A stretch of DNA of 64,000 nucleotides, taken from the NCBI RefSeq assembly GCF_011516645.4, contig NZ_CP088285.1, positions 6,652,501-6,716,500 of the forward strand, in the 5' to 3' direction. Both the position numbers and the translations under genes were made by a program. Origin of the DNA: Bradyrhizobium septentrionale (lineage in GTDB: Bacteria; Pseudomonadota; Alphaproteobacteria; Rhizobiales; Xanthobacteraceae). Below the pieces are notes generated by a model, which saw only the letters and a list, made by a program, of their open reading frames with translations, had not been told where the DNA came from and did no database searches. Positions 1 through 64,000 of the stretch are shown in pieces. Position 1 is the first letter of the stretch. Each line of letters opens with the position of its first letter.

Positions 1-1
1 G

Positions 2-676
2 GCGCGAGCGCTGGTCGGCAATCCCGATGTGCTGCTGCTGGATGATCCCCTTCGCAACGTCGACGCCAAGCTGCGCTACGAGATGCGGCTCGAGCTGCCG
101 AACCTGCTGCGGCGCGGAACGGCCGCCGTGCTCTACGTGACCCAGGACTACCGTGAGGCGATGGCGATCGCCGACCGCATCGCGGTGCTGGTCGACGGCC
201 GGCTCGTGCAGGTGGCGACGCCTGCCGATATCTATGCCCAACCCGCTTCGGTTGCGGTGGCCCGGCTGTTCGGCGATCCGACCATCAACCTCGCCGAGGT
301 TTCACCGATCGCGGAGCACGGCATGCTGTCGGCCGCGGTCGCCGGCGCCAGGATGCGGCTCGGGGCTGCCGATTGCGTGGCACCCGCCGGTCCGTGCTGG
401 CTTGGCGTCCGGCCGGAGGATATCGCGGTCTCGTCCGTGTCCACGGACGACGCCATTCCGGCGCGCATTCTCGCGATCACGCCGATGCACGAGAAGGCGG
501 TGCTGTTGCTGCGTCTCGCTGATGGAACCGAATGGCTGGCGGCGCTGCCGCCGGACGCGCCGCAAGGTGCGGCCGACGACACCGTCTTCGTCCGCTTCGC
601 GGGTGATGCTGCGATGCTGTTCGATCGTGCGACCGGGCTGCGGATCGGGCCGTCGCACCGGCTCAAGGCGGCGTAG
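2..676 (+). CDS. Sugar/polyol ABC transporter ATPase, 5'-truncated, degenerate ATP site
   Basis: The C-terminal 224 residues of a CUT1-type (UgpC/MalK/GlpS-like) ABC ATPase; the N-terminus lies before the window and the frame is open from base 2. The Walker B region reads LLLDDP, so the usual catalytic Glu after the Asp is Asp, and the switch region reads YVTQDY where YVTHDQ is normal, so the H-loop His is Gln. The C-terminal half is the OB-fold regulatory domain of this family (WLGVRPEDI). It sits 6 bases before a second ATPase, so the two probably form one heterodimeric motor. With two catalytic residues replaced, I infer that this subunit supplies a non-hydrolysing site. Permease and binding-protein genes would be upstream, outside the window. 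Confidence 0.85.
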   Translation, partial: ARALVGNPDVLLLDDPLRNVDAKLRYEMRLELPNLLRRGTAAVLYVTQDYREAMAIADRIAVLVDGRLVQVATPADIYAQPASVAVARLFGDPTINLAEVSPIAEHGMLSAAVAGARMRLGAADCVAPAGPCWLGVRPEDIAVSSVSTDDAIPARILAITPMHEKAVLLLRLADGTEWLAALPPDAPQGAADDTVFVRFAGDAAMLFDRATGLRIGPSHRLKAA

Positions 677-682
677 GAGCGG

Positions 683-1804
683 ATGGTCATGGACATGCTC
701 GAGCTTCGAGGCATCGACAAGGTCTACCGCAGCCGCGGCAAGCCGCCGGTGTGCGCGGTGCAGGCGCTCGACATGGTGGTCAGGAAGGGCGAGATCGTCG
801 CGCTGCTGGGATCGTCGGGCTGCGGCAAGACCTCGACCTTGCGCATGATCGCGGGGTTCGAGGACGTCTCGGCCGGATCGATCGCGCTCGGCGGGCGGCG
901 GATCCACGAGCTGCCGCCGGCGCGGCGCAAGGTGGCGATGGCCTTCGAGGGCTATTCGCTTTATCCGCCGCTCACGGTCCGCGAGAACATCGCGTTCGCG
1001 CTGAAATCCGCCCAGCTGCCGCGCGGCGAGGTGGCGCGCCGCGTCGACGAGATTGCCCGCCTGGTCGAGATCGAGGACATCCTCGACAGCTATCCGCGCG
1101 CGATCTCCGGTGGCCAGCAGCAGCGCGTGTCGCTGGCGCGTGCGCTGGTGCGCGACGCCGATCTCTATCTGCTCGATGAGCCGATGGGGCAGCTCGAACC
1201 GCAGCTGCGTGCGGTGCTGCGCGGCCGGATCAAGAGCCTGCTTGCCGAGCGTGGCATGACCGCGATCTTCGTCACCCACGACCAGACCGAAGCGAGTGCG
1301 CTGGCCGACCGTATCGCGGTGATGGAAGGCGGCGTGCTCCAGCAGTTCGCCAGCGAGAAGGAATTGAAGGGCAGGCCCGCCAATTTGTTCGTCGCGAGCT
1401 TCATCGGCGAGCCGCCGATGAATCTGCTCGACGCCGAGGTGACGCGCTCGGATGGCGGCTTTCGCCTGTCGGTCGGAACAGACATGAGTTTCGATATCAG
1501 CGGTGCCGGGCTCGACAGTGAGGCGGCGAAGGCGCTCGCCAGCACACCGCAGGTGCGGATCGGCATTCGTCCGCAGAAGATCGTGGTCGGGACCGGCGAC
1601 GTCAGGGTCAAGGTCGTCTCCAACCAGTGGCTCGGCGATCAGTCGCATGTCGCAGGCGATTGCGGTGGTCGCATGCTGATCGCGGTCACCCCGGGCCGCG
1701 TCGCCGCGCGGCCGGGCGACATTGTCTGCTTCGCGCTGGAGCCGCGTCACCTGCACATCTTTGGAAGCGACGGAACCTGCATTCGTCATGCGGAGGGGTC
1801 CTGA
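683..1804 (+). CDS. Sugar/polyol ABC transporter ATP-binding protein
   Basis: A 373-residue CUT1-type ABC ATPase that powers import of a sugar, polyol or glycerol-like substrate at the inner membrane. Walker A is GSSGCGKTS, the signature is ISGGQQQR, Walker B is LYLLDEP and the H-loop is FVTHDQ, so this subunit keeps its catalytic Glu and His. The Q-loop is unusual: AFEGYSLYP, with Glu where Gln (VFQNYALYP) is expected. The C-terminal regulatory domain includes the RIGIRPQKI motif. A GGAG lies just upstream. ATGs at 689 and 695 are alternative starts, and 689 has the better spacing. It is paired with the degenerate ATPase before it and followed after 2 bases by the kinase gene. Confidence 0.9.
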   Translation: MVMDMLELRGIDKVYRSRGKPPVCAVQALDMVVRKGEIVALLGSSGCGKTSTLRMIAGFEDVSAGSIALGGRRIHELPPARRKVAMAFEGYSLYPPLTVRENIAFALKSAQLPRGEVARRVDEIARLVEIEDILDSYPRAISGGQQQRVSLARALVRDADLYLLDEPMGQLEPQLRAVLRGRIKSLLAERGMTAIFVTHDQTEASALADRIAVMEGGVLQQFASEKELKGRPANLFVASFIGEPPMNLLDAEVTRSDGGFRLSVGTDMSFDISGAGLDSEAAKALASTPQVRIGIRPQKIVVGTGDVRVKVVSNQWLGDQSHVAGDCGGRMLIAVTPGRVAARPGDIVCFALEPRHLHIFGSDGTCIRHAEGS

Positions 1805-1806
1805 CG

Positions 1807-3387
1807 ATGACTGCTTCCGCAAGCCGCGATGTCATCATTGGCATTGATGCCGGCACGTCGCTGATCAAGGCGGTGGCGTTCACACTGGCCGGCGAGCAGC
1901 TTGCTGATGTTTCGCGGCCGAATGTGTACAGCAGTCCGGCCGGCGGTCATGTCGTGCAGGACATGGCGCGGACCTGGAGCGATACGGTTGCGGTCATTCG
2001 CGCCCTCGCGAACGCCTTGCCGGACTTGTCGGCACGGATCGCGGCAATCGCGGTGACCGGGCAGGGTGACGGCACCTGGCTGATCGATGACGATGGCCGG
2101 CCGGTTGCGCCGGCGCTGCTGTGGCTGGACTCTCGCGCCGGGCGGCTGGTCGAGGAGATCCGCGGCAGCGATCGCAACGCGCCGCTGTACCGGCGTACGG
2201 GCTCTGGGCTCATTGCCTGCCAGCAGGGGCCGCAACTGGCGTGGCTTCAGGCGCACGTGCCCGACACGATTGCGAGGGCGACCACTGCCTTCCATTGCAA
2301 GGACTGGCTCTATTTCCTGCTCACCGGCGAGCGCGCAACCGATCCATCGGAGGCCACCTTCTCCTGCGGCGATTACCGCAAGCGCGGCTTTGATGCGGAG
2401 ACGGCGCGGTTGATCGGTATCGCCGACCTGACCCGCCTGTTCCCGCAAGTCGTTGACGGTGCGGTCGCAACGCATCCGCTCACCGCGGCGGCCGCGATCG
2501 AGACCGGCCTGCCGGAAGGCGTGCCGGTTTGCCTTGGCTATGTCGACGTGATCTGCAACGCGCTCGGTGCCGGGCTCTACGATCCGTCACCGGATGTCGG
2601 CTGCACCATCATCGGTTCGACCGGCATGCATATGCGGCTGGTCCGGAGCGCAGACGCGGTGACGCTGAACCGGGAGGCAACCGGCTACACCATGCCGTTC
2701 CCGGTGCCCGGTCACTATGCCCAGATGCAGTCGAACATGGCGGCGACGCTGAACATCGACTGGATGCTCGATCTCGCATGCGACATGCTGGCGGCGGAAG
2801 GCGTGACGCGCACGCGCGCCGACCTGATCGGACGGCTCGACGATCAGGTGCTGCAGGCCAAGCCCGGCGAGGTGCTGTTCCATCCGTTCATCTCCGATGC
2901 CGGCGAGCGTGGTCCGTTCGTCTCGCATGAGGCCAGCGCGCAATTCTTCGGCCTGCGCTCGCGCCACCGCTATGGAGATTTGATGCGAGGCGTGATGGAA
3001 GGTTTGGCCTTCGCCGCACGGGATTGCTATGCCGCGATGGGCTCGTTGCCGCGCGATGTCAGGATCACCGGTGGCGCGGCGAAGAGCCGCGCGCTTGGCG
3101 TGATCCTCGGCGCCGCACTGGATTGCGACGTCCGCATCTGCAGCCGCGGCGAGGCCGGCGCCGCAGGTGCGGCGATGATCGCCGCCGTCGCGATCGATGC
3201 CTATCCCGACATGCGCGCCTGCGCCGAGCAGTGGGTTGCGCCGCATCTCAGTCCCCCGCAATCGCCTGACGCTGCGCTGGCGAAGCGCTACGCCAGCATC
3301 TTCCCGACCTATCTCGATGCGAGGCTGGCGTCGCGACCGGTCTGGAAGCAACTCGCCGCGCTGCGCGCCGGAGGCGATCATGTCTAA
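1807..3387 (+). CDS. FGGY-family carbohydrate kinase, erythritol-kinase-like
   Basis: A 526-residue FGGY kinase. The N-terminal ATPase-fold motif IGIDAGTS is at residues 11-18, with later motifs VTGQGDGTW, ACQQGPQL, FHCKDWLYF and IGSTGMHMR. These resemble my memory of Brucella/Rhizobium erythritol kinase EryA more than glycerol or xylulose kinases. It should phosphorylate an imported polyol or ketose in the cytoplasm. I chose the ATG at 1807, 2 bases after the ATPase stop; an open extension upstream only overlaps that ATPase. It overlaps the next gene by 8 bases. The GlpD/EryB-like dehydrogenase three genes on fits an erythritol-type route (kinase, then phospho-polyol dehydrogenase), but eryC, eryD, tpiB and rpiB are not seen here. 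The exact substrate is inference. Confidence 0.82.
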   Translation: MTASASRDVIIGIDAGTSLIKAVAFTLAGEQLADVSRPNVYSSPAGGHVVQDMARTWSDTVAVIRALANALPDLSARIAAIAVTGQGDGTWLIDDDGRPVAPALLWLDSRAGRLVEEIRGSDRNAPLYRRTGSGLIACQQGPQLAWLQAHVPDTIARATTAFHCKDWLYFLLTGERATDPSEATFSCGDYRKRGFDAETARLIGIADLTRLFPQVVDGAVATHPLTAAAAIETGLPEGVPVCLGYVDVICNALGAGLYDPSPDVGCTIIGSTGMHMRLVRSADAVTLNREATGYTMPFPVPGHYAQMQSNMAATLNIDWMLDLACDMLAAEGVTRTRADLIGRLDDQVLQAKPGEVLFHPFISDAGERGPFVSHEASAQFFGLRSRHRYGDLMRGVMEGLAFAARDCYAAMGSLPRDVRITGGAAKSRALGVILGAALDCDVRICSRGEAGAAGAAMIAAVAIDAYPDMRACAEQWVAPHLSPPQSPDAALAKRYASIFPTYLDARLASRPVWKQLAALRAGGDHV

Positions 3388-4420
3388 GCCCATCGCCATT
3401 GTCGGCGACCGCTTCATGCTGCCCGCGGTGTTTGCCGAGCACATCCGGACGGCCTGCGGCAATGGCGTCGATATCCGCACCCTGGAGCAGCCCTGGCCGG
3501 ACGAGCCGATGGAGCACGGCTACGCCGGCTCGAAGCTCGATGGCCTGAAGGAATTCATGGGGCGGCCGGACGAGATCATGGCCTTTGTCGGCGATGCCGA
3601 GCTGCTCGTCACCCACCTCGCGCCGATCTCACGCGCGATGCTGGAGCGGATGCCGAAGCTGAAGTTCATTGCGGTGTCGCGGGGTGGACCGGTCAACATC
3701 GACATGCAGGCGGCGCGCGACCACAATGTGCTGGTGGTCAATACGCCCGGCCGCAATGCGAGCGCAGTGGCGGAGTTCACCATCGGAGCGATTCTCGCCG
3801 AGACGCGCCTGATCCGCAGCGGTCACGAGGCACTGCGTGCCGGCGAGTGGCGCGGCGATCTCTATCGCGCCGACCGCACCGGGCGCGAGCTCGGCGAGAT
3901 GACGGTGGGCATCGTCGGTTACGGCGCGATCGGCAGCCGCGTCGTGAAGCTGCTGAAAGCCTTCGGCTGCAAGATCCTGGTCGCCGATCCCTATGTCCAG
4001 CTCAGCGCCCAGGACCGCAACGACGGCGTCGAGCATGTCGGGCTCGGCGAATTGCTCGGCCGCGCCGATGTCATCACGTTGCACGCGCGGGTTACGCCGG
4101 AGACCACCCGCTTTATCGGGCGCGACGCGCTGGCGCGGCTCAAGCCCGGCGCGTTCCTGATCAACACCGCGCGCGGTCCGCTGGTCGATTACGAGGCGCT
4201 GCACGATGCGCTGGCATCGGGGCATCTCGGCGGCGCCACGCTCGACACCTTTGCGGTCGAGCCGGTCCCGGCGGACTGGCCGCTGCTGCAGCTTCCCAAC
4301 GTCACGCTGACGCCGCATATCGCCGGAGCCTCCGTGCGGACCGTCACCGTGGCCGCCGAGCAGGCGGCCGAAGAGGTTCGCCGCTTCCTGGCCGGCGAAC
4401 CACCACTCCATCCGTGCTGA
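3380..4420 (+). CDS. D-isomer-specific 2-hydroxyacid dehydrogenase
   Basis: A 346-residue NAD-dependent dehydrogenase of the phosphoglycerate/2-hydroxyacid dehydrogenase family. The Rossmann motif GYGAIG is near residues 180-185, the substrate-binding Arg lies in NTARGPLVD, the Glu in FAVEP and the catalytic His in LTPHIAGAS. It would interconvert a 2-keto and a 2-hydroxy acid, perhaps a sugar-acid or phospho-acid intermediate of this pathway. The ATG at 3380 overlaps the kinase stop by 8 bases, so translation is probably coupled; a longer frame start at 3197 would overlap the kinase by 190 bases and is rejected. It is about the family's usual length. The substrate is not evident from the sequence. 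Confidence 0.85.
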   Translation: MSKPIAIVGDRFMLPAVFAEHIRTACGNGVDIRTLEQPWPDEPMEHGYAGSKLDGLKEFMGRPDEIMAFVGDAELLVTHLAPISRAMLERMPKLKFIAVSRGGPVNIDMQAARDHNVLVVNTPGRNASAVAEFTIGAILAETRLIRSGHEALRAGEWRGDLYRADRTGRELGEMTVGIVGYGAIGSRVVKLLKAFGCKILVADPYVQLSAQDRNDGVEHVGLGELLGRADVITLHARVTPETTRFIGRDALARLKPGAFLINTARGPLVDYEALHDALASGHLGGATLDTFAVEPVPADWPLLQLPNVTLTPHIAGASVRTVTVAAEQAAEEVRRFLAGEPPLHPC

Positions 4421-4438
4421 AGAGGAAAGGCAGTCCGT

Positions 4439-5164
4439 ATGACCCGTGAGGAACGACAATTGCGCGAGGCGATCATTGCCAAGTGTCGATGGATGAACGC
4501 GTCGGGTCTCAACCAGGGGACATCTGGCAACATCTCCGCCCGCTACAAGGACCGGATGCTGATCACGCCGTCGGCGACCCCCTATGATTCGATGAAGCCG
4601 GACATGATCGCGTCGATGCCGCTCGAAGGCGACTATGGCGCGTGGGAAGGGCCGCTGCAGCCGTCCACCGAATGGCGCTTCCATCTCGACATCACGCGCG
4701 CCCGGCCCGATGTCGGCGCCATCGTCCATACCCACTCGACCTACGCGACCGTGCTCGCGATCGCGCGCAAGCCGATCCCGGCCTGCCACTACATGATGGC
4801 GGCGTTCGGCGGCACCGACATCCGCTGCGCCGGCTATGCGCGCTACGGCACCAAGGAGTTGTCGGACCATGCGATCGCGGCGCTGGAAGGCCGCAATGGC
4901 TGCCTGCTCGCCAACCACGGCATGATCGCGCTCGGCGCCAATCTCGACAAGGCGATGTGGCTCGCGGTCGAGCTCGAGACCATCGCGCGGCAGTACTACC
5001 TCTCGCTCGCGCTCGAATCGCGCGTGATCCTGAGCGACGAGGAGATTGCCGACACCGCGAAGGGGTTCTCCACCTATGGCTTGCAGGCGCCAAAGCCGAA
5101 GGCCCGCGCGACGGCAAAGGCCGCGCCGCGTCGCGCCGAGAAGCGGCGTAGCGGCAGGCGATGA
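4439..5164 (+). CDS. Class II aldolase/adducin family protein (FucA/AraD-like)
   Basis: A 241-residue zinc-dependent class II aldolase or decarboxylase. The zinc ligands H97 and H99 (HTHSTYA) and H160 (LLANHGM) are present, as is the catalytic Glu E78 (PSTEW). Such enzymes cleave phosphoketoses to DHAP plus an aldehyde, or act as epimerases or decarboxylases. AGAGGAAAGG at 4421-4430 is a good ribosome site for the ATG at 4439. The last 25 or so residues are a Lys/Arg/Ala-rich tail not typical of the family. The stop overlaps the next start (ATGA). A paralogue at 38488-39168 matches at about three quarters of aligned positions by eye, so both probably handle related substrates. Confidence 0.87.
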   Translation: MTREERQLREAIIAKCRWMNASGLNQGTSGNISARYKDRMLITPSATPYDSMKPDMIASMPLEGDYGAWEGPLQPSTEWRFHLDITRARPDVGAIVHTHSTYATVLAIARKPIPACHYMMAAFGGTDIRCAGYARYGTKELSDHAIAALEGRNGCLLANHGMIALGANLDKAMWLAVELETIARQYYLSLALESRVILSDEEIADTAKGFSTYGLQAPKPKARATAKAAPRRAEKRRSGRR

Positions 5165-6669
5165 CAGGGACTGCGCCGGTCGCCGGCGGGGACTACGGAC
5201 TGGTCGATCTCGCAATCGTTGGTGGCGGCATCAACGGCGCCGGCATCGCCCGCGACGCCGCCGGCCGCGGGCTGAAGGTCCTGCTCTGCGAGAAGGACGA
5301 TTTCGCCGAGGGCACCTCGTCGCGCTCGGGCAAGCTGATCCATGGCGGGCTGCGCTATCTCGAATATTACGAGTTCCGCCTGGTGCGCGAGGCATTGATC
5401 GAGCGCGAGGTGCTGCTCGCCTCCGCGCCCCACATCATCTGGCCGATGCGCTTCGTGCTGCCGCATTCGCCGGAGCAGCGACCGGCCTGGCTGGTCCGCA
5501 CCGGGCTGTTGCTCTACGACCATCTCGGCGGCCGCAAGCAGCTGCCGGCGAGCCGCAGCCTGGATCTGTCGCGGGCCCCGGAGGGCGCGCCGCTGCAAGA
5601 GGAATTCCGCCAAGGCTTTGAATATTCCGACTGCTGGGTCGACGACGCCCGGCTGGTGATCCTCAATCTGATCGATGCGGCGCAGAACGGCGCCTGCATC
5701 CTGCCGCGCACGCGGGCGGTGCGTGCGCGCCGGGAAGGCGATGTCTGGCTGCTCGAGATGCAGAGCGATGGCGGCACGACGCAGGTCGTACGATCCCGCG
5801 CGCTGGTCAACGCCGCCGGACCATGGGTTCAGGACGTCATCCAGGGCGTGGCGGGACTGAACTCCGCCCAGAGCGTCCGGCTGGTCAAGGGCAGCCACAT
5901 CGTGGTGCCGAAATTCTGGAATGGGCCGCAGGCCTATCTGCTGCAAAACAGCGATCGCCGGGTGATCTTCGTCAACCCCTATGAGGGCGATCTGGCGCTG
6001 ATCGGCACCACCGACATTCCCTATCAGGAGCGCGCCGAGGACGTCGCGATCGACCAGGACGAGACCGATTATCTGTTGCAGGTGCTGCGCCGCTATTTCC
6101 GGACGCCGCCGCAACCGGGCGAGATCGTGCACGCCTTCTCCGGAGTCCGGCCGCTCTATGACGACAATGCCGACAATCCGTCGGCCGTGACGCGCGACTA
6201 TGTGTTCGAGATTCACGGCGCCGAGGGCGCGCCGCCGCTGCTCTCGATCTTTGGCGGCAAGATCACGACCTACCGCCGGCTGGCGGAGCAGGCGCTGCAG
6301 CGGCTCGTGCCGTGGTTTCCCAGGATGTCGTCGGCCTGGACCGCGGATCGGCCGCTGCCGGGCGGCGATATCGGCGGCAGCTTCGATGATTTCTCAAATG
6401 GGCTGGCGCGCGACTATCCCGATCTGCCGCGGAAGCTCATTCAGCACTATGCGCGCCTTTATGGGACGCGCGCGCGTGAGCTCCTGGGTTCGGCTCGCAT
6501 CTCAAGCGATCTGGGCCGCCATTTCGGCGGTGACTTCTATGAATGCGAAGCGGTGTATCTTCGCGAGAAGGAGTGGGCGAGAAGGTCCGCCGACTTCCTG
6601 GATCGGCGCACCAAGCACGGCCTGCATTTGACGCCGGCGCAGCGGATGGCGTTTGAGAGTTCGATCTAG
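5161..6669 (+). CDS. FAD-dependent glycerol-3-phosphate dehydrogenase family (GlpD/EryB-like)
   Basis: A 502-residue flavoprotein dehydrogenase. The FAD Rossmann motif GGGINGAG begins at residue 21, followed by the family motifs GTSSRSGKLIHGGLRYLE, NAAGPW, RLVKGSHIVVP, IGTTDIPY and FGGKITTYRRLAE. It oxidises a polyol phosphate (glycerol 3-phosphate, or erythritol phosphate in the EryB branch) and passes electrons to quinone at the membrane. Its start overlaps the aldolase stop (ATGA), and it ends the operon. GlpD and EryB are too similar to separate by eye. The neighbouring erythritol-kinase-like gene favours a tetritol phosphate, while the aldolase would suit a ketose phosphate product. Confidence 0.85.
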   Translation: MTGTAPVAGGDYGLVDLAIVGGGINGAGIARDAAGRGLKVLLCEKDDFAEGTSSRSGKLIHGGLRYLEYYEFRLVREALIEREVLLASAPHIIWPMRFVLPHSPEQRPAWLVRTGLLLYDHLGGRKQLPASRSLDLSRAPEGAPLQEEFRQGFEYSDCWVDDARLVILNLIDAAQNGACILPRTRAVRARREGDVWLLEMQSDGGTTQVVRSRALVNAAGPWVQDVIQGVAGLNSAQSVRLVKGSHIVVPKFWNGPQAYLLQNSDRRVIFVNPYEGDLALIGTTDIPYQERAEDVAIDQDETDYLLQVLRRYFRTPPQPGEIVHAFSGVRPLYDDNADNPSAVTRDYVFEIHGAEGAPPLLSIFGGKITTYRRLAEQALQRLVPWFPRMSSAWTADRPLPGGDIGGSFDDFSNGLARDYPDLPRKLIQHYARLYGTRARELLGSARISSDLGRHFGGDFYECEAVYLREKEWARRSADFLDRRTKHGLHLTPAQRMAFESSI

Positions 6670-6721
6670 GAGGGGATGCGCATCCGGTGGAGCTTCGAAG
6701 GTCGGCAGGGGATGTTCGCGC

Positions 6722-7594
6722 TTAAAGTATCTCGGCTAGCGAATGGCCGTGCAGTTCGATGTTCAGGCCCTGCATGCCGAGATCATTGATCTCGCCGCCC
6801 ATGGCCTTCAGGCTCTCCTCGCGGATCAGTGACATCAGTCCACGGCGCAGGGCCAGGAATTCCGAGGACATCATCATTGACTGCTGGCGCGGCCGCTCCA
6901 GTGGAATCGGGATTTCGGCCTTGATCGAACCGGGGCGGGCGGTCATGCAGTAGACGCGATCGGAAAGGAAGATTGCCTCATCAATGTCGTGCGTGACGAA
7001 CAGCACCGAAATCTTCAGCCGCTGCCACATGTTAGTGAGGATCTGCTGCATGATGACGCGGGTCTGCGCGTCGAGCGCGCCGAAGGGTTCATCGAGCAGC
7101 AGCACCTTCGGGCCCGTGGCGAGCGCGCGCACGATGCCGACGCGCTGCTTCATGCCGCCGGAGAGCTTTTCCGGATAGTGCTTTTCGAAGGCCTCGAGCC
7201 CGGAGAGGCCGAGCAGGGTGCGCGCGGCGCGCTCGCGCTGCGAGCGCGGCATGCCGCGCATCTTCAGGCCGAACTCGACGTTTTCCCGCACCGTCTTCCA
7301 GGGGAACAGCGAGTATTGCTGGAACACCATGCCGCGCTCGGCGCTGGGGCCGCTCACGCGCTCGCCGTCGACCGTGATAGTGCCCGTGGTGGGCTTGAGA
7401 AAGCCCGCCACCGCATTCAGGAACGTGGACTTGCCGCAGCCCGAAGGTCCGACGATCGACACGAACTCGCCCGGCTTCACATGGATGTAGGTGTCGGTAA
7501 CGGCCTGGACAGCCCCATCGATGGTCTCATAGCTCAGCGAGAAGTTCTTGACCTCGATATGCCCCTTCGGCGAGCCGGTCGCGATCTCGCTCAT
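6722..7594 (-). CDS. NitT/TauT-type ABC transporter ATP-binding protein
   Basis: A 290-residue ATPase of the nitrate/sulfonate/taurine import family (NrtD/SsuB/TauB-like). Walker A is GPSGCGKST, the signature LSGGMKQRV, Walker B LLLDEP and the H-loop FVTHDIDEA; it also has the family's FQQYSLFPWKTV Q-loop. The ATG at 7594 is chosen because it overlaps the permease stop (ATGA) and has GGAG six bases upstream; an in-frame ATG at 7606 is possible. The longer open frame to 8026 only overlaps the permease. The gene order binding protein, permease, ATPase on the minus strand is standard for one importer. The substrate is unknown. Confidence 0.9.
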   Translation of the reverse strand: MSEIATGSPKGHIEVKNFSLSYETIDGAVQAVTDTYIHVKPGEFVSIVGPSGCGKSTFLNAVAGFLKPTTGTITVDGERVSGPSAERGMVFQQYSLFPWKTVRENVEFGLKMRGMPRSQRERAARTLLGLSGLEAFEKHYPEKLSGGMKQRVGIVRALATGPKVLLLDEPFGALDAQTRVIMQQILTNMWQRLKISVLFVTHDIDEAIFLSDRVYCMTARPGSIKAEIPIPLERPRQQSMMMSSEFLALRRGLMSLIREESLKAMGGEINDLGMQGLNIELHGHSLAEIL

Positions 7595-8493
7595 TTTGAT
7601 CTCCATGGCATCACAAGGTGTCCCGTGCCGCGGATCAACAGGCTCGACCCGAGGCCGAGGACGCCAATCGCGATCATGCCGAGTGCGATGTCGGCATACT
7701 GGACCAACGAATAGGCTTCCCAGGTGAAGTAGCCGATGCCGTACTGACCCGAGATCATCTCGGCTGCGATCAACGATACCCAGGCCACGCCCATACCGAT
7801 CGTAAGGCCGGTAAAGATGTGCGGCAGCGATGCCGGGAAATACACCTCGCGGAAGATCGAGCGCTCGCGCGCCCCGAGACATTGCGCCGCCCGCACGAGT
7901 ACGGGATCGACGAGCGACATGCCGTGCAGTGTGTTGACCAGGATCGGGAAGAACGAGCCGAGGAAGGTGATGAAGACGATGCTCTGTTCGTTGGTCGGCC
8001 ACAACATGATCGCCATCGGGACCCACGCGATCGCCGGAATTGGCCGTAGCACCTCCGCCACGGGAAAGATCACCTCATGGATCAGCTTGAAGCGGCCCAT
8101 GATGAGGCCAAGCGGCACACCGACGATGGCCGCGAGCGAGAAGCCGATGAAGATGCGCCGGCAGCTCAGCAGGATGTGCACGAGGAACTTGGGGTCGTGG
8201 ATCGCCTTGGTGAAGCTCGCATAGACCGCAAGCGGCGAGGGCACGTTGGTGAAGCGCACGAAGAACACCACACGGTAGGTCGTGAGCAGGTGCCAGACCA
8301 GGAGAAATGCGGCCAGCGAGACGATACCGATTGCGGTTGCGCGCAACCGGTCCTGGTTGAGCCGGTACCAGCGCGCCGCCAGCGCGCCGAAGGAGGCGGA
8401 CGGGGCCGCGGTGGGCGGGGAGGTCGTCTCCTGGATCGCAGGCACTGCTGGCCCGTTGTCCTCGGGCTGTCTGAGGAGGGCGGGAGTGCTCAC
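7591..8493 (-). CDS. NitT/TauT-type ABC transporter permease
   Basis: A 300-residue inner-membrane permease (SsuC/TauC/NrtB-like). A soluble Pro/Ala-rich N-terminus of about 55 residues is followed by around six membrane segments. The EAA coupling motif appears as AAQCLGARERSIFREVYFPA, followed by the family's conserved LPHIFTGLTIGMG. The start overlaps the binding-protein stop, and the stop overlaps the ATPase start, so the three genes are translationally coupled. It forms the channel for the substrate captured by the binding protein encoded just upstream. Confidence 0.9.
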   Translation of the reverse strand: MSTPALLRQPEDNGPAVPAIQETTSPPTAAPSASFGALAARWYRLNQDRLRATAIGIVSLAAFLLVWHLLTTYRVVFFVRFTNVPSPLAVYASFTKAIHDPKFLVHILLSCRRIFIGFSLAAIVGVPLGLIMGRFKLIHEVIFPVAEVLRPIPAIAWVPMAIMLWPTNEQSIVFITFLGSFFPILVNTLHGMSLVDPVLVRAAQCLGARERSIFREVYFPASLPHIFTGLTIGMGVAWVSLIAAEMISGQYGIGYFTWEAYSLVQYADIALGMIAIGVLGLGSSLLIRGTGHLVMPWRSK

Positions 8494-9911
8494 GTCTTGC
8501 CTCCGCCGATCGCCGCCTTCAGTGCATCATCGAAGCCGAGCACCTTGCCGCCGATCGTTGCGGCATAGGCCTCGGCGTCCTTCTTGAGCAGGAAGGGCAC
8601 CACGTCCCCGTTACCCACTGCGAAAAAGGCCTGGTCCGCGAACAGCTTGATGCCGCGGGTGGTGTCGAAGACATAGGCGACGTTGATTTTCTTGCCTTTC
8701 GCCTTGTAATCGGCATAGGCGCCGAGCGTGCACGCCGCGGATGCAAACGGCAGGATGCCGATCCCGTCGACCCAGACCTCGCCGGCCTTGCGCGGATCGG
8801 AGATCGGCTTCTTGCAGAACGTATCCTCGCCGGAAATCTCGTAGTTCTTCGTGCTCGAAAGCTGGGCGTCGTAGTCGAGCTTCATCTCGGCATAGGCCTT
8901 GCGGATGTAGCTGTCGTCGACCCATTTCTTCGGGGCGAATTCCTTCATGCGGCCGAGATTTTGCAGCACCTTGACGTCGGCCGTGGCCGCATCGATCAGC
9001 GCCGGTTTGATCGTGGGATCGGTGGTCATGTTGCCACCCGGGCCCAGGAAGATATAGACGACCTCCTTGCTGATCCCGGTCCATTCCTGGATCTTCTCGG
9101 CGGCGCGCTTGGGATCGTCACGCAGCCACTGATTGGCGGCGATCACGGCCTTCATGTAGGCGACGACGACTTCCGGATATTTTTCCGCGAAATCGGTGCG
9201 AACCACGATACCGTGGAAGGTCGGCAGGTTGGTCTCGACGCCGTCGAAAATCTTTCGCGCGAAGCCGCGGAAAGGAAGCAGCTCGGCGAAGGGGACGAAG
9301 TCGGCGTGGGCGTCGATCTTCTTCTCCTGGAGATTGGTCGAACCAACCTCGGGGCTCTGGCTGACGAGCTGGAAGAAATCCGGTGCATAGCCGCGGTCCT
9401 GCATTGCCTTCAGCACCATGCCATGCGCGGCGGAGCCAAAGGGAACGCTGACGAGCTTGCCCTTGAGATCGGCGAGATCGTAGTAGGGTGAGTCCTTGTG
9501 AACGACGATGCCATTGCCGGAGCCGGAGAGGCTGTAGGCGGCAACGCCGATCAGGCGGCTCTTGCTCTCGGGGTTGCTCTCGAAGGTGAAGCCGTTCACG
9601 ATCAGCGGATAGTCGCCCATCATGCCGATCTGAAGCTTGTTCGCCATCATCGCATTGGTGACAGGCGGGCCGGACGTGAAATTCTGCCACTCCAGCTCGA
9701 ACTTGATGTTGGCGTATTTGCCGTCTTTCGGCAGATACTTTTCGAGGAGATGCAGCTGCCGGATGACGACGCCGGCCGTGACGGTGTTGGTCGTCGTGTC
9801 CTGCGTTCCGATGCCGAGCGTGACGGTTTCCGCCGAAGCCGGCTGCGCCAGAAATAGCGCCAGCGACGTCACCGACACCACTAGCGAGAACGTGGGAAGA
9901 TGGCGGACCAT
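8490..9911 (-). CDS. ABC transporter substrate-binding protein with C-terminal NosL-like domain
   Basis: A 473-residue periplasmic protein. Residues 1-27 form a Sec signal peptide ending PASA. The body is an NMT1/SsuA-like binding domain (TLGIGTQDTTTNTV at its start, IGMMGDYPLI, VPFGSAAHG). From about residue 359 to the end, after a Cys (DTFCKKP), lies a segment unlike the family's usual end: VAYVFDTTRGIKLFADQAFF and GGKVLGFDDAL match the pattern I know from NosL, the copper-binding accessory protein of nitrous oxide reductase. That makes it over 100 residues longer than typical relatives. GAGG six bases before the ATG at 9911 decides the start; ATG 9917 has no spacing. An AACTAATCGAC element lies about 90 bases upstream. 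Confidence 0.82.
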   Translation of the reverse strand: MVRHLPTFSLVVSVTSLALFLAQPASAETVTLGIGTQDTTTNTVTAGVVIRQLHLLEKYLPKDGKYANIKFELEWQNFTSGPPVTNAMMANKLQIGMMGDYPLIVNGFTFESNPESKSRLIGVAAYSLSGSGNGIVVHKDSPYYDLADLKGKLVSVPFGSAAHGMVLKAMQDRGYAPDFFQLVSQSPEVGSTNLQEKKIDAHADFVPFAELLPFRGFARKIFDGVETNLPTFHGIVVRTDFAEKYPEVVVAYMKAVIAANQWLRDDPKRAAEKIQEWTGISKEVVYIFLGPGGNMTTDPTIKPALIDAATADVKVLQNLGRMKEFAPKKWVDDSYIRKAYAEMKLDYDAQLSSTKNYEISGEDTFCKKPISDPRKAGEVWVDGIGILPFASAACTLGAYADYKAKGKKINVAYVFDTTRGIKLFADQAFFAVGNGDVVPFLLKKDAEAYAATIGGKVLGFDDALKAAIGGGKT

Positions 9912-9998
9912 TCTCATCCTCTTTCGGTTGGATGTGCTGTGGTTGCCATGATTGGATGGGGAGGCGGGCACGGCAAATCCGGATTTATCGCCGCTGTC

Positions 9999-10011
9999 GA
10001 TTAGTTGCCGG
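9999..10011 (-). promoter_or_regulatory. AACTAATYG element upstream of the binding-protein gene
   Basis: On the minus strand this reads CCGGCAACTAATC, followed by GACAGCGG. The core AACTAATCGAC is identical to the copy at 11503-11513, and AACTAAT recurs at 11421 and 12392. It lies about 90 bases before the start of the binding-protein gene. Candidate operator for a regulator of this module; the CRP-type protein encoded at 10080-10856 is the obvious candidate, but that is inference. Confidence 0.5.
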
Positions 10012-10079
10012 GAAATGCCGGTTGCTTACTCCTTGTGCAGTTTTGCCGGTGAAAGCCAATTGCATGTGCAGCATCGGTG

Positions 10080-10856
10080 TCAATCGGACGCCTGGCCCCG
10101 CATCTCCTCCAGGACCTCGGACCGGCAGACCACGATCTGCGAACGTTTGGTCAGGACGATTCCCTTCTCCTGCATGCGCTTCAGGCTGATCGTCACCCAT
10201 TGCCTTGTGGCGCCGACCATGTGGGCGATGTCCGCATGGGTGAATGCCGCCGCAATCACGGTGCCGTCGGCGTCCTGCACGCCGTAGAGCTCGACGAGCT
10301 GCAGCAACAGATGCGCCAGGCGCTGGGTGATCGACCGCGTTCCCAGCATCTGGGCGAGCGCGGAGTAGCATTTGCCCTTGAAGGTGAGGCCTTCGATCAG
10401 GCCGATCGCAAGGTTCGGGATCTCCGCCGCCAGCGCGCGCAGCTCCTTTCCGGGCAGGTGTACGACGCTGCAATTGCTGGAGGCGACGCCCGACCATTGA
10501 TGAACGGTGCCTTCGAACACCTCGGGCCCGCCGACGAAATTGCCGACGTGCCAGTAGGCGAGCGTGATCTCGCGCCCCAGCGGCGAGATGTAGAAGACGC
10601 GGATACGGCCGCTCTCGACCAGCCAGATGCCGTCGTGTCTGGCACCTTGGCTGAACAGCGTCTGGCCGCGATTGAGCACCTTGCGACGCCCCTGCTTCAA
10701 GACCAGTTCCCGTTCGCGCGACGTGAGCTTGTCCATCAGCGGCGGCGGCCCGCCGATCCATTGCTGGTTCTCGGTCAACAGCAGCGAGGACCCGCCCGCA
10801 GGCCGAACCGTGACGGGAATGGTCCCGCGAGCCGCACTGGCCGCCTGTAGCAACAT
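10080..10856 (-). CDS. CRP/FNR-family transcriptional regulator
   Basis: A 258-residue regulator with an N-terminal cyclic-nucleotide-binding-type beta-roll (LFSQGARHDGIWLVESGRIRV) and a C-terminal winged helix-turn-helix (THADIAHMVGATRQWVTISLKRM). There is no N-terminal Cys cluster, so it is not an FNR-type iron-sulfur sensor; the effector is unknown. The ATG at 10856 has GGAGG seven bases upstream and is preferred over the longer frame to 11000. It sits between the transporter and the redox genes and probably controls them, perhaps through the AACTAATYG elements, none of which precedes this gene itself. Confidence 0.85.
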   Translation of the reverse strand: MLLQAASAARGTIPVTVRPAGGSSLLLTENQQWIGGPPPLMDKLTSRERELVLKQGRRKVLNRGQTLFSQGARHDGIWLVESGRIRVFYISPLGREITLAYWHVGNFVGGPEVFEGTVHQWSGVASSNCSVVHLPGKELRALAAEIPNLAIGLIEGLTFKGKCYSALAQMLGTRSITQRLAHLLLQLVELYGVQDADGTVIAAAFTHADIAHMVGATRQWVTISLKRMQEKGIVLTKRSQIVVCRSEVLEEMRGQASD

Positions 10857-10869
10857 CGAGCCGCCTCCG

Positions 10870-10886
10870 AACCGTTCAAACCGTTC
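10870..10886 (-). repeat. Tandem 8-base repeat upstream of the CRP-type regulator
   Basis: AACCGTTC occurs at 10870-10877 and again at 10879-10886 (plus strand), one base apart, just upstream of the ribosome site of the regulator gene. On the coding strand this reads GAACGGTTTGAACGGTT. It could be an autoregulatory site or a promoter element; nothing else supports a function. Confidence 0.4.
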
Positions 10887-11065
10887 TAAAGAGGAGCAAT
10901 GTCCGTGCCAGAGCGGGTTGGCAAGTGGGGGACGGCCGGCCGTTGAGGCCAGCGTCATGTCGAGACTGCACCAAGTGTGCCGGCCCGGAAAGTTCATCAC
11001 TGAAAACGAGGGATATATGGAATAGGGGTTCGCCCGTCGGGGCCCCGGATAGAAGGGAAGATCGG

Positions 11066-11371
11066 TTAGTGTCCTGCCAGGCTCAACAGATAAATTTTTG
11101 GGTAGATTCCGCGATTGTGCCCGTCGGAGAACGAGATGTTGAGCCCGTAGCCCAAATCGCCGATCCCGGTGATCGCGATGCCGGGAAATTGTTCGGGGAA
11201 GCGGCCGTCAAAGCGGGCGCGGGTGCAGTGGGCGCATTTGCAGGCGAGGCGAAGCTGCTCCGCGCTGAGCGTCACCTCATCATCGCGCGCAGTGCGCACG
11301 AGGAGTGTCGCGAGATCGGCGCTGGCCTCGTAGCCGGTCACGGTCGGCGCCACCAATGCGGTCATGGTCAT
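11066..11371 (-). CDS. DUF971 (GBBH-like N-terminal domain) protein
   Basis: A 101-residue protein resembling DUF971, the small domain also found at the N-terminus of gamma-butyrobetaine hydroxylase and beside iron-sulfur assembly proteins. The sequence shows a CKCAHCT cysteine cluster that could bind zinc, and the family's typical end (ISFSDGHNRGIYPKIYL). GGAGG six bases before the ATG supports the start. It is read toward the CRP-type gene, and its upstream region is shared with the ferredoxin reductase gene on the opposite strand. A role as a metal or iron-sulfur accessory for the redox module is inference. Confidence 0.75.
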   Translation of the reverse strand: MTMTALVAPTVTGYEASADLATLLVRTARDDEVTLSAEQLRLACKCAHCTRARFDGRFPEQFPGIAITGIGDLGYGLNISFSDGHNRGIYPKIYLLSLAGH

Positions 11372-11412
11372 GACGATCCTCCACCGTCTTTCCTGACACC
11401 GAAGCTACGGAC

Positions 11413-11433
11413 GCAATAGCAACTAATTGCCGG
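11413..11433 (+). promoter_or_regulatory. AACTAATYG element in the divergent DUF971/fpr promoter region
   Basis: GCAACTAATTGCCGG at 11419-11433 shares CAACTAATTGC with 12391-12401. It also holds an inverted repeat, GCAAT at 11413-11417 and ATTGC at 11426-11430, separated by 8 bases. It is 42 bases upstream of the DUF971 start and 162 bases upstream of the ferredoxin reductase start, so it may serve either gene. Confidence 0.5.
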
Positions 11434-11501
11434 ATCCGGCGTGACGTCGCGGTCCTCGCAGACGCGGGTGCCTGCCTGGCGGTCATCGCACGCAAAATGT
11501 G

Positions 11502-11513
11502 AAACTAATCGAC
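11502..11513 (+). promoter_or_regulatory. AACTAATYG element upstream of ferredoxin reductase gene
   Basis: AAACTAATCGAC shares 11 bases (AACTAATCGAC) with the element upstream of the binding-protein gene. It lies 82 bases before the GTG start of the ferredoxin-NADP reductase gene. Candidate operator of the same regulon. Confidence 0.45.
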
Positions 11514-11594
11514 CGGGAACGGCAGTTCGCCGTTGCCGGATCCGCCTCTCTCCGAAACCTTGGTCCCGCATCGAGCAAGCATGGAGAGACGAGC

Positions 11595-12368
11595 GTGAGC
11601 GCTTTTCAGAAGGAAACGGTCCTCTCGGTCAGGCACTGGACCGAATCCCTGTTCAGCTTCACGGCGACGCGCGATGCCGGCTTTCGCTTCCAGAACGGCC
11701 AGTTCGCCATGATCGGGCTCGAGGTCGATGGCCGCCCCTTGATGCGCGCCTACAGTCTGGCGAGCGCCAATCACGAGGAGGCGCTCGAGTTCTTCAGCAT
11801 CAAGGTGCCGGATGGTCCTCTGACCTCGCGGCTGCAGAGGATCAGGGAGGGCGACATCATCCTGGTCGGCCGCAAGGCGACGGGAACGCTGATCGCCGGC
11901 AATCTCATCCCGGGCAAGCGGCTCCTGCTGCTGTCGACCGGCACGGGGCTCGCACCGTTCGCGAGCTTGATCAAGGACCCGGATGTCTATGAGAGCTACG
12001 AGACCATCGTGCTCGCCCATGGCTGCCGCCAGGTTTCGGAGCTGGCTTATGGAGAGCACCTCGTCGAGAGCCTGTGCAACCACGAATTCCTCGGTCCACT
12101 GATCAAGGACAAGCTGATCTATTACCCGACCGTCACCCGTGAGCCCTTCAGGAACCGCGGCCGCATCACCGACCTGATCACTTCCAACCAGCTCTTCGAC
12201 GACATCGGGCAGCCCGCTCTCGACCGCGAGTCCGACCGCATCATGCTCTGCGGCAGCCCTGCGATGCTCGAAGAGCTCCGCGAGCTGTTCACGGCGCGTG
12301 GCTTTGTCGAGGGCAACCACAGTCAGCCGGGTCATTTCGTGATCGAGAAGGCCTTCGTGGAGCGGTGA
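11595..12368 (+). CDS. fpr: Ferredoxin-NADP(+) reductase
   Basis: A 257-residue FAD enzyme moving electrons between NADPH and ferredoxin. The FAD motif RAYSLAS, the NADP-binding LLSTGTGLAPF and the C-terminal NHSQPGHFVIEKAFVER match the proteobacterial Fpr subclass, and the length equals that family's usual size. I chose the GTG at 11595 (Fpr proteins typically begin SAFQKETV...) with GGAG eight bases upstream; the open frame runs back to 11499 without homology. Two AACTAATYG elements lie upstream. In this setting it probably supplies reducing power, through the small ferredoxin at 14302, to the APS-reductase-like flavoprotein. Confidence 0.9.
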   Translation: MSAFQKETVLSVRHWTESLFSFTATRDAGFRFQNGQFAMIGLEVDGRPLMRAYSLASANHEEALEFFSIKVPDGPLTSRLQRIREGDIILVGRKATGTLIAGNLIPGKRLLLLSTGTGLAPFASLIKDPDVYESYETIVLAHGCRQVSELAYGEHLVESLCNHEFLGPLIKDKLIYYPTVTREPFRNRGRITDLITSNQLFDDIGQPALDRESDRIMLCGSPAMLEELRELFTARGFVEGNHSQPGHFVIEKAFVER

Positions 12369-12390
12369 AGGGCAAATCGCTCTCCGGCGA

Positions 12391-12401
12391 CAACTAATTG
12401 C
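12391..12401 (+). promoter_or_regulatory. AACTAATYG element upstream of the flavoprotein gene
   Basis: CAACTAATTGC, identical over 11 bases to 11420-11430. It sits within a longer imperfect palindrome (GGCGA at 12386, TCGCC at 12404). It lies 72 bases before the ATG of the APS-reductase-like gene, just after the ferredoxin reductase stop, which suggests a separate promoter here. Confidence 0.5.
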
Positions 12402-12472
12402 TATCGCCGTGGGACCACCCGGGCAAAGCTCATGTAAAGGCGCCGGTCGCGCCGGCGAAACAGGGACAGACA

Positions 12473-14215
12473 ATGGCACTAGATCAGATCGTCGACGGAC
12501 TTTCGGAGGTTTCCTGTGATGTGCTGGTGATCGGTGGCGGCACGGCCGGACCGATGGCGGCGCTCAAGGCCAAGCTCAAAAATCCGAAGGCCGATGTCGT
12601 GCTGCTTGAAAAGGCCAACGTCAAGCGTTCCGGCGCGATCTCGATGGGCATGGACGGGCTCAACAACGCCGTCATTCCGGGCTATGCAACGCCCGAGCAG
12701 TACACCAAGGAGATCACGATCGCCAACGACGGTATCGTCGATCAGAAGGCGGTCTATAAATACGCCCAGAACTGCTACAAGATCATCGAGGAGCTCGACA
12801 GTTTCGGCATCCGCTTTCTGAAGAACGAGAACGGCGACTTCGCCGTCAAGAAGGTGCACCATATCGGGACCTACGTGCTCCCGATGCCGAATGGCGAGAC
12901 CGTGAAGAAGGCGCTGTATCGCCAGCTGCGCCGCGCCCGCATCCTGATCTCAAACCGCTATATGGCGACGCGGTTGCTGAAGTCCGCCGATGGCCGCGTG
13001 GCCGGTGTGATCAGCGTCAATACGCGTACCGCCGAATTGCTGGTGATCAAGGCGAAGGCCGTGATCCTGTGCATGGGCGCCGCCGGCCGGCTAGGACTTC
13101 CGACCTCGGGCTACATGTTCGGGACCTACGAAAACGCCGCCAATTCCGGCGACGGCTATGCCATGGCCTATCATGCCGGCGCTGCGCTCGCGAACCTCGA
13201 GTGCTACCAGATCAATCCGTTGATCAAGGACTACAACGGTCCGGCCTGCGCCTATGTGGCTGGCCCTTTCGGCGCCTATACCGCGAACAACGAAGGCTCA
13301 CGCTTCATCGAATGCGACTACTGGTCGGGCCAGATGATGCTCGAATTCTACAATGAACTGCTCTCGGGCAAGGGCCCGGTCTTCCTCCAGCTCAAGCACC
13401 TCCACGAGAAGACGATCGAGGAGATCGAGTCGACACTGCACAAGGTGGAGCGGCCGACGCGCGGCCTGTTCCAGCAGGGGCGGGGGGTCGATTATCGCAC
13501 CGACTCGATCGAGATGCACATCTCCGAGATCGGCCTCTGCTCCGGCCACAGTGCGTCCGGCGTATTCGTCGACGACAACGCGCGCACCACCGTGCCGGGC
13601 CTTTACGCCGCGGGCGACATGGCGAGCGTGCCGCACAATTACATGCTGGGCGCCTTCACCAACGGCTCCGTTGCCGGCACCGACGCGATGGAGTTCGCCG
13701 AGAGCCACGATCTCGCGGAATTTGACCCCGCTTCTGTCGCCCTTGAGCGGGAGCGCATCCTGGCGCCGACCAAGCGTGAGGACGGCATTCCGCCGAACCA
13801 GATCGAGTACAAGACCCGCCGCCTGGTGAACGACTATCTCCAGCCTCCGAAGGTCACCCGCAAGTACGAACTCGGTATGCGCCGTCTCGCCGAGGTCCGC
13901 GAGGACATGGAAACGCGCATGATCGCGCGGAACGCGCACGAACTGCTCCGTGCGCTCGAGGTGCAGTCGATCATGGATTGCGCCGACATGGCGGCTCACG
14001 CCTCGCTGTTCCGCGAAGAAAGCCGCTGGGGCCTCTATCATTGGCGCACGGATTTTCCGGAGAAGGACAACGAGAACTGGTTCTGCCACACGCTGCTGTC
14101 CAAGCAGGACGGCAGGATGACGAGCACGAAGCGCGCCGTGGAACCCTATATCGTGCCGATCGCCGACGACGAGAAGGACCTCTACGACAAGCAACGCATC
14201 CGCGCCAGCGCGTGA
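12473..14215 (+). CDS. APS-reductase-like (AprA/fumarate reductase family) flavoprotein
   Basis: A 580-residue FAD oxidoreductase of the fumarate reductase/succinate dehydrogenase superfamily, closest by motif to the AprA branch. The N-terminal Rossmann motif is GGGTAG (21-26). GMDGLNNA at about 60-66 keeps the Asn I associate with the AprA active-site segment. GLYAAGDMASVPHNYMLGAFTNGSVAG is the C-terminal FAD-binding motif. It is shorter than classical AprA (about 640 residues). It is followed by a ferredoxin with two [4Fe-4S] sites, the equivalent of AprB. No sat, qmo or dsr genes are nearby, so respiratory APS reduction is unlikely. The substrate, perhaps an oxidised sulfur compound brought in by the adjacent importer, is inference. 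Confidence 0.8.
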   Translation: MALDQIVDGLSEVSCDVLVIGGGTAGPMAALKAKLKNPKADVVLLEKANVKRSGAISMGMDGLNNAVIPGYATPEQYTKEITIANDGIVDQKAVYKYAQNCYKIIEELDSFGIRFLKNENGDFAVKKVHHIGTYVLPMPNGETVKKALYRQLRRARILISNRYMATRLLKSADGRVAGVISVNTRTAELLVIKAKAVILCMGAAGRLGLPTSGYMFGTYENAANSGDGYAMAYHAGAALANLECYQINPLIKDYNGPACAYVAGPFGAYTANNEGSRFIECDYWSGQMMLEFYNELLSGKGPVFLQLKHLHEKTIEEIESTLHKVERPTRGLFQQGRGVDYRTDSIEMHISEIGLCSGHSASGVFVDDNARTTVPGLYAAGDMASVPHNYMLGAFTNGSVAGTDAMEFAESHDLAEFDPASVALERERILAPTKREDGIPPNQIEYKTRRLVNDYLQPPKVTRKYELGMRRLAEVREDMETRMIARNAHELLRALEVQSIMDCADMAAHASLFREESRWGLYHWRTDFPEKDNENWFCHTLLSKQDGRMTSTKRAVEPYIVPIADDEKDLYDKQRIRASA

Positions 14216-14221
14216 TTCTTG

Positions 14222-14272
14222 TTTGACGCGTTTTCTTCGCGCGAACCGGTATCCACTTCGCTCGAGAACGCT
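14222..14272 (+). repeat. Dispersed Bradyrhizobium-type repeat (partial copy)
   Basis: The 51 bases beginning TTTGACGCGTTTTCTTC and ending in TCGAGAACGCT match the reverse complement of 45911-45962 closely. I recognise this as a very common intergenic element of Bradyrhizobium genomes. Here it lies between the flavoprotein stop and the ferredoxin start and could affect readthrough or mRNA stability. Only the first half of the element is present; the second hairpin seen at 45974-46010 is missing. Confidence 0.7.
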
Positions 14273-14301
14273 TTCGCGGCACAACAACAGGAGATTGGAC
14301 G

Positions 14302-14535
14302 ATGCCTCTCGCTTCCTATCAGACGTCGGTCCCGGTGGTGGTCGACGACGCCAAATGCATCGCGGACAAGGGCTGCACGGTGTGCGTCGACGTCTGCCCG
14401 CTCGATGTCTTGCGGATCAGCGACATGACAGGCAAGGCCTACATGGCCTATGACGAGTGCTGGTACTGCATGCCGTGCGAGGCGGATTGCCCGACCGGCG
14501 CCGTCACCGTCAATATCCCCTATCTGCTGAGGTGA
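14302..14535 (+). CDS. 2[4Fe-4S] ferredoxin-type protein (AprB-like)
   Basis: A 77-residue protein with two cluster motifs: C19-X5-C25-X2-C28-X3-C32-P, and C53-X2-C56-X2-C59-X3-C63-P. The five-residue spacing in the first motif is unusual and recalls the AprB subunit, but the protein lacks AprB's C-terminal tail. It is the likely electron partner of the flavoprotein encoded just before it, fed by the ferredoxin reductase. AGGAG eight bases upstream supports the ATG. It is followed after 2 bases by the HEAT-repeat gene. Confidence 0.88.
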   Translation: MPLASYQTSVPVVVDDAKCIADKGCTVCVDVCPLDVLRISDMTGKAYMAYDECWYCMPCEADCPTGAVTVNIPYLLR

Positions 14536-14537
14536 AC

Positions 14538-15515
14538 ATGTCGAGCCCGTTCGAATCCTACGACGATCTCGAGGACGCCGACGAGCGGCTGCAGGCCGCA
14601 GACCCCGCCGAACGCCGCGTCGCCATCATCGCGCTCGGTCATTCCGGCGATTCCGCCGCGGTCGGCCATCTTGCCAGGATGGTGTCCGATCCTGATGCCG
14701 GTGTGCGCCAGCAGGTCGCGATGGCGCTTGGAGAGTTCGATGGGCCGGACGCGGCTGATGCCCTGGCGAAATTGCTCGTCGACCCCGAGAGCGTCGTGGC
14801 GTCGGCGGCAGCCGACAGCATGGCGGAGTTCAAGGATCCCGCCTGCGCGGACGTCATCCTGCCGCTGGTCAAACATGCCCATGCGTTCGTCCGCATGGGC
14901 GCATTGCGCGCGCTGAAGGAGCTACGCCGCAAGGACACGCTGAAGCCGGCGCTGGAGGCGTTGCAAGACCAGGACGCCGCCGTGCGTGTGCAGGCGATCG
15001 GCGTCATCGGCTTCCTGAAGCTCGAGGAGTCCATTCCGGCGCTGACCGCGCTGATCCACGACCCTGACGCCCATGTGCGGCGCGCGGCGGTGAGCGCGCT
15101 CGCTTTCTCGCAGATGAGGCCGGCGGCGGAGACGATCACGCGTGCGCTCAAGGACGAGGACTGGATGGTGCGCGAGATGGCGGCCGAAACGCTCGGGCTC
15201 AACGCCAACGGTGCGCTGGCGGCGGATCAGCTGATCGCGTCGCTTGCGGACGGGTTTTGGCAGGTGCGGCTCAAGGCGGTTCGCAGCCTCGGCAAGATGA
15301 AGATCGAGGGCGCGGTGCGCCCCATAGGCTATTGCGTCAACCACGAGCAGGCCAACCTGCGCAAGGAAGCTGCCGCGGCGTTGGGCGAGATCGCTCATCC
15401 CGATGGCGAGGCGTTCCTGGCGATCGTTGCCGACGATCCCGATCCCGATGTCAGAAAGAACGCGCGCTGGGCCCTTCAGCAGATCGTGGCGAAGAAGGCG
15501 AAAGCGAAATCGTAG
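14538..15515 (+). CDS. HEAT-repeat (PBS lyase-like) protein
   Basis: A 325-residue all-helical protein made of about nine HEAT/PBS-lyase-type repeats of roughly 31 residues (typical units AVGHLARMVSDPDAGVRQQVAMALGEF and SIPALTALIHDPDAHVRRAAVSALAF), with a Lys/Ala-rich end. Such proteins are scaffolds or act in cofactor attachment; no catalytic motif is seen. GAGGTGA just upstream of the ATG at 14538 includes the ferredoxin stop, so it is translated with the ferredoxin. I infer a scaffold or maturation factor for the flavoprotein-ferredoxin complex. Confidence 0.85.
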   Translation: MSSPFESYDDLEDADERLQAADPAERRVAIIALGHSGDSAAVGHLARMVSDPDAGVRQQVAMALGEFDGPDAADALAKLLVDPESVVASAAADSMAEFKDPACADVILPLVKHAHAFVRMGALRALKELRRKDTLKPALEALQDQDAAVRVQAIGVIGFLKLEESIPALTALIHDPDAHVRRAAVSALAFSQMRPAAETITRALKDEDWMVREMAAETLGLNANGALAADQLIASLADGFWQVRLKAVRSLGKMKIEGAVRPIGYCVNHEQANLRKEAAAALGEIAHPDGEAFLAIVADDPDPDVRKNARWALQQIVAKKAKAKS

Positions 15516-15535
15516 GTCGGCACGGCACAGTCGTG

Positions 15536-16810
15536 TCAAGCCGGCGAGATCTGCAGGAGCGCTTGATTCAGCGTTTCGACCAGCAGGTCGGCATGTTCGG
15601 TTCCGAACACCAGCGGCGGGCGGATCTTCAACACATTGGCGCCGGGACCGGCGGCGCTGATCAGCACGTGCCGCGCGCGCAGCGCGTTGACGAGCGCCGC
15701 TGCCTCCTTGCCCGCGGGCGCACCATTGCGGCGAAGCTCAACACCGAGGAACAGCCCGGCGCCGCGAACCTCCGCGACCAAATCATGCCGGGAGCGCAAC
15801 GCATCAAGCTTCTCGCGCAGATAAGCGCCGGTGCGCTTCGCGTTCTCGACCAGGCCTTCCTGTTCGATAATGTCGAGCACGGCGGTCGCTGCGGCTGCGG
15901 AGACGGGATTGCCGCCAAAGGTGTTGAAGTAGCGCGAACGTGCGCCGAATTCCCTGAGCAGCGCCGGGCGCGCGGCCATCGCGGCAACGGGGTGGCCGTT
16001 GCCCATCGGCTTGCCCATCGTGACCATGTCGGGAATGACGCCATGACGGGCAAAGCCCCACAGGCTCTCACCGCAGCGGCCGAAACCGGGCTGCACCTCG
16101 TCGGCAATGAACAACGCTCCTGCGGCGCGCGCCGCTTCCACGGCCGGCGCCAGAAAGCCGGGCGGATCGGCGAACACGCCGTCGCTCGAGAAGATGGTGT
16201 CGACCAGGAGCGCGGCCGGGCGAATCCCGCTGCGTTTCATGTCGTCGAACGCGGCGCGTACATGGCCGGCAAAAATCTCGCCGGTCGCATCTCCGGCAGA
16301 CTGCGGCGCCGGCACGAGGCGGACATGAGCAGCGGTCGGCTCCGGCAGGCCGAGCGAGGGCGACAATTCGGCCAGCGCGCCGGTGACGCCGTGATAGGAG
16401 GTCCTGGTCACGATGACGCCGGTGCCGCCGGTGCAAGTCCGCGCCACGCGCAGCGCGAGGTCGTTGGCCTCGCTGCCAGTGCAAGTGAACATCACATGGC
16501 CGATCTCGGCCGGGAAGGTGGCGAGCAGCCGTTCCGCGTAGTTGAGGATGGACTCGTGCAGATAGCGGGTGTGCGTGTTGAGCTCTGCCGCCTGCCGCGC
16601 GATCGCCTCGACCACGCGCGGATGGCAGTGCCCGACGCAGGCGACGTTGTTGTAGGCGTCGAGATAGCGGTCGCCGGCCTGATCGTACAGCCAGACGCCG
16701 TCGCCGCGGACGATTTGCACGGGCTGTTCGTAGAACAGCCGGTAGGCCGGGCCGAGCAGGCGATTGCGCCGCGCGATCAGGTCTTGCGTCGAGGCATTCT
16801 CCACCGGCAT
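15536..16810 (-). CDS. Class III PLP-dependent aminotransferase / phospho-lyase
   Basis: A 424-residue fold-type I PLP enzyme. Motifs are NVACVGHCHPRV, the phosphate-binding CTGSEAND, the Asp in FIADEVQPGFGRCG and the Schiff-base Lys K267 (VTMGKPMGNG). This class includes omega-aminotransferases and the AGXT2L phospho-lyases that act on phosphoethanolamine or 5-phosphohydroxylysine. The APH-fold kinase gene immediately upstream makes a kinase plus phospho-lyase pair attractive: phosphorylate an amino alcohol, then eliminate phosphate and ammonia. The ATG at 16810 has GGGAGAG upstream and lies 4 bases after the kinase stop; the longer frame to 16885 overlaps the kinase. Confidence 0.85.
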   Translation of the reverse strand: MPVENASTQDLIARRNRLLGPAYRLFYEQPVQIVRGDGVWLYDQAGDRYLDAYNNVACVGHCHPRVVEAIARQAAELNTHTRYLHESILNYAERLLATFPAEIGHVMFTCTGSEANDLALRVARTCTGGTGVIVTRTSYHGVTGALAELSPSLGLPEPTAAHVRLVPAPQSAGDATGEIFAGHVRAAFDDMKRSGIRPAALLVDTIFSSDGVFADPPGFLAPAVEAARAAGALFIADEVQPGFGRCGESLWGFARHGVIPDMVTMGKPMGNGHPVAAMAARPALLREFGARSRYFNTFGGNPVSAAAATAVLDIIEQEGLVENAKRTGAYLREKLDALRSRHDLVAEVRGAGLFLGVELRRNGAPAGKEAAALVNALRARHVLISAAGPGANVLKIRPPLVFGTEHADLLVETLNQALLQISPA

Positions 16811-16814
16811 CGCT

Positions 16815-17879
16815 TTACTCTCCCTGGCAGGCGCGTTCGATCTGTTGTCTGGCCTGGTCGCGCGAAAGACGAGCGATCCGCCCAAGCCGTGCCGAAGCCG
16901 CCTTGTTGTTGCGCAGAATATACTCCCGGTTCTCCGGATAGCGAGCCGCCCTGAGGTTGCTGATCACGACCGTCATCACCATGCGCGTCGCGATCAGGTC
17001 GAATAGCACCACGCGCTCATCCGGTGCGAGGGGCATCACGGCGTGATAGCCCGCGATCAGCTCGCAGGCCGGGGCCAGCGCATCGTCGCTGTCGGCGACC
17101 TGGTAGGCGCATGCGATTGCAAGGTCGTTGATCCGGGCCGTGGAGGTGAGGTCGCCGAAATCGATGATGCCGGCGATGCGTTCGTGATCGGTCGGGACGA
17201 CGACGATGTTGTGCGGGTTGAGGTCGTTGTGCACCGGCTGCGCCGGGAGCCGGGACAAGACTGGCTGGGCGTGGGTCTCGAAGCCGTCGAGGAAGCGCTC
17301 CACGACGTCGCGCTGTGCAATCGGAACGCTGTCGAGCAGCGGGCGCAATTCGGCCGCGTGCTGGATGTCCCACAACAGCTTGTGGCCGGCGCCGGGGTGG
17401 CGGAAGTCGCGCAAGGCCCGGGCGAGGCGCGCCGCCCAATGGCCGGCCTCGCGGCGCAAGGCGGTCGACGGCGTCACCTGGTGCATCGGCGTGCCGGCAA
17501 GGAAGGACAACAGGCGCACCACGCGGGTCGAACCGTCGTCGAACGTGACTTCGAGCTCAACCGCGCCATTCAGCGCAGGGAAAACCCGTGGGATCGGCAG
17601 CGCCGAATCTCCAGCGGCAGCATGACGCAGCGCCTCAGTCTGCAGATTGGTGACGGCGCGGTCTTCCGCGGGATTGGCGATCTTCAGCACATAGTCGCGC
17701 CCGTCGGGGGTGTGCAGCCTGAAATTCTGGTCGCGTTCGCTGTCGAGCCGACGCACTGCCGCGGGCAGGCCGTAATATTCCTCGGCCAGCGCCTGCGCGC
17801 GCGTCTCCGGGATCGGCGAGGCGGCGCGCAGCCCGTCGAGCGGGTGCGCGGCGGCGACGGTCGATGGGGAATTTGGCAC
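16815..17879 (-). CDS. APH-family kinase (hydroxylysine kinase-like)
   Basis: A 354-residue aminoglycoside-phosphotransferase-fold kinase. The ATP Lys lies in DYVLKIANP, the catalytic Brenner motif is HNDLNPHNIVV and the metal-binding Asp is in GIIDFGDL. Family members phosphorylate small amines and alcohols (choline, homoserine, hydroxylysine). The GTG at 17879 with AGGA eight bases upstream is preferred; a TTG at 17900 would add 7 residues. Its pairing with a class III PLP enzyme mirrors the AGPHD1 and AGXT2L2 pair of hydroxylysine catabolism, which is established in animals; extending that to this operon is inference. Confidence 0.82.
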   Translation of the reverse strand: MPNSPSTVAAAHPLDGLRAASPIPETRAQALAEEYYGLPAAVRRLDSERDQNFRLHTPDGRDYVLKIANPAEDRAVTNLQTEALRHAAAGDSALPIPRVFPALNGAVELEVTFDDGSTRVVRLLSFLAGTPMHQVTPSTALRREAGHWAARLARALRDFRHPGAGHKLLWDIQHAAELRPLLDSVPIAQRDVVERFLDGFETHAQPVLSRLPAQPVHNDLNPHNIVVVPTDHERIAGIIDFGDLTSTARINDLAIACAYQVADSDDALAPACELIAGYHAVMPLAPDERVVLFDLIATRMVMTVVISNLRAARYPENREYILRNNKAASARLGRIARLSRDQARQQIERACQGE

Positions 17880-17900
17880 CTGACGTTTCCTGTCCCGCAA

Positions 17901-18836
17901 TCAATAACCGCGCGCACGGTCGATGGCGTGCGGCGGGCGCCGTCCGGCGCTGACAGCATCGGCCGTTGCCGCCAGCGTGGTCGCGACGGCATGGACGCTG
18001 ACGTCGCTGGCATCATGCGGCGTGATGGCGATCTGTGGATGGTGCCAGAACGGGTGTGCCTGGGCCAGCGGTTCGGCGGTGAACACATCGAGCGCTGCAC
18101 CGGACAAATGGCCGCGCTCGATCGCCGCGAGCAGGTCGTCTTCCACCAGATGCTCGCCGCGGCCGACCTGGATCAAATAGCCGCCGCGGCGCATTTGCGC
18201 AAAAAGCTCGCCGTTGAGGATGCCGCGCGTCTCCGCCGTCAGCGGCAGCAGGTTCACCAGCACCTCGGTCTCGGCGAGCATGGCGGCGAGGCCCGCCGGC
18301 CCGTGAAAGCTGCGGCTCGATGACGAGATCGCCTTGGCCGTGCGGCTCCACGACATCACAGGGAAGCCGAGATGCACGAGGTCGGCGGCGACGCGCTGGC
18401 CGATCTCGCCATTGCCGAGTATCCCCACCGAGACGTCCTGCGCGCGGCGTTGGTCGCGGCGTTGCCAGATCCGATCGCGCTGCTGGGCGCGAAAGGCAGC
18501 AAAGCCGCGCTGATGTCCGATCACGTGCCAGGCGATGAAGCCCGACATCAACTGCGCCTGCCCGGGATCGACCACGCGCACCACCTCGACGCCGGAGCGC
18601 AGGCTGGGGCAGGCGATGATATTGTCGACGCCGGCCGCGATCGAGCACACCGCTTCCAGGTTCGGGTAATGTTCGAACGCATCGTGGGGCGGATGCCAGG
18701 CCAGCGCCAGCCGGACATCCTGGGCCGGCGCGTCCGCCGTATGGTCCACGACTTCGATGCGAGGCGCCGTGCGCGCCAACGCCGCGCCAATGTAGCTGCG
18801 CAGGTCGAGGGTCTTGCTGACGAGAACGCAACGCAT
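17901..18836 (-). CDS. D-isomer 2-hydroxyacid dehydrogenase (GhrA-like)
   Basis: A 311-residue NAD(P)-dependent reductase resembling glyoxylate/hydroxypyruvate reductase A. It shows the Rossmann motif GILGNGEIG, the Arg in QVGRGEHLVEDDL, the Glu in FTAEP and the His in ITPHDAS. It would reduce a 2-keto acid such as glyoxylate to the hydroxy acid in the cytoplasm. It is tightly packed in the operon, 3 bases after the ABC ATPase stop, and so probably handles an aldehyde or keto acid released by the aminotransferase pathway. Confidence 0.85.
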   Translation of the reverse strand: MRCVLVSKTLDLRSYIGAALARTAPRIEVVDHTADAPAQDVRLALAWHPPHDAFEHYPNLEAVCSIAAGVDNIIACPSLRSGVEVVRVVDPGQAQLMSGFIAWHVIGHQRGFAAFRAQQRDRIWQRRDQRRAQDVSVGILGNGEIGQRVAADLVHLGFPVMSWSRTAKAISSSSRSFHGPAGLAAMLAETEVLVNLLPLTAETRGILNGELFAQMRRGGYLIQVGRGEHLVEDDLLAAIERGHLSGAALDVFTAEPLAQAHPFWHHPQIAITPHDASDVSVHAVATTLAATADAVSAGRRPPHAIDRARGY

Positions 18837-18839
18837 CGA

Positions 18840-20459
<1,620 letters not shown>

Positions 20460-20462
20460 GGG

Positions 20463-21302
20463 TTAGCGCCCTTCCTTGCTGAGGCGCGGATTGAGCGCGT
20501 CGTTGAGGCCTTCGCCGATCAGGTTCAGCGCCAGGACCGAGAGCAGGATCGCGATGCCGGGAAACAGCGTGATCCACCAGGCCTGGCGGATCACGGTGCG
20601 GCCGGCGCCGACCATGTAGCCCCAGGACATCAGATTGGGATCGCCGAGGCCGAGGAAGGAGAGCGAGGATTCCAGCAGGATCGCGGTCGCGACCATCAGT
20701 GAGGCCAGCACGATCACGGGCGACAGCGCGTTCGGCAGGATTTCGCGCCAGATGATCCAGCTGTGCGACTGCCCGGTGACGACAGCGGCCTGGACATATT
20801 CGCGGGTGCGCAGCGACAGCACCTCGCCGCGGACGAGCCGCGCCACCGGCGGCCAGCTCACGATCGCGATCGCCAGCACGATCGAGACGATCGAGGGCTG
20901 CAGGATCGCGACCAGCACGATCGCGAGCGCAAAGCTCGGCACGGTCTGGAAGAACTCGGTGAAGCGCATCAGGGCGTCGCCGATCCTGCCGCCGAAATAG
21001 CCGGCGAGCGCGCCGACCGGTATGCCGACCGCGAGCGCCGCCATGGTCGAGACCAGGCCGACCAGCAGCGAGACGCGGGCGCCATAGATGATGCCGGCGA
21101 GCACGTCGCGGCCGAGCGCGTCGGTGCCGAGCGGCAGGCCGGATACCGTGAACGGCGGCACGAAAGGCCGCTGCACCATGCGCCAGGGCGATGTCGGGAA
21201 CAGCAGCGGGCCGAACACCGCGATCGCGATCGCAAGCAGCAGGATCACGAGGCCGATCACGCCGCCGGGGTTGCGCAGCATCATTCGCCAGGACTTGCTC
21301 AT
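20463..21302 (-). CDS. Peptide-type ABC transporter permease (DppC-like)
   Basis: A 279-residue inner-membrane permease with an N-terminal membrane segment (VIGLVILLLAIAIAVFGPLLF), the DppC-type GTDALGRDVLAGIIYGAR motif and an EAA-loop region (YVQAAVVTGQSHSWIIWREILPN). Its start overlaps the DppB-like stop (ATGA). It pairs with that permease to form the channel. Confidence 0.92.
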   Translation of the reverse strand: MSKSWRMMLRNPGGVIGLVILLLAIAIAVFGPLLFPTSPWRMVQRPFVPPFTVSGLPLGTDALGRDVLAGIIYGARVSLLVGLVSTMAALAVGIPVGALAGYFGGRIGDALMRFTEFFQTVPSFALAIVLVAILQPSIVSIVLAIAIVSWPPVARLVRGEVLSLRTREYVQAAVVTGQSHSWIIWREILPNALSPVIVLASLMVATAILLESSLSFLGLGDPNLMSWGYMVGAGRTVIRQAWWITLFPGIAILLSVLALNLIGEGLNDALNPRLSKEGR

Positions 21303-22270
21303 GAGGCGAACTCGATGCGCGGGTCGACCGCGCGGTAGATCAGGTCGGTGATCAGGTTGAACGCGAGCACCATCGCCGAGCAGACTACGAACACGCCGAG
21401 AAGGAGGTTGTAGTCGCGCTGCAGCAGCGCCTCGTACATCAGGCGGCCGATGCCGGGCCAGGCGAACACGGTCTCGGTCAGCACGGCGCCGCCGACCAGC
21501 GTGCCCGCCTGCAGGCCGGCCAGCGTCACCACGGGCAGCAGCGCGTTGCGCAGCACGTGGCGTCGCTGGATCACGGCGTCACGCAGGCCCTTGGCGCGCG
21601 CGGTTTTGACGAAATCATGCCGCTTCACCTCCAGCATCGAGGCGCGGGTCATCCGGGCATAGGTCGCCATGAAGAACAGGCCCATCGTCGTCGCCGGCAG
21701 GATGAGATGCGCGCCGACGTCGAGCACATGGGCGAGGCCGGTATAATTGGCGCCCACGGTCTCGTAACCGAAGCTCGGCAGCCAATCCATCGCGACCGAG
21801 AACAAGAGGATCGCCATCAGCGCGACCCAGAACAGTGGCGTGGCATAGAAGATCAGCGCCAGTATCGTGATCGCGGTATCGGCCCAGGTGCCGGCAAAGC
21901 GCGCGGCCAGCGTGCCGAACAGAACGCCGAGCAGCAACGAAATCACGAAGGCCGTGACGGTCAGCAGCAGCGTCGCCGGCAGCCGTTCGGCGATCAGCCT
22001 GGCGACCGGCATCTGCTGGCGGAACGAGAAGCCGAGGTCGAGCGTCACGATGCCCTTGACGTAGCGATAGAGCTGGACCGGCAGTGGCTGGTCGAGCCCG
22101 AATTTCTCGCGCAATTGCGTGACGAAGATCTTGTCGCTGGCGCCGGCCTCGCCTGCCATCACCATCGCCGGATCGCCCGGCGCCATCCGGATCAGCATGA
22201 AGTTGAGGACGACGATCGCGAGCAGGACGACAACGGCCTTGGCAAGTCTCTGGGCTATGAATGCGAGCAT
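21299..22270 (-). CDS. Peptide-type ABC transporter permease (DppB-like)
   Basis: A 323-residue permease with six or so membrane segments and typical DppB features: an N-terminal hydrophobic segment, MRLAPGDPA-type sequence (IRMAPGDPAMVMAG) and the coupling loop (FVKTARAKGLRDAVIQRRHVLRNALLP). The stop overlaps the DppC-like start. A weak ribosome site and a 79-base gap separate it from the binding-protein gene. Confidence 0.92.
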   Translation of the reverse strand: MLAFIAQRLAKAVVVLLAIVVLNFMLIRMAPGDPAMVMAGEAGASDKIFVTQLREKFGLDQPLPVQLYRYVKGIVTLDLGFSFRQQMPVARLIAERLPATLLLTVTAFVISLLLGVLFGTLAARFAGTWADTAITILALIFYATPLFWVALMAILLFSVAMDWLPSFGYETVGANYTGLAHVLDVGAHLILPATTMGLFFMATYARMTRASMLEVKRHDFVKTARAKGLRDAVIQRRHVLRNALLPVVTLAGLQAGTLVGGAVLTETVFAWPGIGRLMYEALLQRDYNLLLGVFVVCSAMVLAFNLITDLIYRAVDPRIEFAS

Positions 22271-22349
22271 CGGTGACTTCGGTTGCGTTCGGGAAAGGAA
22301 CAGAATGGGGCCACGGCGCCTTGTGCACGCCGCGGCCCGGTGATGAGCC

Positions 22350-23900
22350 CTATTTGTCGAGCCAGGCGTCGCGGAAACCGTCGTTGACGCCGATCGCGGT
22401 CGTGACCAGGTTCTTGACGTTGCAGCGGGTGATGGTCGGGAACTGAAGCTCGAGCTGCCAGGCCACCGGCACGTCGTCGGTCAGGATCTTCTGCGCCTTG
22501 AGATAGATCTCCTCGCGCTTGGAGTCCGGGAAGGCGGTGGCGCCGTCGGCGAACAGCTGGTCGATCTCGGGGTTCGAGTAACCCTCGACATTGTTGAACG
22601 GCGAGCCCTTGGCAATCTGGCTCGAGACATAGTTGCGGCCGACGCCGAGCGCGGGATCGCCATACTGATAGAGATAGGTGAAGGCGATGTCGTAATCCCA
22701 GTCCGAGACCTTCTGGTTCCAGCCGGGGACGTCGGTTGCGATCATCTCGGCATTGATGCCGACATCCTGCAGGTTCTGCTTCACGGCCTCGGCCCAGCGC
22801 TGCCAGGTTTCGCCATAGGGCAGCGGCAGCAGGCGGACCTTCTCGCCATTGTAGCCGGCCTCCTTCAGCAGTGCTTTCGCCTTGGCCGGATCGTAGTCAT
22901 AGGTGGTCACCTTGTCGGTGTAGTATTTGATGGTTGACGCCGACGGGCCGGTCGCGACCTTGGCGAGACCGTTCCAGATCACGTCCTTGGCGAAGTTGCG
23001 GTCGATCGCATACATCAGCGCCTGGCGGAATTTCTTGTTCGCGGTCGGGCCCTGCCGGTTGTTGAGCCACAGCCAGGAATGCGGGCTGAAGAATTCCCAA
23101 CCGGCGCCGGTGACGCAGACATTCTTCAGCTTGGACAGGCGCGGCACGTCGAAATTCTCGACCGAGCCGCCCGGAAGGATGTCGATCTTGCCGGTCTCGA
23201 ACGCCACCGCGCGCGCGGCGGCGTCGGGGATCACGTGCCAGTAGATCTCGTCGAGATAGGGCTTGCCCTTGATGTAGTAGCTCGGGTTCTTGACCAGGCG
23301 AATGAACGAGCCCTTCTGCCATTCCTTGAACATGAAGGGGCCGGTCCCGATTGGCGTGTTGTTGGCCGGATTGGTCTTGTAGTCGGTGCCTTCGTAGATG
23401 TGCTTGGGGATCATCGGCAGCGAGCCGACCTCGAAGATGCCGAGGAACGGACCGAACGGCTGTTTCAGCGTGAATACAACGGTGGAGTCGTCGGGCGTCT
23501 CGACCTTGTCGAGCTGGGCAAGGTTGCCGCGGGCGCGCGGATGGGTCTGCTTGAGGAAATCGATCGAGAACGCAACGTCGGCCGAGGTGAACGGCTTGCC
23601 GTCATGCCAGGTGACGCCCTTGCGCAGCTTGAACGTATAGATCTTGCCGTCCTCGCTGACGCTCCAGCTTTCGGCGAGACCGGGCAGCGGCTCGAGCTTC
23701 GGCGAGTAGCGCAGCAGGCCTTCATAGATGTTGCCGGCGACCATTTGCGTCGGGCCGTTCTGCACCAGCCCAACCATCAGGCCCGGTGGCTCCGGCTGGA
23801 TCACCGCGTTGACCACGCCGCCGGATTTCGGCTCCTGGGCAAACGCCGCGGTGCTCAGGGCACTCGCGACCAGAAGGCTCAGCAATACTCGTTTCAACAT
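22350..23900 (-). CDS. Peptide-type ABC transporter substrate-binding protein
   Basis: A 516-residue periplasmic protein of the DppA/OppA SBP_bac_5 family. It begins with a signal peptide (LKRVLLSLLVASALSTAAFA) and shows the family features LAESWSVSEDGKIYTFKLRKGVTWHDG and PIGTGPFMFKEWQKG. The ATG at 23900 has AGAGAG upstream; the longer frame to 24014 overlaps the aldolase-like gene. The enclosing operon encodes an amine-type catabolic pathway, so the ligand may be a modified amino acid or opine-like compound rather than a peptide; that is inference. Confidence 0.9.
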   Translation of the reverse strand: MLKRVLLSLLVASALSTAAFAQEPKSGGVVNAVIQPEPPGLMVGLVQNGPTQMVAGNIYEGLLRYSPKLEPLPGLAESWSVSEDGKIYTFKLRKGVTWHDGKPFTSADVAFSIDFLKQTHPRARGNLAQLDKVETPDDSTVVFTLKQPFGPFLGIFEVGSLPMIPKHIYEGTDYKTNPANNTPIGTGPFMFKEWQKGSFIRLVKNPSYYIKGKPYLDEIYWHVIPDAAARAVAFETGKIDILPGGSVENFDVPRLSKLKNVCVTGAGWEFFSPHSWLWLNNRQGPTANKKFRQALMYAIDRNFAKDVIWNGLAKVATGPSASTIKYYTDKVTTYDYDPAKAKALLKEAGYNGEKVRLLPLPYGETWQRWAEAVKQNLQDVGINAEMIATDVPGWNQKVSDWDYDIAFTYLYQYGDPALGVGRNYVSSQIAKGSPFNNVEGYSNPEIDQLFADGATAFPDSKREEIYLKAQKILTDDVPVAWQLELQFPTITRCNVKNLVTTAIGVNDGFRDAWLDK

Positions 23901-23959
23901 GTGCAATCTCTCTTGTTGTGCGTTTCGCCCGGCCGCGGCTCCGGGTAATGGGCCGACGA

Positions 23960-24733
23960 TTAATTCGCGAAATCGGGATCGGTGCGCTCCAGCATGCGCT
24001 TGAAGGCCGCCCACTCGGTGTCGGGCACGCCTTTCGTCTCGATGCTGTCGTAGAATGTTGCGTACTGACCGGCGGTCTTGTGCGCGACCGCATCCGGCAG
24101 CGGCGCGATCTCGGCGCCCGCGGACTGGATCGCGAGCTGCGCGCGGCAGGAGCGCTCGAGATTGTGCATCAGCTTGAACGCCTCGGCGACCGAGCGGCCG
24201 CAGGTCAGCATGCCGTGATTGCGCAACACCATCACGAACTTGTCGCCGAGGTCGGCGATCAGGCGCTGACGCTCGTCGAGATCGAGCGCGATGCCCTCAT
24301 AGTCGTGATAGGCGAGGCAGCCGGTGAACTGCATCGACCATTGATTGAGCGGCAACAGGCCCTGCTTTTGGCAGGACACCGCGACGCCGGCCACGGTGTG
24401 GGTGTGTAGCACGCAGGCGACATCCGGCCGCGCCGCATGCACCGCGCTGTGGATGGTGAAGCCGGCCGGATTGATGCCGAGCCCGAGCGGATCGTCGATG
24501 ACGACGCCGTCGAGATCGACCGTGACGAGATTGGAGGCCGTGACCTCCTCGAAGCGCAGGCCGTACGGATTGATCAAGAAGCGGTCATGCCGGCCGGGCA
24601 GCCGCACCGAGATGTGCGTGTAGATGCTGTCATCGAGCCCGAGCCGATGGATCAGCCGGTAGGCCGCGGCGAGGTCGATGCGGAATTGCTGGTTCTGGTC
24701 CTTCACGGCCTCGGGCCGCACATGCGTCGTCAT
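23960..24733 (-). CDS. Class II aldolase/adducin-like protein lacking the catalytic Glu
   Basis: A 257-residue class II aldolase-fold protein. The zinc ligands H110 and H112 (LHTHTVAG) and H173 (LRNHGM) are kept. The position of the catalytic Glu of FucA/AraD (PSTEW in the paralogue at 4439) reads NPAGFT here, with no acid. It is therefore unlikely to be a canonical aldolase; many adducin-like family members share this change and have no known function. It is the first gene of the minus-strand transporter operon and lies opposite the GntR gene, so it probably serves the same pathway. The ATG at 24733 has no clear ribosome site. Confidence 0.82.
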   Translation of the reverse strand: MTTHVRPEAVKDQNQQFRIDLAAAYRLIHRLGLDDSIYTHISVRLPGRHDRFLINPYGLRFEEVTASNLVTVDLDGVVIDDPLGLGINPAGFTIHSAVHAARPDVACVLHTHTVAGVAVSCQKQGLLPLNQWSMQFTGCLAYHDYEGIALDLDERQRLIADLGDKFVMVLRNHGMLTCGRSVAEAFKLMHNLERSCRAQLAIQSAGAEIAPLPDAVAHKTAGQYATFYDSIETKGVPDTEWAAFKRMLERTDPDFAN

Positions 24734-24790
24734 CGTTGTGGCTAGTCCCTGTCCGCGGGCCGTTTCTGTTGCGTTGCAATACCCGCGCCA

Positions 24791-24840
24791 CTAAACTGTC
24801 GACAATCTAAGAATTGATCAAGTCTAAACTGTCGACAATC
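24791..24840. promoter_or_regulatory. Twin GntR-type operators
   Basis: The 17-base sequence CTAAACTGTCGACAATC occurs exactly at 24791-24807 and 24824-24840, 33 bases apart (about three helical turns). Each contains the palindrome TGTCGACA, a plausible half-site pair for a FadR/FCD-type GntR dimer. They lie between the divergent aldolase-like and GntR genes, so the regulator probably controls both directions. Confidence 0.75.
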
Positions 24841-24858
24841 GGCGATTAAATAATGTAC

Positions 24859-24878
24859 AAGGGTCAAAACGGACCCTT
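24859..24878 (+). promoter_or_regulatory. Hairpin directly before the GntR start codon
   Basis: AAGGGTC at 24859-24865 pairs with GACCCTT at 24872-24878 around a 6-base loop, ending 3 bases before the ATG at 24882. No Shine-Dalgarno sequence is visible there, so the mRNA may be leaderless or start within this stem. Confidence 0.4.
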
Positions 24879-24881
24879 TTG

Positions 24882-25586
24882 ATGCGCACGATGTCCCCTC
24901 CGGTCGGCTTGCCGGCCCTCAATGAGACCGACTTGGTCGGCCAGGTCGCACGTCGGCTGACCGAAGCCATTGTCCAGGGGCGGCTGCCGCCGGGGTCAAA
25001 GGTCGTCGAAGCGGGAGTGGCCCGCGAGCTGGGTGTGAGCCGGGCTCCGGTGCGCGAGGCCGCGCGATTGCTGGAGCAGCAGGGGCTGCTCGTCGCCCAT
25101 CCGCGCCGTGGCTTCTTCGTTCGTCAGTTTGCCGCCGACGATATCGACGAGATCTACGACCTGCGTCTCTGCGTCGAACGACACGCCGCGGTGCTGGCTG
25201 CCCGTAACCTGACGCCGGAGACCCGCGACATGCTCCGCCGGCAGATCGATGTGCTGCATGAGATGGCTGATCTCGACGATCCGGCGCGGCAGGTCGAGGA
25301 AGACTATCGCTTTCACCGCCTGATCTGCGAGATTGCCGGCAACAAGCGCATGTTGCGGTTGTTCGACGATCTCGCCTCCGAACTGCGCATGGTGATCGGC
25401 CTGATCGGTCGGCTCTACGACGATCCGCACGAGATCGCGCGCACCCACGAGCCGGTGCTTGCCGCGATCGAGGCCGGTCATCCCGAACGCATCGTCGCTC
25501 ATATCGATCACCACCTCGGCCACGCCTGGCGCGAAGTCGGCCGGCTGGTGCGCGAGATTCCGCCGTGGCCGGCTGCGGCGAAGTGA
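24882..25586 (+). CDS. GntR-family regulator with FCD ligand domain
   Basis: A 234-residue regulator. The N-terminal winged helix is typical GntR (ARELGVSRAPVREAARLLEQQGLL), and the C-terminal all-helical FCD domain carries the metal/ligand His and Asp residues (DYRFHRLICEIAGN, HIDHHLGHA). Members usually repress catabolic operons and release DNA on binding an organic acid. It is divergent from the ABC and aminotransferase operon, with twin 17-base repeats between. Start choice: ATG 24882, with ATG 24891 as an alternative; neither has a good ribosome site. Confidence 0.9.
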   Translation: MRTMSPPVGLPALNETDLVGQVARRLTEAIVQGRLPPGSKVVEAGVARELGVSRAPVREAARLLEQQGLLVAHPRRGFFVRQFAADDIDEIYDLRLCVERHAAVLAARNLTPETRDMLRRQIDVLHEMADLDDPARQVEEDYRFHRLICEIAGNKRMLRLFDDLASELRMVIGLIGRLYDDPHEIARTHEPVLAAIEAGHPERIVAHIDHHLGHAWREVGRLVREIPPWPAAAK

Positions 25587-25629
25587 CCGCGCACCTCGGG
25601 CAATCGGATTCAGCGAACAGGAGTAGCTT

Positions 25630-26655
25630 GTGAAGGCCGTCTATACCGAACTGCATCGCAGCCACGATCCGCAATTCTTCCTCGTGCGCGGTGTGGTCAC
25701 GCGCACCACGGAGCAGCCCGAGCGCGCCGATCGTTTGCTGGCAGGATTGAGGGCAGGCGAGCACACGCTGGTCGCGCCGACCGCATTCGGACAGGGGCCG
25801 CGCGCCCGTGTGCACAGCCCGGAATATTTGAGCTTCCTTGCCGAAGCCTGGGACGCCTGGTCGGCGCTCGGTGATTCCGGGCCGGAGATGATCGCGAACA
25901 TGCATCCGGTTCGTAACGCCGGTACCTATCCGACGCACATCGTCGGCAAGCTCGGCTGGCACACCATCGATACCTCATGCCCGATCGGGCCGGGCACCTG
26001 GGCCGCCGCATGCTCGGCAACCGACGTTGCGACGACCGCCGCGCAGATGGTGATGGACGGCGAGGATGCGGTGTACGCGCTATGCCGTCCGCCCGGCCAT
26101 CATGCCTATCGCGATCTCGCCAGCGGCTTCTGCTTTCTCAACAACAGCGCGATCGCAGCCGCGCATCTCCGCCTCAAGCACGAGCGCGTCGCGATCCTTG
26201 ATGTCGACGTGCATCACGGCAATGGCACGCAGGGCATCTTCTACGAACGGTCCGACGTGCTGACGGTTTCGATCCACGCCGATCCGACCTTCTTCAACCC
26301 GTTCGTCTGGGGCTACGCGCATGAGCGCGGCGCGGGATCTGGGCTTGGCGCCAATCTCAACGTTCCCCTGGCGATCGGCACCGGGGATGACGGTTACATC
26401 CAGGCGCTTGTCACTGCGGAAAAGATGATCCGCGCCTTCGAGCCGGGTGCGCTGGTTGTCGCGCTCGGCCTTGATGCGTCCGAGCACGACCCTCTCGCGG
26501 GTCTTGCCGTCACCACCGGCGGATTTGGACGCATCGGCAGCGCCATTGCACGGCTTGGACTTCCGACCGTGTTGGTGCAGGAGGGCGGATATCTGTCCGA
26601 CATTCTTGGGAAAAACCTGACGTCGGTTCTCGCCGGATTCGAGGCCGTTCGCTAG
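25630..26655 (+). CDS. Histone-deacetylase-family amidohydrolase (acetylpolyamine amidohydrolase-like)
   Basis: A 341-residue zinc hydrolase of the HDAC/AphA family. It shows the catalytic His pair (RPPGHHAYRDLASGFCFLNN), the zinc Asp/His motif DVDVHHGNGTQ, the second Asp in LGLDASEHDPLAG and the family end motif VQEGGYL. It would remove acetyl groups from acetylated amines such as acetylpolyamines in the cytoplasm. AGGAG six bases before the GTG supports the start. It follows the GntR gene and probably belongs to the same regulon, which fits a pathway for an amine. Confidence 0.88.
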   Translation: MKAVYTELHRSHDPQFFLVRGVVTRTTEQPERADRLLAGLRAGEHTLVAPTAFGQGPRARVHSPEYLSFLAEAWDAWSALGDSGPEMIANMHPVRNAGTYPTHIVGKLGWHTIDTSCPIGPGTWAAACSATDVATTAAQMVMDGEDAVYALCRPPGHHAYRDLASGFCFLNNSAIAAAHLRLKHERVAILDVDVHHGNGTQGIFYERSDVLTVSIHADPTFFNPFVWGYAHERGAGSGLGANLNVPLAIGTGDDGYIQALVTAEKMIRAFEPGALVVALGLDASEHDPLAGLAVTTGGFGRIGSAIARLGLPTVLVQEGGYLSDILGKNLTSVLAGFEAVR

Positions 26656-26694
26656 CTGGTCCAGCTCGTGCCGGCCGGTTATCCCACTCCGAGC

Positions 26695-27534
26695 TCAGCC
26701 CCTGTCGTTCGCAGCAAGCTTCGCGAATTGACGCCTCATCCGGTTGACCTTGGCAAGGTACGCCGCGACGAGGTGATCGCCGCAGTGTTCGCCGGCGGCC
26801 GGTTGGAAGCCGCGGCGCACGAAGGCCGGTCCGGGACCGGTGCCGCACAGATGGATGAGAGCGGCGAGGTCCTGCTTCTGTTGCGGATTCGCCGTGCTCT
26901 TCGGCGCTGCCGCGAGAACTCTGGCGACGCCGCGATCCAGGGATACCGCAGTGAGTTCCGTGGCATGGCTCGGTAGCGTGCGAACATACAGGCTGTTGAA
27001 CCAGCAGTCCGTCGCAACGACCGCGTGCTGGCGGATGCAATAGTTATTCGCTTCCGCGAACGTCGCGTCAATCATCTGATAAAGGCCGACGGCGCTCGAG
27101 GCGGGCTTGTAGATCGCGAGAGGATTCCAGCTCAGCCGCCAGCGCCAATAGGTGCGCGCCACCGGATTCCCGGAGCTCTCGGTCTGCGCCAGCGCCGCGA
27201 GCAGCTCAGGCGTGACAGTGTCGGTGGAGTAGGCGCGGAAATGTGCTCCATACTGCCGCCAGGTCTCCGTCGGCTCCTTGTCGAGCGCCGTGCCCACGAA
27301 GAAGAACAGCTCGGTCGGCTTGCGGACAACCTGAAAAACGACGTTAGCGAGCGGAAGGAGCACGACGATCGCTGCGCCGACGACCGCAATCCGCATCGCG
27401 ATCGGCATCGCGATCATTTTCGCCCATATCCTGCGCGCGCCGTGCCAGCCGCGAGCGAGCCGAATGGCCTTGGTCCAGCGTTGCCCAACGCGCCTCTTGC
27501 GAGCGGCGGGTCTGGTGGCGGGCAACGTGGACAC
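26695..27534 (-). CDS. Membrane-anchored lytic-transglycosylase-like protein
   Basis: About 279 residues: a basic N-terminus, one membrane segment (about residues 47-70) and a periplasmic domain with an SLT-like catalytic motif (LLAALAQTESSGNP, Glu about residue 119) followed by YQMIDATFAEANNYC. It may cleave or bind peptidoglycan. The open frame continues to an ATG at 27756, but those 74 extra residues look non-coding. The GTG at 27534 is my choice, and no start has a strong ribosome site. It stands alone, converging on the amidohydrolase gene. Confidence 0.65.
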   Translation of the reverse strand: MSTLPATRPAARKRRVGQRWTKAIRLARGWHGARRIWAKMIAMPIAMRIAVVGAAIVVLLPLANVVFQVVRKPTELFFFVGTALDKEPTETWRQYGAHFRAYSTDTVTPELLAALAQTESSGNPVARTYWRWRLSWNPLAIYKPASSAVGLYQMIDATFAEANNYCIRQHAVVATDCWFNSLYVRTLPSHATELTAVSLDRGVARVLAAAPKSTANPQQKQDLAALIHLCGTGPGPAFVRRGFQPAAGEHCGDHLVAAYLAKVNRMRRQFAKLAANDRG

Positions 27535-28182
27535 GGAGATCGTCAGCCTGTGAGGAATCTGATGCGGCAGAAGCCGCGACGGTTGCGTGCGATGAAGCCT
27601 GTCTCGAATTCGCCTCGCTGCGGCTCCTCTGCCGCGAGGCGGATCTGACACGCGGACCACATTAGAGCCGAAAGATTTCCAGTGTCCTGACGAACCGGCC
27701 AGGCGAGCGAGTTCCAACACGTGCCGGCGTCGTGCATCGGTCTTTGCCGGAGCCATCGTTCCATTGAACGTTCAGTAAAGAGATTTGCTAAACATCGGGA
27801 ACAGTCTGGCTTCCGGCGCTCCCTCGATCTAGCCGGTGCGAAAACGTCCAAGCGTACCAGACCGATGATCACGGACGGCTAGCATACAAGCCGTTTTTGC
27901 TGCATCGCGGTACTGCATCGGCAGGCGCGCAATTCCCTTTGGGCTCGCGCGAAACCCGCTTGACGGCCGTCGAAATTTAGTAATACGTTTAGTTACTAAG
28001 AAAAACTAAACATCGCGCATCGAGCTGATGTGTGGGAGGAGCCCGCCCGTCCGAACAAGGTTTCGGATGGATCTGTCTCGTTCTTCACCCATCGCTCCTC
28101 AACTCGGCTTCAGGTTCTTTGCGTCGCTCCGGCAGGGGGCGCGCAGCGTGGGTTAGATGCATCAACGAGAGAGGAAACGGAC
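27535..28182. other. Intergenic region with an AT-rich promoter area
   Basis: About 650 bases without a convincing gene. The left half is the possible N-terminal extension of the transglycosylase-like frame. Around 27970-28012 the sequence turns AT-rich and carries an inverted repeat, probably the promoter/operator of the sugar transporter operon. From 28013 to 28170 I see only the leader of that operon; the ribosome site GAGGAAACGG is at 28171-28180. Confidence 0.5.
27977..27999 (+). promoter_or_regulatory. Inverted repeat operator candidate before the sugar ABC operon
   Basis: TTAGTAA (27977-27983) and TTACTAA (27993-27999) form an inverted repeat with a 9-base spacer that itself contains TTTAG. 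A further ACTAAAC follows at 28005-28011. It is about 180 bases before the binding-protein start. The regulator is unknown; the SorC protein encoded at 41402 is one candidate. Confidence 0.5.
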
Positions 28183-29541
28183 ATGCGAAGCTTCAAATGG
28201 CTAGGTAGCTCTGCGGCGACGGCGGTCCTCGGGGCTGCGCTGCTCGGGGCATTCGGTGGGGGCGAGGCTGCAGCGCAAGGCAAGCAGCTTACGCTGTGCT
28301 GGGCGGCGTGGGATCCCGCCAATGCGCTGGTCGAACTCGGCAAGGACTTCACCAAGCAATCCGGCATCGAGATGAAATACGAGTTCGTCCCCTGGACGAG
28401 CTATGCGGATCGCTTCCTCAACGAGCTGAACTCCCATGGCAAGCTCTGCGACCTGATCATCGGCGACAGCCAGTGGATCGGCGGCGCCGCCGAGAACAAG
28501 TGGTACGTCAAGCTCAACGATTTCTTCGCCAAAGAGAAGATCTCGATGGACGATTTCGTCCCGGCGACCGTCGTCGGCTACTCGCAATGGCCGAAGAATA
28601 CGCCGAACTACTGGGCGCTGCCGGCAATGGCCGACGCGGTGGGTTGGACCTATCGCAAGGACTGGTTCTCGCGTCCCGAGATTCAATCGGCGTTCAAGGC
28701 CAAGTACGGCCGCGATCTGGCGCCGCCGAAGACCTATGACGAGCTGAAGCAAATTGCGGAGTTCTTCCAGGGCCGCGAGATCGACGGCAAGAAGGTCTAT
28801 GGCGCCTACATCTTCACCGAGCGCGGCTCGGAAGGCATCACGATGGGCGTGACCAACGTGCTCTACAATTACGGCTTCGGCTACGACAATCCGAAGAAGC
28901 CGTACCAGATGCAGGGCATCGTCAATTCAGCCGATGCCGCCAAGGGGCTCGAATTCTACAAGGAGCTCTACAAGTGCTGCACAGCGCCGGGCATGACCAA
29001 CGCCTACATGCAGGAAGGGCTTGATGCATTCAAGTCCGGCCAGGTGGCGATGCAGATGAACTGGTTCGCCTTCTTCCCCGGCCTCTACAAGGATCCGAAT
29101 GTCGGCGGCGACAAGATCGGCTTCTTCGTCAATCCGGCCGGCCCGAAGGGGCATTTCACCCAGCTAGGCGGGCAGGGCATCTCGGTGGTTGCGACCTCGG
29201 ACCGCAAGGACGACGCGCTCGCCTATATCAAGTGGTTCGCGCAGCCGGCCGTGCAGCAGAAATGGTGGCAGATCGGCGGCTACTCGGCGCTGAAGGCGGT
29301 GGTCGATGCGCCCGACTTCCCGAAGAGCGCGGCGTTCGCGCCGCAATTCCTGGAGTCGATGGGCATCGTCAAGGACTTCTGGGCCGAGCCGTCCTACGCG
29401 CAGCTGCTGCTCGACATGCAGAAGCGGGTGCATGACTACGTCGTCGCCGACAAGGGCACGTCGCAGCAGGCGCTCGATCTCCTGGTCAAGGACTGGACCA
29501 AGGTGTTCAAGGAGCAGGGCAAGGAAGTCGCCTCGCAATAG
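28183..29541 (+). CDS. CUT1-type sugar/polyol ABC transporter substrate-binding protein
   Basis: A 452-residue periplasmic binding protein (SBP_bac_1 family). The signal peptide is residues 1 to about 31 (ending EAAAQ). The mature part shows the family features LIIGDSQWIGG, YWALPAMADAVGWTYRKDWF, FKSGQVAMQMNWFAFFPG and GGQGISV. GAGGAAACGG directly upstream sets the ATG at 28183; the open frame back to 28030 is leader. It starts an operon of two permeases, a small membrane protein and two ATPases, followed by the dihydroxyacetone-kinase system, so the ligand may be a small polyol or ketose. Confidence 0.9.
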   Translation: MRSFKWLGSSAATAVLGAALLGAFGGGEAAAQGKQLTLCWAAWDPANALVELGKDFTKQSGIEMKYEFVPWTSYADRFLNELNSHGKLCDLIIGDSQWIGGAAENKWYVKLNDFFAKEKISMDDFVPATVVGYSQWPKNTPNYWALPAMADAVGWTYRKDWFSRPEIQSAFKAKYGRDLAPPKTYDELKQIAEFFQGREIDGKKVYGAYIFTERGSEGITMGVTNVLYNYGFGYDNPKKPYQMQGIVNSADAAKGLEFYKELYKCCTAPGMTNAYMQEGLDAFKSGQVAMQMNWFAFFPGLYKDPNVGGDKIGFFVNPAGPKGHFTQLGGQGISVVATSDRKDDALAYIKWFAQPAVQQKWWQIGGYSALKAVVDAPDFPKSAAFAPQFLESMGIVKDFWAEPSYAQLLLDMQKRVHDYVVADKGTSQQALDLLVKDWTKVFKEQGKEVASQ

Positions 29542-29614
29542 GCTCGCGACCACGCGACTTTACCGAACTGGCTTCCCCGGGGCGCCGCCTCGGGGAGGCC
29601 GAACCAGCCAACCG

Positions 29615-30589
29615 ATGGGACAGATGACCACGATCCTGCAACCCGATCATGCTATGATCCCGGGCGTGAACGAGCCCGCCAAATCCCGCGCCGCGCGGCG
29701 TGTCCGCGGCCTGTCGGACCGCACCATTGCGTGGCTGTTCGTTGCGCCGACGATCACGCTGCTGCTCGCGATCAACATCTTTCCGCTGATCTGGATGATC
29801 CGGCTGTCCTTCACGAGCCTCAACCTCAGCATGTCCTATCTGCCGCTGCGGTTCGTCGGCCTAGACAATTTCAGGGATATCCTCACCGACGAGGATGTCT
29901 GGTTCCGGCTGCAGACCACGGCGCAGTTCGTGATCTCGTCGGTGGCGCTGCAGGTGGTGGTCGGATTTGGCCTTGCACTGCTGATCAACCGCCAATTCCG
30001 CGGCCACAGCTTCTGGACCACGATCATCCTGCTGCCGATGATGCTGTCGCCGGCGGTGGTCGGCAACTTCTGGACGCTGCTGCTGCAGCCGCAGATCGGG
30101 CCATTCAACTATCTGATCAGCCTGTTCACCGGGGTGCCGCCGAGCTCGTTCAGCATGACCGGGCAGGTCTCGCTCGCACCGTGGACCATCGTGCTGGTCG
30201 ACACCTGGATGTGGGCGCCTTACGTGATGTTGATCTGCCTCGCCGGGCTGCGCTCGATTCCCGATTACATCTATGAGGCCGCCGAAGTCGATCGTGCCTC
30301 GCCCTGGCGGCAGTTCTGGTCGATCACGCTGCCGATGACGGTGCCGTTCCTGATGCTTGCGGTGCTGTTCCGTGCGATCGAGAACTTCAAGATGTTCGAC
30401 ATGGTCAATCTCCTGACCTCGGGAGGGCCTGGATCGACCACCGAACTGGTGTCGATCACGCTGAAGCGCGCGGCGTTCGAGAAGTGGCGCACCGGCTATT
30501 CCTCCGCGCTCGCCATCATCCTGTTCGTGACCGTGTTCGGTGCCGCCAACATCTACGTCAAAGCGCTCAATAAGGTGAAGCAACGATGA
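29615..30589 (+). CDS. Sugar/polyol ABC transporter permease (MalF/UgpA-type)
   Basis: A 324-residue permease with six membrane segments after a 40-residue cytoplasmic N-terminus. The EAA motif appears as YEAAEVDRASPWRQFWSITLPM. ATG 29615 is taken; ATG 29624 is an alternative. The stop overlaps the second permease start (ATGA). It forms half of the heterodimeric channel. Confidence 0.9.
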   Translation: MGQMTTILQPDHAMIPGVNEPAKSRAARRVRGLSDRTIAWLFVAPTITLLLAINIFPLIWMIRLSFTSLNLSMSYLPLRFVGLDNFRDILTDEDVWFRLQTTAQFVISSVALQVVVGFGLALLINRQFRGHSFWTTIILLPMMLSPAVVGNFWTLLLQPQIGPFNYLISLFTGVPPSSFSMTGQVSLAPWTIVLVDTWMWAPYVMLICLAGLRSIPDYIYEAAEVDRASPWRQFWSITLPMTVPFLMLAVLFRAIENFKMFDMVNLLTSGGPGSTTELVSITLKRAAFEKWRTGYSSALAIILFVTVFGAANIYVKALNKVKQR

Positions 30590-31548
30590 CCGCTGCTGTT
30601 GCCAAATCCACCGCACATTCGATCGTCGAGGCCTCGCCGCGCACCAAGGCGTTCGCCGGCACCCTCGTCATCCTCTATGCGTTGATCACGATCCTGCCGC
30701 TGCTCTGGATCGTCGCCACCGCCTTCAAGTCGCAAAGCGATGCCATCGCCTATCCGCCCAAGGTGATCTTCGAGCCGACCCTCGAAGGCTATGTCAACCT
30801 GTTCACGGTGCGCACCCGCCAGACACCCGATTTCATCGCCAAGTTGCCGGCGCCGGAGACCTGGTATGACAAGCTCGTGCGCAAGCATGACATGGTGATT
30901 GCCGGGCCGTCCAAGGTCGTGCCGCGCTTCGTCAATTCGCTGATCATCGGCTTCGGGTCGACCTTCCTCGCCGTCTTCCTCGGCACGCTCGCGGCCTACG
31001 CGTTCTCGCGCTTCCGGATTCCGCTGGCCGACGATCTCTTGTTCTTCATCCTGTCGACGCGGATGATGCCGCCGGTCGCGGTCGCGATCCCGATCTATTT
31101 GATGTACCGGCAGCTCAATCTGACCGACACCAGGCTCGGCATGATCCTGCTCTACACCGCCGTGAATGTCTCGCTCGCGGTCTGGCTGCTCAAGGGCTTC
31201 ATCGACGAGATCCCGCGGGAGTACGAGGAGGCTGCGCTCGTCGACGGCTATACGCGGCTGCAGGCGCTGCGCAAGGTGGTGCTGCCGCAGGCCGTCACCG
31301 GAATTGCGGCGACCGCGATCTTCTGCCTGATCTTCTCCTGGAACGAGTACGCCTTCGCGGTTCTGCTGACCAGCGGCGAGGCGCAGACCATGCCGCCCTT
31401 CATCCCCTTCATCATCGGTGAGGGCGGGCAGGACTGGCCGGCGGTTGCCGCCGCGACCACGCTGTTCGTCGTCCCGATCGTCATGTTCACCGTGTTGTTG
31501 CGCAAGCATCTGCTGCGCGGCATCACCTTCGGAGCGGTGCGCAAATGA
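30586..31548 (+). CDS. Sugar/polyol ABC transporter permease (MalG/UgpE-type)
   Basis: A 320-residue permease. The coupling loop is YEEAALVDGYTRLQALRKVVLPQ. A periplasmic insertion of about 40 residues between the first two membrane segments (PDFIAKLPAPETWYDKL) is longer than in MalG. Both ends overlap neighbouring genes by ATGA, indicating tight translational coupling. Confidence 0.9.
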   Translation: MTAAVAKSTAHSIVEASPRTKAFAGTLVILYALITILPLLWIVATAFKSQSDAIAYPPKVIFEPTLEGYVNLFTVRTRQTPDFIAKLPAPETWYDKLVRKHDMVIAGPSKVVPRFVNSLIIGFGSTFLAVFLGTLAAYAFSRFRIPLADDLLFFILSTRMMPPVAVAIPIYLMYRQLNLTDTRLGMILLYTAVNVSLAVWLLKGFIDEIPREYEEAALVDGYTRLQALRKVVLPQAVTGIAATAIFCLIFSWNEYAFAVLLTSGEAQTMPPFIPFIIGEGGQDWPAVAAATTLFVVPIVMFTVLLRKHLLRGITFGAVRK

Positions 31549-31754
31549 GCGGTTCTGCGGTTACCCAGGGAGGCAAAGGGGCACTCCATCGCTTTTTCCA
31601 GCGGAGCCGCTGGGAGACCGTTGCGATGACCCTGATCGGGGGCGGCATCTTCATGCTGGTGCAGCCCTGGTCGATCGATCTGTACAGTTATTCTTTCGTG
31701 ACGATTCTCGCCGGCACGGTCGGCTACGTCATCGTCAGCCATTTTCCGGAATAG
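31545..31754 (+). CDS. Small two-segment membrane protein of the ABC operon
   Basis: A 69-residue protein with a basic N-terminus and two hydrophobic stretches (MTLIGGGIFMLVQPW and FVTILAGTVGYVIVS). The ATG overlaps the permease stop (ATGA), and the ATPase gene follows 4 bases after its stop, so it is a genuine member of this operon. I do not recognise a named family; it occupies the place of GlpU (DUF2160) in rhizobial glycerol transporters but does not look like it. A role as a small transporter subunit is inference. Confidence 0.75.
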   Translation: MSGSAVTQGGKGALHRFFQRSRWETVAMTLIGGGIFMLVQPWSIDLYSYSFVTILAGTVGYVIVSHFPE

Positions 31755-31758
31755 GGCC

Positions 31759-32856
31759 ATGGCACAGATCCGCATCGAGAACCTGCGCAAATCGTTCGAT
31801 CAGTTCACGGCGGTGGAAGGCTCGACCTTCACCATCGACGACGGCACCTTCTTCGCACTGCTCGGCCCCTCCGGCTGCGGCAAGACCACCACGTTGCGCA
31901 TGATCGCCGGCCTCGAGCTGCCGACCGAGGGCAAGATCCTGCTCGACGGCGAGGACGTCACCTTCCACCGCGCCGCCGCCCGCGACATCGCCTTCGTGTT
32001 CCAGCTGTTTGCGCTCTATCCGCACATGAATGTCGGGCAGAACATCGGCTTTCCACTGAAGTGCCAGGGCATGGCGAGGCACGAGATTCGCGAACGGGTG
32101 CAGGAGACCGCGCGGATGCTGCGGATCGAGCATCTGCTGTCGAGCAAGACATCAAAGCTCTCGGGTGGCGACCGCCAGCGCGTCGCGCTCGGGCGCGCCA
32201 TGGTGCGTCGCCCGAAGGCCTTCCTGATGGACGAGCCGCTGGGTGCGCTCGACGCCGAGTTCCGCCATCTGATGTGCGGCGAGCTACGCGACCTGCACGA
32301 TCGCATCAAGGCGACCACGGTCTATGTCACCCATGACCAGCTCGAAGCGATGTCGATGGCCGACCAGATTGCGATCATGAACAAGGGGCGTGTCGAGCAG
32401 ATCGGCACGCCGCAGGAGGTCTATGACCGGCCCGCCAGCATGTTCGTCGCGGACTTCATCGGCTCGCCGCCGATGAACTTCCTGCGCTTCGACGGCGGCC
32501 TGCGATCCGGTGACCGGGCGATCGATTTCCACGACACCAGGCTCGCGGTGCCCGAGATCCGCGAGGACCGCGCGAGCGCGCCGCTGGCGCTCGGGGTTCG
32601 TCCGGAGCATATCCGCTTCGCCGACGCCGGACCCGTTCGCGGCGAGGTGTTCGGCGCGGAATATCTCGGCACCACGCAGATCGTCACTGTCGACACGGCG
32701 TATGGGCGGGTCGCGGCGCGGCTGCCGTCCAGCGCCTCGGTGCGGATCGGCGAGACCATCGGCCTCGAATTCAACTCCGAGCGGCTCGCGCTGTTCGATA
32801 TCGGCAGCGGCCTTGCGATCAGGACCGCCAGCGAGGAGGGCGTGCGCCATGGCTGA
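31759..32856 (+). CDS. Sugar/polyol ABC transporter ATP-binding protein
   Basis: A 365-residue CUT1 ATPase: Walker A GPSGCGKTT, signature LSGGDRQRV (Asp where Gln is usual), Walker B FLMDEP, H-loop YVTHDQ, and the C-terminal regulatory domain (LGVRPEHI). It pairs with the next ATPase, whose start lies 8 bases inside this gene. The catalytic Glu and His are present in both, unlike the pair at 2-1804. Confidence 0.92.
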   Translation: MAQIRIENLRKSFDQFTAVEGSTFTIDDGTFFALLGPSGCGKTTTLRMIAGLELPTEGKILLDGEDVTFHRAAARDIAFVFQLFALYPHMNVGQNIGFPLKCQGMARHEIRERVQETARMLRIEHLLSSKTSKLSGGDRQRVALGRAMVRRPKAFLMDEPLGALDAEFRHLMCGELRDLHDRIKATTVYVTHDQLEAMSMADQIAIMNKGRVEQIGTPQEVYDRPASMFVADFIGSPPMNFLRFDGGLRSGDRAIDFHDTRLAVPEIREDRASAPLALGVRPEHIRFADAGPVRGEVFGAEYLGTTQIVTVDTAYGRVAARLPSSASVRIGETIGLEFNSERLALFDIGSGLAIRTASEEGVRHG

Positions 32857-33874
32857 CGTCAGCTTGCGCAACATCAGCAAGCGCTTCGGCGCGGTGGAGG
32901 CGGTGCGCGACCTCTCGCTGACGGTGGGCGACGGCGAATTCCTCGTCCTGCTCGGGCCGAGCGGCGCCGGCAAGACCACGACGCTGCGGCTGATCACGGG
33001 GCTCGAGAGTCCCGACGCCGGCTCGGTCATGATCGACGGGCGCGACGTGACGCATGATCCGCCGGGTGCGCGGGACATCGCGTTCGTGTTCCAGCAATAT
33101 TCGCTGTATCCGCATTTGTCGGTCTATGACAATTTGGCGTTCCCGCTGCGCTCTCCTGCGCGGCGCGTGCCGGAGCCGTTGATCCGCAAGCGCGTCGAGC
33201 AGACCGCGGAGCTCTTGCATATCGCCAGCAAGCTGAACAATCGCGCCACCCGCCTGTCCGGCGGCGAGATGCAGCGGGTCGCGATCGGCCGCGCGCTGGT
33301 GCGCGATCCCTCGATCTATCTGATGGACGAGCCGCTGTCGTCGCTGGATGCAAAGCTTCGCGCCGAGCTTCGGCTCGAGCTGAAGCGGATCCAGCTCGAA
33401 CTCGGCGCCACCATCCTGTACGTGACCCACGACCAGGTCGAAGCCATGACGATGGCATCAAGGATCGGCGTGATCAAGGATGGCCGATTGCTTCAGCTTG
33501 GCACGCCGAGGGAGATCTACGAAAATCCCTCCTCGAGCTACGTCGCTTCTCGGCTCGGGACGCCGCAGATCAATTTCTTGCCCGCGCGGCTGCTGTCCGA
33601 TGTGGCGATGCCGCCGGAAACCGAGACGGTCGGCATCCGCACCGAGCACCTGCAGATCGCCACGCGCAATGGCGGGCAGATGATCGGGCGGGTGCATCGG
33701 GTCGAGCACCTCGGCGAGCAGAATCACGTTCACCTGGACTATAAGGGCGAAACGCTGGTGACGCTGGCGGATCCGCATCAGCCGCTGCGGGCCGGTCAGG
33801 AGGTCGAATTGCAACTGGTGCGTCCGCTGTGTTTCGACCGTGCCGGGCAGCGCGTCGGCGCGATGGTTCAATAG
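32849..33874 (+). CDS. Sugar/polyol ABC transporter ATP-binding protein
   Basis: A 341-residue CUT1 ATPase with intact motifs: Walker A GPSGAGKTT, Q-loop FVFQQYSLYP, signature LSGGEMQRV, Walker B YLMDEP and H-loop YVTHDQ. GAGGAGGG upstream supports the ATG at 32849; the open frame back to 32510 lies inside the first ATPase. The DhaL gene follows 21 bases after it, which suggests that transport and phosphorylation are expressed together. Confidence 0.92.
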   Translation: MADVSLRNISKRFGAVEAVRDLSLTVGDGEFLVLLGPSGAGKTTTLRLITGLESPDAGSVMIDGRDVTHDPPGARDIAFVFQQYSLYPHLSVYDNLAFPLRSPARRVPEPLIRKRVEQTAELLHIASKLNNRATRLSGGEMQRVAIGRALVRDPSIYLMDEPLSSLDAKLRAELRLELKRIQLELGATILYVTHDQVEAMTMASRIGVIKDGRLLQLGTPREIYENPSSSYVASRLGTPQINFLPARLLSDVAMPPETETVGIRTEHLQIATRNGGQMIGRVHRVEHLGEQNHVHLDYKGETLVTLADPHQPLRAGQEVELQLVRPLCFDRAGQRVGAMVQ

Positions 33875-33895
33875 AGGCGTAAGAGGTTCAGATCA

Positions 33896-34519
33896 ATGTC
33901 GGTGCAGTCAGAGACGTTCAAGTCGCTGCTCAAGGCCGCCGCCGAGCAAGTCATCGCCAGCGCGCCGGAGCTCACGAGCCTGGACCAGGCGATCGGTGAC
34001 GGCGACCACGGGACCAACATGAAGCGCGGCTTCGAAGCCGTGCTCGGCAAGCTCGATGCCATCTCGGCGCAGCCGCTCGACGAGGCGTTCAAGACGATCG
34101 GCAAGACCCTGGTCATGACGGTCGGCGGCGCCTCCGGCCCGCTCTACGGCAGCTTCTTTCTTGCCGCGGGAGAGGCGTTGTCGCACGACAAGCACCTGCC
34201 TGACGATCTCGCCGACGTGTTCGGCAGCGGCGTGAACGCGGTGAGCGCGCGCGGCCGCTCGCAGGCCGGCGAGAAGACGATGCTCGATGTGCTCGTTCCG
34301 GTGCTGGAGACGCTGAAAACAGGCGCCGGCCAGCCCGATCTGATCGCGCGGGTGCGCAGCACCGCGGCTGAAGCGGTCGAGCGGACGGCGCCGATGCAAG
34401 CCACCAAGGGGCGGGCGTCGTTCCTCGGCGCGCGCAGCGTCGGCCATGTCGATCCCGGGGCGCGGTCGAGCTGTTTGCTGCTGCACGCTGTGTGCTCCAG
34501 CCTGGAGGCGCGGCAATGA
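33896..34519 (+). CDS. dhaL: Dihydroxyacetone kinase subunit DhaL
   Basis: A 207-residue ADP-binding subunit of the PEP-dependent dihydroxyacetone kinase. The Asp cluster that binds Mg-ADP is D30, D35 and D37 (LDQAIGDGDHG), followed by GGASGPLYG and the C-terminal KGRASFLGARSVGHVDPGA. It passes phosphate from DhaM to the ketose held on DhaK. The stop overlaps the DhaM start (ATGA). In this operon the real substrate may be dihydroxyacetone or an erythrulose-like ketose; the sequence does not decide. Confidence 0.92.
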   Translation: MSVQSETFKSLLKAAAEQVIASAPELTSLDQAIGDGDHGTNMKRGFEAVLGKLDAISAQPLDEAFKTIGKTLVMTVGGASGPLYGSFFLAAGEALSHDKHLPDDLADVFGSGVNAVSARGRSQAGEKTMLDVLVPVLETLKTGAGQPDLIARVRSTAAEAVERTAPMQATKGRASFLGARSVGHVDPGARSSCLLLHAVCSSLEARQ

Positions 34520-34908
34520 CCGACACCGTGGGGATCGTGATCGTCTCCCATTCCCTGGATATCGCCAAGGGAACCGCCGACATGGTGCGGCAGATGGTCG
34601 GCAGCGAGGTCAAGGTCGCCTTCTGCGGCGGCAATCCCGACGGTGGTCTCGGCACCAGCGTGCCGCTGATCATCGACGCCATCAACGACGCCTGGTCGTC
34701 GAAGGGCGTTGCCGTGCTGGTTGACCTCGGCGGCGCCGAGACCAACAGCGAAATGGCGGTCGAGATGCTGGAGCCGGCGCGGCGTGATCTCGTTGTCGTC
34801 TGCAACGCGCCGATCGTCGAGGGCGCCGTTATGGCGGCGACGGAAGCTGCGGGCGGCAGCTCGCTGGCCCAGGTCAAGGCCGTGGCCGAGGAACTCTCTG
34901 CCGACTGA
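34516..34908 (+). CDS. dhaM: Dihydroxyacetone kinase phosphotransfer subunit DhaM (EIIA-Man-like)
   Basis: A 130-residue EIIA-mannose-type domain with the active His at H12 (IVIVSHSLDIAKG) and the family motifs GTS and VDLGGAETN. It takes phosphate from HPr and passes it to DhaL-bound ADP. In many proteobacteria DhaM is fused to HPr and EI; here all three are separate genes in a row. The ATG at 34516 overlaps the DhaL stop. Confidence 0.9.
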   Translation: MTDTVGIVIVSHSLDIAKGTADMVRQMVGSEVKVAFCGGNPDGGLGTSVPLIIDAINDAWSSKGVAVLVDLGGAETNSEMAVEMLEPARRDLVVVCNAPIVEGAVMAATEAAGGSSLAQVKAVAEELSAD

Positions 34909-34930
34909 GGCGTCGGCGAAGCGATGATGG

Positions 34931-35242
34931 ATGATGAGCATGCTTGATAAAGCGGACGGACAAATCGTTACCGGCAATGTGCGGCTGGTGCATGCGGTCG
35001 GCATGCACGCGCGCCCCGCGGTCAAGCTGACCAAGCTCGCCAAGAAGTTCCAGGCGCAGATCTCCGTGCGGGTCGCGGACGCGCCGGAATGGATCAACGC
35101 CAAGAGCGTGGCCAAGATCATGGCGATGCGCGCCGCACACGGCAGCACGATCGAGATCAAGGCCTCCGGCAGCGATGCCGAGGCTGCGGTCGCGGCGCTG
35201 GTCGATCTGATCGCAAGCGATTTCCCGGATGGAGCACCGTAG
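34931..35242 (+). CDS. HPr-like phosphocarrier protein
   Basis: A 103-residue PTS phosphocarrier. The active His is H26 (GMHARPAVKL), and a Ser is kept at the regulatory position (S59, NAKSVAKIM). It links EI to DhaM in this dedicated phosphorylation chain. The start could be any of three Met codons at 34931-34942. It overlaps the possible longer start of the EI gene and ends 1 base before the chosen EI start codon. Confidence 0.9.
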   Translation: MMSMLDKADGQIVTGNVRLVHAVGMHARPAVKLTKLAKKFQAQISVRVADAPEWINAKSVAKIMAMRAAHGSTIEIKASGSDAEAAVAALVDLIASDFPDGAP

Positions 35243-35243
35243 C

Positions 35244-36863
35244 ATGCAGGGCGGCGCTGCAGGGCTGGCCTACCGCGGCAGGACCGCCTCGATCGGCTTT
35301 GCCCACGGCCCGTTGGTCCGTGTCGACGCGGGCGCGGCCGGCGAGCGAGTGGCCGGCACGCTGGTCGAGGAGGCGCTGGCCCTGCGCAATGCGATCGACG
35401 TCGCGAGCGGGCAGATCGCCGATCTTGCCGCCAGCGCCGGCGGCGAAGCCGCGCAGATTCTCGAATTCCAGGTCGCGCTGCTGGAGGATGAGGATTTGAT
35501 CGAGGCGATCTTCGGGGCGATCGGCGAGGGACGTCCCGCCGATATCGCATGGCGCTCGACGCTCGACGCCCACATCGCCGACTACAATTCCGCACCGGAC
35601 GACTATCTGAAGGCGCGTTCCTCCGATCTCGCGGATTTGCGCGATCGGGTGATCCACATTCTGGGCGGCGACCAGGACCAGCCGCTGAAGATCCCGAGCG
35701 GGGGCGTGGTCTGTGCTGACGATCTGCCGCCATCGCGATTCCTCGAGATTGACTGGTCCGGCGGCGGCGGCTTGGCGCTGTTGCGCGGCAGCCCGACCAG
35801 TCATGTCGCGATGCTGGCGCGGGCGCGCGGCATCCCGATGGTGGTGCAGCTCGGTGCCATTCCGGACACCGGCACCACGGCACTGCTCGACGGCGAAGGC
35901 GCGACGCTGGAGCTCGATCCCAGCGTCGAGCAGGTCCGCACGTTCGAGAAGCGACGCGACAGCCATCGCAAGAGCAGGGCATCCGCGCGCGCGATCCTGC
36001 GGCGGCCGACGGCCTCGTGGCGCGGCGAGCACATCAAGCTCCTCATCAACATCCAGCGCGTCGAGGATCTCGAACATGCCGACGCGCAATATGCCGACGG
36101 CATCGGCCTGATGCGCACCGAGTTCCTGCTCGCCGGGCGGAGCGATCTGCCGGACGAGGAGGCCCAATTCCAGGCCTATGACGAGGTGTTGCATTGGGCC
36201 GGCCAGCGGCCGGTCACCATCCGCACCTTCGATGCGGGCGGCGACAAGCCGGTGCCGGGCTTCACGCTGGACGGCGAAGCCAATCCGTTCCTCGGGGTGC
36301 GCGGCCTGCGGCTGTGCCTTGCCCGGCCCGAGATCTTTGCGGTTCAGCTCCGCGCGCTGGCGCGGGCCGCGGTGCGCGGCAATCTCAAGGTCATGTTCCC
36401 GATGGTCACGTCGGCGGACGAGCTCGAGGCGGGGCGGAAGCTGTTCGCCGATGTCGTGCAGCGCTTGCAGGCGGACGGCATTGCCGCGATGCTGCCCGAG
36501 CTCGGAATCATGGTCGAGGTTCCGGCGGCGGCCCTGGCGATTGCGAGCTTCAAGGCGTCCTTCTTCTCGATCGGCTCGAACGATCTCGCGCAATATGTCC
36601 TGGCCTGCGATCGTTCCAACGGAGCTCTCGCCCTCCTGATGGATCCGCTGCATCCGGCAGTGCTCGAACTGATCGCGCGGACCGCGGAGCATGGGCGGCG
36701 CGCTGCGATCGGCGTCAGCCTGTGTGGCGACATGGCGGGTGATCCGCGCTGCCTGCCGGCCCTGCTGAATTGCGGGCTGCGCGAACTCTCGGTCAACGCA
36801 TCGGCGCTGGCGCAGATCAAGCAGACCATCGACCGGCTGAGCGGTGGAGGCGGCCTTGGCTGA
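35244..36863 (+). CDS. PEP-protein phosphotransferase (enzyme I)
   Basis: A 539-residue PTS enzyme I that takes phosphate from PEP. The active His is H187 (GSPTSHVAMLARARGIP); the C-terminal PEP-binding domain has GLMRTEFLLAGR, RTFDAGGDKP, GSNDLAQYVLACDR and the Cys loop SLCGDMAGDP. The ATG at 35244 with GGAG nine bases upstream is preferred over ATG 35229, which overlaps the HPr gene. It completes the private EI-HPr-DhaM-DhaL-DhaK relay. Confidence 0.92.
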   Translation: MQGGAAGLAYRGRTASIGFAHGPLVRVDAGAAGERVAGTLVEEALALRNAIDVASGQIADLAASAGGEAAQILEFQVALLEDEDLIEAIFGAIGEGRPADIAWRSTLDAHIADYNSAPDDYLKARSSDLADLRDRVIHILGGDQDQPLKIPSGGVVCADDLPPSRFLEIDWSGGGGLALLRGSPTSHVAMLARARGIPMVVQLGAIPDTGTTALLDGEGATLELDPSVEQVRTFEKRRDSHRKSRASARAILRRPTASWRGEHIKLLINIQRVEDLEHADAQYADGIGLMRTEFLLAGRSDLPDEEAQFQAYDEVLHWAGQRPVTIRTFDAGGDKPVPGFTLDGEANPFLGVRGLRLCLARPEIFAVQLRALARAAVRGNLKVMFPMVTSADELEAGRKLFADVVQRLQADGIAAMLPELGIMVEVPAAALAIASFKASFFSIGSNDLAQYVLACDRSNGALALLMDPLHPAVLELIARTAEHGRRAAIGVSLCGDMAGDPRCLPALLNCGLRELSVNASALAQIKQTIDRLSGGGGLG

Positions 36864-37278
36864 TATGGCGGCCGATGACGCGCCCGAGGCCGGTGCAGTT
36901 GCGGTCTACAAGCGCATCTTCAAGGAGGTGCTGGAGAGCCGTCCGTCGGGCATGCGGCTCCGGCTGGCCCATGCCATGGGGAAGAACCGCAGCTTCGTCA
37001 GCCAGATCAGCAATCCGGCCTATCCGGTACCGATACCGGTGCAGCATCTCAACACGATCTTCGATGTCTGCCATTTTCCGCCGCAGGCGAAGACGGCCTT
37101 CCTTCGCGCCTATGCGCGCGCACATCCGCGCCGCGTCGGCCGGTTGAGCGAAGGTTCGCACGAGCGGACCCTGACGCTGCATCTGCCGGATCTCGGCAGC
37201 GCCAAGCGCAACGCCGAGCTCGACGCGCTGCTGCAGGAGTTCACGCGGCGGCTGATTGCCATCATGCGGGAAAAATAG
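36844..37278 (+). CDS. Small helix-turn-helix-like protein of the dha operon
   Basis: About 144 residues, overlapping the EI gene by 20 bases. The central part (MRLRLAHAMGKNRSFVSQISN) resembles a lambda-repressor-type helix-turn-helix. The C-terminal part has a Leu-rich stretch (LHLPDLGSAKRNAELDALLQEF). I do not recognise the family. Starts at GTG 36844, TTG 36856 (GGAGG five bases upstream) and ATG 36865 are possible. Its place between EI and DhaK suggests regulation of, or association with, the kinase, but this is inference. Confidence 0.65.
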   Translation: MEAALADMAADDAPEAGAVAVYKRIFKEVLESRPSGMRLRLAHAMGKNRSFVSQISNPAYPVPIPVQHLNTIFDVCHFPPQAKTAFLRAYARAHPRRVGRLSEGSHERTLTLHLPDLGSAKRNAELDALLQEFTRRLIAIMREK

Positions 37279-37315
37279 GCGAGAAACGCCGAACGGACGA
37301 AGCGGGGAGGAAACA

Positions 37316-38299
37316 ATGAAGAAGTTCATCAATGCGGTCGACAACGTTCTCGCCGAGAGCCTCGACGGCTTTGCGAGCGCGCACGCCGACCTCGTCATGC
37401 TCGGGGCCGAGCGGAAATTCGTCCGTCGCCGCGAGCTGAACCCGAAGAAAGTTGCGCTGGTGTCGGGGGGCGGCAGTGGACATGAGCCGCTGCATGCCGG
37501 CTTCGTCGGCTACGGCATGCTCGACGCCGCCTGTCCCGGGCAGGTGTTCACCTCGCCGACGCCGGACCAGATCGTCGAGGCGGCCCAGGCGGTCGCGGGC
37601 GACGCCGGCGTCCTGTTCATCGTCAAGAACTATGCCGGCGACCGCATGAACTTCGAGATGGCGGCCGAGATCGCCGAGGGCCGCACCGCGACCATCGTGA
37701 CCGACGACGACGTGGCGGTCGAGAAGTCGACTTACAGTATCGGGCGCCGCGGCGTCGCCGGCACGTTGATCGTCGAGAAGATCGTCGGCGCGGCCGCCGA
37801 GAAGGGCGCCGATCTCGCCTCCTGCGTGGCGCTCGGCGAGCGCGTCAACGCGCAGACGCGCTCGATGGGCGTCGCGCTGACCAGCTGCACCGTCCCGGCC
37901 GCGGGCACGCCGACCTTTGCGCTGGGCGAAGACGAGATGGAGATGGGGGTCGGCATTCACGGCGAGCCGGGACGCCGCCGCGTCAAGCTGGCAGCGGCTG
38001 ATGCGATCGCCGCCGAGATGACGACGGCCATTGCGGAGGATCTCGGCGCGCGTGCCGGGGCCGAGGCGCTGCTGCTCGTCAACGGTTTCGGCGGCACGCC
38101 GACGATCGAGCTCTATTTGATGTACAACGCGGCGCGCCGGATGCTCGAAAGTCGTGGCCTGCGCATCGCCCGTTCGCTGGTTGGCAGTTACGCCACCTCG
38201 CTGGACATGGCGGGTTGCTCGCTCACCGTGAGCCTGCTCGATGCCGAAACGGCCGCGCTCTGGGACGCGCCCGTGCGCACGGCTGCGTTGAGATGGTAA
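37316..38299 (+). CDS. dhaK: Dihydroxyacetone kinase subunit DhaK
   Basis: A 327-residue substrate-binding subunit. GGGSGHEP at 51-58 and the covalent substrate-binding His H215 (GVGIHGEPG) are both present, followed by VNGFGGTP. The His binds dihydroxyacetone, or a related ketose, as a hemiaminal. GGGAGG upstream supports the ATG at 37316. It is separated from DhaL and DhaM by the HPr and EI genes, an unusual order, and ends the operon. Confidence 0.93.
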   Translation: MKKFINAVDNVLAESLDGFASAHADLVMLGAERKFVRRRELNPKKVALVSGGGSGHEPLHAGFVGYGMLDAACPGQVFTSPTPDQIVEAAQAVAGDAGVLFIVKNYAGDRMNFEMAAEIAEGRTATIVTDDDVAVEKSTYSIGRRGVAGTLIVEKIVGAAAEKGADLASCVALGERVNAQTRSMGVALTSCTVPAAGTPTFALGEDEMEMGVGIHGEPGRRRVKLAAADAIAAEMTTAIAEDLGARAGAEALLLVNGFGGTPTIELYLMYNAARRMLESRGLRIARSLVGSYATSLDMAGCSLTVSLLDAETAALWDAPVRTAALRW

Positions 38300-38487
38300 C
38301 CGCCGTCGCCCTGGCGCGGCGCTCGATCATTCGTGGGTAGCGCATCATCCGGATTGGATTCGTCGCCGATATCGAGCCATTGCGAAAACCGGCGGACAAT
38401 CCGGTTGCGTCCGGCTCGCCGCGAGCGTGATCAGATCCTGCATCTGCGAATCGTCGAAGCCGGTCAGGTGGTTTTCCACCGTGCCGA

Positions 38488-39168
38488 TTATGGTGTTGCG
38501 TTCGCCTTGACCGGCGGATCCTGTACGCCGTAGCTGCCAAATGCAGCGGCGGTTTCGCTGATGTCGGCCTCGCTCAGCAATACCGGTCCACCGATCGCCA
38601 GGGAGAGATAATATTGCCGGGCAATGGTCTCGAGTTCGACCGCCAGCCACATCGCCTTGTCCAGTGATGTCCCCGTGGCGATCATTCCGTGATTGGCCAG
38701 CAGGCAGGCGGTGCGATTCTCCAGCGCTTTCAGTGCATGCTCGGATAGTTCCTTGGTGCCGAACCTGGCATAGTCGGCAACACGCACGTTCATGCCGCCA
38801 AAGGCCGCCATCATGTAGTGGCATGCCGGGATCTCCTTGCGCGCGATCGCCAGCACGGTGGAATAGGTCGCATGGGTATGGACGATACCTCCGACGTCGG
38901 GTCGCGCTTTCATGATGTCGAGATGGAAGCGCCATTCGGTGGAGGGCTTGAGCGGACCGCGCCATGATCCGTATTCGCCTTCGATCGGCATTGCCGCGAT
39001 CATATCGGGCGTGAGCAGGTCGTAAGGCGTTGCCGACGGTGAAATCAGCATGGTGTTACCGTGGCGGGCGGAGATATTTCCGGACGTGCCCTGGTTCAGC
39101 CCCGTGGCATTCATCCAGCGGCATTTCGCGATGATCGCCTCGCGCAACTGAAGTTCACTGTCGGTCAT
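38488..39168 (-). CDS. Class II aldolase/adducin family protein (paralogue of 4439-5164)
   Basis: A 226-residue zinc-dependent class II aldolase or decarboxylase. Zinc ligands H97, H99 and H160 and the catalytic E78 are at the same numbers as in the paralogue at 4439, with about three quarters identity by eye. It lacks that protein's Lys/Arg tail. It is the last gene of a minus-strand operon with the SDR and AraM-like genes and converges on DhaK. The likely role is cleavage of a phosphorylated ketose to DHAP and an aldehyde, or a related reaction. Confidence 0.87.
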   Translation of the reverse strand: MTDSELQLREAIIAKCRWMNATGLNQGTSGNISARHGNTMLISPSATPYDLLTPDMIAAMPIEGEYGSWRGPLKPSTEWRFHLDIMKARPDVGGIVHTHATYSTVLAIARKEIPACHYMMAAFGGMNVRVADYARFGTKELSEHALKALENRTACLLANHGMIATGTSLDKAMWLAVELETIARQYYLSLAIGGPVLLSEADISETAAAFGSYGVQDPPVKANATP

Positions 39169-39198
39169 GGTCGGCTCCTGAAGGTCGGCGCTGAGCGC

Positions 39199-39924
39199 TC
39201 AGTATTTTTGTCGAGTCGGCGTGATGCAGATCTCCTGCACCAGCGCCTTTTGCGGAAGGTTGTAGGCGTCGAGGATCAGGTCGGCGACGTGCTCGGCCCC
39301 GATGCCGCCGCCGATCGCCGCCTTGTTTGCGTCATAGCTCGCACGTGTCACCGGGTCCTTCACGCCATCCAGGACCTCGGTCTCGATGATGCCGGGCGAA
39401 ATGACGATCACGCGAACATCGTAGGCGGACAGATATTCGCGAAGGCTCTCGGAGACGCCGTGGACGAAATATTTGGTCCCGCAATAGACCGTGTGATCGG
39501 GATAGACCTTGCGCCCAGCGATCGAACTCATCATGACAAGCGTACCGTGGCGACGGTCCATCATGCCCGACATGACGGCATGTACGCTGTTCATGACACC
39601 GTTGACGTTGATGGCGATCATTTCGTCCCAGTCGGCGGGGTCCTGCTTGCCGACGTCACCGAGCCTTGCGATGCCGGCATTGGCGAACATCATGTCCACC
39701 GGGCCGAACCTTGCTTCGGCGTCACGTACCGCCGCGGCGAGCATCGCGCGATCACGCACGTCCACCTTGCGACAGACCGAATTGGGCAGACGCAGCGCCT
39801 CCAGCCGTTCGATCCGGCGCGCCATCAGCAGCACGGGGTGGCCGGTCGCGGAGAAGGCGCGGGCGGTCGCTTCTCCGATGCCGGAGCTCGCCCCGGTCAC
39901 GGCGACAAGCGGCTTTGCGGTCAT
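39199..39924 (-). CDS. Short-chain dehydrogenase/reductase
   Basis: A 241-residue classical SDR. It has the cofactor motif GASSGIGEA, the NAG motif (FANAGIA), the catalytic Ser (MSSIAG) and YxxxK (YCGTKY). GGAGG eight bases before the ATG at 39924 decides the start. It could oxidise a polyol to a ketose before phosphorylation, in line with its neighbours. Confidence 0.88.
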   Translation of the reverse strand: MTAKPLVAVTGASSGIGEATARAFSATGHPVLLMARRIERLEALRLPNSVCRKVDVRDRAMLAAAVRDAEARFGPVDMMFANAGIARLGDVGKQDPADWDEMIAINVNGVMNSVHAVMSGMMDRRHGTLVMMSSIAGRKVYPDHTVYCGTKYFVHGVSESLREYLSAYDVRVIVISPGIIETEVLDGVKDPVTRASYDANKAAIGGGIGAEHVADLILDAYNLPQKALVQEICITPTRQKY

Positions 39925-39940
39925 GTCACAGGCCTCCCTC

Positions 39941-41260
39941 TCAAAGTTCGCCTTGCGCAAACGCCTCCAGCGTCCCGGCGTCTGCGGCAATGTCGAGGAA
40001 CGAAAAGCGGTTGCGCATCTCGCGACAATGCACGATGGCCTCGCGATAGAGATCGACGGGCACAGCCAGTTCGGTCGCCGTCGTGGCGCCGCCCGCAGCC
40101 GACAATAGTCGCTTCATCTCGCCGACCGGGATCGCGAACCCGGCGAGCTCGCGCCGCAAGTCAGGCCACGTGTCGTCGAGCTTGCGATTGAATGCGATGG
40201 CGCCGTCGCGGTCGAAAGCCTTTTTTTTCAACTCCGCCAGGCATTGCGATGCGACTTCATCGCCAAAGCGGCTGGCCATGCCGGGGGCGTCGATAGGGGT
40301 GGCGTGAACCGAAGGCGGCTGATCGCTGGCAAGCATGTGCTGCTGCAGGCGCGCCATGCTCAGCGACGCGATGCCGACTTGCTGGCCGTGCAGGCTGCCC
40401 GGATGCCGCGCTCCCGCGAAGCAGTCGATGTAATGCGAGATCTGGTGTTCACCCATCGAACCATGGTGCGAAATGCCGGTGAACGAAATGCCCAGTCCGC
40501 ACAGGGTTAGCACGCGATAGAGATACCCCATCGCCTCGATATCGCCTTTGGGCAGGTTCGCGGCGCGCTTGTTGAGCTCAACTTCGTCGGCGGCCTGGAT
40601 CGTGTAAGGCTCATGAAAGTACGCCGTTCCCAACAGCCGGTGTGACATCCACCAGTCGGTTTGGGCGACTGAGCGGGCGAGGCAGTCGGCGAATCCGGAG
40701 GCGGCGAGATAGGGCGGCGCCGCGGCGGACACCTTGAGATCGACGAAGAAGCCGGCAGGTGTGTGCGAGGGCAGCGACACCTTCAGACCGCTGTCGAGGG
40801 TGAGCGAAGCGGTGGAGGAGGTATATCCGTTCATCGAAGCGGCGGTCGCGAACACGCAATAACGCCGCCCGTCGAGGCCGGTGACATACTTGCAGAGGTC
40901 ATTGACGGTACCCGAGCCGACGGCAACGACGGAATCGAAGCCGCGCAGTCTCTCGGTCAGATTGCGAACCTCGGCCATGTCGGCGTGCGGACGATCGAGA
41001 ACGATGGCCTCGACGGAGCCGATCTCGCGCAGTGCCCTTGCAATCCGCACGCCCAGCGCGTCGTAGGTCGCCTGATCGGCGACCAGAGCAAGGCTGTGCC
41101 CCAGCTTCAGGGACGCAACCAACTCGGCCTCGCGGCCCTCGAGGCTGTCTTCAATCACGATGGAATCGTAGGGCACCTTCACGCGGGCGCCGGTCAGCGG
41201 ATTGGTCCAGCGGCCAGCCACCAAATCGTCGATCAGCGCGGTCCAGTTCTGCTTCGACAT
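39941..41260 (-). CDS. AraM-like sn-glycerol-1-phosphate dehydrogenase family protein
   Basis: A 439-residue metal-dependent dehydrogenase. It has the nucleotide motif VGSGTVNDLCKY, ASMNGYTSSTASLT, the Asp ligand in SGFADCLARSVAQTDW and the two His ligands in HHGSMGEHQISH and LHGQQVG. Bacterial AraM interconverts DHAP and glycerol 1-phosphate; in a polyol cluster it might instead act on a tetritol phosphate. The ATG at 41260 is chosen, and an open extension to 41329 runs into the operator region. It is divergent from the SorC regulator. Confidence 0.85.
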   Translation of the reverse strand: MSKQNWTALIDDLVAGRWTNPLTGARVKVPYDSIVIEDSLEGREAELVASLKLGHSLALVADQATYDALGVRIARALREIGSVEAIVLDRPHADMAEVRNLTERLRGFDSVVAVGSGTVNDLCKYVTGLDGRRYCVFATAASMNGYTSSTASLTLDSGLKVSLPSHTPAGFFVDLKVSAAAPPYLAASGFADCLARSVAQTDWWMSHRLLGTAYFHEPYTIQAADEVELNKRAANLPKGDIEAMGYLYRVLTLCGLGISFTGISHHGSMGEHQISHYIDCFAGARHPGSLHGQQVGIASLSMARLQQHMLASDQPPSVHATPIDAPGMASRFGDEVASQCLAELKKKAFDRDGAIAFNRKLDDTWPDLRRELAGFAIPVGEMKRLLSAAGGATTATELAVPVDLYREAIVHCREMRNRFSFLDIAADAGTLEAFAQGEL

Positions 41261-41320
41261 CGAGAAAATCCCGCACAACGCTTCGGCACCGCAGCACCGG
41301 TCGTGACATTCGACAAAACT

Positions 41321-41356
41321 AATTGGCAATTAATCGAGCCAATTGACAATTGTCAA
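41321..41356. promoter_or_regulatory. Palindromic operators between the AraM-like and SorC genes
   Basis: AATTGGC (41321-41327) and GCCAATT (41338-41344) form an inverted repeat with a 10-base spacer. Overlapping it is the perfect 14-base palindrome TTGACAATTGTCAA at 41343-41356. Both lie between divergent genes, 46 bases or more from the SorC start, and are likely binding sites for that regulator. Confidence 0.7.
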
Positions 41357-41401
41357 CTCGATGTGCATTTTGTGTATCCGACACTGAGGCCGCGATCGCC
41401 G

Positions 41402-42439
41402 ATGACCAGGACGCTGCAACGCAAAGTGACACCGCCGCGCATCAAGCGCCGGGCGTTGTCGATTCCTGCAGAGTTCGACAGTGATCCGGTCGTGTGGGCG
41501 GCCTGGCTCTACTACGAGGAGGGCATGACGCAGGAGGAGGTCGCCGATCAGCTCGGCGTCTCGCGCGCGTCGGTGGTGAACTTCCTGCAGGAGGCCCGCG
41601 ACCGCAACATCGTCACCATCGCGGTCTCGTCACGGCACTTGCAGACCATCGGTCTCGCACGCGAAGTGGCCGACGCTTACGGCTTGTCCAACTGCCTCGT
41701 CGTGCCTGACGATGGAGGTCGGCTGCCGGTGCACGAGCGGATCGGCATGGCCGCCGCGCGGTTGCTGATCGAGCGTTTGCAGCCCGACGACGTGCTCGGC
41801 GTTTCCTGGGGGCGGACGGTGCAGGCCTTGTCGGCCGCGTTGCCCGAGATGAAGCTGCCTGGTGTGACGGTTACCCAGATCACCGGCTGCTCGATCGGAA
41901 CGACGGAATTCTCGCCGGAACTGTGCACCTCCAACATCGCCAACAAGCTTGGCGCGCGATGCGTCAATCTGCACGCCCCCGGCATCGTCTCCACGGCGCA
42001 GATCAAGCGCCTGTTCATGCAGGAGCCGGCGCTGGTCGAGACCTTCAAGATCATCCACTCGAGCAACAAGGTGCTGTTCGGCGTCGGCAGTGTGGATGAC
42101 GCGGGTACCGCGATGCGCAGCGGATACATGACGCCGGAGAAGATCGAGCCGTATCTCGCGCGCGGCGCGGTCGGCGTCGTGAGTGGACGTTTCATCGACC
42201 GGGACGGCAAGCCGCTCCTGGGCGCGCTCGACAATCAGATGATCGGCCTCACGCTGGACGAGATTGCCAAGGTGCCGGAACGAATCTGCATTGCCGGCGG
42301 AACCGACAAGATCGACGCGGTCTACGCGGCGCTCAACAACAACTACGCGACGATATTGGTGACCGACGTGGCAACGGCGAGAACGCTGGTGCCGCGTGCG
42401 GCCCGATCTCACCGAGCCGGAGTATCACGCCGGCCCTGA
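41402..42439 (+). CDS. SorC/DeoR-type sugar-responsive transcriptional regulator
   Basis: A 345-residue regulator. The N-terminal helix-turn-helix is EEGMTQEEVADQLGVSRASVVNFLQEARDRNIV, and the C-terminal half is a sugar-phosphate-binding SorC domain (VLGVSWGRTVQALS, GVGSVDDAGTAMRSGYM, CIAGGTDKIDAVYAAL). EryD of the erythritol pathway belongs to the same class. It probably represses the flanking operons until a phosphorylated sugar binds. The last 15 or so residues (ARSHRAGVSRRP) look non-conserved. The ATG at 41402 is chosen; the open frame upstream overlaps the operators. Confidence 0.9.
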   Translation: MTRTLQRKVTPPRIKRRALSIPAEFDSDPVVWAAWLYYEEGMTQEEVADQLGVSRASVVNFLQEARDRNIVTIAVSSRHLQTIGLAREVADAYGLSNCLVVPDDGGRLPVHERIGMAAARLLIERLQPDDVLGVSWGRTVQALSAALPEMKLPGVTVTQITGCSIGTTEFSPELCTSNIANKLGARCVNLHAPGIVSTAQIKRLFMQEPALVETFKIIHSSNKVLFGVGSVDDAGTAMRSGYMTPEKIEPYLARGAVGVVSGRFIDRDGKPLLGALDNQMIGLTLDEIAKVPERICIAGGTDKIDAVYAALNNNYATILVTDVATARTLVPRAARSHRAGVSRRP

Positions 42440-42504
42440 TCCTGAACAGCGAACTGGGCCGCAGAGCCCGGCGCCGAGAAAAAGCGATGCGCGAGGAAAC
42501 GTCA

Positions 42505-43446
42505 ATGGTTTCGCAGCAGGTGCCAAGTCTGGCCGTCGACGTGCCGGTGTCCGGCACGGAGCGTCGCCGGGTTTGGCCGCGATTTTTGACCTCGGAACAC
42601 CCGTTTCCCTGGCTGGCGCCGATCACCGCGTTGATCCTGGCGTTCGGGGTCTATCCGCTGCTCTATGCGCTGTGGCTGACGTTCTTCAAGCGCAACCCGG
42701 TCACCCGCCTGAACGTCTTCAACCCGACCTGGAACTGGGGAAAGCTGTTCGCCGATGAACGGGTATGGGGCGCGATCGGTCACACCTATCTGTACACGAT
42801 CAGCGCCCTGCTGATCGAACTGGGCCTTGGCCTTGCCATCGCATTGCTGCTCGACAGCGACCGCAGGGGCTACGGGCTGCTGCGCGCGCTGATGACGTTG
42901 CCGCTGGTGGTGCCGCCTGCCGTCACCGGCATGATGTTCCTCCTGATGCTGGACGGATCGTTCGGCGTATTGAGCACGGGCCTCGTATCGCTGGGGCTGT
43001 GGTCGCCGCAACATCCGATCCTCGCCTCCAGCGGTTCCGCACTGGCCGGCGTGCTGCTGGCCGATATCTGGCAGTGGACGCCGTTCATGGTGTTGATCAT
43101 GCTCGCCGGGCTGCGCGCCTTGCCCAAGGAACCCTTCGAGGCTGCCGCCATCGACGGCGCGACGGCGAGCCAAGCCTTCTTCCGCCTGACCCTGCCGATG
43201 CTCTCCAGGATCATCGCGTTGGCCGTCCTGATCCGCGGCGTCGACCTGTTCCGGATCTACGACTACGTGAAGGTGATGACGGACAGCGGGCCCGGCACCT
43301 CGACCGAGACGCTGACGTCTTACGCCGGCACGATCTATTTCAAGAACGCCGACTTTCCCTACGCCTCGACGATCTCGCTGTTCACGCTGCTGCTGGTGAT
43401 CGTCACCTCGAGCATCTTCATCAAGCTGTTCAAGGTGCGGTTCTGA
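42505..43446 (+). CDS. CUT1-type sugar ABC transporter permease
   Basis: A 313-residue permease with six membrane segments and the coupling loop FEAAAIDGATASQAFFRLTLPM. GAGGAAA before the ATG at 42505 fits better than ATG 42487. The stop overlaps the next start by one base. It belongs with the permease, binding protein and, further on, the ATPase at 48424. Confidence 0.9.
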   Translation: MVSQQVPSLAVDVPVSGTERRRVWPRFLTSEHPFPWLAPITALILAFGVYPLLYALWLTFFKRNPVTRLNVFNPTWNWGKLFADERVWGAIGHTYLYTISALLIELGLGLAIALLLDSDRRGYGLLRALMTLPLVVPPAVTGMMFLLMLDGSFGVLSTGLVSLGLWSPQHPILASSGSALAGVLLADIWQWTPFMVLIMLAGLRALPKEPFEAAAIDGATASQAFFRLTLPMLSRIIALAVLIRGVDLFRIYDYVKVMTDSGPGTSTETLTSYAGTIYFKNADFPYASTISLFTLLLVIVTSSIFIKLFKVRF

Positions 43447-44336
43447 TGCATGAAACATTCCTCCAGAAGCGTTTGCGCGATGTGGCCGCCGTGCTCGTGG
43501 TCGGCATGTTCATGTTTCCGCTGTTCTGGTGGGCGCTGACGTCGTTCAAGCCCACGTCGGCGATCTTCAACAAGGACGAGATCGTCTGGTTCAATTTCAA
43601 GCCGACGCTGGTCAATTATGCCGTCACGATGCTCGGCAAATCACGGGCCGAACTGGCCATCGATTCCGGCAACACGTTCGGGGTCGGGGGTGCGAGTTCG
43701 TATGACAGCCGCCAAACCATCATCGACTCGCTGATCATCGCGGTGGGAGCGACCGCGCTGACGCTGCTGCTGGCGGTCGTTGCGGCCTACGCGTTGTCGC
43801 GGATGCGGTTTCGCTGGCGGCAGGCCTATCTGAACTGGATCCTGTCGCAGCGCTTCATGCCGCCGATCGCGATCATCGTACCGGTCGTCTTCATGTTCCA
43901 TTATCTGTCGCTGCTCGACACCCGGCTTGGCCTGATCATCGTGGATACGCTGATCAACCTGCCGATCGCCGTGCTGCTGATGAAGTCGTTCTACGATGAC
44001 GTTCCCGTCGACGTCGATGAAGCCGCCATGATCGATGGCGCCACGCGATTGCAGATCTTCTGGCGCGTCGTCCTGCCGATGGTCAAGGGCGGCGTCGCAG
44101 CCACCGCCGTCCTCTGTTTCATCTTCTCTTGGACGGAATTCCTGATGTCGCTGTTCCTGACCAATTCGATACGAACGTTGCCGGTCAGGATCACGACCTT
44201 CGTCACCTCGACAGGCTCGGAATGGGGATTCATCGCGGCTCTCGGCACGACAGCCGTGATCCCGAGCTTCATCTTCATCTTGCTCGTCCAGAAGCAGCTT
44301 GTCCGCGGCCTGACCCTCGGGTCTCTCAAGGAGTAG
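43446..44336 (+). CDS. CUT1-type sugar ABC transporter permease
   Basis: A 296-residue permease with the coupling loop VDEAAMIDGATRLQIFWRVVLPM. A Gly/Ser-rich periplasmic insertion follows the first membrane segment. ATG 43446 shares its first base with the previous stop; the open frame back to 42765 overlaps the first permease and is rejected. Confidence 0.9.
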   Translation: MHETFLQKRLRDVAAVLVVGMFMFPLFWWALTSFKPTSAIFNKDEIVWFNFKPTLVNYAVTMLGKSRAELAIDSGNTFGVGGASSYDSRQTIIDSLIIAVGATALTLLLAVVAAYALSRMRFRWRQAYLNWILSQRFMPPIAIIVPVVFMFHYLSLLDTRLGLIIVDTLINLPIAVLLMKSFYDDVPVDVDEAAMIDGATRLQIFWRVVLPMVKGGVAATAVLCFIFSWTEFLMSLFLTNSIRTLPVRITTFVTSTGSEWGFIAALGTTAVIPSFIFILLVQKQLVRGLTLGSLKE

Positions 44337-44383
44337 GCGCGCGGACCGAGACCAGAAAGTCAACAAACATCGGGAGGAGTGCA

Positions 44384-45910
44384 ATGAGTTTCAAGAAATT
44401 CGACCAGCAGACGTTCATTGTCGACACCGCGAACGCCTATACCAACGGGCAAATCTCGAAACGCGAATTTCTGCGCAAGCTGGGACTGGCCGGTGTCGGA
44501 TTCTCGGCCTTCAGCCTCGGCATGCTCGGTAACCCGCGCGGCCTGCGCAGGGGCAGTCTGCTCGGCACCCCGGCGTATGCCGACGGCCTGCCGGACAACC
44601 AGGCCAAATGGCTGAAGGAGGTCGGCAGCAAGTTCAAAGGCGCCAAGATTCGTTATTCGACGGAATCGACGCCGCCCTCGGTGATCCTCAACCAGATCAA
44701 GAAGGAATTCACCGATCCGACCGGCATCGAGGTCGAGGTCGAGATCGTGCCGCTGGAGCAGGTGCTCGCCAAGGCGACGCAGGACGTGCAGGGCCAACTC
44801 GGTTCCTATGACCTCTACTACCTCGATCAATCCTGGATCTCGATGTTCCAGCCTGATTGCATCGATCCGGTCGCCTACTACAAGGACAAGCCGGAACTGG
44901 CGATGCCCGATTTCGATTGGGACGATTTCTCCAAGCCGCTCGTCAAGAATGTCGCCCAGGTCGACGGACAATGGATGGGCATTCCCTTCGACATTCCGAT
45001 CTTCACGTTGATGTACCGCAAGGACATCCTGGAGAAGCACAAGATCGCGGTGCCGACCACCTACGAGGACTACCTCGCCGCCGCCAGGCAAATCACCGAG
45101 GCCGAGAAGGGCAACGGCATCTTCGGAACCGGCCTGCAGGCCAAATCCGGGCACTATTCGCTTGAGTGCGACTGGAGCCAGGCGGTGTGGGGCCATGGCG
45201 GCTCGATCTTCAACAAGAACAAGAAATTCTCTGGCAACGACGAGCAGGGCATTGCCGGCCTGAAATGGTACCAGGACCTGTTGAAGGTCTCGCCGCCGAA
45301 TTCGACGGCATCGACCTGGGACGGCCAGTTCGAGATGATGCATTCGGGCCAGATCGCGCTGGCGCAGAGCTGGGACGAGTTCTTCCCGGGCCTTGATGCC
45401 GACGATTCCAAGGTCAAGGGCCTGTGGGAGCCTGCCAAGCCGTTGACCGCCAAGAAGTTGCGCCCGGCCTCCGAAGCCGGCTTCAACGAGCAGCCGAACC
45501 TTGGCCATCAGGGCGGCTCGTGCATCTCGCTGTCGAAATACTCCAAGAACAAGGAGGCCGCGTGGATCTTCATGCAGTGGGGTTGCTGCAAGGAGATCAT
45601 GACACGCTGCACGCTGCTCGGCGGCTTCGCACCGATGCGCAACTCCTCGTTCGCCGATCCGCGCGTCAAGGCGAAGGCCAAGGTCGGCGCGGGCACCACG
45701 CGGCATCTGGAGACCGTGAAGTGGGTGATCGACAACGCGATGGCGACCGAGCCGCACATGGCGTTGTGGGCGGGCCTGTCGACCAACGAGATTCCAACCG
45801 AACTCGGCAAGCTGCTGACGGGCCAGGCCTATGGTGGCGATCCGAAGGCGTGCATGGACGCGCTCGCGAAGCAGATCGATGCCCAAGTTAAGGATGCCGG
45901 TCTGCTCTAG
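44384..45910 (+). CDS. Sugar ABC transporter substrate-binding protein, Tat-like signal
   Basis: A 508-residue SBP_bac_1 protein. The N-terminus has an unusual 25-residue leader and then SKREFLRKLGLAGVGFSAFSLGM, a Tat-like signal with KR in place of RR. The mature body shows EQVLAKATQDVQGQLGSYDLYYLDQSW, MGIPFDIPIFTLMYRKDI and GHQGGSCISLSKYSKNKEAAW. GGGAGGAG upstream supports the ATG at 44384. It is the ligand receptor for the permeases just upstream. Confidence 0.9.
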   Translation: MSFKKFDQQTFIVDTANAYTNGQISKREFLRKLGLAGVGFSAFSLGMLGNPRGLRRGSLLGTPAYADGLPDNQAKWLKEVGSKFKGAKIRYSTESTPPSVILNQIKKEFTDPTGIEVEVEIVPLEQVLAKATQDVQGQLGSYDLYYLDQSWISMFQPDCIDPVAYYKDKPELAMPDFDWDDFSKPLVKNVAQVDGQWMGIPFDIPIFTLMYRKDILEKHKIAVPTTYEDYLAAARQITEAEKGNGIFGTGLQAKSGHYSLECDWSQAVWGHGGSIFNKNKKFSGNDEQGIAGLKWYQDLLKVSPPNSTASTWDGQFEMMHSGQIALAQSWDEFFPGLDADDSKVKGLWEPAKPLTAKKLRPASEAGFNEQPNLGHQGGSCISLSKYSKNKEAAWIFMQWGCCKEIMTRCTLLGGFAPMRNSSFADPRVKAKAKVGAGTTRHLETVKWVIDNAMATEPHMALWAGLSTNEIPTELGKLLTGQAYGGDPKACMDALAKQIDAQVKDAGLL

Positions 45911-46010
45911 AGCGCTTTCGAGCGAAGCGGACACCCGGTTGGTGTGAAGAAAACGCGTCAAAACAACGATCCCGAGCTTCGATTCTGATCCAACCAGAAC
46001 CGGAATGCTC
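45911..46010 (-). repeat. Dispersed Bradyrhizobium-type palindromic repeat (full copy)
   Basis: 45911-45962 matches the reverse complement of 14222-14272. It is followed by a long imperfect hairpin at 45974-46010 (GAGC with GCTC, TTC with GAA, TTCTG with CAGAA around ATCCAAC). It fills the gap between the binding protein and the kinase gene and might attenuate transcription or protect the 3' end of the upstream message. Confidence 0.72.
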
Positions 46011-46079
46011 TGGGTCCCGCGGAGCTAGACTTTGCGGAGGCGGCCTTGGTCGCCTCCGCGCCAATTGAATTGAGATGGC

Positions 46080-47609
46080 ATGTCCAGAGATCTGGTGATC
46101 GGCATCGACAGTTCGACCTCGGCGACCAAGGCGATCGCCTGGGATCGCAGCGGACGTGCATTGGCCGAAGGGCGCAAGGCGATCGGCCTTGCCAATCCGC
46201 AGCCGGGATACTTCGAACAGAACCCGGACGAGTGGTGGGATTCGACCGCGGCTGCCTTGCGCAGCATCACCGACCAGGTCGGTGCCGAGCGGATCGCTGC
46301 GGTTGCGATTTCAAATCAACGCGAAACCTTCAGTGCATTCACCGAGGAGGGGACTGCAATCAGGCCCGGCATGACCTGGCTCGACGAACGGGCACGGCCG
46401 CAGGTTGTGCGCTTCGGCAAATCGTTCGGAGCCGAGCGTGTTCATGCCATTTCCGGCAAGCCCCTTGATGTACTGCCCTGCCTCTACCGCATCATCTGGA
46501 TGGCGGAGCAGGAGCCGGAGATCTTCGCGCGCGCCGCGCGCTTTGCCGAAGTCCACGGCTATCTGACGCATTGCCTGACCGGTCGATGGCGGACATCGAC
46601 AGCCTCGGCCGATCCGACCGGGCTACTCGATATGACGCGCAACGTCTGGTCAGCCGAGATCCTCGATGCCGCCGGCATTGCCATCGAGAAGTTGCCGGCA
46701 CTGATGCCGCCGGGTGCGCGGATGGGGGAGGTGACGCACGCGGCGGCGGCATTCACCGGCCTGTCGGCGGGAACGCCGGTCGTTGCCGGCGGTGGCGATG
46801 GCCAGTGCGCCAGCACCGGCGCCGGCGTCACCTCTCCAGGCAGCGCCTACATCAATCTCGGGACGGCGGTGGTCTCGGGAAGCTACGGTCGCAATTACGC
46901 CTATGACCGCGCCTTCCGCACCGAGAAGGCGGTGTGCGACGACGGTTACATCTACGAGCAGTGCATCCGCACCGGCACGTTCCTGGTCGACTGGATGGCG
47001 CGCGAGATGTTCGGGATCGATGCGACGGCGCAACTGAGTGTCTTCAAGGCGCTCGAAGCGGAAGCAGCGATCTGTCCAATCGGGGCCGGCGGCGTCGTGG
47101 TGCTGCCTTACTGGCTCGGTTGCATGACCCCCTATTGGGATCCCTATGCGCGCGGCGTGATCGCCGGATTGTCGGGCTCGACCCGGCGCGGTGCGATCTA
47201 TCGTGCCTTGCTCGAAGGCATCGCGCTGGAGGTTGCCGCTCAGGCCGAGAAGATCGCGGCGGCGACCGGCGGCGAGATCGGACAGTTCTCGGCGATTGGC
47301 GGCGGTTCGGACAGCGATCTCTGGCTGCAGATTTTGGCCGATGCCGCGGGCCGCCCGGTTGCGCGCTCGACCGCGCGGGAAGCCTCATCGCTCGGCGCGG
47401 CGATCGCGGCGGCCAAGGGCGCCGGCTGGTACGGCACCATCGCCGAGGCCGCCTCGGCGATGACGAGGCCGCCGGCACGAACATTCCGGCCCGAACCGAA
47501 GAATGTGGCACGCTACGCCGAATTGCGCGCCATCCATGCCGACCTCTGGCCGCGGCTGCTTGACTGGAATGCCCGGCTTGCGTCGTTTGCGGAGGGCAAA
47601 CCGTCGTGA
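46080..47609 (+). CDS. FGGY-family carbohydrate kinase, xylulokinase-like
   Basis: A 509-residue sugar kinase. N-terminal IGIDSSTSATKAI; then ISNQRETFSAF, GMTWLDERA, the domain-2 motifs GGGDGQCASTGAGV and NLGTAVVSG, and the family end motif AIGGGSDSDLWLQILADAAGRPV. It resembles xylulokinases and related ketose/polyol kinases. Its stop overlaps the HAD gene start (ATG 47606). The substrate is not certain. Confidence 0.87.
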   Translation: MSRDLVIGIDSSTSATKAIAWDRSGRALAEGRKAIGLANPQPGYFEQNPDEWWDSTAAALRSITDQVGAERIAAVAISNQRETFSAFTEEGTAIRPGMTWLDERARPQVVRFGKSFGAERVHAISGKPLDVLPCLYRIIWMAEQEPEIFARAARFAEVHGYLTHCLTGRWRTSTASADPTGLLDMTRNVWSAEILDAAGIAIEKLPALMPPGARMGEVTHAAAAFTGLSAGTPVVAGGGDGQCASTGAGVTSPGSAYINLGTAVVSGSYGRNYAYDRAFRTEKAVCDDGYIYEQCIRTGTFLVDWMAREMFGIDATAQLSVFKALEAEAAICPIGAGGVVVLPYWLGCMTPYWDPYARGVIAGLSGSTRRGAIYRALLEGIALEVAAQAEKIAAATGGEIGQFSAIGGGSDSDLWLQILADAAGRPVARSTAREASSLGAAIAAAKGAGWYGTIAEAASAMTRPPARTFRPEPKNVARYAELRAIHADLWPRLLDWNARLASFAEGKPS

Positions 47610-48408
47610 AGCCCATCGCAAGCTTTCCTGCGGAGACCGCTCGCCGCATCGTCTGCATCCTGACCGACATTGACGATACGCTGACCACCGACGGCCAGCT
47701 CCCCGCGGCTTCCTATGCCGCGCTGGAAAGCTCCAGGGCGCCGGCCTCGCCGTTGTTCCCGTCACCGGCCGGCCGGCCGGCTGGTGCGACATGATTGCGC
47801 GGTTCTGGCCGGTCGACGGCGTGATCGGCGAGAACGGCGCGTTCTATTTCCGGCACGATCCGGTGGCGCGGAAGATGGTTCGCAAATTTATCGCAAGCGA
47901 GCCCGAGCGCGCCGCCAATCGGCGCCGGTTGCTGGCGCTCGGCGAGCGAATTCTTTCCGAAGTGCCCGGTGCTGCGATCTCGGCCGACCAGCTCTATCGT
48001 GAGGCGGACCTTGCGATCGATGTCTGCGAGGACGTGCCGCCGCTGCCGCGCGCCGCGGTCGACAGGATCGTCGGGCTGTTCGAAAGCGCGGGCGGGATCG
48101 CCAAGGTCTCCTCGATCCACGTCAACGGATGGTTCGGCAGCTACGACAAGCTGGCCATGACCCGGATCTTTCTGCGCGAAAGGCTGGGGCTCGATCTCGA
48201 CGCGGCGAGGGACCGCATCGTGTTCTGCGGCGACAGTCCGAACGATGCGCCGATGTTCGGCTTCTTCCCCTACGCCTGCGGCGTTGCGAACGTACGGGAT
48301 TTCGAAGGAGAGATGCCCGCAACGCCGGCCTTCATCGCCAGCAAGCGCGGCGGCGCGGGGTTTGTCGAAATCGTGGAACAAATCTTGTCGGCGAGGACGG
48401 GCGCGTAA
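47606..48408 (+). pseudogene. HAD-family sugar-phosphate phosphatase, single-base frameshift
   Basis: Two adjoining frames together make one HAD phosphatase of about 267 residues. The first (from ATG 47606) has the nucleophile motif LTDIDDTLTTDG and stops at 47794. The second (47791-48408) has GVIGENGAFYF, SSIHVNGWFGSYDK and the acidic motif FCGDSPNDAPMFG. Inserting one A into the A-run at 47727-47729 restores a continuous chain with VVPVTGRPAGWCDM across the break. Either a real inactivating deletion or a sequence error. It would dephosphorylate a sugar phosphate (mannosyl-phosphoglycerate or sucrose phosphatase-like class). Confidence 0.85.
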
Positions 48409-48423
48409 GGAGAAGAACCAGCC

Positions 48424-49533
48424 ATGGCATCGGTCACCATCAACAACGTGCGCAAGTCCTACGGCAAGTTCGAGGTGCTGCACGGCATCGATCTCTCGAT
48501 CGCCAACGGCGAATTCGTCGTGCTTCTGGGACCTTCCGGTTGCGGAAAGTCGACATTGCTGCGGATGGTCGCCGGGCTCGAGCCGATTACATCGGGCCAG
48601 GTCAGCATCGGCAACGTCCTGGTCAACGATCTGCATCCCAAGGATCGCGACATCGCGATGGTGTTCCAGAACTACGCGCTCTATGCGCATCTGAGCGTGT
48701 TCGACAACATGGCGTTTTCGATGCAGCTCAAGAAGGTTCCGAAGGCCGAAATCAGGCGCAAGGTGGAGTGGGCCGCTTCTATCCTCAACCTGACACCCTA
48801 TCTCGATCGCCAGCCGAAGCAGCTGTCCGGTGGCCAACGTCAGCGCGTTGCGATGGGGCGCGCCATCGTGCGCGATCCGGCCGTATTCCTGTTCGATGAG
48901 CCGCTGTCGAATCTCGACGCGAAGCTGCGCGTGCAGATGCGAACCGAGATCAAGGAACTGCATCACAAGCTTGCGACCACCACCATCTATGTGACCCATG
49001 ACCAGATCGAGGCCATGACGATGGCCGATACGATCGTGGTGCTGCGCGACGGCGATATCGAGCAGATCGGCAAGCCGTTGGAGATCTATGACCATCCCGC
49101 AAATCTGTTCGTCGCCGAGTTCATCGGGTCGCCGGCGATGAATGTCCTGACCGGCGAGGTCGCCGCCGAGGCGGGGCGCCCGGTGCTGCGCGCCAACGGC
49201 GTGACGCTGCCCTTGCCCTCGGATGCAAATGTCAGTGCCGGTCAGATCGTCAAATACGGCATCCGGCCCGAGCATCTGCGGCCGGGCGCTGCTGGTACAG
49301 GCTTTCCCGCCAAGGTCTCCGTCGTCGAGCCGACAGGCCCGGAAATTCACATCTATGCCGAAGCCGGTGCGCAGGAGGTCTGTTCGATCACGCAGGACCG
49401 CATTGAATTGTCGCCGGGCGACGAGATCAGTTTGGTACCCGCCCTCGACAGGGTTCGCCTTTTCGAACCCGCGACGGGCAGGGTCATCAACGGCCCGGCC
49501 GAGGTCAGGCCTCGCCCGCTGATGCGCGCCTAG
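48424..49533 (+). CDS. CUT1-type sugar ABC transporter ATP-binding protein (MalK/UgpC-like)
   Basis: A 369-residue ATPase: Walker [11 protein letters not shown]-loop [13 protein letters not shown], signature [16 protein letters not shown], Walker B FLFDEP, H-loop [14 protein letters not shown], regulatory domain GIRPEHL. As the only ATPase in this cluster it probably works as a homodimer for the permeases at 42505-44336. A ribosome site GGAG lies upstream. Confidence 0.93.
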
Positions 49534-49581
49534 TTCGCCCGATCGGACTCCAATCTGTCCAGACAAGAAGACGGAGGAAAC

Positions 49582-51216
49582 ATGGTGGACTACGTCATCG
49601 TCGGCGCTGGATCGGCCGGATGCGTGTTGGCAAACCGTTTGTCGGCAGCTCCGGAGAACGATGTCGTGCTGCTCGAGGCCGGCGGCAAGGACACCAATCC
49701 CTTCATCCACATGCCGGCGGGCTATCTCGCCCTGATGAAGTCCGGGAGCGTCGACTGGCATTACCATACGGACCCGCAGCCGCATCTGGACAACCGCGTG
49801 CTGTTTTGGCCGCGCGGGAAGGTGCTGGGAGGATCGAGCTCCATCAACGGAATGGTCTATATCCGTGGCCATGCCTCCGACTACGACTTGTGGGCTCAGC
49901 TCGGCAATCGCGGCTGGTCCTACAGCGATTGCCTGCCATACTTCATTCGGTCGGAAGGGCGGCAGGCCGGCGCCGACGATTATCACGGCGGCGACGGTCC
50001 GTTGCGGACGAGCCGGCTGCCGGAAATAACCCATCCGCTGACCAAGGCCTGGTTTGAAGCGGGCAAGCAAGCGGGTTTCCGCGCGACGGATGATTTCAAC
50101 GGCGCCGAACTCGAAGGCTTCGGCCCGGTCGACAGCACGATCGCCGACAATCAACGCGCCAGTGCGGCGCGCTGCTACCTGCACCCGATCCTCAACCGCC
50201 CCAATCTCAAATTGATCACAAAAGCGCTCGCCTCACGTGTGCTCGTGGAGGGCGGGCGCGCGGTCGGCGTCGAGTACATCAGGAATGGTCAGGTTCATAC
50301 CTTAAGGGCCGAACGTGAGGTAATCCTGGCGGGGGGCGCGATCAACTCGCCGCAACTGCTTCAATTGTCGGGAATCGGCGATGGCGACCATCTGCGGTCG
50401 CTCGGCATCAAGGTCGTCCGCGAGCTCAAGGGGGTCGGGCAGAACCTGCAGGATCATCTCGCCTGCGGCGTCAAGCAGCGGTGCACCCAGCCGATCTCGT
50501 TCCTCAAGCACACCAAGCCGTTGGGAGCCACCAAGGCCTTTATTCAGTACGTGCTGACCAAAACGGGCCCCGCGACGTCGCACGGCCTGGAAGCGATGGC
50601 GTTCCTCAAATCGAAACCCGATCTCATCGCGCCCGACCTGCAGTTTTTCTTCGTTCTCTTGATGTACAGCGATCATGGCCGCAAGATCACGAATGAGCAC
50701 GGCTTCATGGCCTACTTCAACATCGCGCGCCCAGAGAGCCGCGGCAGCATCATGATCAAATCGGCCGATCCGTTGCAGCATCCCTCGATTCAGCCGAATT
50801 ATCTGGAAGCACCGGAGGACGTGCGCAACATGCGCGACGGCATCCGGATCGGCCGGGAGATCATCGCCCAGAAGGCGTTCGACCTCTATCGCGGACAAGA
50901 ATATGCGCCGGGTTCTGGCGCGGCGTCGGACGCAGACATCGACCGCTACGTCCGGCAAACCTCCGAAACCATCTATCACCCGGTCGGCACATGCAAAATG
51001 GGCTCGGATCCGCTGGCCGTTGTCGACGATCGTCTTCGTGTTCGCGGCGTTGAAGGGCTGCGGGTCATCGATGCGTCCGTCATGCCGAGGCTGGTCTCTG
51101 GAAACACCAACGCGCCAACGATCATGATTGCGGAGAAGGGGGCTGACTTCATCCTTGACCGCCAGCCTCTCGCAGCAAGTCCTGTGGAAACAGGCAGTCG
51201 GCACGTCAGCGTGTAA
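49582..51216 (+). CDS. GMC-family FAD oxidoreductase (choline/alcohol dehydrogenase-like)
   Basis: A 544-residue glucose-methanol-choline oxidoreductase. FAD motif [18 protein letters not shown] signature 1 ([21 protein letters not shown]), signature 2 ([16 protein letters not shown]) and the active-site His in [10 protein letters not shown] with Asn in SGNTNAPT. It oxidises an alcohol to an aldehyde or ketone and could start polyol breakdown. GGAGG before the ATG. It ends the cluster, converging on the MarR gene. Confidence 0.92.
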
Positions 51217-51282
51217 CCGACAACCGTGTGACGAAGTTGCCGCCAGGCCCGGTTAGATTGGCGATCGCTTGTGGCGTCCGCG

Positions 51283-51810
51283 TCAGGTGTGCTTGTCCAG
51301 GCGGCGCTTGAGCAAGGTCAGGTGTTGCAGCAGGTCTGATTGCGCGACTGGCGAGAGCTCCCCGATCAAGGCGATCACCCATTCCTCATGCCGTCGCGCC
51401 ATCCGGCCGAATTCCCTTGCGCCCTCCTGCGACAGACGCAAGCGGAAGGTACGGCGATCTTCGGAATCGACCTCGCGATGGATCAAGCCGTCAGCTTCCA
51501 GCTTTTGCACCAGCGCGGTAATGGCGCCGTTCGAAACCATCAAGAGCTGCGAAACCTCAGACATGGTCGCACCTCCAGGTTTGCGCTCGAGCTGCGCCAA
51601 AAGGTCGAAGCGGGCCAGCGTCGTGTTGAACTCCTTGCGCAGCCGGGCATTCAGGGTTTTTTCGATCCGGGTCGTGCAGGAGAGCAGCCGCAGCCAGATG
51701 CGCAGCTCGAGATGCGCGCCGTCGGACTCGTGTGCCGGCCCGACCGGCTGCAGCGGTGGCGGGCGTGCACTCTTCGGGGATCTGACCTTCCGTTTGGTCG
51801 TGGCATCCAT
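51283..51810 (-). CDS. MarR-family transcriptional regulator
   Basis: A 175-residue winged-helix regulator: [44 protein letters not shown] and the wing sequence [19 protein letters not shown] 40-residue basic, Pro-rich N-terminus precedes it. It is the last gene of the aromatic operon and probably represses it, with an aromatic acid or CoA ester as ligand. Candidate sites lie at 59124 and 59281. Confidence 0.9.
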
Positions 51811-51828
51811 TGCTGCGTCTCACCGAAC

Positions 51829-52563
51829 CTAGATGGAAATGGACCCGATGCTGGCTCCGCCGCAGACATAAAGCGTCTGCCCGGTAATGAAGTCTGCATC
51901 CGGCGAACTAAAGAAACTGACCGCGCGCGCAACATCGGTGGACTTGCCGAGGCGGCCGAGAGGAATCGACCGCGCCAGCGCTTTCGCGCGTTCGGATTCC
52001 GGCGACATCACGCTCTCGAACATTTCAGTGTCCGCGATTGGGCCCGGAGCCACGACATTGACCGTGATGCCGAACGGCGCGAGCTCCAGCGCCCATGTCC
52101 GCGCCATGCCGATGATGCCGGCTTTGGTGGCCGAATACACCGTGCGGGTGGTAGCCCCCAGCGCGGCGCGGGACGACAACAGCACGATGCGGCCAAAGCG
52201 CGCCTGCTTCATGCTCGGCAGCGCTGCCTGCGCCAGCGCAATTCCGGCGCCGAAATGCAGCTGCGCCAAGGCGCCGACGTCCTCGTCCTCGACCTCTTCC
52301 AGCAGCTTGGCGCGGATCGCGCCCGCATTGTGGACGACATGGGTGATCGCAACCTTCGCGGCGATGTCAGCGGCCACCTGGCGTGTCGCCACTCCATCGA
52401 GCAGATCGACCTCGTATGAGGCGAGCCTCGGATGGCTCCAGTCGGGCTTTCGCCGCGACAGCGAGATCACGTCGTAGCCGTCGGCGAGAAGACCTCGCGC
52501 GATCGCGGCGCCGATGCCGGTATTGCCGCCGCTGACGATTGCCGTGTAGTTGGCCACGCTCAT
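51829..52563 (-). CDS. Short-chain dehydrogenase/reductase of the aromatic operon
   Basis: A 244-residue classical SDR: GGNTGIGAA, VVHNAGA, catalytic Ser in LLSSRAALG, YSATK. In Rieske dioxygenase operons such an enzyme rearomatises a cis-dihydrodiol to a catechol or acts on a side-chain alcohol. It lies between the dioxygenase small subunit and the MarR gene. Confidence 0.87.
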   Translation of the reverse strand: MSVANYTAIVSGGNTGIGAAIARGLLADGYDVISLSRRKPDWSHPRLASYEVDLLDGVATRQVAADIAAKVAITHVVHNAGAIRAKLLEEVEDEDVGALAQLHFGAGIALAQAALPSMKQARFGRIVLLSSRAALGATTRTVYSATKAGIIGMARTWALELAPFGITVNVVAPGPIADTEMFESVMSPESERAKALARSIPLGRLGKSTDVARAVSFFSSPDADFITGQTLYVCGGASIGSISI

Positions 52564-52569
52564 CGTTCC

Positions 52570-53082
52570 CTACATGAAGAGCTGGATGTTGCCGAAGGCA
52601 GCATCGCAATTGATCAGGTCGACCCGCTTGAGCTTGATCTTCAGCCGGCCGTTCTCGACGCTCAGACGATGGGTGGCCCAGGCCGCATAGAGCGTCTGCT
52701 CGTCATGGCGGGTCTCGACATAGTGCATCGGGGTCCAGGTGACGTAGCTGTTGGCGTCGACATCGCGTGAATCGACCTGCGGGGTCTGCAGCACGTGATG
52801 GCAGCGGCTCTTGGGCTTCTGGCTGAAGGTCCGTGCGCCCTTGAGCCGCTCGACCCGGATCGACAGCAGCAGCTTGTCCTCGTACATCAGCGAGCAGGTC
52901 AGCCGCGGATCGGTCTGATTCCATTCCAGCGGCATCCAGTAGAAGGCGTCATCGGCGTACAGATCGAGCCACTCGTCAAAGCGCTGCTGATCGATCAACC
53001 GGGCCTCGCGAACCACGAAGTCGATCAACTCCTGATCGGTGGGAGCGGCGCTCATGAGAGGGACCTCGGCTACCATGCTCAT
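52570..53082 (-). CDS. Aromatic-ring-hydroxylating dioxygenase small (beta) subunit
   Basis: A 170-residue cystatin-like structural subunit: FVVREARLIDQQRFDEWLDLYADDAFYWMP is the family start, KSRCHHVLQTPQV and RLKIKLKRVDLINCD follow. It supports the alpha subunit and has no catalytic residues. It begins 1 base after the large-subunit stop. ATGs at 53082 and downstream (MSAAPTDQEL) are both possible starts. Confidence 0.92.
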   Translation of the reverse strand: MSMVAEVPLMSAAPTDQELIDFVVREARLIDQQRFDEWLDLYADDAFYWMPLEWNQTDPRLTCSLMYEDKLLLSIRVERLKGARTFSQKPKSRCHHVLQTPQVDSRDVDANSYVTWTPMHYVETRHDEQTLYAAWATHRLSVENGRLKIKLKRVDLINCDAAFGNIQLFM

Positions 53083-53083
53083 G

Positions 53084-54397
53084 TCACATCCCCATCGTCA
53101 TGAACTTGGTCCACGCCCGGAACTGGTGGCGCATCGGCCATTCGCTGGTCCCGTTGATCGCCACATTGGTCTGACCGGCTTCGTCGGGACTGTAGAGACG
53201 CTGCAGATTGACCCACTCATTGCCGTTCGAATGCAGGCCTTCCTGCGCGCGTTCATACATTTCGAGGTCGTCGTGGCCGACGATGGAGGTCGGTGCATTG
53301 ATGAGACGGTTGTACATCAGCGTGCGCTCGAGCAGCATGTCGGGTGCGTCAACGAGCTGGAACGTCCAGGACTCGACCAGCGTCTTGTTGGCGGCGATCG
53401 GCTTGAACTGTCGTAACAGCTGGATCGGTCCCTTGATCATGATGTTGGGGAAATACACCGTGTTGTGCCGGTTCTCGTTCAGGATCGCCTTGGCGCGGTC
53501 CTCGCCATAGGTTGCCGTCATCTTCTCGAAGTAGCCGGGCACCGCCGAATAGTCCGAATGGATCGAATGGTGCACGCCGGTGTGACCGTGGCCATTGTCC
53601 CAGATCCGGATGCCCATGTTCTCGAAGAACTCATATGGGCTCATGAAGGGGGCGATGATCTCGACCGCCATCGGCTTCTTGGTGCCGGGCGGGGCTTTCT
53701 TCCAGACCTCGACCACGGTTCCGGCCGAGGACTCGTGCGCCACCATCGGATGGCAGGTGTCGGTCTGGTTCTCGACCAGCATCTTCCAATTGCAATTGTG
53801 CATGTAGCGCAGCACACCGCCGGCGACCTTGAGCCGGCCGGCCGGCGAGCGGTCGATCATGTTGTCGAAGCTCGACAGGCTGTCGCCGAAGAACGCCTCG
53901 AAATCGAGCCCGCCGTCATTGATCTTGGCGAACACGAAGCCACGGTAGTTGCGGACATGGCGCACCGGCGTCATGCCGCGCGCGGCCTCGCTCTGTTCGA
54001 AGCCGGTGTTCTCGTAACCCTTCTTCAGGGGGATCGCGAGCAGCGAGCCGTCGGTCTTGAAACTCCAGGCATGGTAGGGGCAGCGGAAGAATTTTCCGGT
54101 ATTGCCGCAGGTCTCGGACGTGATGCGCGTGCCCTTGTGGGGACAACGATTGTGAAGCACCCGCACCGTGCCGTCGGTGTGACGGACCAGCAGGACCGGC
54201 TGGGTGCCGATCGTGGTGCCGTAATAGTCGCCCGGATTGGGCACCTGGCTGTCGTGGCCGACATAGACCCAGCTGTTCGGGAGCATGTGCTCCATCTCGA
54301 GCTGGAACACCTCCTCGCTGACATAGACATCGCGGTGAACCTCCTGGTCACGGACCAGGGCACGGATCGCCGCGGAGTTGCCGGCGTATCGGGGCAT
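53084..54397 (-). CDS. Aromatic-ring-hydroxylating dioxygenase large (alpha) subunit
   Basis: A 437-residue Rieske oxygenase. The [2Fe-2S] ligands are CPHKGTR and, 17 residues after the His, CPYHAWSF. The mononuclear iron site lies in NWKMLVENQTDTCHPMVAH, with the bridging Asp and two His. It hydroxylates an aromatic ring using electrons from the reductase encoded upstream. Together with a gentisate-dioxygenase-like gene nearby it could be a salicylate 5-hydroxylase-type enzyme (inference). GGAGG six bases before the ATG at 54397 decides the start; ATG 54409 overlaps the reductase stop. Confidence 0.92.
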   Translation of the reverse strand: MPRYAGNSAAIRALVRDQEVHRDVYVSEEVFQLEMEHMLPNSWVYVGHDSQVPNPGDYYGTTIGTQPVLLVRHTDGTVRVLHNRCPHKGTRITSETCGNTGKFFRCPYHAWSFKTDGSLLAIPLKKGYENTGFEQSEAARGMTPVRHVRNYRGFVFAKINDGGLDFEAFFGDSLSSFDNMIDRSPAGRLKVAGGVLRYMHNCNWKMLVENQTDTCHPMVAHESSAGTVVEVWKKAPPGTKKPMAVEIIAPFMSPYEFFENMGIRIWDNGHGHTGVHHSIHSDYSAVPGYFEKMTATYGEDRAKAILNENRHNTVYFPNIMIKGPIQLLRQFKPIAANKTLVESWTFQLVDAPDMLLERTLMYNRLINAPTSIVGHDDLEMYERAQEGLHSNGNEWVNLQRLYSPDEAGQTNVAINGTSEWPMRHQFRAWTKFMTMGM

Positions 54398-54408
54398 GCG
54401 TTCCTCCA

Positions 54409-55371
54409 TCACAGGTCGAGCACGAGTCGCTTGGTCTTGGCGCGCGAAACACAGATCTGCATTACCTTGTTCGACGCCTTCTCGGCATCGCTCAGGATAT
54501 AATCGCGATGGTCCGGGACGCCCTCGATCACCGCGGTCTGGCAGATTCCGCAATCGCCGCGCTTGCAGTCATGCAACGGGTCTTCGCCGGCCTCGATCAG
54601 CACATCCAGGATGGTCTTGCCGGCGGGAATTTCGTAAATGCGACCGTTGCTCTTCAGCTCGACCTCAAAACTGCTGTCGCCGGACTTCTCCTCGGGTGCG
54701 GCAAATATTTCGAAATGCAGCCGGCCCGGCGGCCAATCCAGCTGTTTCGCCAGCGCGATCGCCGCTTCGATCATCGGCAGAGGTCCGCAGAGATAGAGCG
54801 GTACATCGGGTGCAAGCCGGGTCATCAGGCCTTCGAGATCGAAGAACCGGCCGGCTTCGTCGTCGGCGTGGATGATTGCGTTGGCGGAGGCGAGGCGCTG
54901 AATTTCGTCGGAGAACGCAAGTTCGCTGCGGCTGCGCCCGGCGTAATAGAACGAGAATGGCCGTTGCGTCGCGCTCAGCTCGCAGGCCATGGTGAGCAGC
55001 GGCGTGACGCCGATGCCGCCTGCGACAAGGACCACTTCGCCGGCGCCGGAGGCGAGAGCAAAATTGTTTGCCGGAGGCGAGATCGTCAGTCGATCACCGG
55101 CCTTGAGACCATGCATCTGAAGCGAGCCGCCGTGGCTCTTGCTTTCCTGCAGGACGGCAATGCGGTAACTGGTCGGATGCTCGGCCGCGCGCGGCGAATT
55201 GGTCTCGATCAGTGAATAGGAGCGCCGGCCGACATCGGGCAGATGAACGTCGATATGGGCGCCGGCGGCCCAGCCCGGCATCGGCGCGCCGTTGGCGCGC
55301 GCAAGCACGAACTCGCGGATGCGCGGCGTGCGCGCTTCGGTCTTCGACACCACCACTTCGAATTGATCCAT
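54409..55371 (-). CDS. Phthalate-dioxygenase-type reductase (FMN, NAD, 2Fe-2S)
   Basis: A 320-residue oxygenase reductase of the VanB/OphA1 class. An N-terminal flavin domain (RSYSLIE), an NAD domain (VLVAGGIGVTPLLTMA, YLCGPLPM) and a C-terminal plant-type [2Fe-2S] domain (CKRGDCGICQTAVIEG) feed electrons straight to the Rieske oxygenase. The ATG at 55371 follows the IorB-like stop after 2 bases. The longer frame to 55590 overlaps that gene and is rejected. Confidence 0.92.
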   Translation of the reverse strand: MDQFEVVVSKTEARTPRIREFVLARANGAPMPGWAAGAHIDVHLPDVGRRSYSLIETNSPRAAEHPTSYRIAVLQESKSHGGSLQMHGLKAGDRLTISPPANNFALASGAGEVVLVAGGIGVTPLLTMACELSATQRPFSFYYAGRSRSELAFSDEIQRLASANAIIHADDEAGRFFDLEGLMTRLAPDVPLYLCGPLPMIEAAIALAKQLDWPPGRLHFEIFAAPEEKSGDSSFEVELKSNGRIYEIPAGKTILDVLIEAGEDPLHDCKRGDCGICQTAVIEGVPDHRDYILSDAEKASNKVMQICVSRAKTKRLVLDL

Positions 55372-55373
55372 CC

Positions 55374-56918
55374 TCAGGCGTCCTCGAACAGCGTCTCGAC
55401 GGTGCGCAACGCGCCGTCCAGCTCGGCGCCACCGGCATCCTTCAGCGCGACCTTGATCAGCCGCTGAACCCATTCGGCAGCGTCGGGCCGGCCGGCCAGG
55501 CGATCGGCGGCACGCATGACCTTGTCGAATTTCGATTCGCCGCGCGAATGTGTGTCCGAATAGCCGCCGACGAGACGGCGCGCATCGCACACGGCGGTCG
55601 CGAGCGCGACATCGTGTGCGGCGAATTTCTGGACGCGCTGCGCCCAGCCGTCGAGATGGCGCGTCTCGCGGGAATGCCGCAGATTGCCGCGGCGGAAGCG
55701 ACGCAGGCCGGCAAGGCAGTACAGCAGCAGAAAGGACGCCGGCGCGGTTGTGCGCAGCTTGCGTCCACGGTCGATCAATCCAGCAAGTCGTTCGCTCCGC
55801 TCAAGCTTCGCGCCGAGCCGCGGCGGCAACAGCCCTGCCATCTCCTCGATCCGTGGATGGAAGAACTCGGTGATGGCGAGAACCTGGTCGTCACCGGCGC
55901 GCACCTCGCGGCGCAACCGCTTGAATCGTCCCGCGCGAGTCTTCAGATCGGCCACGCGGATGACGTCGTCATAGGCCATCGCAACCGCGAGATACTTTGC
56001 GAAAACCTGCAACAGGCCGCTGGAACCGCGCGGCATGGCTTCCAGCCGATCGAGATACTCGCCGCCATAGGCCACATCCTGATAGTCGACCACGCGTTGC
56101 AGGCCGGCCGCGACAATGCCGTGCACTTCCGCGGGCAATTGCCGGGCACGTGCGACCAGCGTGTCGTAGCCGGCGTGACCGATCGGCTCGAGCTTCGGAA
56201 ACCGTTTGGCGAGCGGCGGCTTTGCCGCGGGCTTGGTCTTTGGATCCTGTTTGAGCTCGGCGGCTGCGCGCTCACGGCCGGCAGCAAACGCCCGCAGGCT
56301 GGAATCGACGCCGACGCCTGCGGCCCGGATCGTGGCTTCAAAATCCTCGGTCGTGAAGGGCAGGGCGGCGGAGCCTGCCAGTGCGCCAAACAGCACCGCG
56401 GAGACCGCGCTGCCGGTGGCATCGGCAATCTCGGCCATGTCGAACGCAATGAAGCGGTTGGCGGCGACATTGGCTGCGTCGTAGACCTGCGACGCGTCGG
56501 CCGTGCCGTCGCCGGGCGCGGTTTTCTCGATCACCGCGAGCGAGCGGTGCGAGGAGCCGATCAGAAGCGTGCGGTCGGGCGAGACCAGTCCGCGCAGGAT
56601 CGCGCGGCCGGCTTCCATCAATTCGGCGCCGATCACGATGTCGACCTTGCCGGGCGCCGGCATCAGCGACAGCACGGGATGGCGGTCGGGCCTGCTCGCG
56701 TCGGGCGCGATCATCTCGATATAGTAGATCGTGGCACCGGTGCGCTGGGCGACGCCGGGCACAGAGGTGGACTGCGCATACCAGCCGCGGCGCTCGGCGA
56801 GCGCAACGATCCAGTCGACCAGGACGCCGCCGCCTTGGCCGCCCATCGCGAGCACCGCGACGCTGATCGGGCGTGCCTGGCTGAGGCCGACTGCGAGGGG
56901 CGCGACCGAGACGTTCAT
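55374..56918 (-). CDS. Indolepyruvate:ferredoxin oxidoreductase beta-type subunit, extended
   Basis: A 514-residue protein. The first 200 or so residues are the gamma domain of 2-oxoacid:ferredoxin oxidoreductases (VLAMGGQGGGVLVDWIVALAERRGW, VPGVAQRTGATIYYIE). The rest, about 300 residues, is the C-terminal extension (DUF6537 type) seen in proteobacterial IorB. It works with the alpha subunit to convert an arylpyruvate to an aryl-acetyl-CoA with reduced ferredoxin. The start overlaps the alpha stop (ATGA), with AGGAGG upstream. Confidence 0.87.
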   Translation of the reverse strand: MNVSVAPLAVGLSQARPISVAVLAMGGQGGGVLVDWIVALAERRGWYAQSTSVPGVAQRTGATIYYIEMIAPDASRPDRHPVLSLMPAPGKVDIVIGAELMEAGRAILRGLVSPDRTLLIGSSHRSLAVIEKTAPGDGTADASQVYDAANVAANRFIAFDMAEIADATGSAVSAVLFGALAGSAALPFTTEDFEATIRAAGVGVDSSLRAFAAGRERAAAELKQDPKTKPAAKPPLAKRFPKLEPIGHAGYDTLVARARQLPAEVHGIVAAGLQRVVDYQDVAYGGEYLDRLEAMPRGSSGLLQVFAKYLAVAMAYDDVIRVADLKTRAGRFKRLRREVRAGDDQVLAITEFFHPRIEEMAGLLPPRLGAKLERSERLAGLIDRGRKLRTTAPASFLLLYCLAGLRRFRRGNLRHSRETRHLDGWAQRVQKFAAHDVALATAVCDARRLVGGYSDTHSRGESKFDKVMRAADRLAGRPDAAEWVQRLIKVALKDAGGAELDGALRTVETLFEDA

Positions 56919-59076
56919 GCCGCCTCCTGCTCGAACGTCACGCGCCGTCCCGCCCGCCAGCGCTGCAAGGTGCCGATCAGCCGCTGCCAGAGCCGATCGA
57001 ACCGCACTTCGGACGCGGTCGGATTGGAGACGATGTCGGCGCGATAGAACGAGGGACACAACACGGCAGCGTCCGCGACCTCGCCGCAATGGCCGCAGCC
57101 GACGCAAGAATTGTCGACGGCGGCGACCGGATTATCCTTCAGCGGATCGTCGGTCGGCTTCACCGACAGCGACGGGCAGCCGGACAGGCGGATACAGGCG
57201 TGGTCACCGGAGCAGACGTCCTCATCGACCCCGAAGCGTTCGCGCACGATGCGCTCGCCGCGTTTGGCGGCTGCGGCCACCAGCGGCTTCACGCGCCGCT
57301 GCTTGTTCAGCATGCATTCGGACGAGGCGACGATGATCTTCGGCCCTTTCTCCTGCGTGGTCAGCGCCTCGCGCAGCGTATCGCGCATCCGCGTCACGTC
57401 GTAGGTGCGGTCGATCTGGCGGACCCATTTGGCGCCGACACCCTTCACCGCCTCGACGATCGGATGCTTGGTCGAGCGCGACCGGTTGTCGGCGCGCGAG
57501 GAGGGGATGTCCTGGCCGCCGGTTGCGGCGGAGTAATAGTTGTCGACCACGACGATCACGCCGTCATGCTGGTTGAAGACGGCGTTGCCGATCCCGCTGC
57601 TCAGCCCGTTGTGCCAGAAGCCGCCGTCGCCCATCATCGAGATCGAGCGCTTGCCTGCGGGCACGTTGAAGGCCGAGGCTGACGCCGGCCCGAGCCCGTA
57701 GCCCATGGTGGTGGCGCCGATGTTGAACGGCGGCAGAATCGAAAACAGATGGCAGCCGATATCGGCCGCGACATGGTGTGGGCCGAGTTCCTTTTCCACC
57801 AGCTTCATCGCGGAGAAGATCGGCCGCTCCGGGCAGCCGGTGCAGAAGCCCGGCGGCCGCGGCGGGACCACATCGGCCAGCGCGCGGATCTTGTCGTCGA
57901 CCTCGACCCGGTCGATGTTCGGTGCGCGGGCAGCATCCGGCAGCACGTCCGGGCGCCAGCGGCGGATGAAGGCGCCGATCGCCTGGCCCATCACTTGCGC
58001 GGTGTATTCGCCGGCCATCGGCAGCAGGTCTTGCCGTGCAGTTTGGCTGGAATATCCCCATTGCGGAGGATCTTGTGCAGCGCCTGCTCGATGAATTCGG
58101 GCTGGCCTTCCTCGACCATCAGCACGGCCTTCTTGCCGCGGCAGAAGTCGATCACCTCGCGGTCGACGATCGGGTAGGTCACGTTCATCACATAGAGCGG
58201 CACCCGCGTTTCGCCCCAGACATCCGCCAGCCCAGCCTCGCGCAGCGCCGTGATCACGCCGTTATACATGCCGCCTTGCATGATGATGCCGATGTCATCG
58301 ATATCGCCATCGAACGTCTCGTTCATGCCGCGGGCCTGGATGAATTCGACCGCCGCGGGCCAGCGCTTCTCGATCTTCTCCTTCTCGTGCAGGTACGAGG
58401 CCGGCGGCAGCACGATGCGGTTGGTGTCGCGCGACGGCTGCTCGAGCGCGCGGGACAGCGGAAAGGTCGGGCGGACATTGTCGCGGGTGGCGAAGCGGCC
58501 ATGGACGTGGCAGGCGCGAATCCGCACCTCCAGCATCACGGGCGTGTTCGACGCCTCGGACAGATCGAAGGAATCCCGCACCGCCTTGACGATCGAGGCC
58601 ACGTCGGGCCGCGGATCGACCAGCCAGAGCTGCGATTTCATCGCAAAGGCGTGTGAACGCTCCTGCATGATGGAGGAGCCTTCGCCGTAATCCTCGCCGA
58701 TGATGATGAGCGCGCCGCCGGTCACGCCGCCCGAAGAGAGATTGGCGAGAGCGTCGGACGCGACATTGATCCCGACCGGCGCCTTGAAGGTGACCGCACC
58801 GCGCAAGGGATACATCACCGAGGCGGCGAGTGTCGCTGCCGCGGTGGCTTCGCTGGCGCTGGATTCGAAATGCACGCCGAGGTCGGACAGGATATCCTGT
58901 GCGTCCGACAGCACGTCCATCAGATGCGAGATCGGCGCACCCTGGTAGCCCGCGACATAGCTGACGCCGCATTCGAGCAGGGCCTTGGTGATGGCGAGGA
59001 TGCCTTCGCCGCGGAACTCCTGGCCGGCACCGAGTTTGAGGTCCTCGACCTCGCGCGCGAAAGAGCGTTCTGCCAT
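56915..59076 (-). pseudogene. Indolepyruvate:ferredoxin oxidoreductase alpha subunit, single-base frameshift
   Basis: Two overlapping frames make one IorA of about 723 residues. The N-terminal part (57991-59076) has GYQGAPISHLMDVL and GEDYGEGSS (pyrimidine domain). It runs off frame after KLHGK at about 58030. The C-terminal part (read from 58018) has GFCTGCPERPIFSAM, the TPP motif MGDGGFWHNGLSSGIGN and the ferredoxin motif CVGCGHCGEVADAAVLCP. Restoring one C on the plus strand at 58030/58031 joins them (HGKDLLPMAGEYT). No ribosome site precedes the internal ATG. It is either inactivated or a sequence error; if intact it would use TPP and ferredoxin on arylpyruvates. Confidence 0.85.
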
Positions 59077-59123
59077 GCTCGTCTCCTCGGGCCTTCCGCG
59101 GTATCCCGCACGACCGAATATAG

Positions 59124-59138
59124 TTTAGGCATCAAACA
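59124..59138. promoter_or_regulatory. MarR-type operator candidate, IorA-operon side
   Basis: TTTAGGCATCAAACA has GTTT/AAAC half-sites (with the preceding G) and matches 59281-59295 at 11 of 15 positions. It lies 48 bases upstream of the iorA-like start. The MarR protein encoded at the end of that operon is the likely binder. Confidence 0.55.
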
Positions 59139-59268
59139 AAAATCATGTCAATCGGACTGGGGGATTTCGTTGCGCGAACTCGCGTCGCGTCTAGTTTGCA
59201 AGCATCTACAAGCCTGTTTCGGTGGCATCTGTGCCCAGGCTCGCAACTCCACAGCTCGGTCGGCTTGC

Positions 59269-59295
59269 TTGACAGGATATTTTAGTAGTGAAACA
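59269..59295 (+). promoter_or_regulatory. Promoter and MarR-type operator candidate, acyl-CoA dehydrogenase side
   Basis: A TTGACA at 59269-59274 is followed by TTTAGTAGTGAAACA at 59281-59295, the second copy of the operator-like site, placed where the -10 region would be (CATTAT at 59294). Binding here would block transcription of the acyl-CoA dehydrogenase operon. Confidence 0.5.
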
Positions 59296-59347
59296 TTATT
59301 GAGGCGCGTTGCGGTCTGGCGGCGCGCGGCCTTTTCGGGAGATTCAC

Positions 59348-60523
59348 ATGACCCCGGTTTCGTTGTTGCGCGGGCCGTCGCGCGAACACCTCGCGTGGCC
59401 GTTCTTCGATGCTGGTCACAGTGAATACGCCGCCGCGCTCGACGCGTTTGCCGCCGACCTCGGCGATACCCATGGCGGCGATGTCGATGAAACCTGCCGC
59501 TCGCTGGTTCGCAGGCTCGGCGCTGCGAGACTGCTTGAGGCATCGGTCGCCGGTGACCGGATCGATGTGGTGATCGATTCCCGGCTGATCTGCATCGCCC
59601 GCGAGACGCTCGCCTGGCACAGCGGGCTCGCCGATTTTGCCTTTGCGATGCAGGGACTTGGAACCGGCGCTGTGGCGATCGCGGGTGCGCCCGAATTGCG
59701 CGCGCTGGTGCTGCCGAAGGCGCGGCGCGGCGAATGGGTCGCCGCTTTCGCCCTGTCGGAGAAGGAAGCCGGTTCCGACGTCGCCGCCATGACCTGCAGC
59801 GCCCGGCGCGAGGGCGACCACTACATCCTGGATGGCGAGAAAACCTGGATCTCCAACGGCGGCATCGCTGATGTCTACACCCTGTTCGCGCGAACCGGAG
59901 AGGCGCCCGGCGCGCGGGGCATTTCCGCCTTCGTGGTGCTTCCCGACGATCCCGGCTTTTCGATCGCCGAGCGCATCGATGTGATGGCGCCGCACCCGCT
60001 GGCGACGCTGCGCTTCGAGGGATGCCGGATTCCGGCGGCGCGGCTGCTCGGCTCGCCGGGCGAAGGTTTCAAGATCGCAATGCGCACGCTGGATATTTTT
60101 CGTGCGTCGGTCGCGGCCGCTGCGCTGGGCTTTGCCCGCCGCGCGCTCGACGAGGCGACGGCGCACGCCAGGAGCCGACGGATGTTCGGCGGCGTGCTGG
60201 GCGACCAGCAATTGACCCAGGCCGCGCTTGGCGACATGGCGGCCGGCGTTGATGCCAGCGCGCTCCTGACCTATCGCGCGGCATGGCGGCGTGACGTGCA
60301 GAAGGCGTCGACGACGCGCGAGGCGGCGATGGCGAAGATGGTCGCGACCGAAACCGCGCAAACGGTGATCGACCGTGCCGTGCAGATGTTCGGCGGCCGC
60401 GGCGTGTGTTCCGGCGAGATCGTCGAGCAGCTCTATCGTGAAATCCGCGCGCTGCGAATCTATGAGGGCGCAACCGAGGTCCAGAAACTGATCATCGGAC
60501 GCGACGTCCTGAAGGGGGGCTGA
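59348..60523 (+). CDS. Acyl-CoA dehydrogenase family protein
   Basis: A 391-residue FAD acyl-CoA dehydrogenase. Motifs: ALSEKEAGSDVAAM, GEKTWISNGGIADVYTLFAR, MFGGRGVCSGEIVEQLYREIRALRIYEGATEVQK with the catalytic Glu in YEGATE. It would introduce a double bond in an acyl- or aryl-acyl-CoA, possibly the product of the IorAB-type enzyme encoded divergently. GGAG upstream supports the ATG at 59348. Confidence 0.9.
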   Translation: MTPVSLLRGPSREHLAWPFFDAGHSEYAAALDAFAADLGDTHGGDVDETCRSLVRRLGAARLLEASVAGDRIDVVIDSRLICIARETLAWHSGLADFAFAMQGLGTGAVAIAGAPELRALVLPKARRGEWVAAFALSEKEAGSDVAAMTCSARREGDHYILDGEKTWISNGGIADVYTLFARTGEAPGARGISAFVVLPDDPGFSIAERIDVMAPHPLATLRFEGCRIPAARLLGSPGEGFKIAMRTLDIFRASVAAAALGFARRALDEATAHARSRRMFGGVLGDQQLTQAALGDMAAGVDASALLTYRAAWRRDVQKASTTREAAMAKMVATETAQTVIDRAVQMFGGRGVCSGEIVEQLYREIRALRIYEGATEVQKLIIGRDVLKGG

Positions 60524-60590
60524 CCGGGGATCGCGCCGACGGGCAACTGACAACGCGGCGGCGGACAAGGCGCCGGTACAGGAGGGCGAG

Positions 60591-61718
60591 ATGGCGACGA
60601 CAGCGCGTGAGAACCATCGGGAAGACGTGGCCGGACGGGCCAATGTCGAGGATACGCCCGAATTGCTCGCCTATTACGACGAACTCGAAAGGCTGGAAGC
60701 CGGCGCGCTGTGGACGGTCGCCAACAAGATCGAGCCCTGGCAGCCCAAATCGTCGTCGGTTCCAGTGTTGTGGCGCTACGAGGATCTGCGTGCCCATGTG
60801 TTGCGCTCGGTCGAATTGGTGTCGCCCGAGAAGGCCGGTCGCCGCGTCATCTATCTGAACAATCCTGGCCGCCGCGAGCATGCTGCCGCGGTCGGCTGGC
60901 TGTATTCGGGGTTGCAGGTCATGCACCCGGGCGAGGTCGCTTCCGCGCACGCCCATTCCGCGTCCGCGCTTCGCTTCATCATGGAGGGCGAGGGCGCCTA
61001 TACCATGGTCGACGGCCACAAGATGATGCTCGGCGCCAATGATTTCGTGCTGACACCGAATGGCACCTGGCACGAGCACGGCGTCGCGAGCGACGGTTCG
61101 CCCTGCATCTGGCAGGACGGTCTCGACATTCCCCTGGTCAACGCACTCGAGGCGAATTTCTACGTGGTTCACCCCGACCTGCAGCAGAGCGTCGGCCATC
61201 CCGTCGACGACATGACGCACGCCTGGGGCAATCCCGGCTTGCGTCCGGCGGGCGCCGAATGGTCGAAAGGATATTCGCCGCTGCTGAAATATGAGTGGGG
61301 CGCAACCTACGAGGCGCTGCAACGCTATGCAGGGGCCACCGAAGGCTCGCCCTATGACGGCGTTCTCATGAACTACGTCAATCCGGTCACCGGCGGTCCG
61401 GTGATGCAGACGATCGGCGCTTCGATGCAGATGCTGCGGCCCGGCGAGAGCACGCGCGCGCATCGCCACACCGGCAGCTTCATTTATCAGGTCGCCAAGG
61501 GAAGCGGTCACTCGATTATCGACGGCAAGCGCTTTGACTGGAAGGAGCGGGACATCTTCTGCGTGCCGTCCTGGGCCTGGCATGAGCACGTCAACGCGTC
61601 CGCCAGCGAGGATGCCTGCCTGTTCACCTTCAACGACCTGCCGGTCATGCACGCGCTTGGGCTCTATCGCGAGGAAGCTTTCGGCGACAACGGCGGTCAC
61701 CAGCCCCTCGTTTCCTAG
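60591..61718 (+). CDS. Gentisate 1,2-dioxygenase-like bicupin
   Basis: A 375-residue double cupin. The N-terminal cupin has the iron-binding HAHSASALRFIMEGEGAYT and GTWHEHGV; the C-terminal cupin has RAHRHTGSFIYQVAKGSG and WAWHEHVNAS. It resembles gentisate/salicylate 1,2-dioxygenases that open the ring of a hydroxybenzoate to a maleylpyruvate. It is followed by a remnant of the hydrolase gene normally needed downstream. Confidence 0.9.
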   Translation: MATTARENHREDVAGRANVEDTPELLAYYDELERLEAGALWTVANKIEPWQPKSSSVPVLWRYEDLRAHVLRSVELVSPEKAGRRVIYLNNPGRREHAAAVGWLYSGLQVMHPGEVASAHAHSASALRFIMEGEGAYTMVDGHKMMLGANDFVLTPNGTWHEHGVASDGSPCIWQDGLDIPLVNALEANFYVVHPDLQQSVGHPVDDMTHAWGNPGLRPAGAEWSKGYSPLLKYEWGATYEALQRYAGATEGSPYDGVLMNYVNPVTGGPVMQTIGASMQMLRPGESTRAHRHTGSFIYQVAKGSGHSIIDGKRFDWKERDIFCVPSWAWHEHVNASASEDACLFTFNDLPVMHALGLYREEAFGDNGGHQPLVS

Positions 61719-61728
61719 GAGAGCGAAC

Positions 61729-61845
61729 GTGCGTCTCGTGACTTACCGCAGCACGGTCGAGGCTGCAGCGCGTCTCGGCGCGGTTATCGACGATCTGGTC
61801 GTTGACGTTGAGGAGACCGGCCGGCATGCTGAGGGGCCGCGATGA
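61729..61845 (+). pseudogene. Remnant of fumarylacetoacetate-hydrolase-family gene
   Basis: From GTG 61729, with a good TAGGAG site, 38 codons read RLVTYRSTVEAAARLGAVIDDLVVDVE, the typical N-terminus of FAH-family hydrolases (usual length about 280-340 residues). It then stops after a few residues and overlaps the flavin reductase start (ATGA). The body of the gene is missing, most simply by an internal deletion. The intact gene would have cleaved the ring-opened product of the gentisate pathway. Confidence 0.75.
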
Positions 61846-62489
61846 TCTTCGACATGGAGACGCTCGAAGCGCAGGATCGCTACAAGATCCTGACGGCGAC
61901 GGTGACGCCGCGGCCGATCGCCTGGATCACCACACTGTCCGCAAGCGGCGTGATCAATGCCGCACCGTTCAGCTTCTTCAATGTGATGGGACATGAGCCG
62001 CCGACGGTGGCGATCGGGCTCCTGTCAGGCGCGCAACGTTTCAAGGATACGGCCGCCAATATCCTCGAGACCGGGGAATTCGTTGTCAACCTTGTCGGCG
62101 AGTCCAATGCGGAGGCCATGAATATCACCTGTATCGATGCGCCGCCCGAGATCGACGAACTCAGGCTTGCCGGGTTGACGCCGGTGGCCTCACAGGCGGT
62201 GCGGCCGCCGCGCATCGCGGAATCGCCGGTGTCGTTCGAGTGCCGGGTCCTCACCTCGCTGGTGACGGGGCCGCGGCAGACCGCGGTGATTGGCCGCGTG
62301 GTTCGCGCCCATGTCGACGATGCTGTGATCCTGGACAAGCAGCGCTGCCATATCGACACCCAGGCGCTGCGCCTGATCGCCCGCATGCACGGCAGCGGCT
62401 GGTATGCGCGCTCCACCGACCTGTTCCAGATCGACCGCCCGACCTGGGCGACCTGGCAGGGCAGGGATGGCGGAGCGAAACCTGCGTAA
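61842..62489 (+). CDS. Flavin reductase-like (FMN-binding split barrel) protein
   Basis: A 215-residue flavoprotein of the DIM6/NTAB flavin reductase family: TVTPRPIAWITTLSASGVINAAPFSFFNVMGHEPPTVAI is the typical core, with FVVNLVGESNAEAMNIT. It supplies reduced flavin or acts on an aromatic side chain. The ATG overlaps the stop of the hydrolase remnant. It ends the operon. Confidence 0.88.
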   Translation: MIFDMETLEAQDRYKILTATVTPRPIAWITTLSASGVINAAPFSFFNVMGHEPPTVAIGLLSGAQRFKDTAANILETGEFVVNLVGESNAEAMNITCIDAPPEIDELRLAGLTPVASQAVRPPRIAESPVSFECRVLTSLVTGPRQTAVIGRVVRAHVDDAVILDKQRCHIDTQALRLIARMHGSGWYARSTDLFQIDRPTWATWQGRDGGAKPA

Positions 62490-62557
62490 GGTTCGAGCAG
62501 CCGGGCCGCGACGGCGGCACGGTGAGGCCATTGGCGGTCTTAAGACTGATGATCAAC

Positions 62558-63520
62558 TCAGCGTTCGCAGCTTGTGCTGTTTGATGGTGGGACACCCAAG
62601 GCTTGCCGTTCCTTCGCTTCGTAGTATTCAGCTGAGAACTTGATTGACCATCGCGTGAAGAACGAACGCAATTCCCGAGTGCGGTTCTCGACGCCGAGAT
62701 GTTCGGCGACATGCGCCTCGCGCAGCCACCTCATCGCCGATGTGAGGCCGGCGATGCGCTCGAGCCTCTCAACCGCAGCGATTCCGGCGATCTCCGCCTG
62801 CCGATAGCGAAAGCCGACTTTTCTGATCACATACACGCACTTGATGGTTTCGTAGCCCTTGAACACGCGCTGAACGAATGGATGTTTTTTTGCCTGCGGC
62901 CAGGCTGCCGGGTAGACCGGTAGCACCAAAAGCTTGCTCTTCGCTATGACCGTTGCGAGCGGATGCAAGAGTTGCATCCAAGCTGGCCAGGAGGTGACCT
63001 TGGCAAACAATACCGCGTGCATCGCCGTTGCAGCCCCGAAAGAAATCGGCAGCCAAAGTACCGCGCCCAAGATCACGAGCAATGCGGTGTTTGGCGTGAG
63101 ATGCCGGCATTCTCTGAACACCCATGCCATGCCGCTTTCAAAGGCATCATGTACGGCTTGTTCGAACGCCCGATAGCTAATCTTCCGCCGCAACCACAAC
63201 CAGCTCCGGCGAACCGATCTACTCCATTGTCGACGTTTCGCCTCGGATACGGGAAGGAAGCGCAACGTGCCGTTTATGACGGTAACGATGACATCGCCAA
63301 GCACTTTGGCCACGAAGAGCGGAAGCCAGAGAATCTGCATTGCAAAAGGGAAGGCGTAGTCGAGCATCCGCATCAAGATCGAAAGCACGAAACGCAGGAT
63401 CTTGTTTGTGACGAGCGTGATAACAACAAGTGGGATGATAACCACATCGTCAAGGGCACCGCGGAAGCGGCTTTCCTCGGTCCTTTCCTCGGTCCATGCC
63501 GGGTGGCGACCATCGGTCAC
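62558..63520 (-). CDS. Membrane protein of unknown function
   Basis: A 320-residue protein with about four hydrophobic segments (DVVIIPLVVITLVTNKILRF, MQILWLPLFVAKVLGDVIV, ALLVILGAVLWLPISFG, and a weaker one near LHPLATVIAKSKLLVLPV), basic loops (SEAKRRQWSRSVRRS) and a helical Arg-rich C-terminal half (REAHVAEHLGVENRTRELRSFF). I do not recognise a family and no enzyme motif is visible. It has no operon partner: upstream lies the divergent start of the sensor gene. Confidence 0.72.
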   Translation of the reverse strand: MTDGRHPAWTEERTEESRFRGALDDVVIIPLVVITLVTNKILRFVLSILMRMLDYAFPFAMQILWLPLFVAKVLGDVIVTVINGTLRFLPVSEAKRRQWSRSVRRSWLWLRRKISYRAFEQAVHDAFESGMAWVFRECRHLTPNTALLVILGAVLWLPISFGAATAMHAVLFAKVTSWPAWMQLLHPLATVIAKSKLLVLPVYPAAWPQAKKHPFVQRVFKGYETIKCVYVIRKVGFRYRQAEIAGIAAVERLERIAGLTSAMRWLREAHVAEHLGVENRTRELRSFFTRWSIKFSAEYYEAKERQALGVPPSNSTSCER

Positions 63521-63692
63521 GGTGCAACGTCCGGGCTGAAAAACGGGGGATCGTGCCGGCCCAGACTAGCATATTACAAGCTCAAGAGGGCCTTGAGTAG
63601 TCAGAGGGCGTTGCTTTAGGGTTAGATGAGCTGCGGGCCGCATGTCCGCCCGGTCTTCGCTTTTTGCTCACTGGTGGCGGCGATGGCTAACC

Positions 63693-64000
63693 ATGACGAT
63701 TCGTAAGAAAATCTTTCTGCTTGCAGGCATTCTGCTGGCAATTTTCGGCGCCGTCGTTGGCGTTCTCGGCTTCGCGCAAAAGCTCGACAGCGATCAGCTC
63801 GGGAACATCACCGAATATGAGCTGCCACTATCGCGCAAGGTTTCTGAATTCGACGTCCTTACCGATAGATACGAGCTCCAGGTCTTGCGTGTCCTGATAT
63901 CCGATCGAGCCGATGCTGGGACGGAGCGGACGGCGATGGCCGCAGTGCGGGCAACGGCCGATGAGCTGCGTGATACCGTCAAGACAGGTGGCGCCTTGTT
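63693..64000 (+). CDS. Membrane sensor protein (chemoreceptor-like), 3'-truncated by window
   Basis: The first 102 codons of a protein that continues beyond the window. It begins with a short basic N-terminus and one membrane segment (IFLLAGILLAIFGAVVGVLGF), then a periplasmic helical domain (ITEYELPLSRKVSEFDVLTDRYELQVLRVL). This layout is typical of methyl-accepting chemotaxis proteins, adenylate cyclases or histidine kinases; the deciding domains are not visible. Confidence 0.7.
   Translation, partial: MTIRKKIFLLAGILLAIFGAVVGVLGFAQKLDSDQLGNITEYELPLSRKVSEFDVLTDRYELQVLRVLISDRADAGTERTAMAAVRATADELRDTVKTGGAL

Follow-up and report, generated by a model that had tools for sequence, protein, structure and literature searches.

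The three genes of an ABC importer (ATPase, permease and substrate-binding protein) form, together with those of an FAD flavoprotein, a two-cluster ferredoxin and a HEAT-repeat protein, a recurring module, one copy of which lies in the 64,000-nucleotide stretch of DNA analysed here (the window). We propose that it may act as an accessory sulfur-scavenging module, in which an oxidised sulfur compound would be imported and sulfite reductively released from it by the flavoprotein, and assign this reading a probability of roughly 0.48. The original prediction of an undescribed redox module acting on an imported small molecule is partly supported overall.

Profile searches (Pfam, NCBIfam) recovered all nine genes in the window, where a CRP-type DNA element is present four times (Table 1). 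The families named in the original prediction lie approximately where it had put them. It had set the extent of the module at 8490..15515; the genes therein belong to it, but so do the permease and ATPase genes just outside (6722-8493). The true start of the binding protein is probably near 9917. The open frame of the CRP-type regulator extends to 11000, with conservation beginning at about 10859, and that of Fpr opens at 11499, its conserved GTG start at 11595 being set by likeness to relatives.

Table 1. Genes and DNA elements of the module (window coordinates).
Feature	Position	Strand	Basis
ABC importer ATPase, TauB/SsuB/SaoA-like	6722..7606	-	Pfam ABC_tran 117 bits; start read from sequence
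ABC importer permease	7591..8493	-	Pfam BPD_transp_1 91 bits
Substrate-binding protein, NMT1-type with NosL-like C-terminus	8490..9971	-	Pfam, NCBIfam, alignment, structural matches
CRP-type element GCAACTAATCGA, 5' of importer genes	9997..10008	-	Motif search; kept in 42/47 Bradyrhizobium loci
CRP/FNR-family regulator	10080..10859	-	Pfam cNMP_binding and HTH_Crp_2
DUF971 (now GBBH-like_N) protein	11066..11371	-	Pfam PF06155
Operator GCAACTAATTGC, between DUF971 and Fpr genes	11419..11430	+	Motif search; 47/47 Bradyrhizobium loci
Fourth element AAACTAATCGAC, 5' of Fpr	11502..11513	+	Exact in 41/47 Bradyrhizobium loci
Ferredoxin-NADP reductase (Fpr)	11595..12368	+	Pfam NAD_binding_1/FAD_binding_6; NCBIfam NF008178 137 bits, cut-off 390
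Operator ACAACTAATTGC, 5' of flavoprotein	12390..12401	+	Motif search; 47/47 Bradyrhizobium loci
FAD flavoprotein, PRK08275/NF006131, AprA superfamily, 580 aa	12473..14215	+	Pfam, NCBIfam, alignments, tree
Two-cluster [4Fe-4S] ferredoxin, 77 aa	14302..14535	+	Pfam, NCBIfam, structural-sequence matches
HEAT-repeat protein	14538..15515	+	Pfam HEAT_2 194 bits

The original prediction had proposed a survey of conserved gene neighbourhoods, and the outcome agrees with it: the module core was found at 18/20 flavoprotein loci, several of them from Bradyrhizobium, against 0/20 control places in the same genomes (control regions were 20 + 20 places chosen by round coordinates). The module occurs in alpha-, beta- and gammaproteobacteria, Acidithiobacillus, cyanobacteria and actinobacteria. 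A sample of 80 loci, of which the 66 with at least 21 kb entered the core count, is skewed to close relatives because its members are the top-ranking 80 among at least 515; the plasmid set comprises 19 regions selected from 50 plasmid matches, one of them (L170) without annotation. Fpr and the CRP-type regulator, predicted as parts of the module, are present here and are optional members, encoded at 9/20 and 10/20 flavoprotein loci, respectively. An FdxA ferredoxin is encoded beside Fpr in some loci, and a conserved membrane protein of loci L118 and L107 gave no Pfam match. In both actinobacterial records examined (n = 2) the flavoprotein is fused to the HEAT protein, and in four cyanobacterial plasmids Mrp/NBP35 stands where DUF971 would be; DUF971 is a probable [4Fe-4S] maturation helper. 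The HEAT protein of the window matches the C-terminal part of NF010374 (PRK13800), a model of the flavoprotein-HEAT fusion, with 89.2 bits. As judged from sequence, the fusion fits a role as partner or as scaffold, the latter having been suggested. Of the AprAB-like pair in the original prediction, the flavoprotein does fall in the AprA superfamily, but the ferredoxin has polyferredoxin-type chains as its top solved matches (40.6-41.8 bits), with AprB behind them at 34.6 bits, so that an AprB-like identity is weak.

The regulator scores above cut-off for both cNMP_binding (57.1 bits) and HTH_Crp_2 (53.2 bits) and has an unusual recognition helix, TRQWVT, retained as TRQW(V/A)T in 27/27 clustered homologues. 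The shared DNA element predicted before four genes is real: allowing at most one mismatch, the window contains CAACTAATTG four times, where 0.74 occurrences would be expected, and three of the four lie in the module; AAACTAATCGAC constitutes the fourth element. With at most two mismatches to GCAACTAATTGC, the element precedes the flavoprotein and the DUF971 genes in 47/47 Bradyrhizobium loci each, and as GCAACTAATCGA it precedes the binding-protein gene in 42/47; these loci (L046-L091, L096, L100 and L109, minus L079 and L080) are close relatives and hence not 47 independent observations. A whole-genome operator scan gave no clear regulon. RCAACTAATTGC is found exactly only twice genome-wide, both times in the module; with at most one mismatch it yields 21 rows, the exact ones included, which is not above the control (25). 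SCAAYTAATYGM yields nine rows at seven places, two of these in the module, compared to two in the control. GCAATTAATTGC also stands 5' of a second Fpr gene (L135/L157), which is no evidence for the module regulator because the same is seen in one Bradyrhizobium devoid of the module (L224 in G407). Other loci of the module carry GntR/UTRA or LysR regulators.

The binding protein consists of a TauA/SsuA-type lobe (approximately residues 47-375) and a NosL-like C-terminal domain (approximately 395-490), an architecture shared by 34 aligned sequences, some of them from cyanobacteria and actinobacteria (tail judged by eye). Its top structural matches are SsuA/TauA, in line with an SsuA/TauA-type fold, and CmpA, NrtA and Thi5 folds score near them. 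Both SsuA_fam (120.9 of 163.5 bits) and TauA (70.9 of 304.25 bits) stay under cut-off, as does the importer ATPase for the equivalog models shown, with SaoA on top (262 of the 360 bits needed). The predicted NosL part is present as a degenerate NosL-like tail, and its score in the window lies under the Pfam cut-off (21.4 versus 24 bits); the tail of cyanobacterial L126 reaches 29.2 bits. This tail is predicted to fold as beta-beta-alpha-beta, and structural matches covered residues 47-374 only, since hits to the long lobe take up the whole match list and leave none for the tail. With regard to neighbours, genuine SsuA and SsuD genes adjoin the flavoprotein gene in Hyphomicrobium, and YeiH/TauE exporter-type genes recur near the module in varied positions, one TauE following a module operator. 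YeiH or TauE was found at 13/60 loci versus 2/40 controls, a modest excess, and the differing positions of YeiH make a stronger case than these counts; for 2/40 YeiH genes, the distance to the closest of four module genes used for this measurement is 2.0-2.4 kb. A tblastn search for TauE returned 0/80 loci of the above sample and is insensitive, because it missed the TauE that Pfam reveals in L095. SsuA neighbour counts were left unused, as the module's own binding protein matches SsuA. The structural matches to SsuA/TauA and the SsuA-SsuD, YeiH and TauE neighbours lend moderate support to a sulfur substrate, the guess of the original prediction.

At 1062.7 bits (cut-off 587), the flavoprotein qualifies as a full member of NF006131 (PRK08275). 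Both this model and NF010374 bear the database name fumarate reductase/succinate dehydrogenase, and a search of the open-access PMC literature found no tested function for either. An AlphaFold model (mean pLDDT 52.7) was not used. Among solved structures, the PAPS reductase alpha chain (8a8o) ranks first with 259.5 bits, followed by AprA (194 bits), as would befit an additional APS or PAPS reductase serving assimilatory sulfate reduction, of the kind found in Methanothermococcus. In an alignment with AprA and PAPS reductase, on which the residue equivalence rests, the sulfo-binding Asn74/His398 of AprA are indeed kept, as N64 and H359, invariant in 34 flavoproteins. Conversely, Arg265, Trp234 and Leu278 are replaced by L250, Y219 and A/T/G263, and Val273 and Gly274 are exchanged as well, whereas R, W and L surround APS in 9/9 usable AprA rows (nine of ten AprA loci, L173 left out) and PAPS reductase retains Arg and Trp. 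Moreover, an importer would be pointless for APS because APS is made inside the cell. An APS/PAPS reductase identity was rejected on these active-site residues, on the NCBIfam scores (AprA model TIGR02061: 157.2 bits, under its curated cut-off of 641.75) and on the tree, and we give this reading a very slight probability. In agreement with the absence of AprA noted earlier, this genome contains no AprA match at E 1e-100. A fumarate reductase or succinate dehydrogenase has the database name and superfamily membership in its favour, but its probability is almost negligible: a membrane anchor and a classical iron-sulfur subunit are absent from the nine genes (Pfam, NCBIfam), SdhA/FrdA-proper models score at most 176.7 bits, all far under cut-off, compared to 1062.7 for NF006131, and the GARGEGG arginine segment of SDH lacks a counterpart in the alignment, which is less sure there as the comparison rows from this genome are long-branched. 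That identity was likewise rejected on NCBIfam scores, residues and tree. In the AprA/FrdA tree that had been suggested as a check, the flavoprotein belongs neither to the characterised AprA/PAPS reductase group, which sits on a branch 6.96 changes per column from the flavoproteins, nor to SdhA/NadB; the 25 flavoproteins are not one clade because long outside branches attach inside them, so that the rooting is only approximate.

Electrons might instead run in the oxidative direction, the flavoprotein dehydrogenating an organosulfur import (or oxidising sulfite) and passing electrons via ferredoxin and Fpr to NADP+. AprA enzymes are reversible, and backward operation has been suggested for sulfur oxidisers (PMC2211403). 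YeiH carries the annotation of a putative sulfate exporter, and cytochrome c and copper-chaperone genes in one locus group would suit an electron outlet. Still, the AMP-binding residues required for sulfite-to-APS oxidation are altered, and a low-potential 2x[4Fe-4S] ferredoxin with Fpr appears better suited to electron delivery than removal, which makes oxidation rather unlikely. Also unlikely is the reduction of a non-sulfur substrate (e.g. nitro, unsaturated or heterocyclic nitrogen compounds) supplied by a nitrate/HMP-like importer of the NitT/TauT family. The NMT1/THI5-type domain of the binding protein (Pfam), the close scores of CmpA, NrtA and Thi5, thiamine genes next to the Rhizobium acidisoli copy and, at other loci, neighbouring genes of amidase or amidohydrolase-like type (one case by eye) agree with such a role, but the SsuA-SsuD, YeiH and TauE associations and the top structural matches favour sulfur. 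Lastly, importer and redox proteins could serve copper or copper-enzyme assembly, given the NosL-like tail in 34/34 aligned binding proteins, cytochrome c genes, and SCO1 in 11/47 and PCuAC in 9/47 clustered loci (47 of 100 loci were clustered, with L036 and L112 representing a single organism). The sub-threshold tail in the window, SCO1 and PCuAC in 0/19 plasmid regions and 0/13 of a set of non-Bradyrhizobium loci, and an alignment in which what we take to be the Met/His/Cys copper ligands of NosL are not conserved render this very improbable.

For the preferred reductive, sulfur-scavenging reading, the TauA/SsuA-type importer would take up a sulfonate, a sulfate ester, an S-sulfo compound or a related small molecule with oxidised sulfur of the sulfo type. 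Within the cytoplasm, electrons would pass from NADPH via Fpr to the 2x[4Fe-4S] ferredoxin, directly or through FdxA, and on to the FAD of the flavoprotein. By analogy with APS reductase, N5 of the reduced FAD may attack the sulfo sulfur as the organic part departs, so that sulfite would be set free for assimilation; the reductive direction, the N5 chemistry and the sulfite product are what we infer for the flavoprotein. Surplus sulfite or sulfate could leave via YeiH or TauE/SafE at loci that encode them. The HEAT protein, fused in actinobacteria, would be a physical partner of the flavoprotein, DUF971 or Mrp/NBP35 may assist iron-sulfur cluster loading, and a dedicated CRP-type or GntR/UTRA-type regulator would turn the module on. 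A more far-reaching version appears doubtful: a widespread and so far overlooked third AprA-type branch, comprising a HEAT-bound, NADPH-fed FAD/2x[4Fe-4S] reductase that would release sulfite by O2-free reductive desulfonation of a non-nucleotide sulfo compound brought in by the importer. Plasmids would have distributed it across proteobacteria, cyanobacteria and actinobacteria, offering another route besides the SsuD/TauD oxygenases. If the scavenging reading is true, numerous bacteria from soil, plants and water possess an enzyme system under the wrong name, hidden by its fumarate reductase/succinate dehydrogenase label, that gives access to a sulfur source through redox chemistry unlike that of SsuD and TauD. 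It would also represent a family in which APS-reductase chemistry has moved to a new substrate, informing the evolution of FAD N5 sulfo chemistry. A description of the module was not found in the open-access PMC literature, a scope that excludes subscription journals and preprints.

Compared to known systems, the module shares with AprBA and the AprBA-like PAPS reductase of Methanothermococcus thermolithotrophicus (8a8o) the pairing of an AprA-superfamily FAD subunit with a 2x[4Fe-4S] ferredoxin. Its flavoprotein keeps the Asn74/His398 positions but not the AMP/APS contacts (Arg265, Trp234, Val273, Gly274, Leu278), its ferredoxin has 77 aa and AprB is not its nearest match, and the pair is accompanied by an importer, a HEAT protein and, frequently, Fpr. 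The regulator has cNMP-type and HTH_Crp_2 domains like FNR, FixK and NtcA, and, as with these, its operator is a 12-bp inverted repeat (GCAA-N4-TTGC) near the presumed targets; helix and operator differ from what we take to be the CRP, FNR and NtcA consensus. With SsuABCD and TauABCD the module has in common a related importer whose binding-protein fold is nearest SsuA/TauA. Its importer proteins, however, score under the SsuA/TauA/TauB/SsuC cut-offs, its binding protein carries the NosL-like tail, and an FAD/Fe-S redox pair takes the place of their FMNH2 or Fe(II) oxygenase.

The nine-gene module resides in a genome of 10.4 Mb, whose closest named relatives at this locus belong to Bradyrhizobium. 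The gene set named in the original prediction is present, but its coordinates were too narrow, as they omitted the permease and ATPase genes although both travel with the remaining genes. A class III aminotransferase gene beyond the HEAT gene and a glpD-like gene upstream were seen at 0 of 20, 66 or 19 test loci, and the module is thus taken to end at these two flanks. Two similar class II aldolase-like proteins, recognised by eye, are encoded on opposite strands of the window (4439-5164 and 38488-39168).

Position and strand of the redox module in the window
Feature	Position	Strand
Nine-gene module	6722 to 15515	
ABC ATPase, permease, binding protein, CRP-type regulator, DUF971 protein		minus
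Fpr, flavoprotein, ferredoxin, HEAT protein		plus

The window's own proteins served as queries at 20 flavoprotein loci in proteobacterial genomes and, for comparative purposes, at 20 other places there. HEAT and ferredoxin genes were found at 20/20 flavoprotein loci, DUF971 and ATPase at 19/20, and binding protein and permease at 18/20, followed by CRP (10/20) and Fpr (9/20). The control places gave 8/20 for the ATPase, 1/20 for the permease, and 0/20 for each of HEAT, ferredoxin, DUF971, binding protein, CRP and Fpr. Five core genes occurred jointly at 18/20 flavoprotein loci versus 0/20 controls; their co-occurrence is beyond chance, and the conserved neighbourhoods for which the original prediction proposed a search do exist in other genomes. 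Of the named loci, drawn from the best 80 of at least 515 relatives, 66 comprise 21 kb of sequence or more, and the core five recur in 65 of these, among them 19 of the 20 outside Bradyrhizobium; they also recur in 17 of 19 plasmid regions. At a few of these loci, from Hyphomicrobium, the importer scored is SsuABC-type. The flavoprotein family is uncommon (21/398 genomes sampled across the phylum; 10/212 genera). Its members often lie on records filed as plasmids, which account for 50 matches, with hosts spanning Sinorhizobium, Rhizobium, Paraburkholderia, Acidithiobacillus, Nostoc, Pseudanabaena, Leptolyngbya and Tsukamurella.

Across loci, the content of the module is constant and gene order freely variable. 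Flavoprotein and HEAT protein form a single 893-residue chain in Tsukamurella and share one open frame of 939 residues in Nonomuraea, both with the architecture of NCBIfam NF010374; based on these fusions, the HEAT protein is most likely a physical partner of the flavoprotein. DUF971 is a known partner of Mrp-type carriers. In four cyanobacterial plasmids DUF971 is missing and an Mrp/NBP35 ATPase follows HEAT instead (assigned by Pfam for L126), a replacement that points to a role in iron-sulfur loading for DUF971 as well. Genes for FdxA-type ferredoxins, mostly adjoining Fpr or HEAT, occur in 15 of the 80 named loci (the best 80 of at least 515) and at 0/40 control places. A GntR/UTRA regulator is part of the module in 17/47 clustered loci, after HEAT in nine alphaproteobacterial loci and before the flavoprotein in eight outside that class; the latter position is also seen in annotated Paraburkholderia, Cupriavidus, Aquabacterium, Acinetobacter and Acidithiobacillus copies.

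Individual loci carry further genes. On cyanobacterial plasmids a long LysR-type regulator adjoins the module (L126:9388-11424, L127:9646-11661, L161:9661-11661); that of L126 has a C-terminal NMT1-type binding-protein domain (Pfam) and is possibly a cytoplasmic sensor of the imported compound. A conserved membrane protein is encoded between permease and ATPase at L118:17156-17872, L107:14889-15596 and L101:16760-17575, loci that also hold SCO1, PCuAC and cytochrome c genes; Pfam gave no match for the L118 and L107 proteins. In Nostoc edaphicum (L160:14986-21141), two HAD hydrolases, a methyltransferase, a GNAT and a VOC protein lie between flavoprotein and ferredoxin, with methionine-synthesis and YeeE/YedE genes downstream.

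The shared DNA element that the original prediction noted before four genes was recovered as four copies, ahead of the genes for the binding protein, for DUF971, for Fpr and for the flavoprotein; these copies are kept in 42, 47, 41 (exact) and 47 of 47 Bradyrhizobium loci, respectively. In its full form, GCAAYTAATTGC, the element is an inverted repeat, FNR-like in size. Kindred repeats (GCAATTTATTGC, GCAAGTAATTGC, GCAAATAATTGC) precede DUF971-flavoprotein and the binding protein in CRP-carrying loci of Rhizobium, Sinorhizobium, Mesorhizobium and Afipia. Among 11 Bradyrhizobium genomes, CRP and flavoprotein genes are both present in seven and both absent in four. One of the seven, G398, is counted on a partial flavoprotein match of 564 bits that lies at a contig end and contains one TAG; in G398 and G401 the CRP relatives have an identity of only 45-58%. 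We infer that the element is bound by the module's CRP protein. Rhodopseudomonas L095 has a TauE/SafE sulfite-exporter gene (PF01925, 102 bits) in convergent orientation to HEAT, and an exact copy of GCAACTAATTGC lies some 80 bases ahead of the start of this exporter gene. As separate observations, a second Fpr gene in the window's genome (L157:4339-5112; G000:C2 about 3517340) has the perfect palindrome GCAATTAATTGC in front of it, as does that of Bradyrhizobium G407 (L224), a genome without the module, and in another Bradyrhizobium (L093:16970) a separate set of NitT/TauT-type importer genes is followed, after about 50 bases, by an extra exact CAACTAATTGC.

A sulfur substrate is favoured because four lines agree: the binding-protein fold, SsuA/SsuD neighbours, YeiH and TauE genes at varying places in the module, and sulfur genes around several plasmid copies. 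In Hyphomicrobium (L102), SsuA and SsuD above curated cut-offs adjoin flavoprotein-HEAT, an arrangement repeated in L103, and SsuA is also present in Rhodomicrobium (L119). In 29 Bradyrhizobium loci YeiH and the ATPase gene are convergent; at other loci YeiH lies before Fpr (L088-L090, L094), behind Fpr (L106, L107, L118, L123), behind CRP (L125), or after Mrp or TauE (three cyanobacterial plasmids). Three observations count against sulfur: at least five plasmid copies (L129, L133, L165, L166, L169) have no sulfur gene near the module, the 64-kb window itself has no YeiH or TauE match, and the Rhizobium acidisoli copy is flanked by thiamine genes. Import of a sulfo compound is moderately supported. 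On a Sinorhizobium chiapasense plasmid, a nodA-family gene (L132:18882-19472) and sulfate, sulfonate and TauD genes are in the vicinity of the module.

In the proposed mechanism, a sulfo compound would be imported, electrons would pass from NADPH via Fpr and ferredoxin to FAD, a path suggested by gene content, and the sulfo group would be reductively removed as sulfite, by analogy with AprA chemistry, to be assimilated or exported. The Fpr gene is not always near the module. The reaction may instead run in the oxidative direction. We regard the module as a redox pair of AprA type coupled to an importer of sulfonate type. The flavoprotein family is already known, through a database model with a misleading name; for the module, sulfur link, regulator/operator and altered AprA active site, a search limited to the open PMC library found no description.

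The flavoprotein is a member of NF006131 (1062.7 bits, cut-off 587) and scores 279 and 157 bits against the AprA-type models NF005331 and TIGR02061, and at most 176.7 bits against SdhA/FrdA-proper models. Elsewhere in the genome, a single TAA stop lies within a succinate dehydrogenase-like match (L002, G000:C2:9676317-9678035). Among solved structures, the AprBA-like PAPS reductase of Methanothermococcus is closest to the flavoprotein (259.5 bits), followed by A. fulgidus AprA (194 bits). According to PMC2211403, Asn74 and His398 of APS reductase hold the sulfate oxygens, Arg265 and Trp234 act via water, Arg317 and Leu278 clamp the adenine, and FAD N5 attacks sulfur; for PAPS reductase, PMC10322725 proposes the same mechanism. 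The active site was read from an alignment, with A. fulgidus numbers counted by hand; the predicted flavoprotein structure was of too low quality to serve as a check. Asn74 and His398 are kept as N64 and H359, while Arg265, Trp234 and Gly274 become L250, Y219 and C259, all five being invariant in 34 flavoproteins; Val273 becomes A258 (S in one) and Leu278 A, T or G at 263. On this alignment the sulfo-holding pair is retained and much of the nucleotide pocket lost, a pattern that would fit a sulfo substrate other than a nucleotide. At the column of Asn64, the three SDH/NadB-type proteins encoded elsewhere in this genome have S, A or a gap. PAPS reductase retains Asn, His, Arg and Trp at the aligned columns, of which the flavoprotein has Asn and His but neither Arg nor Trp.
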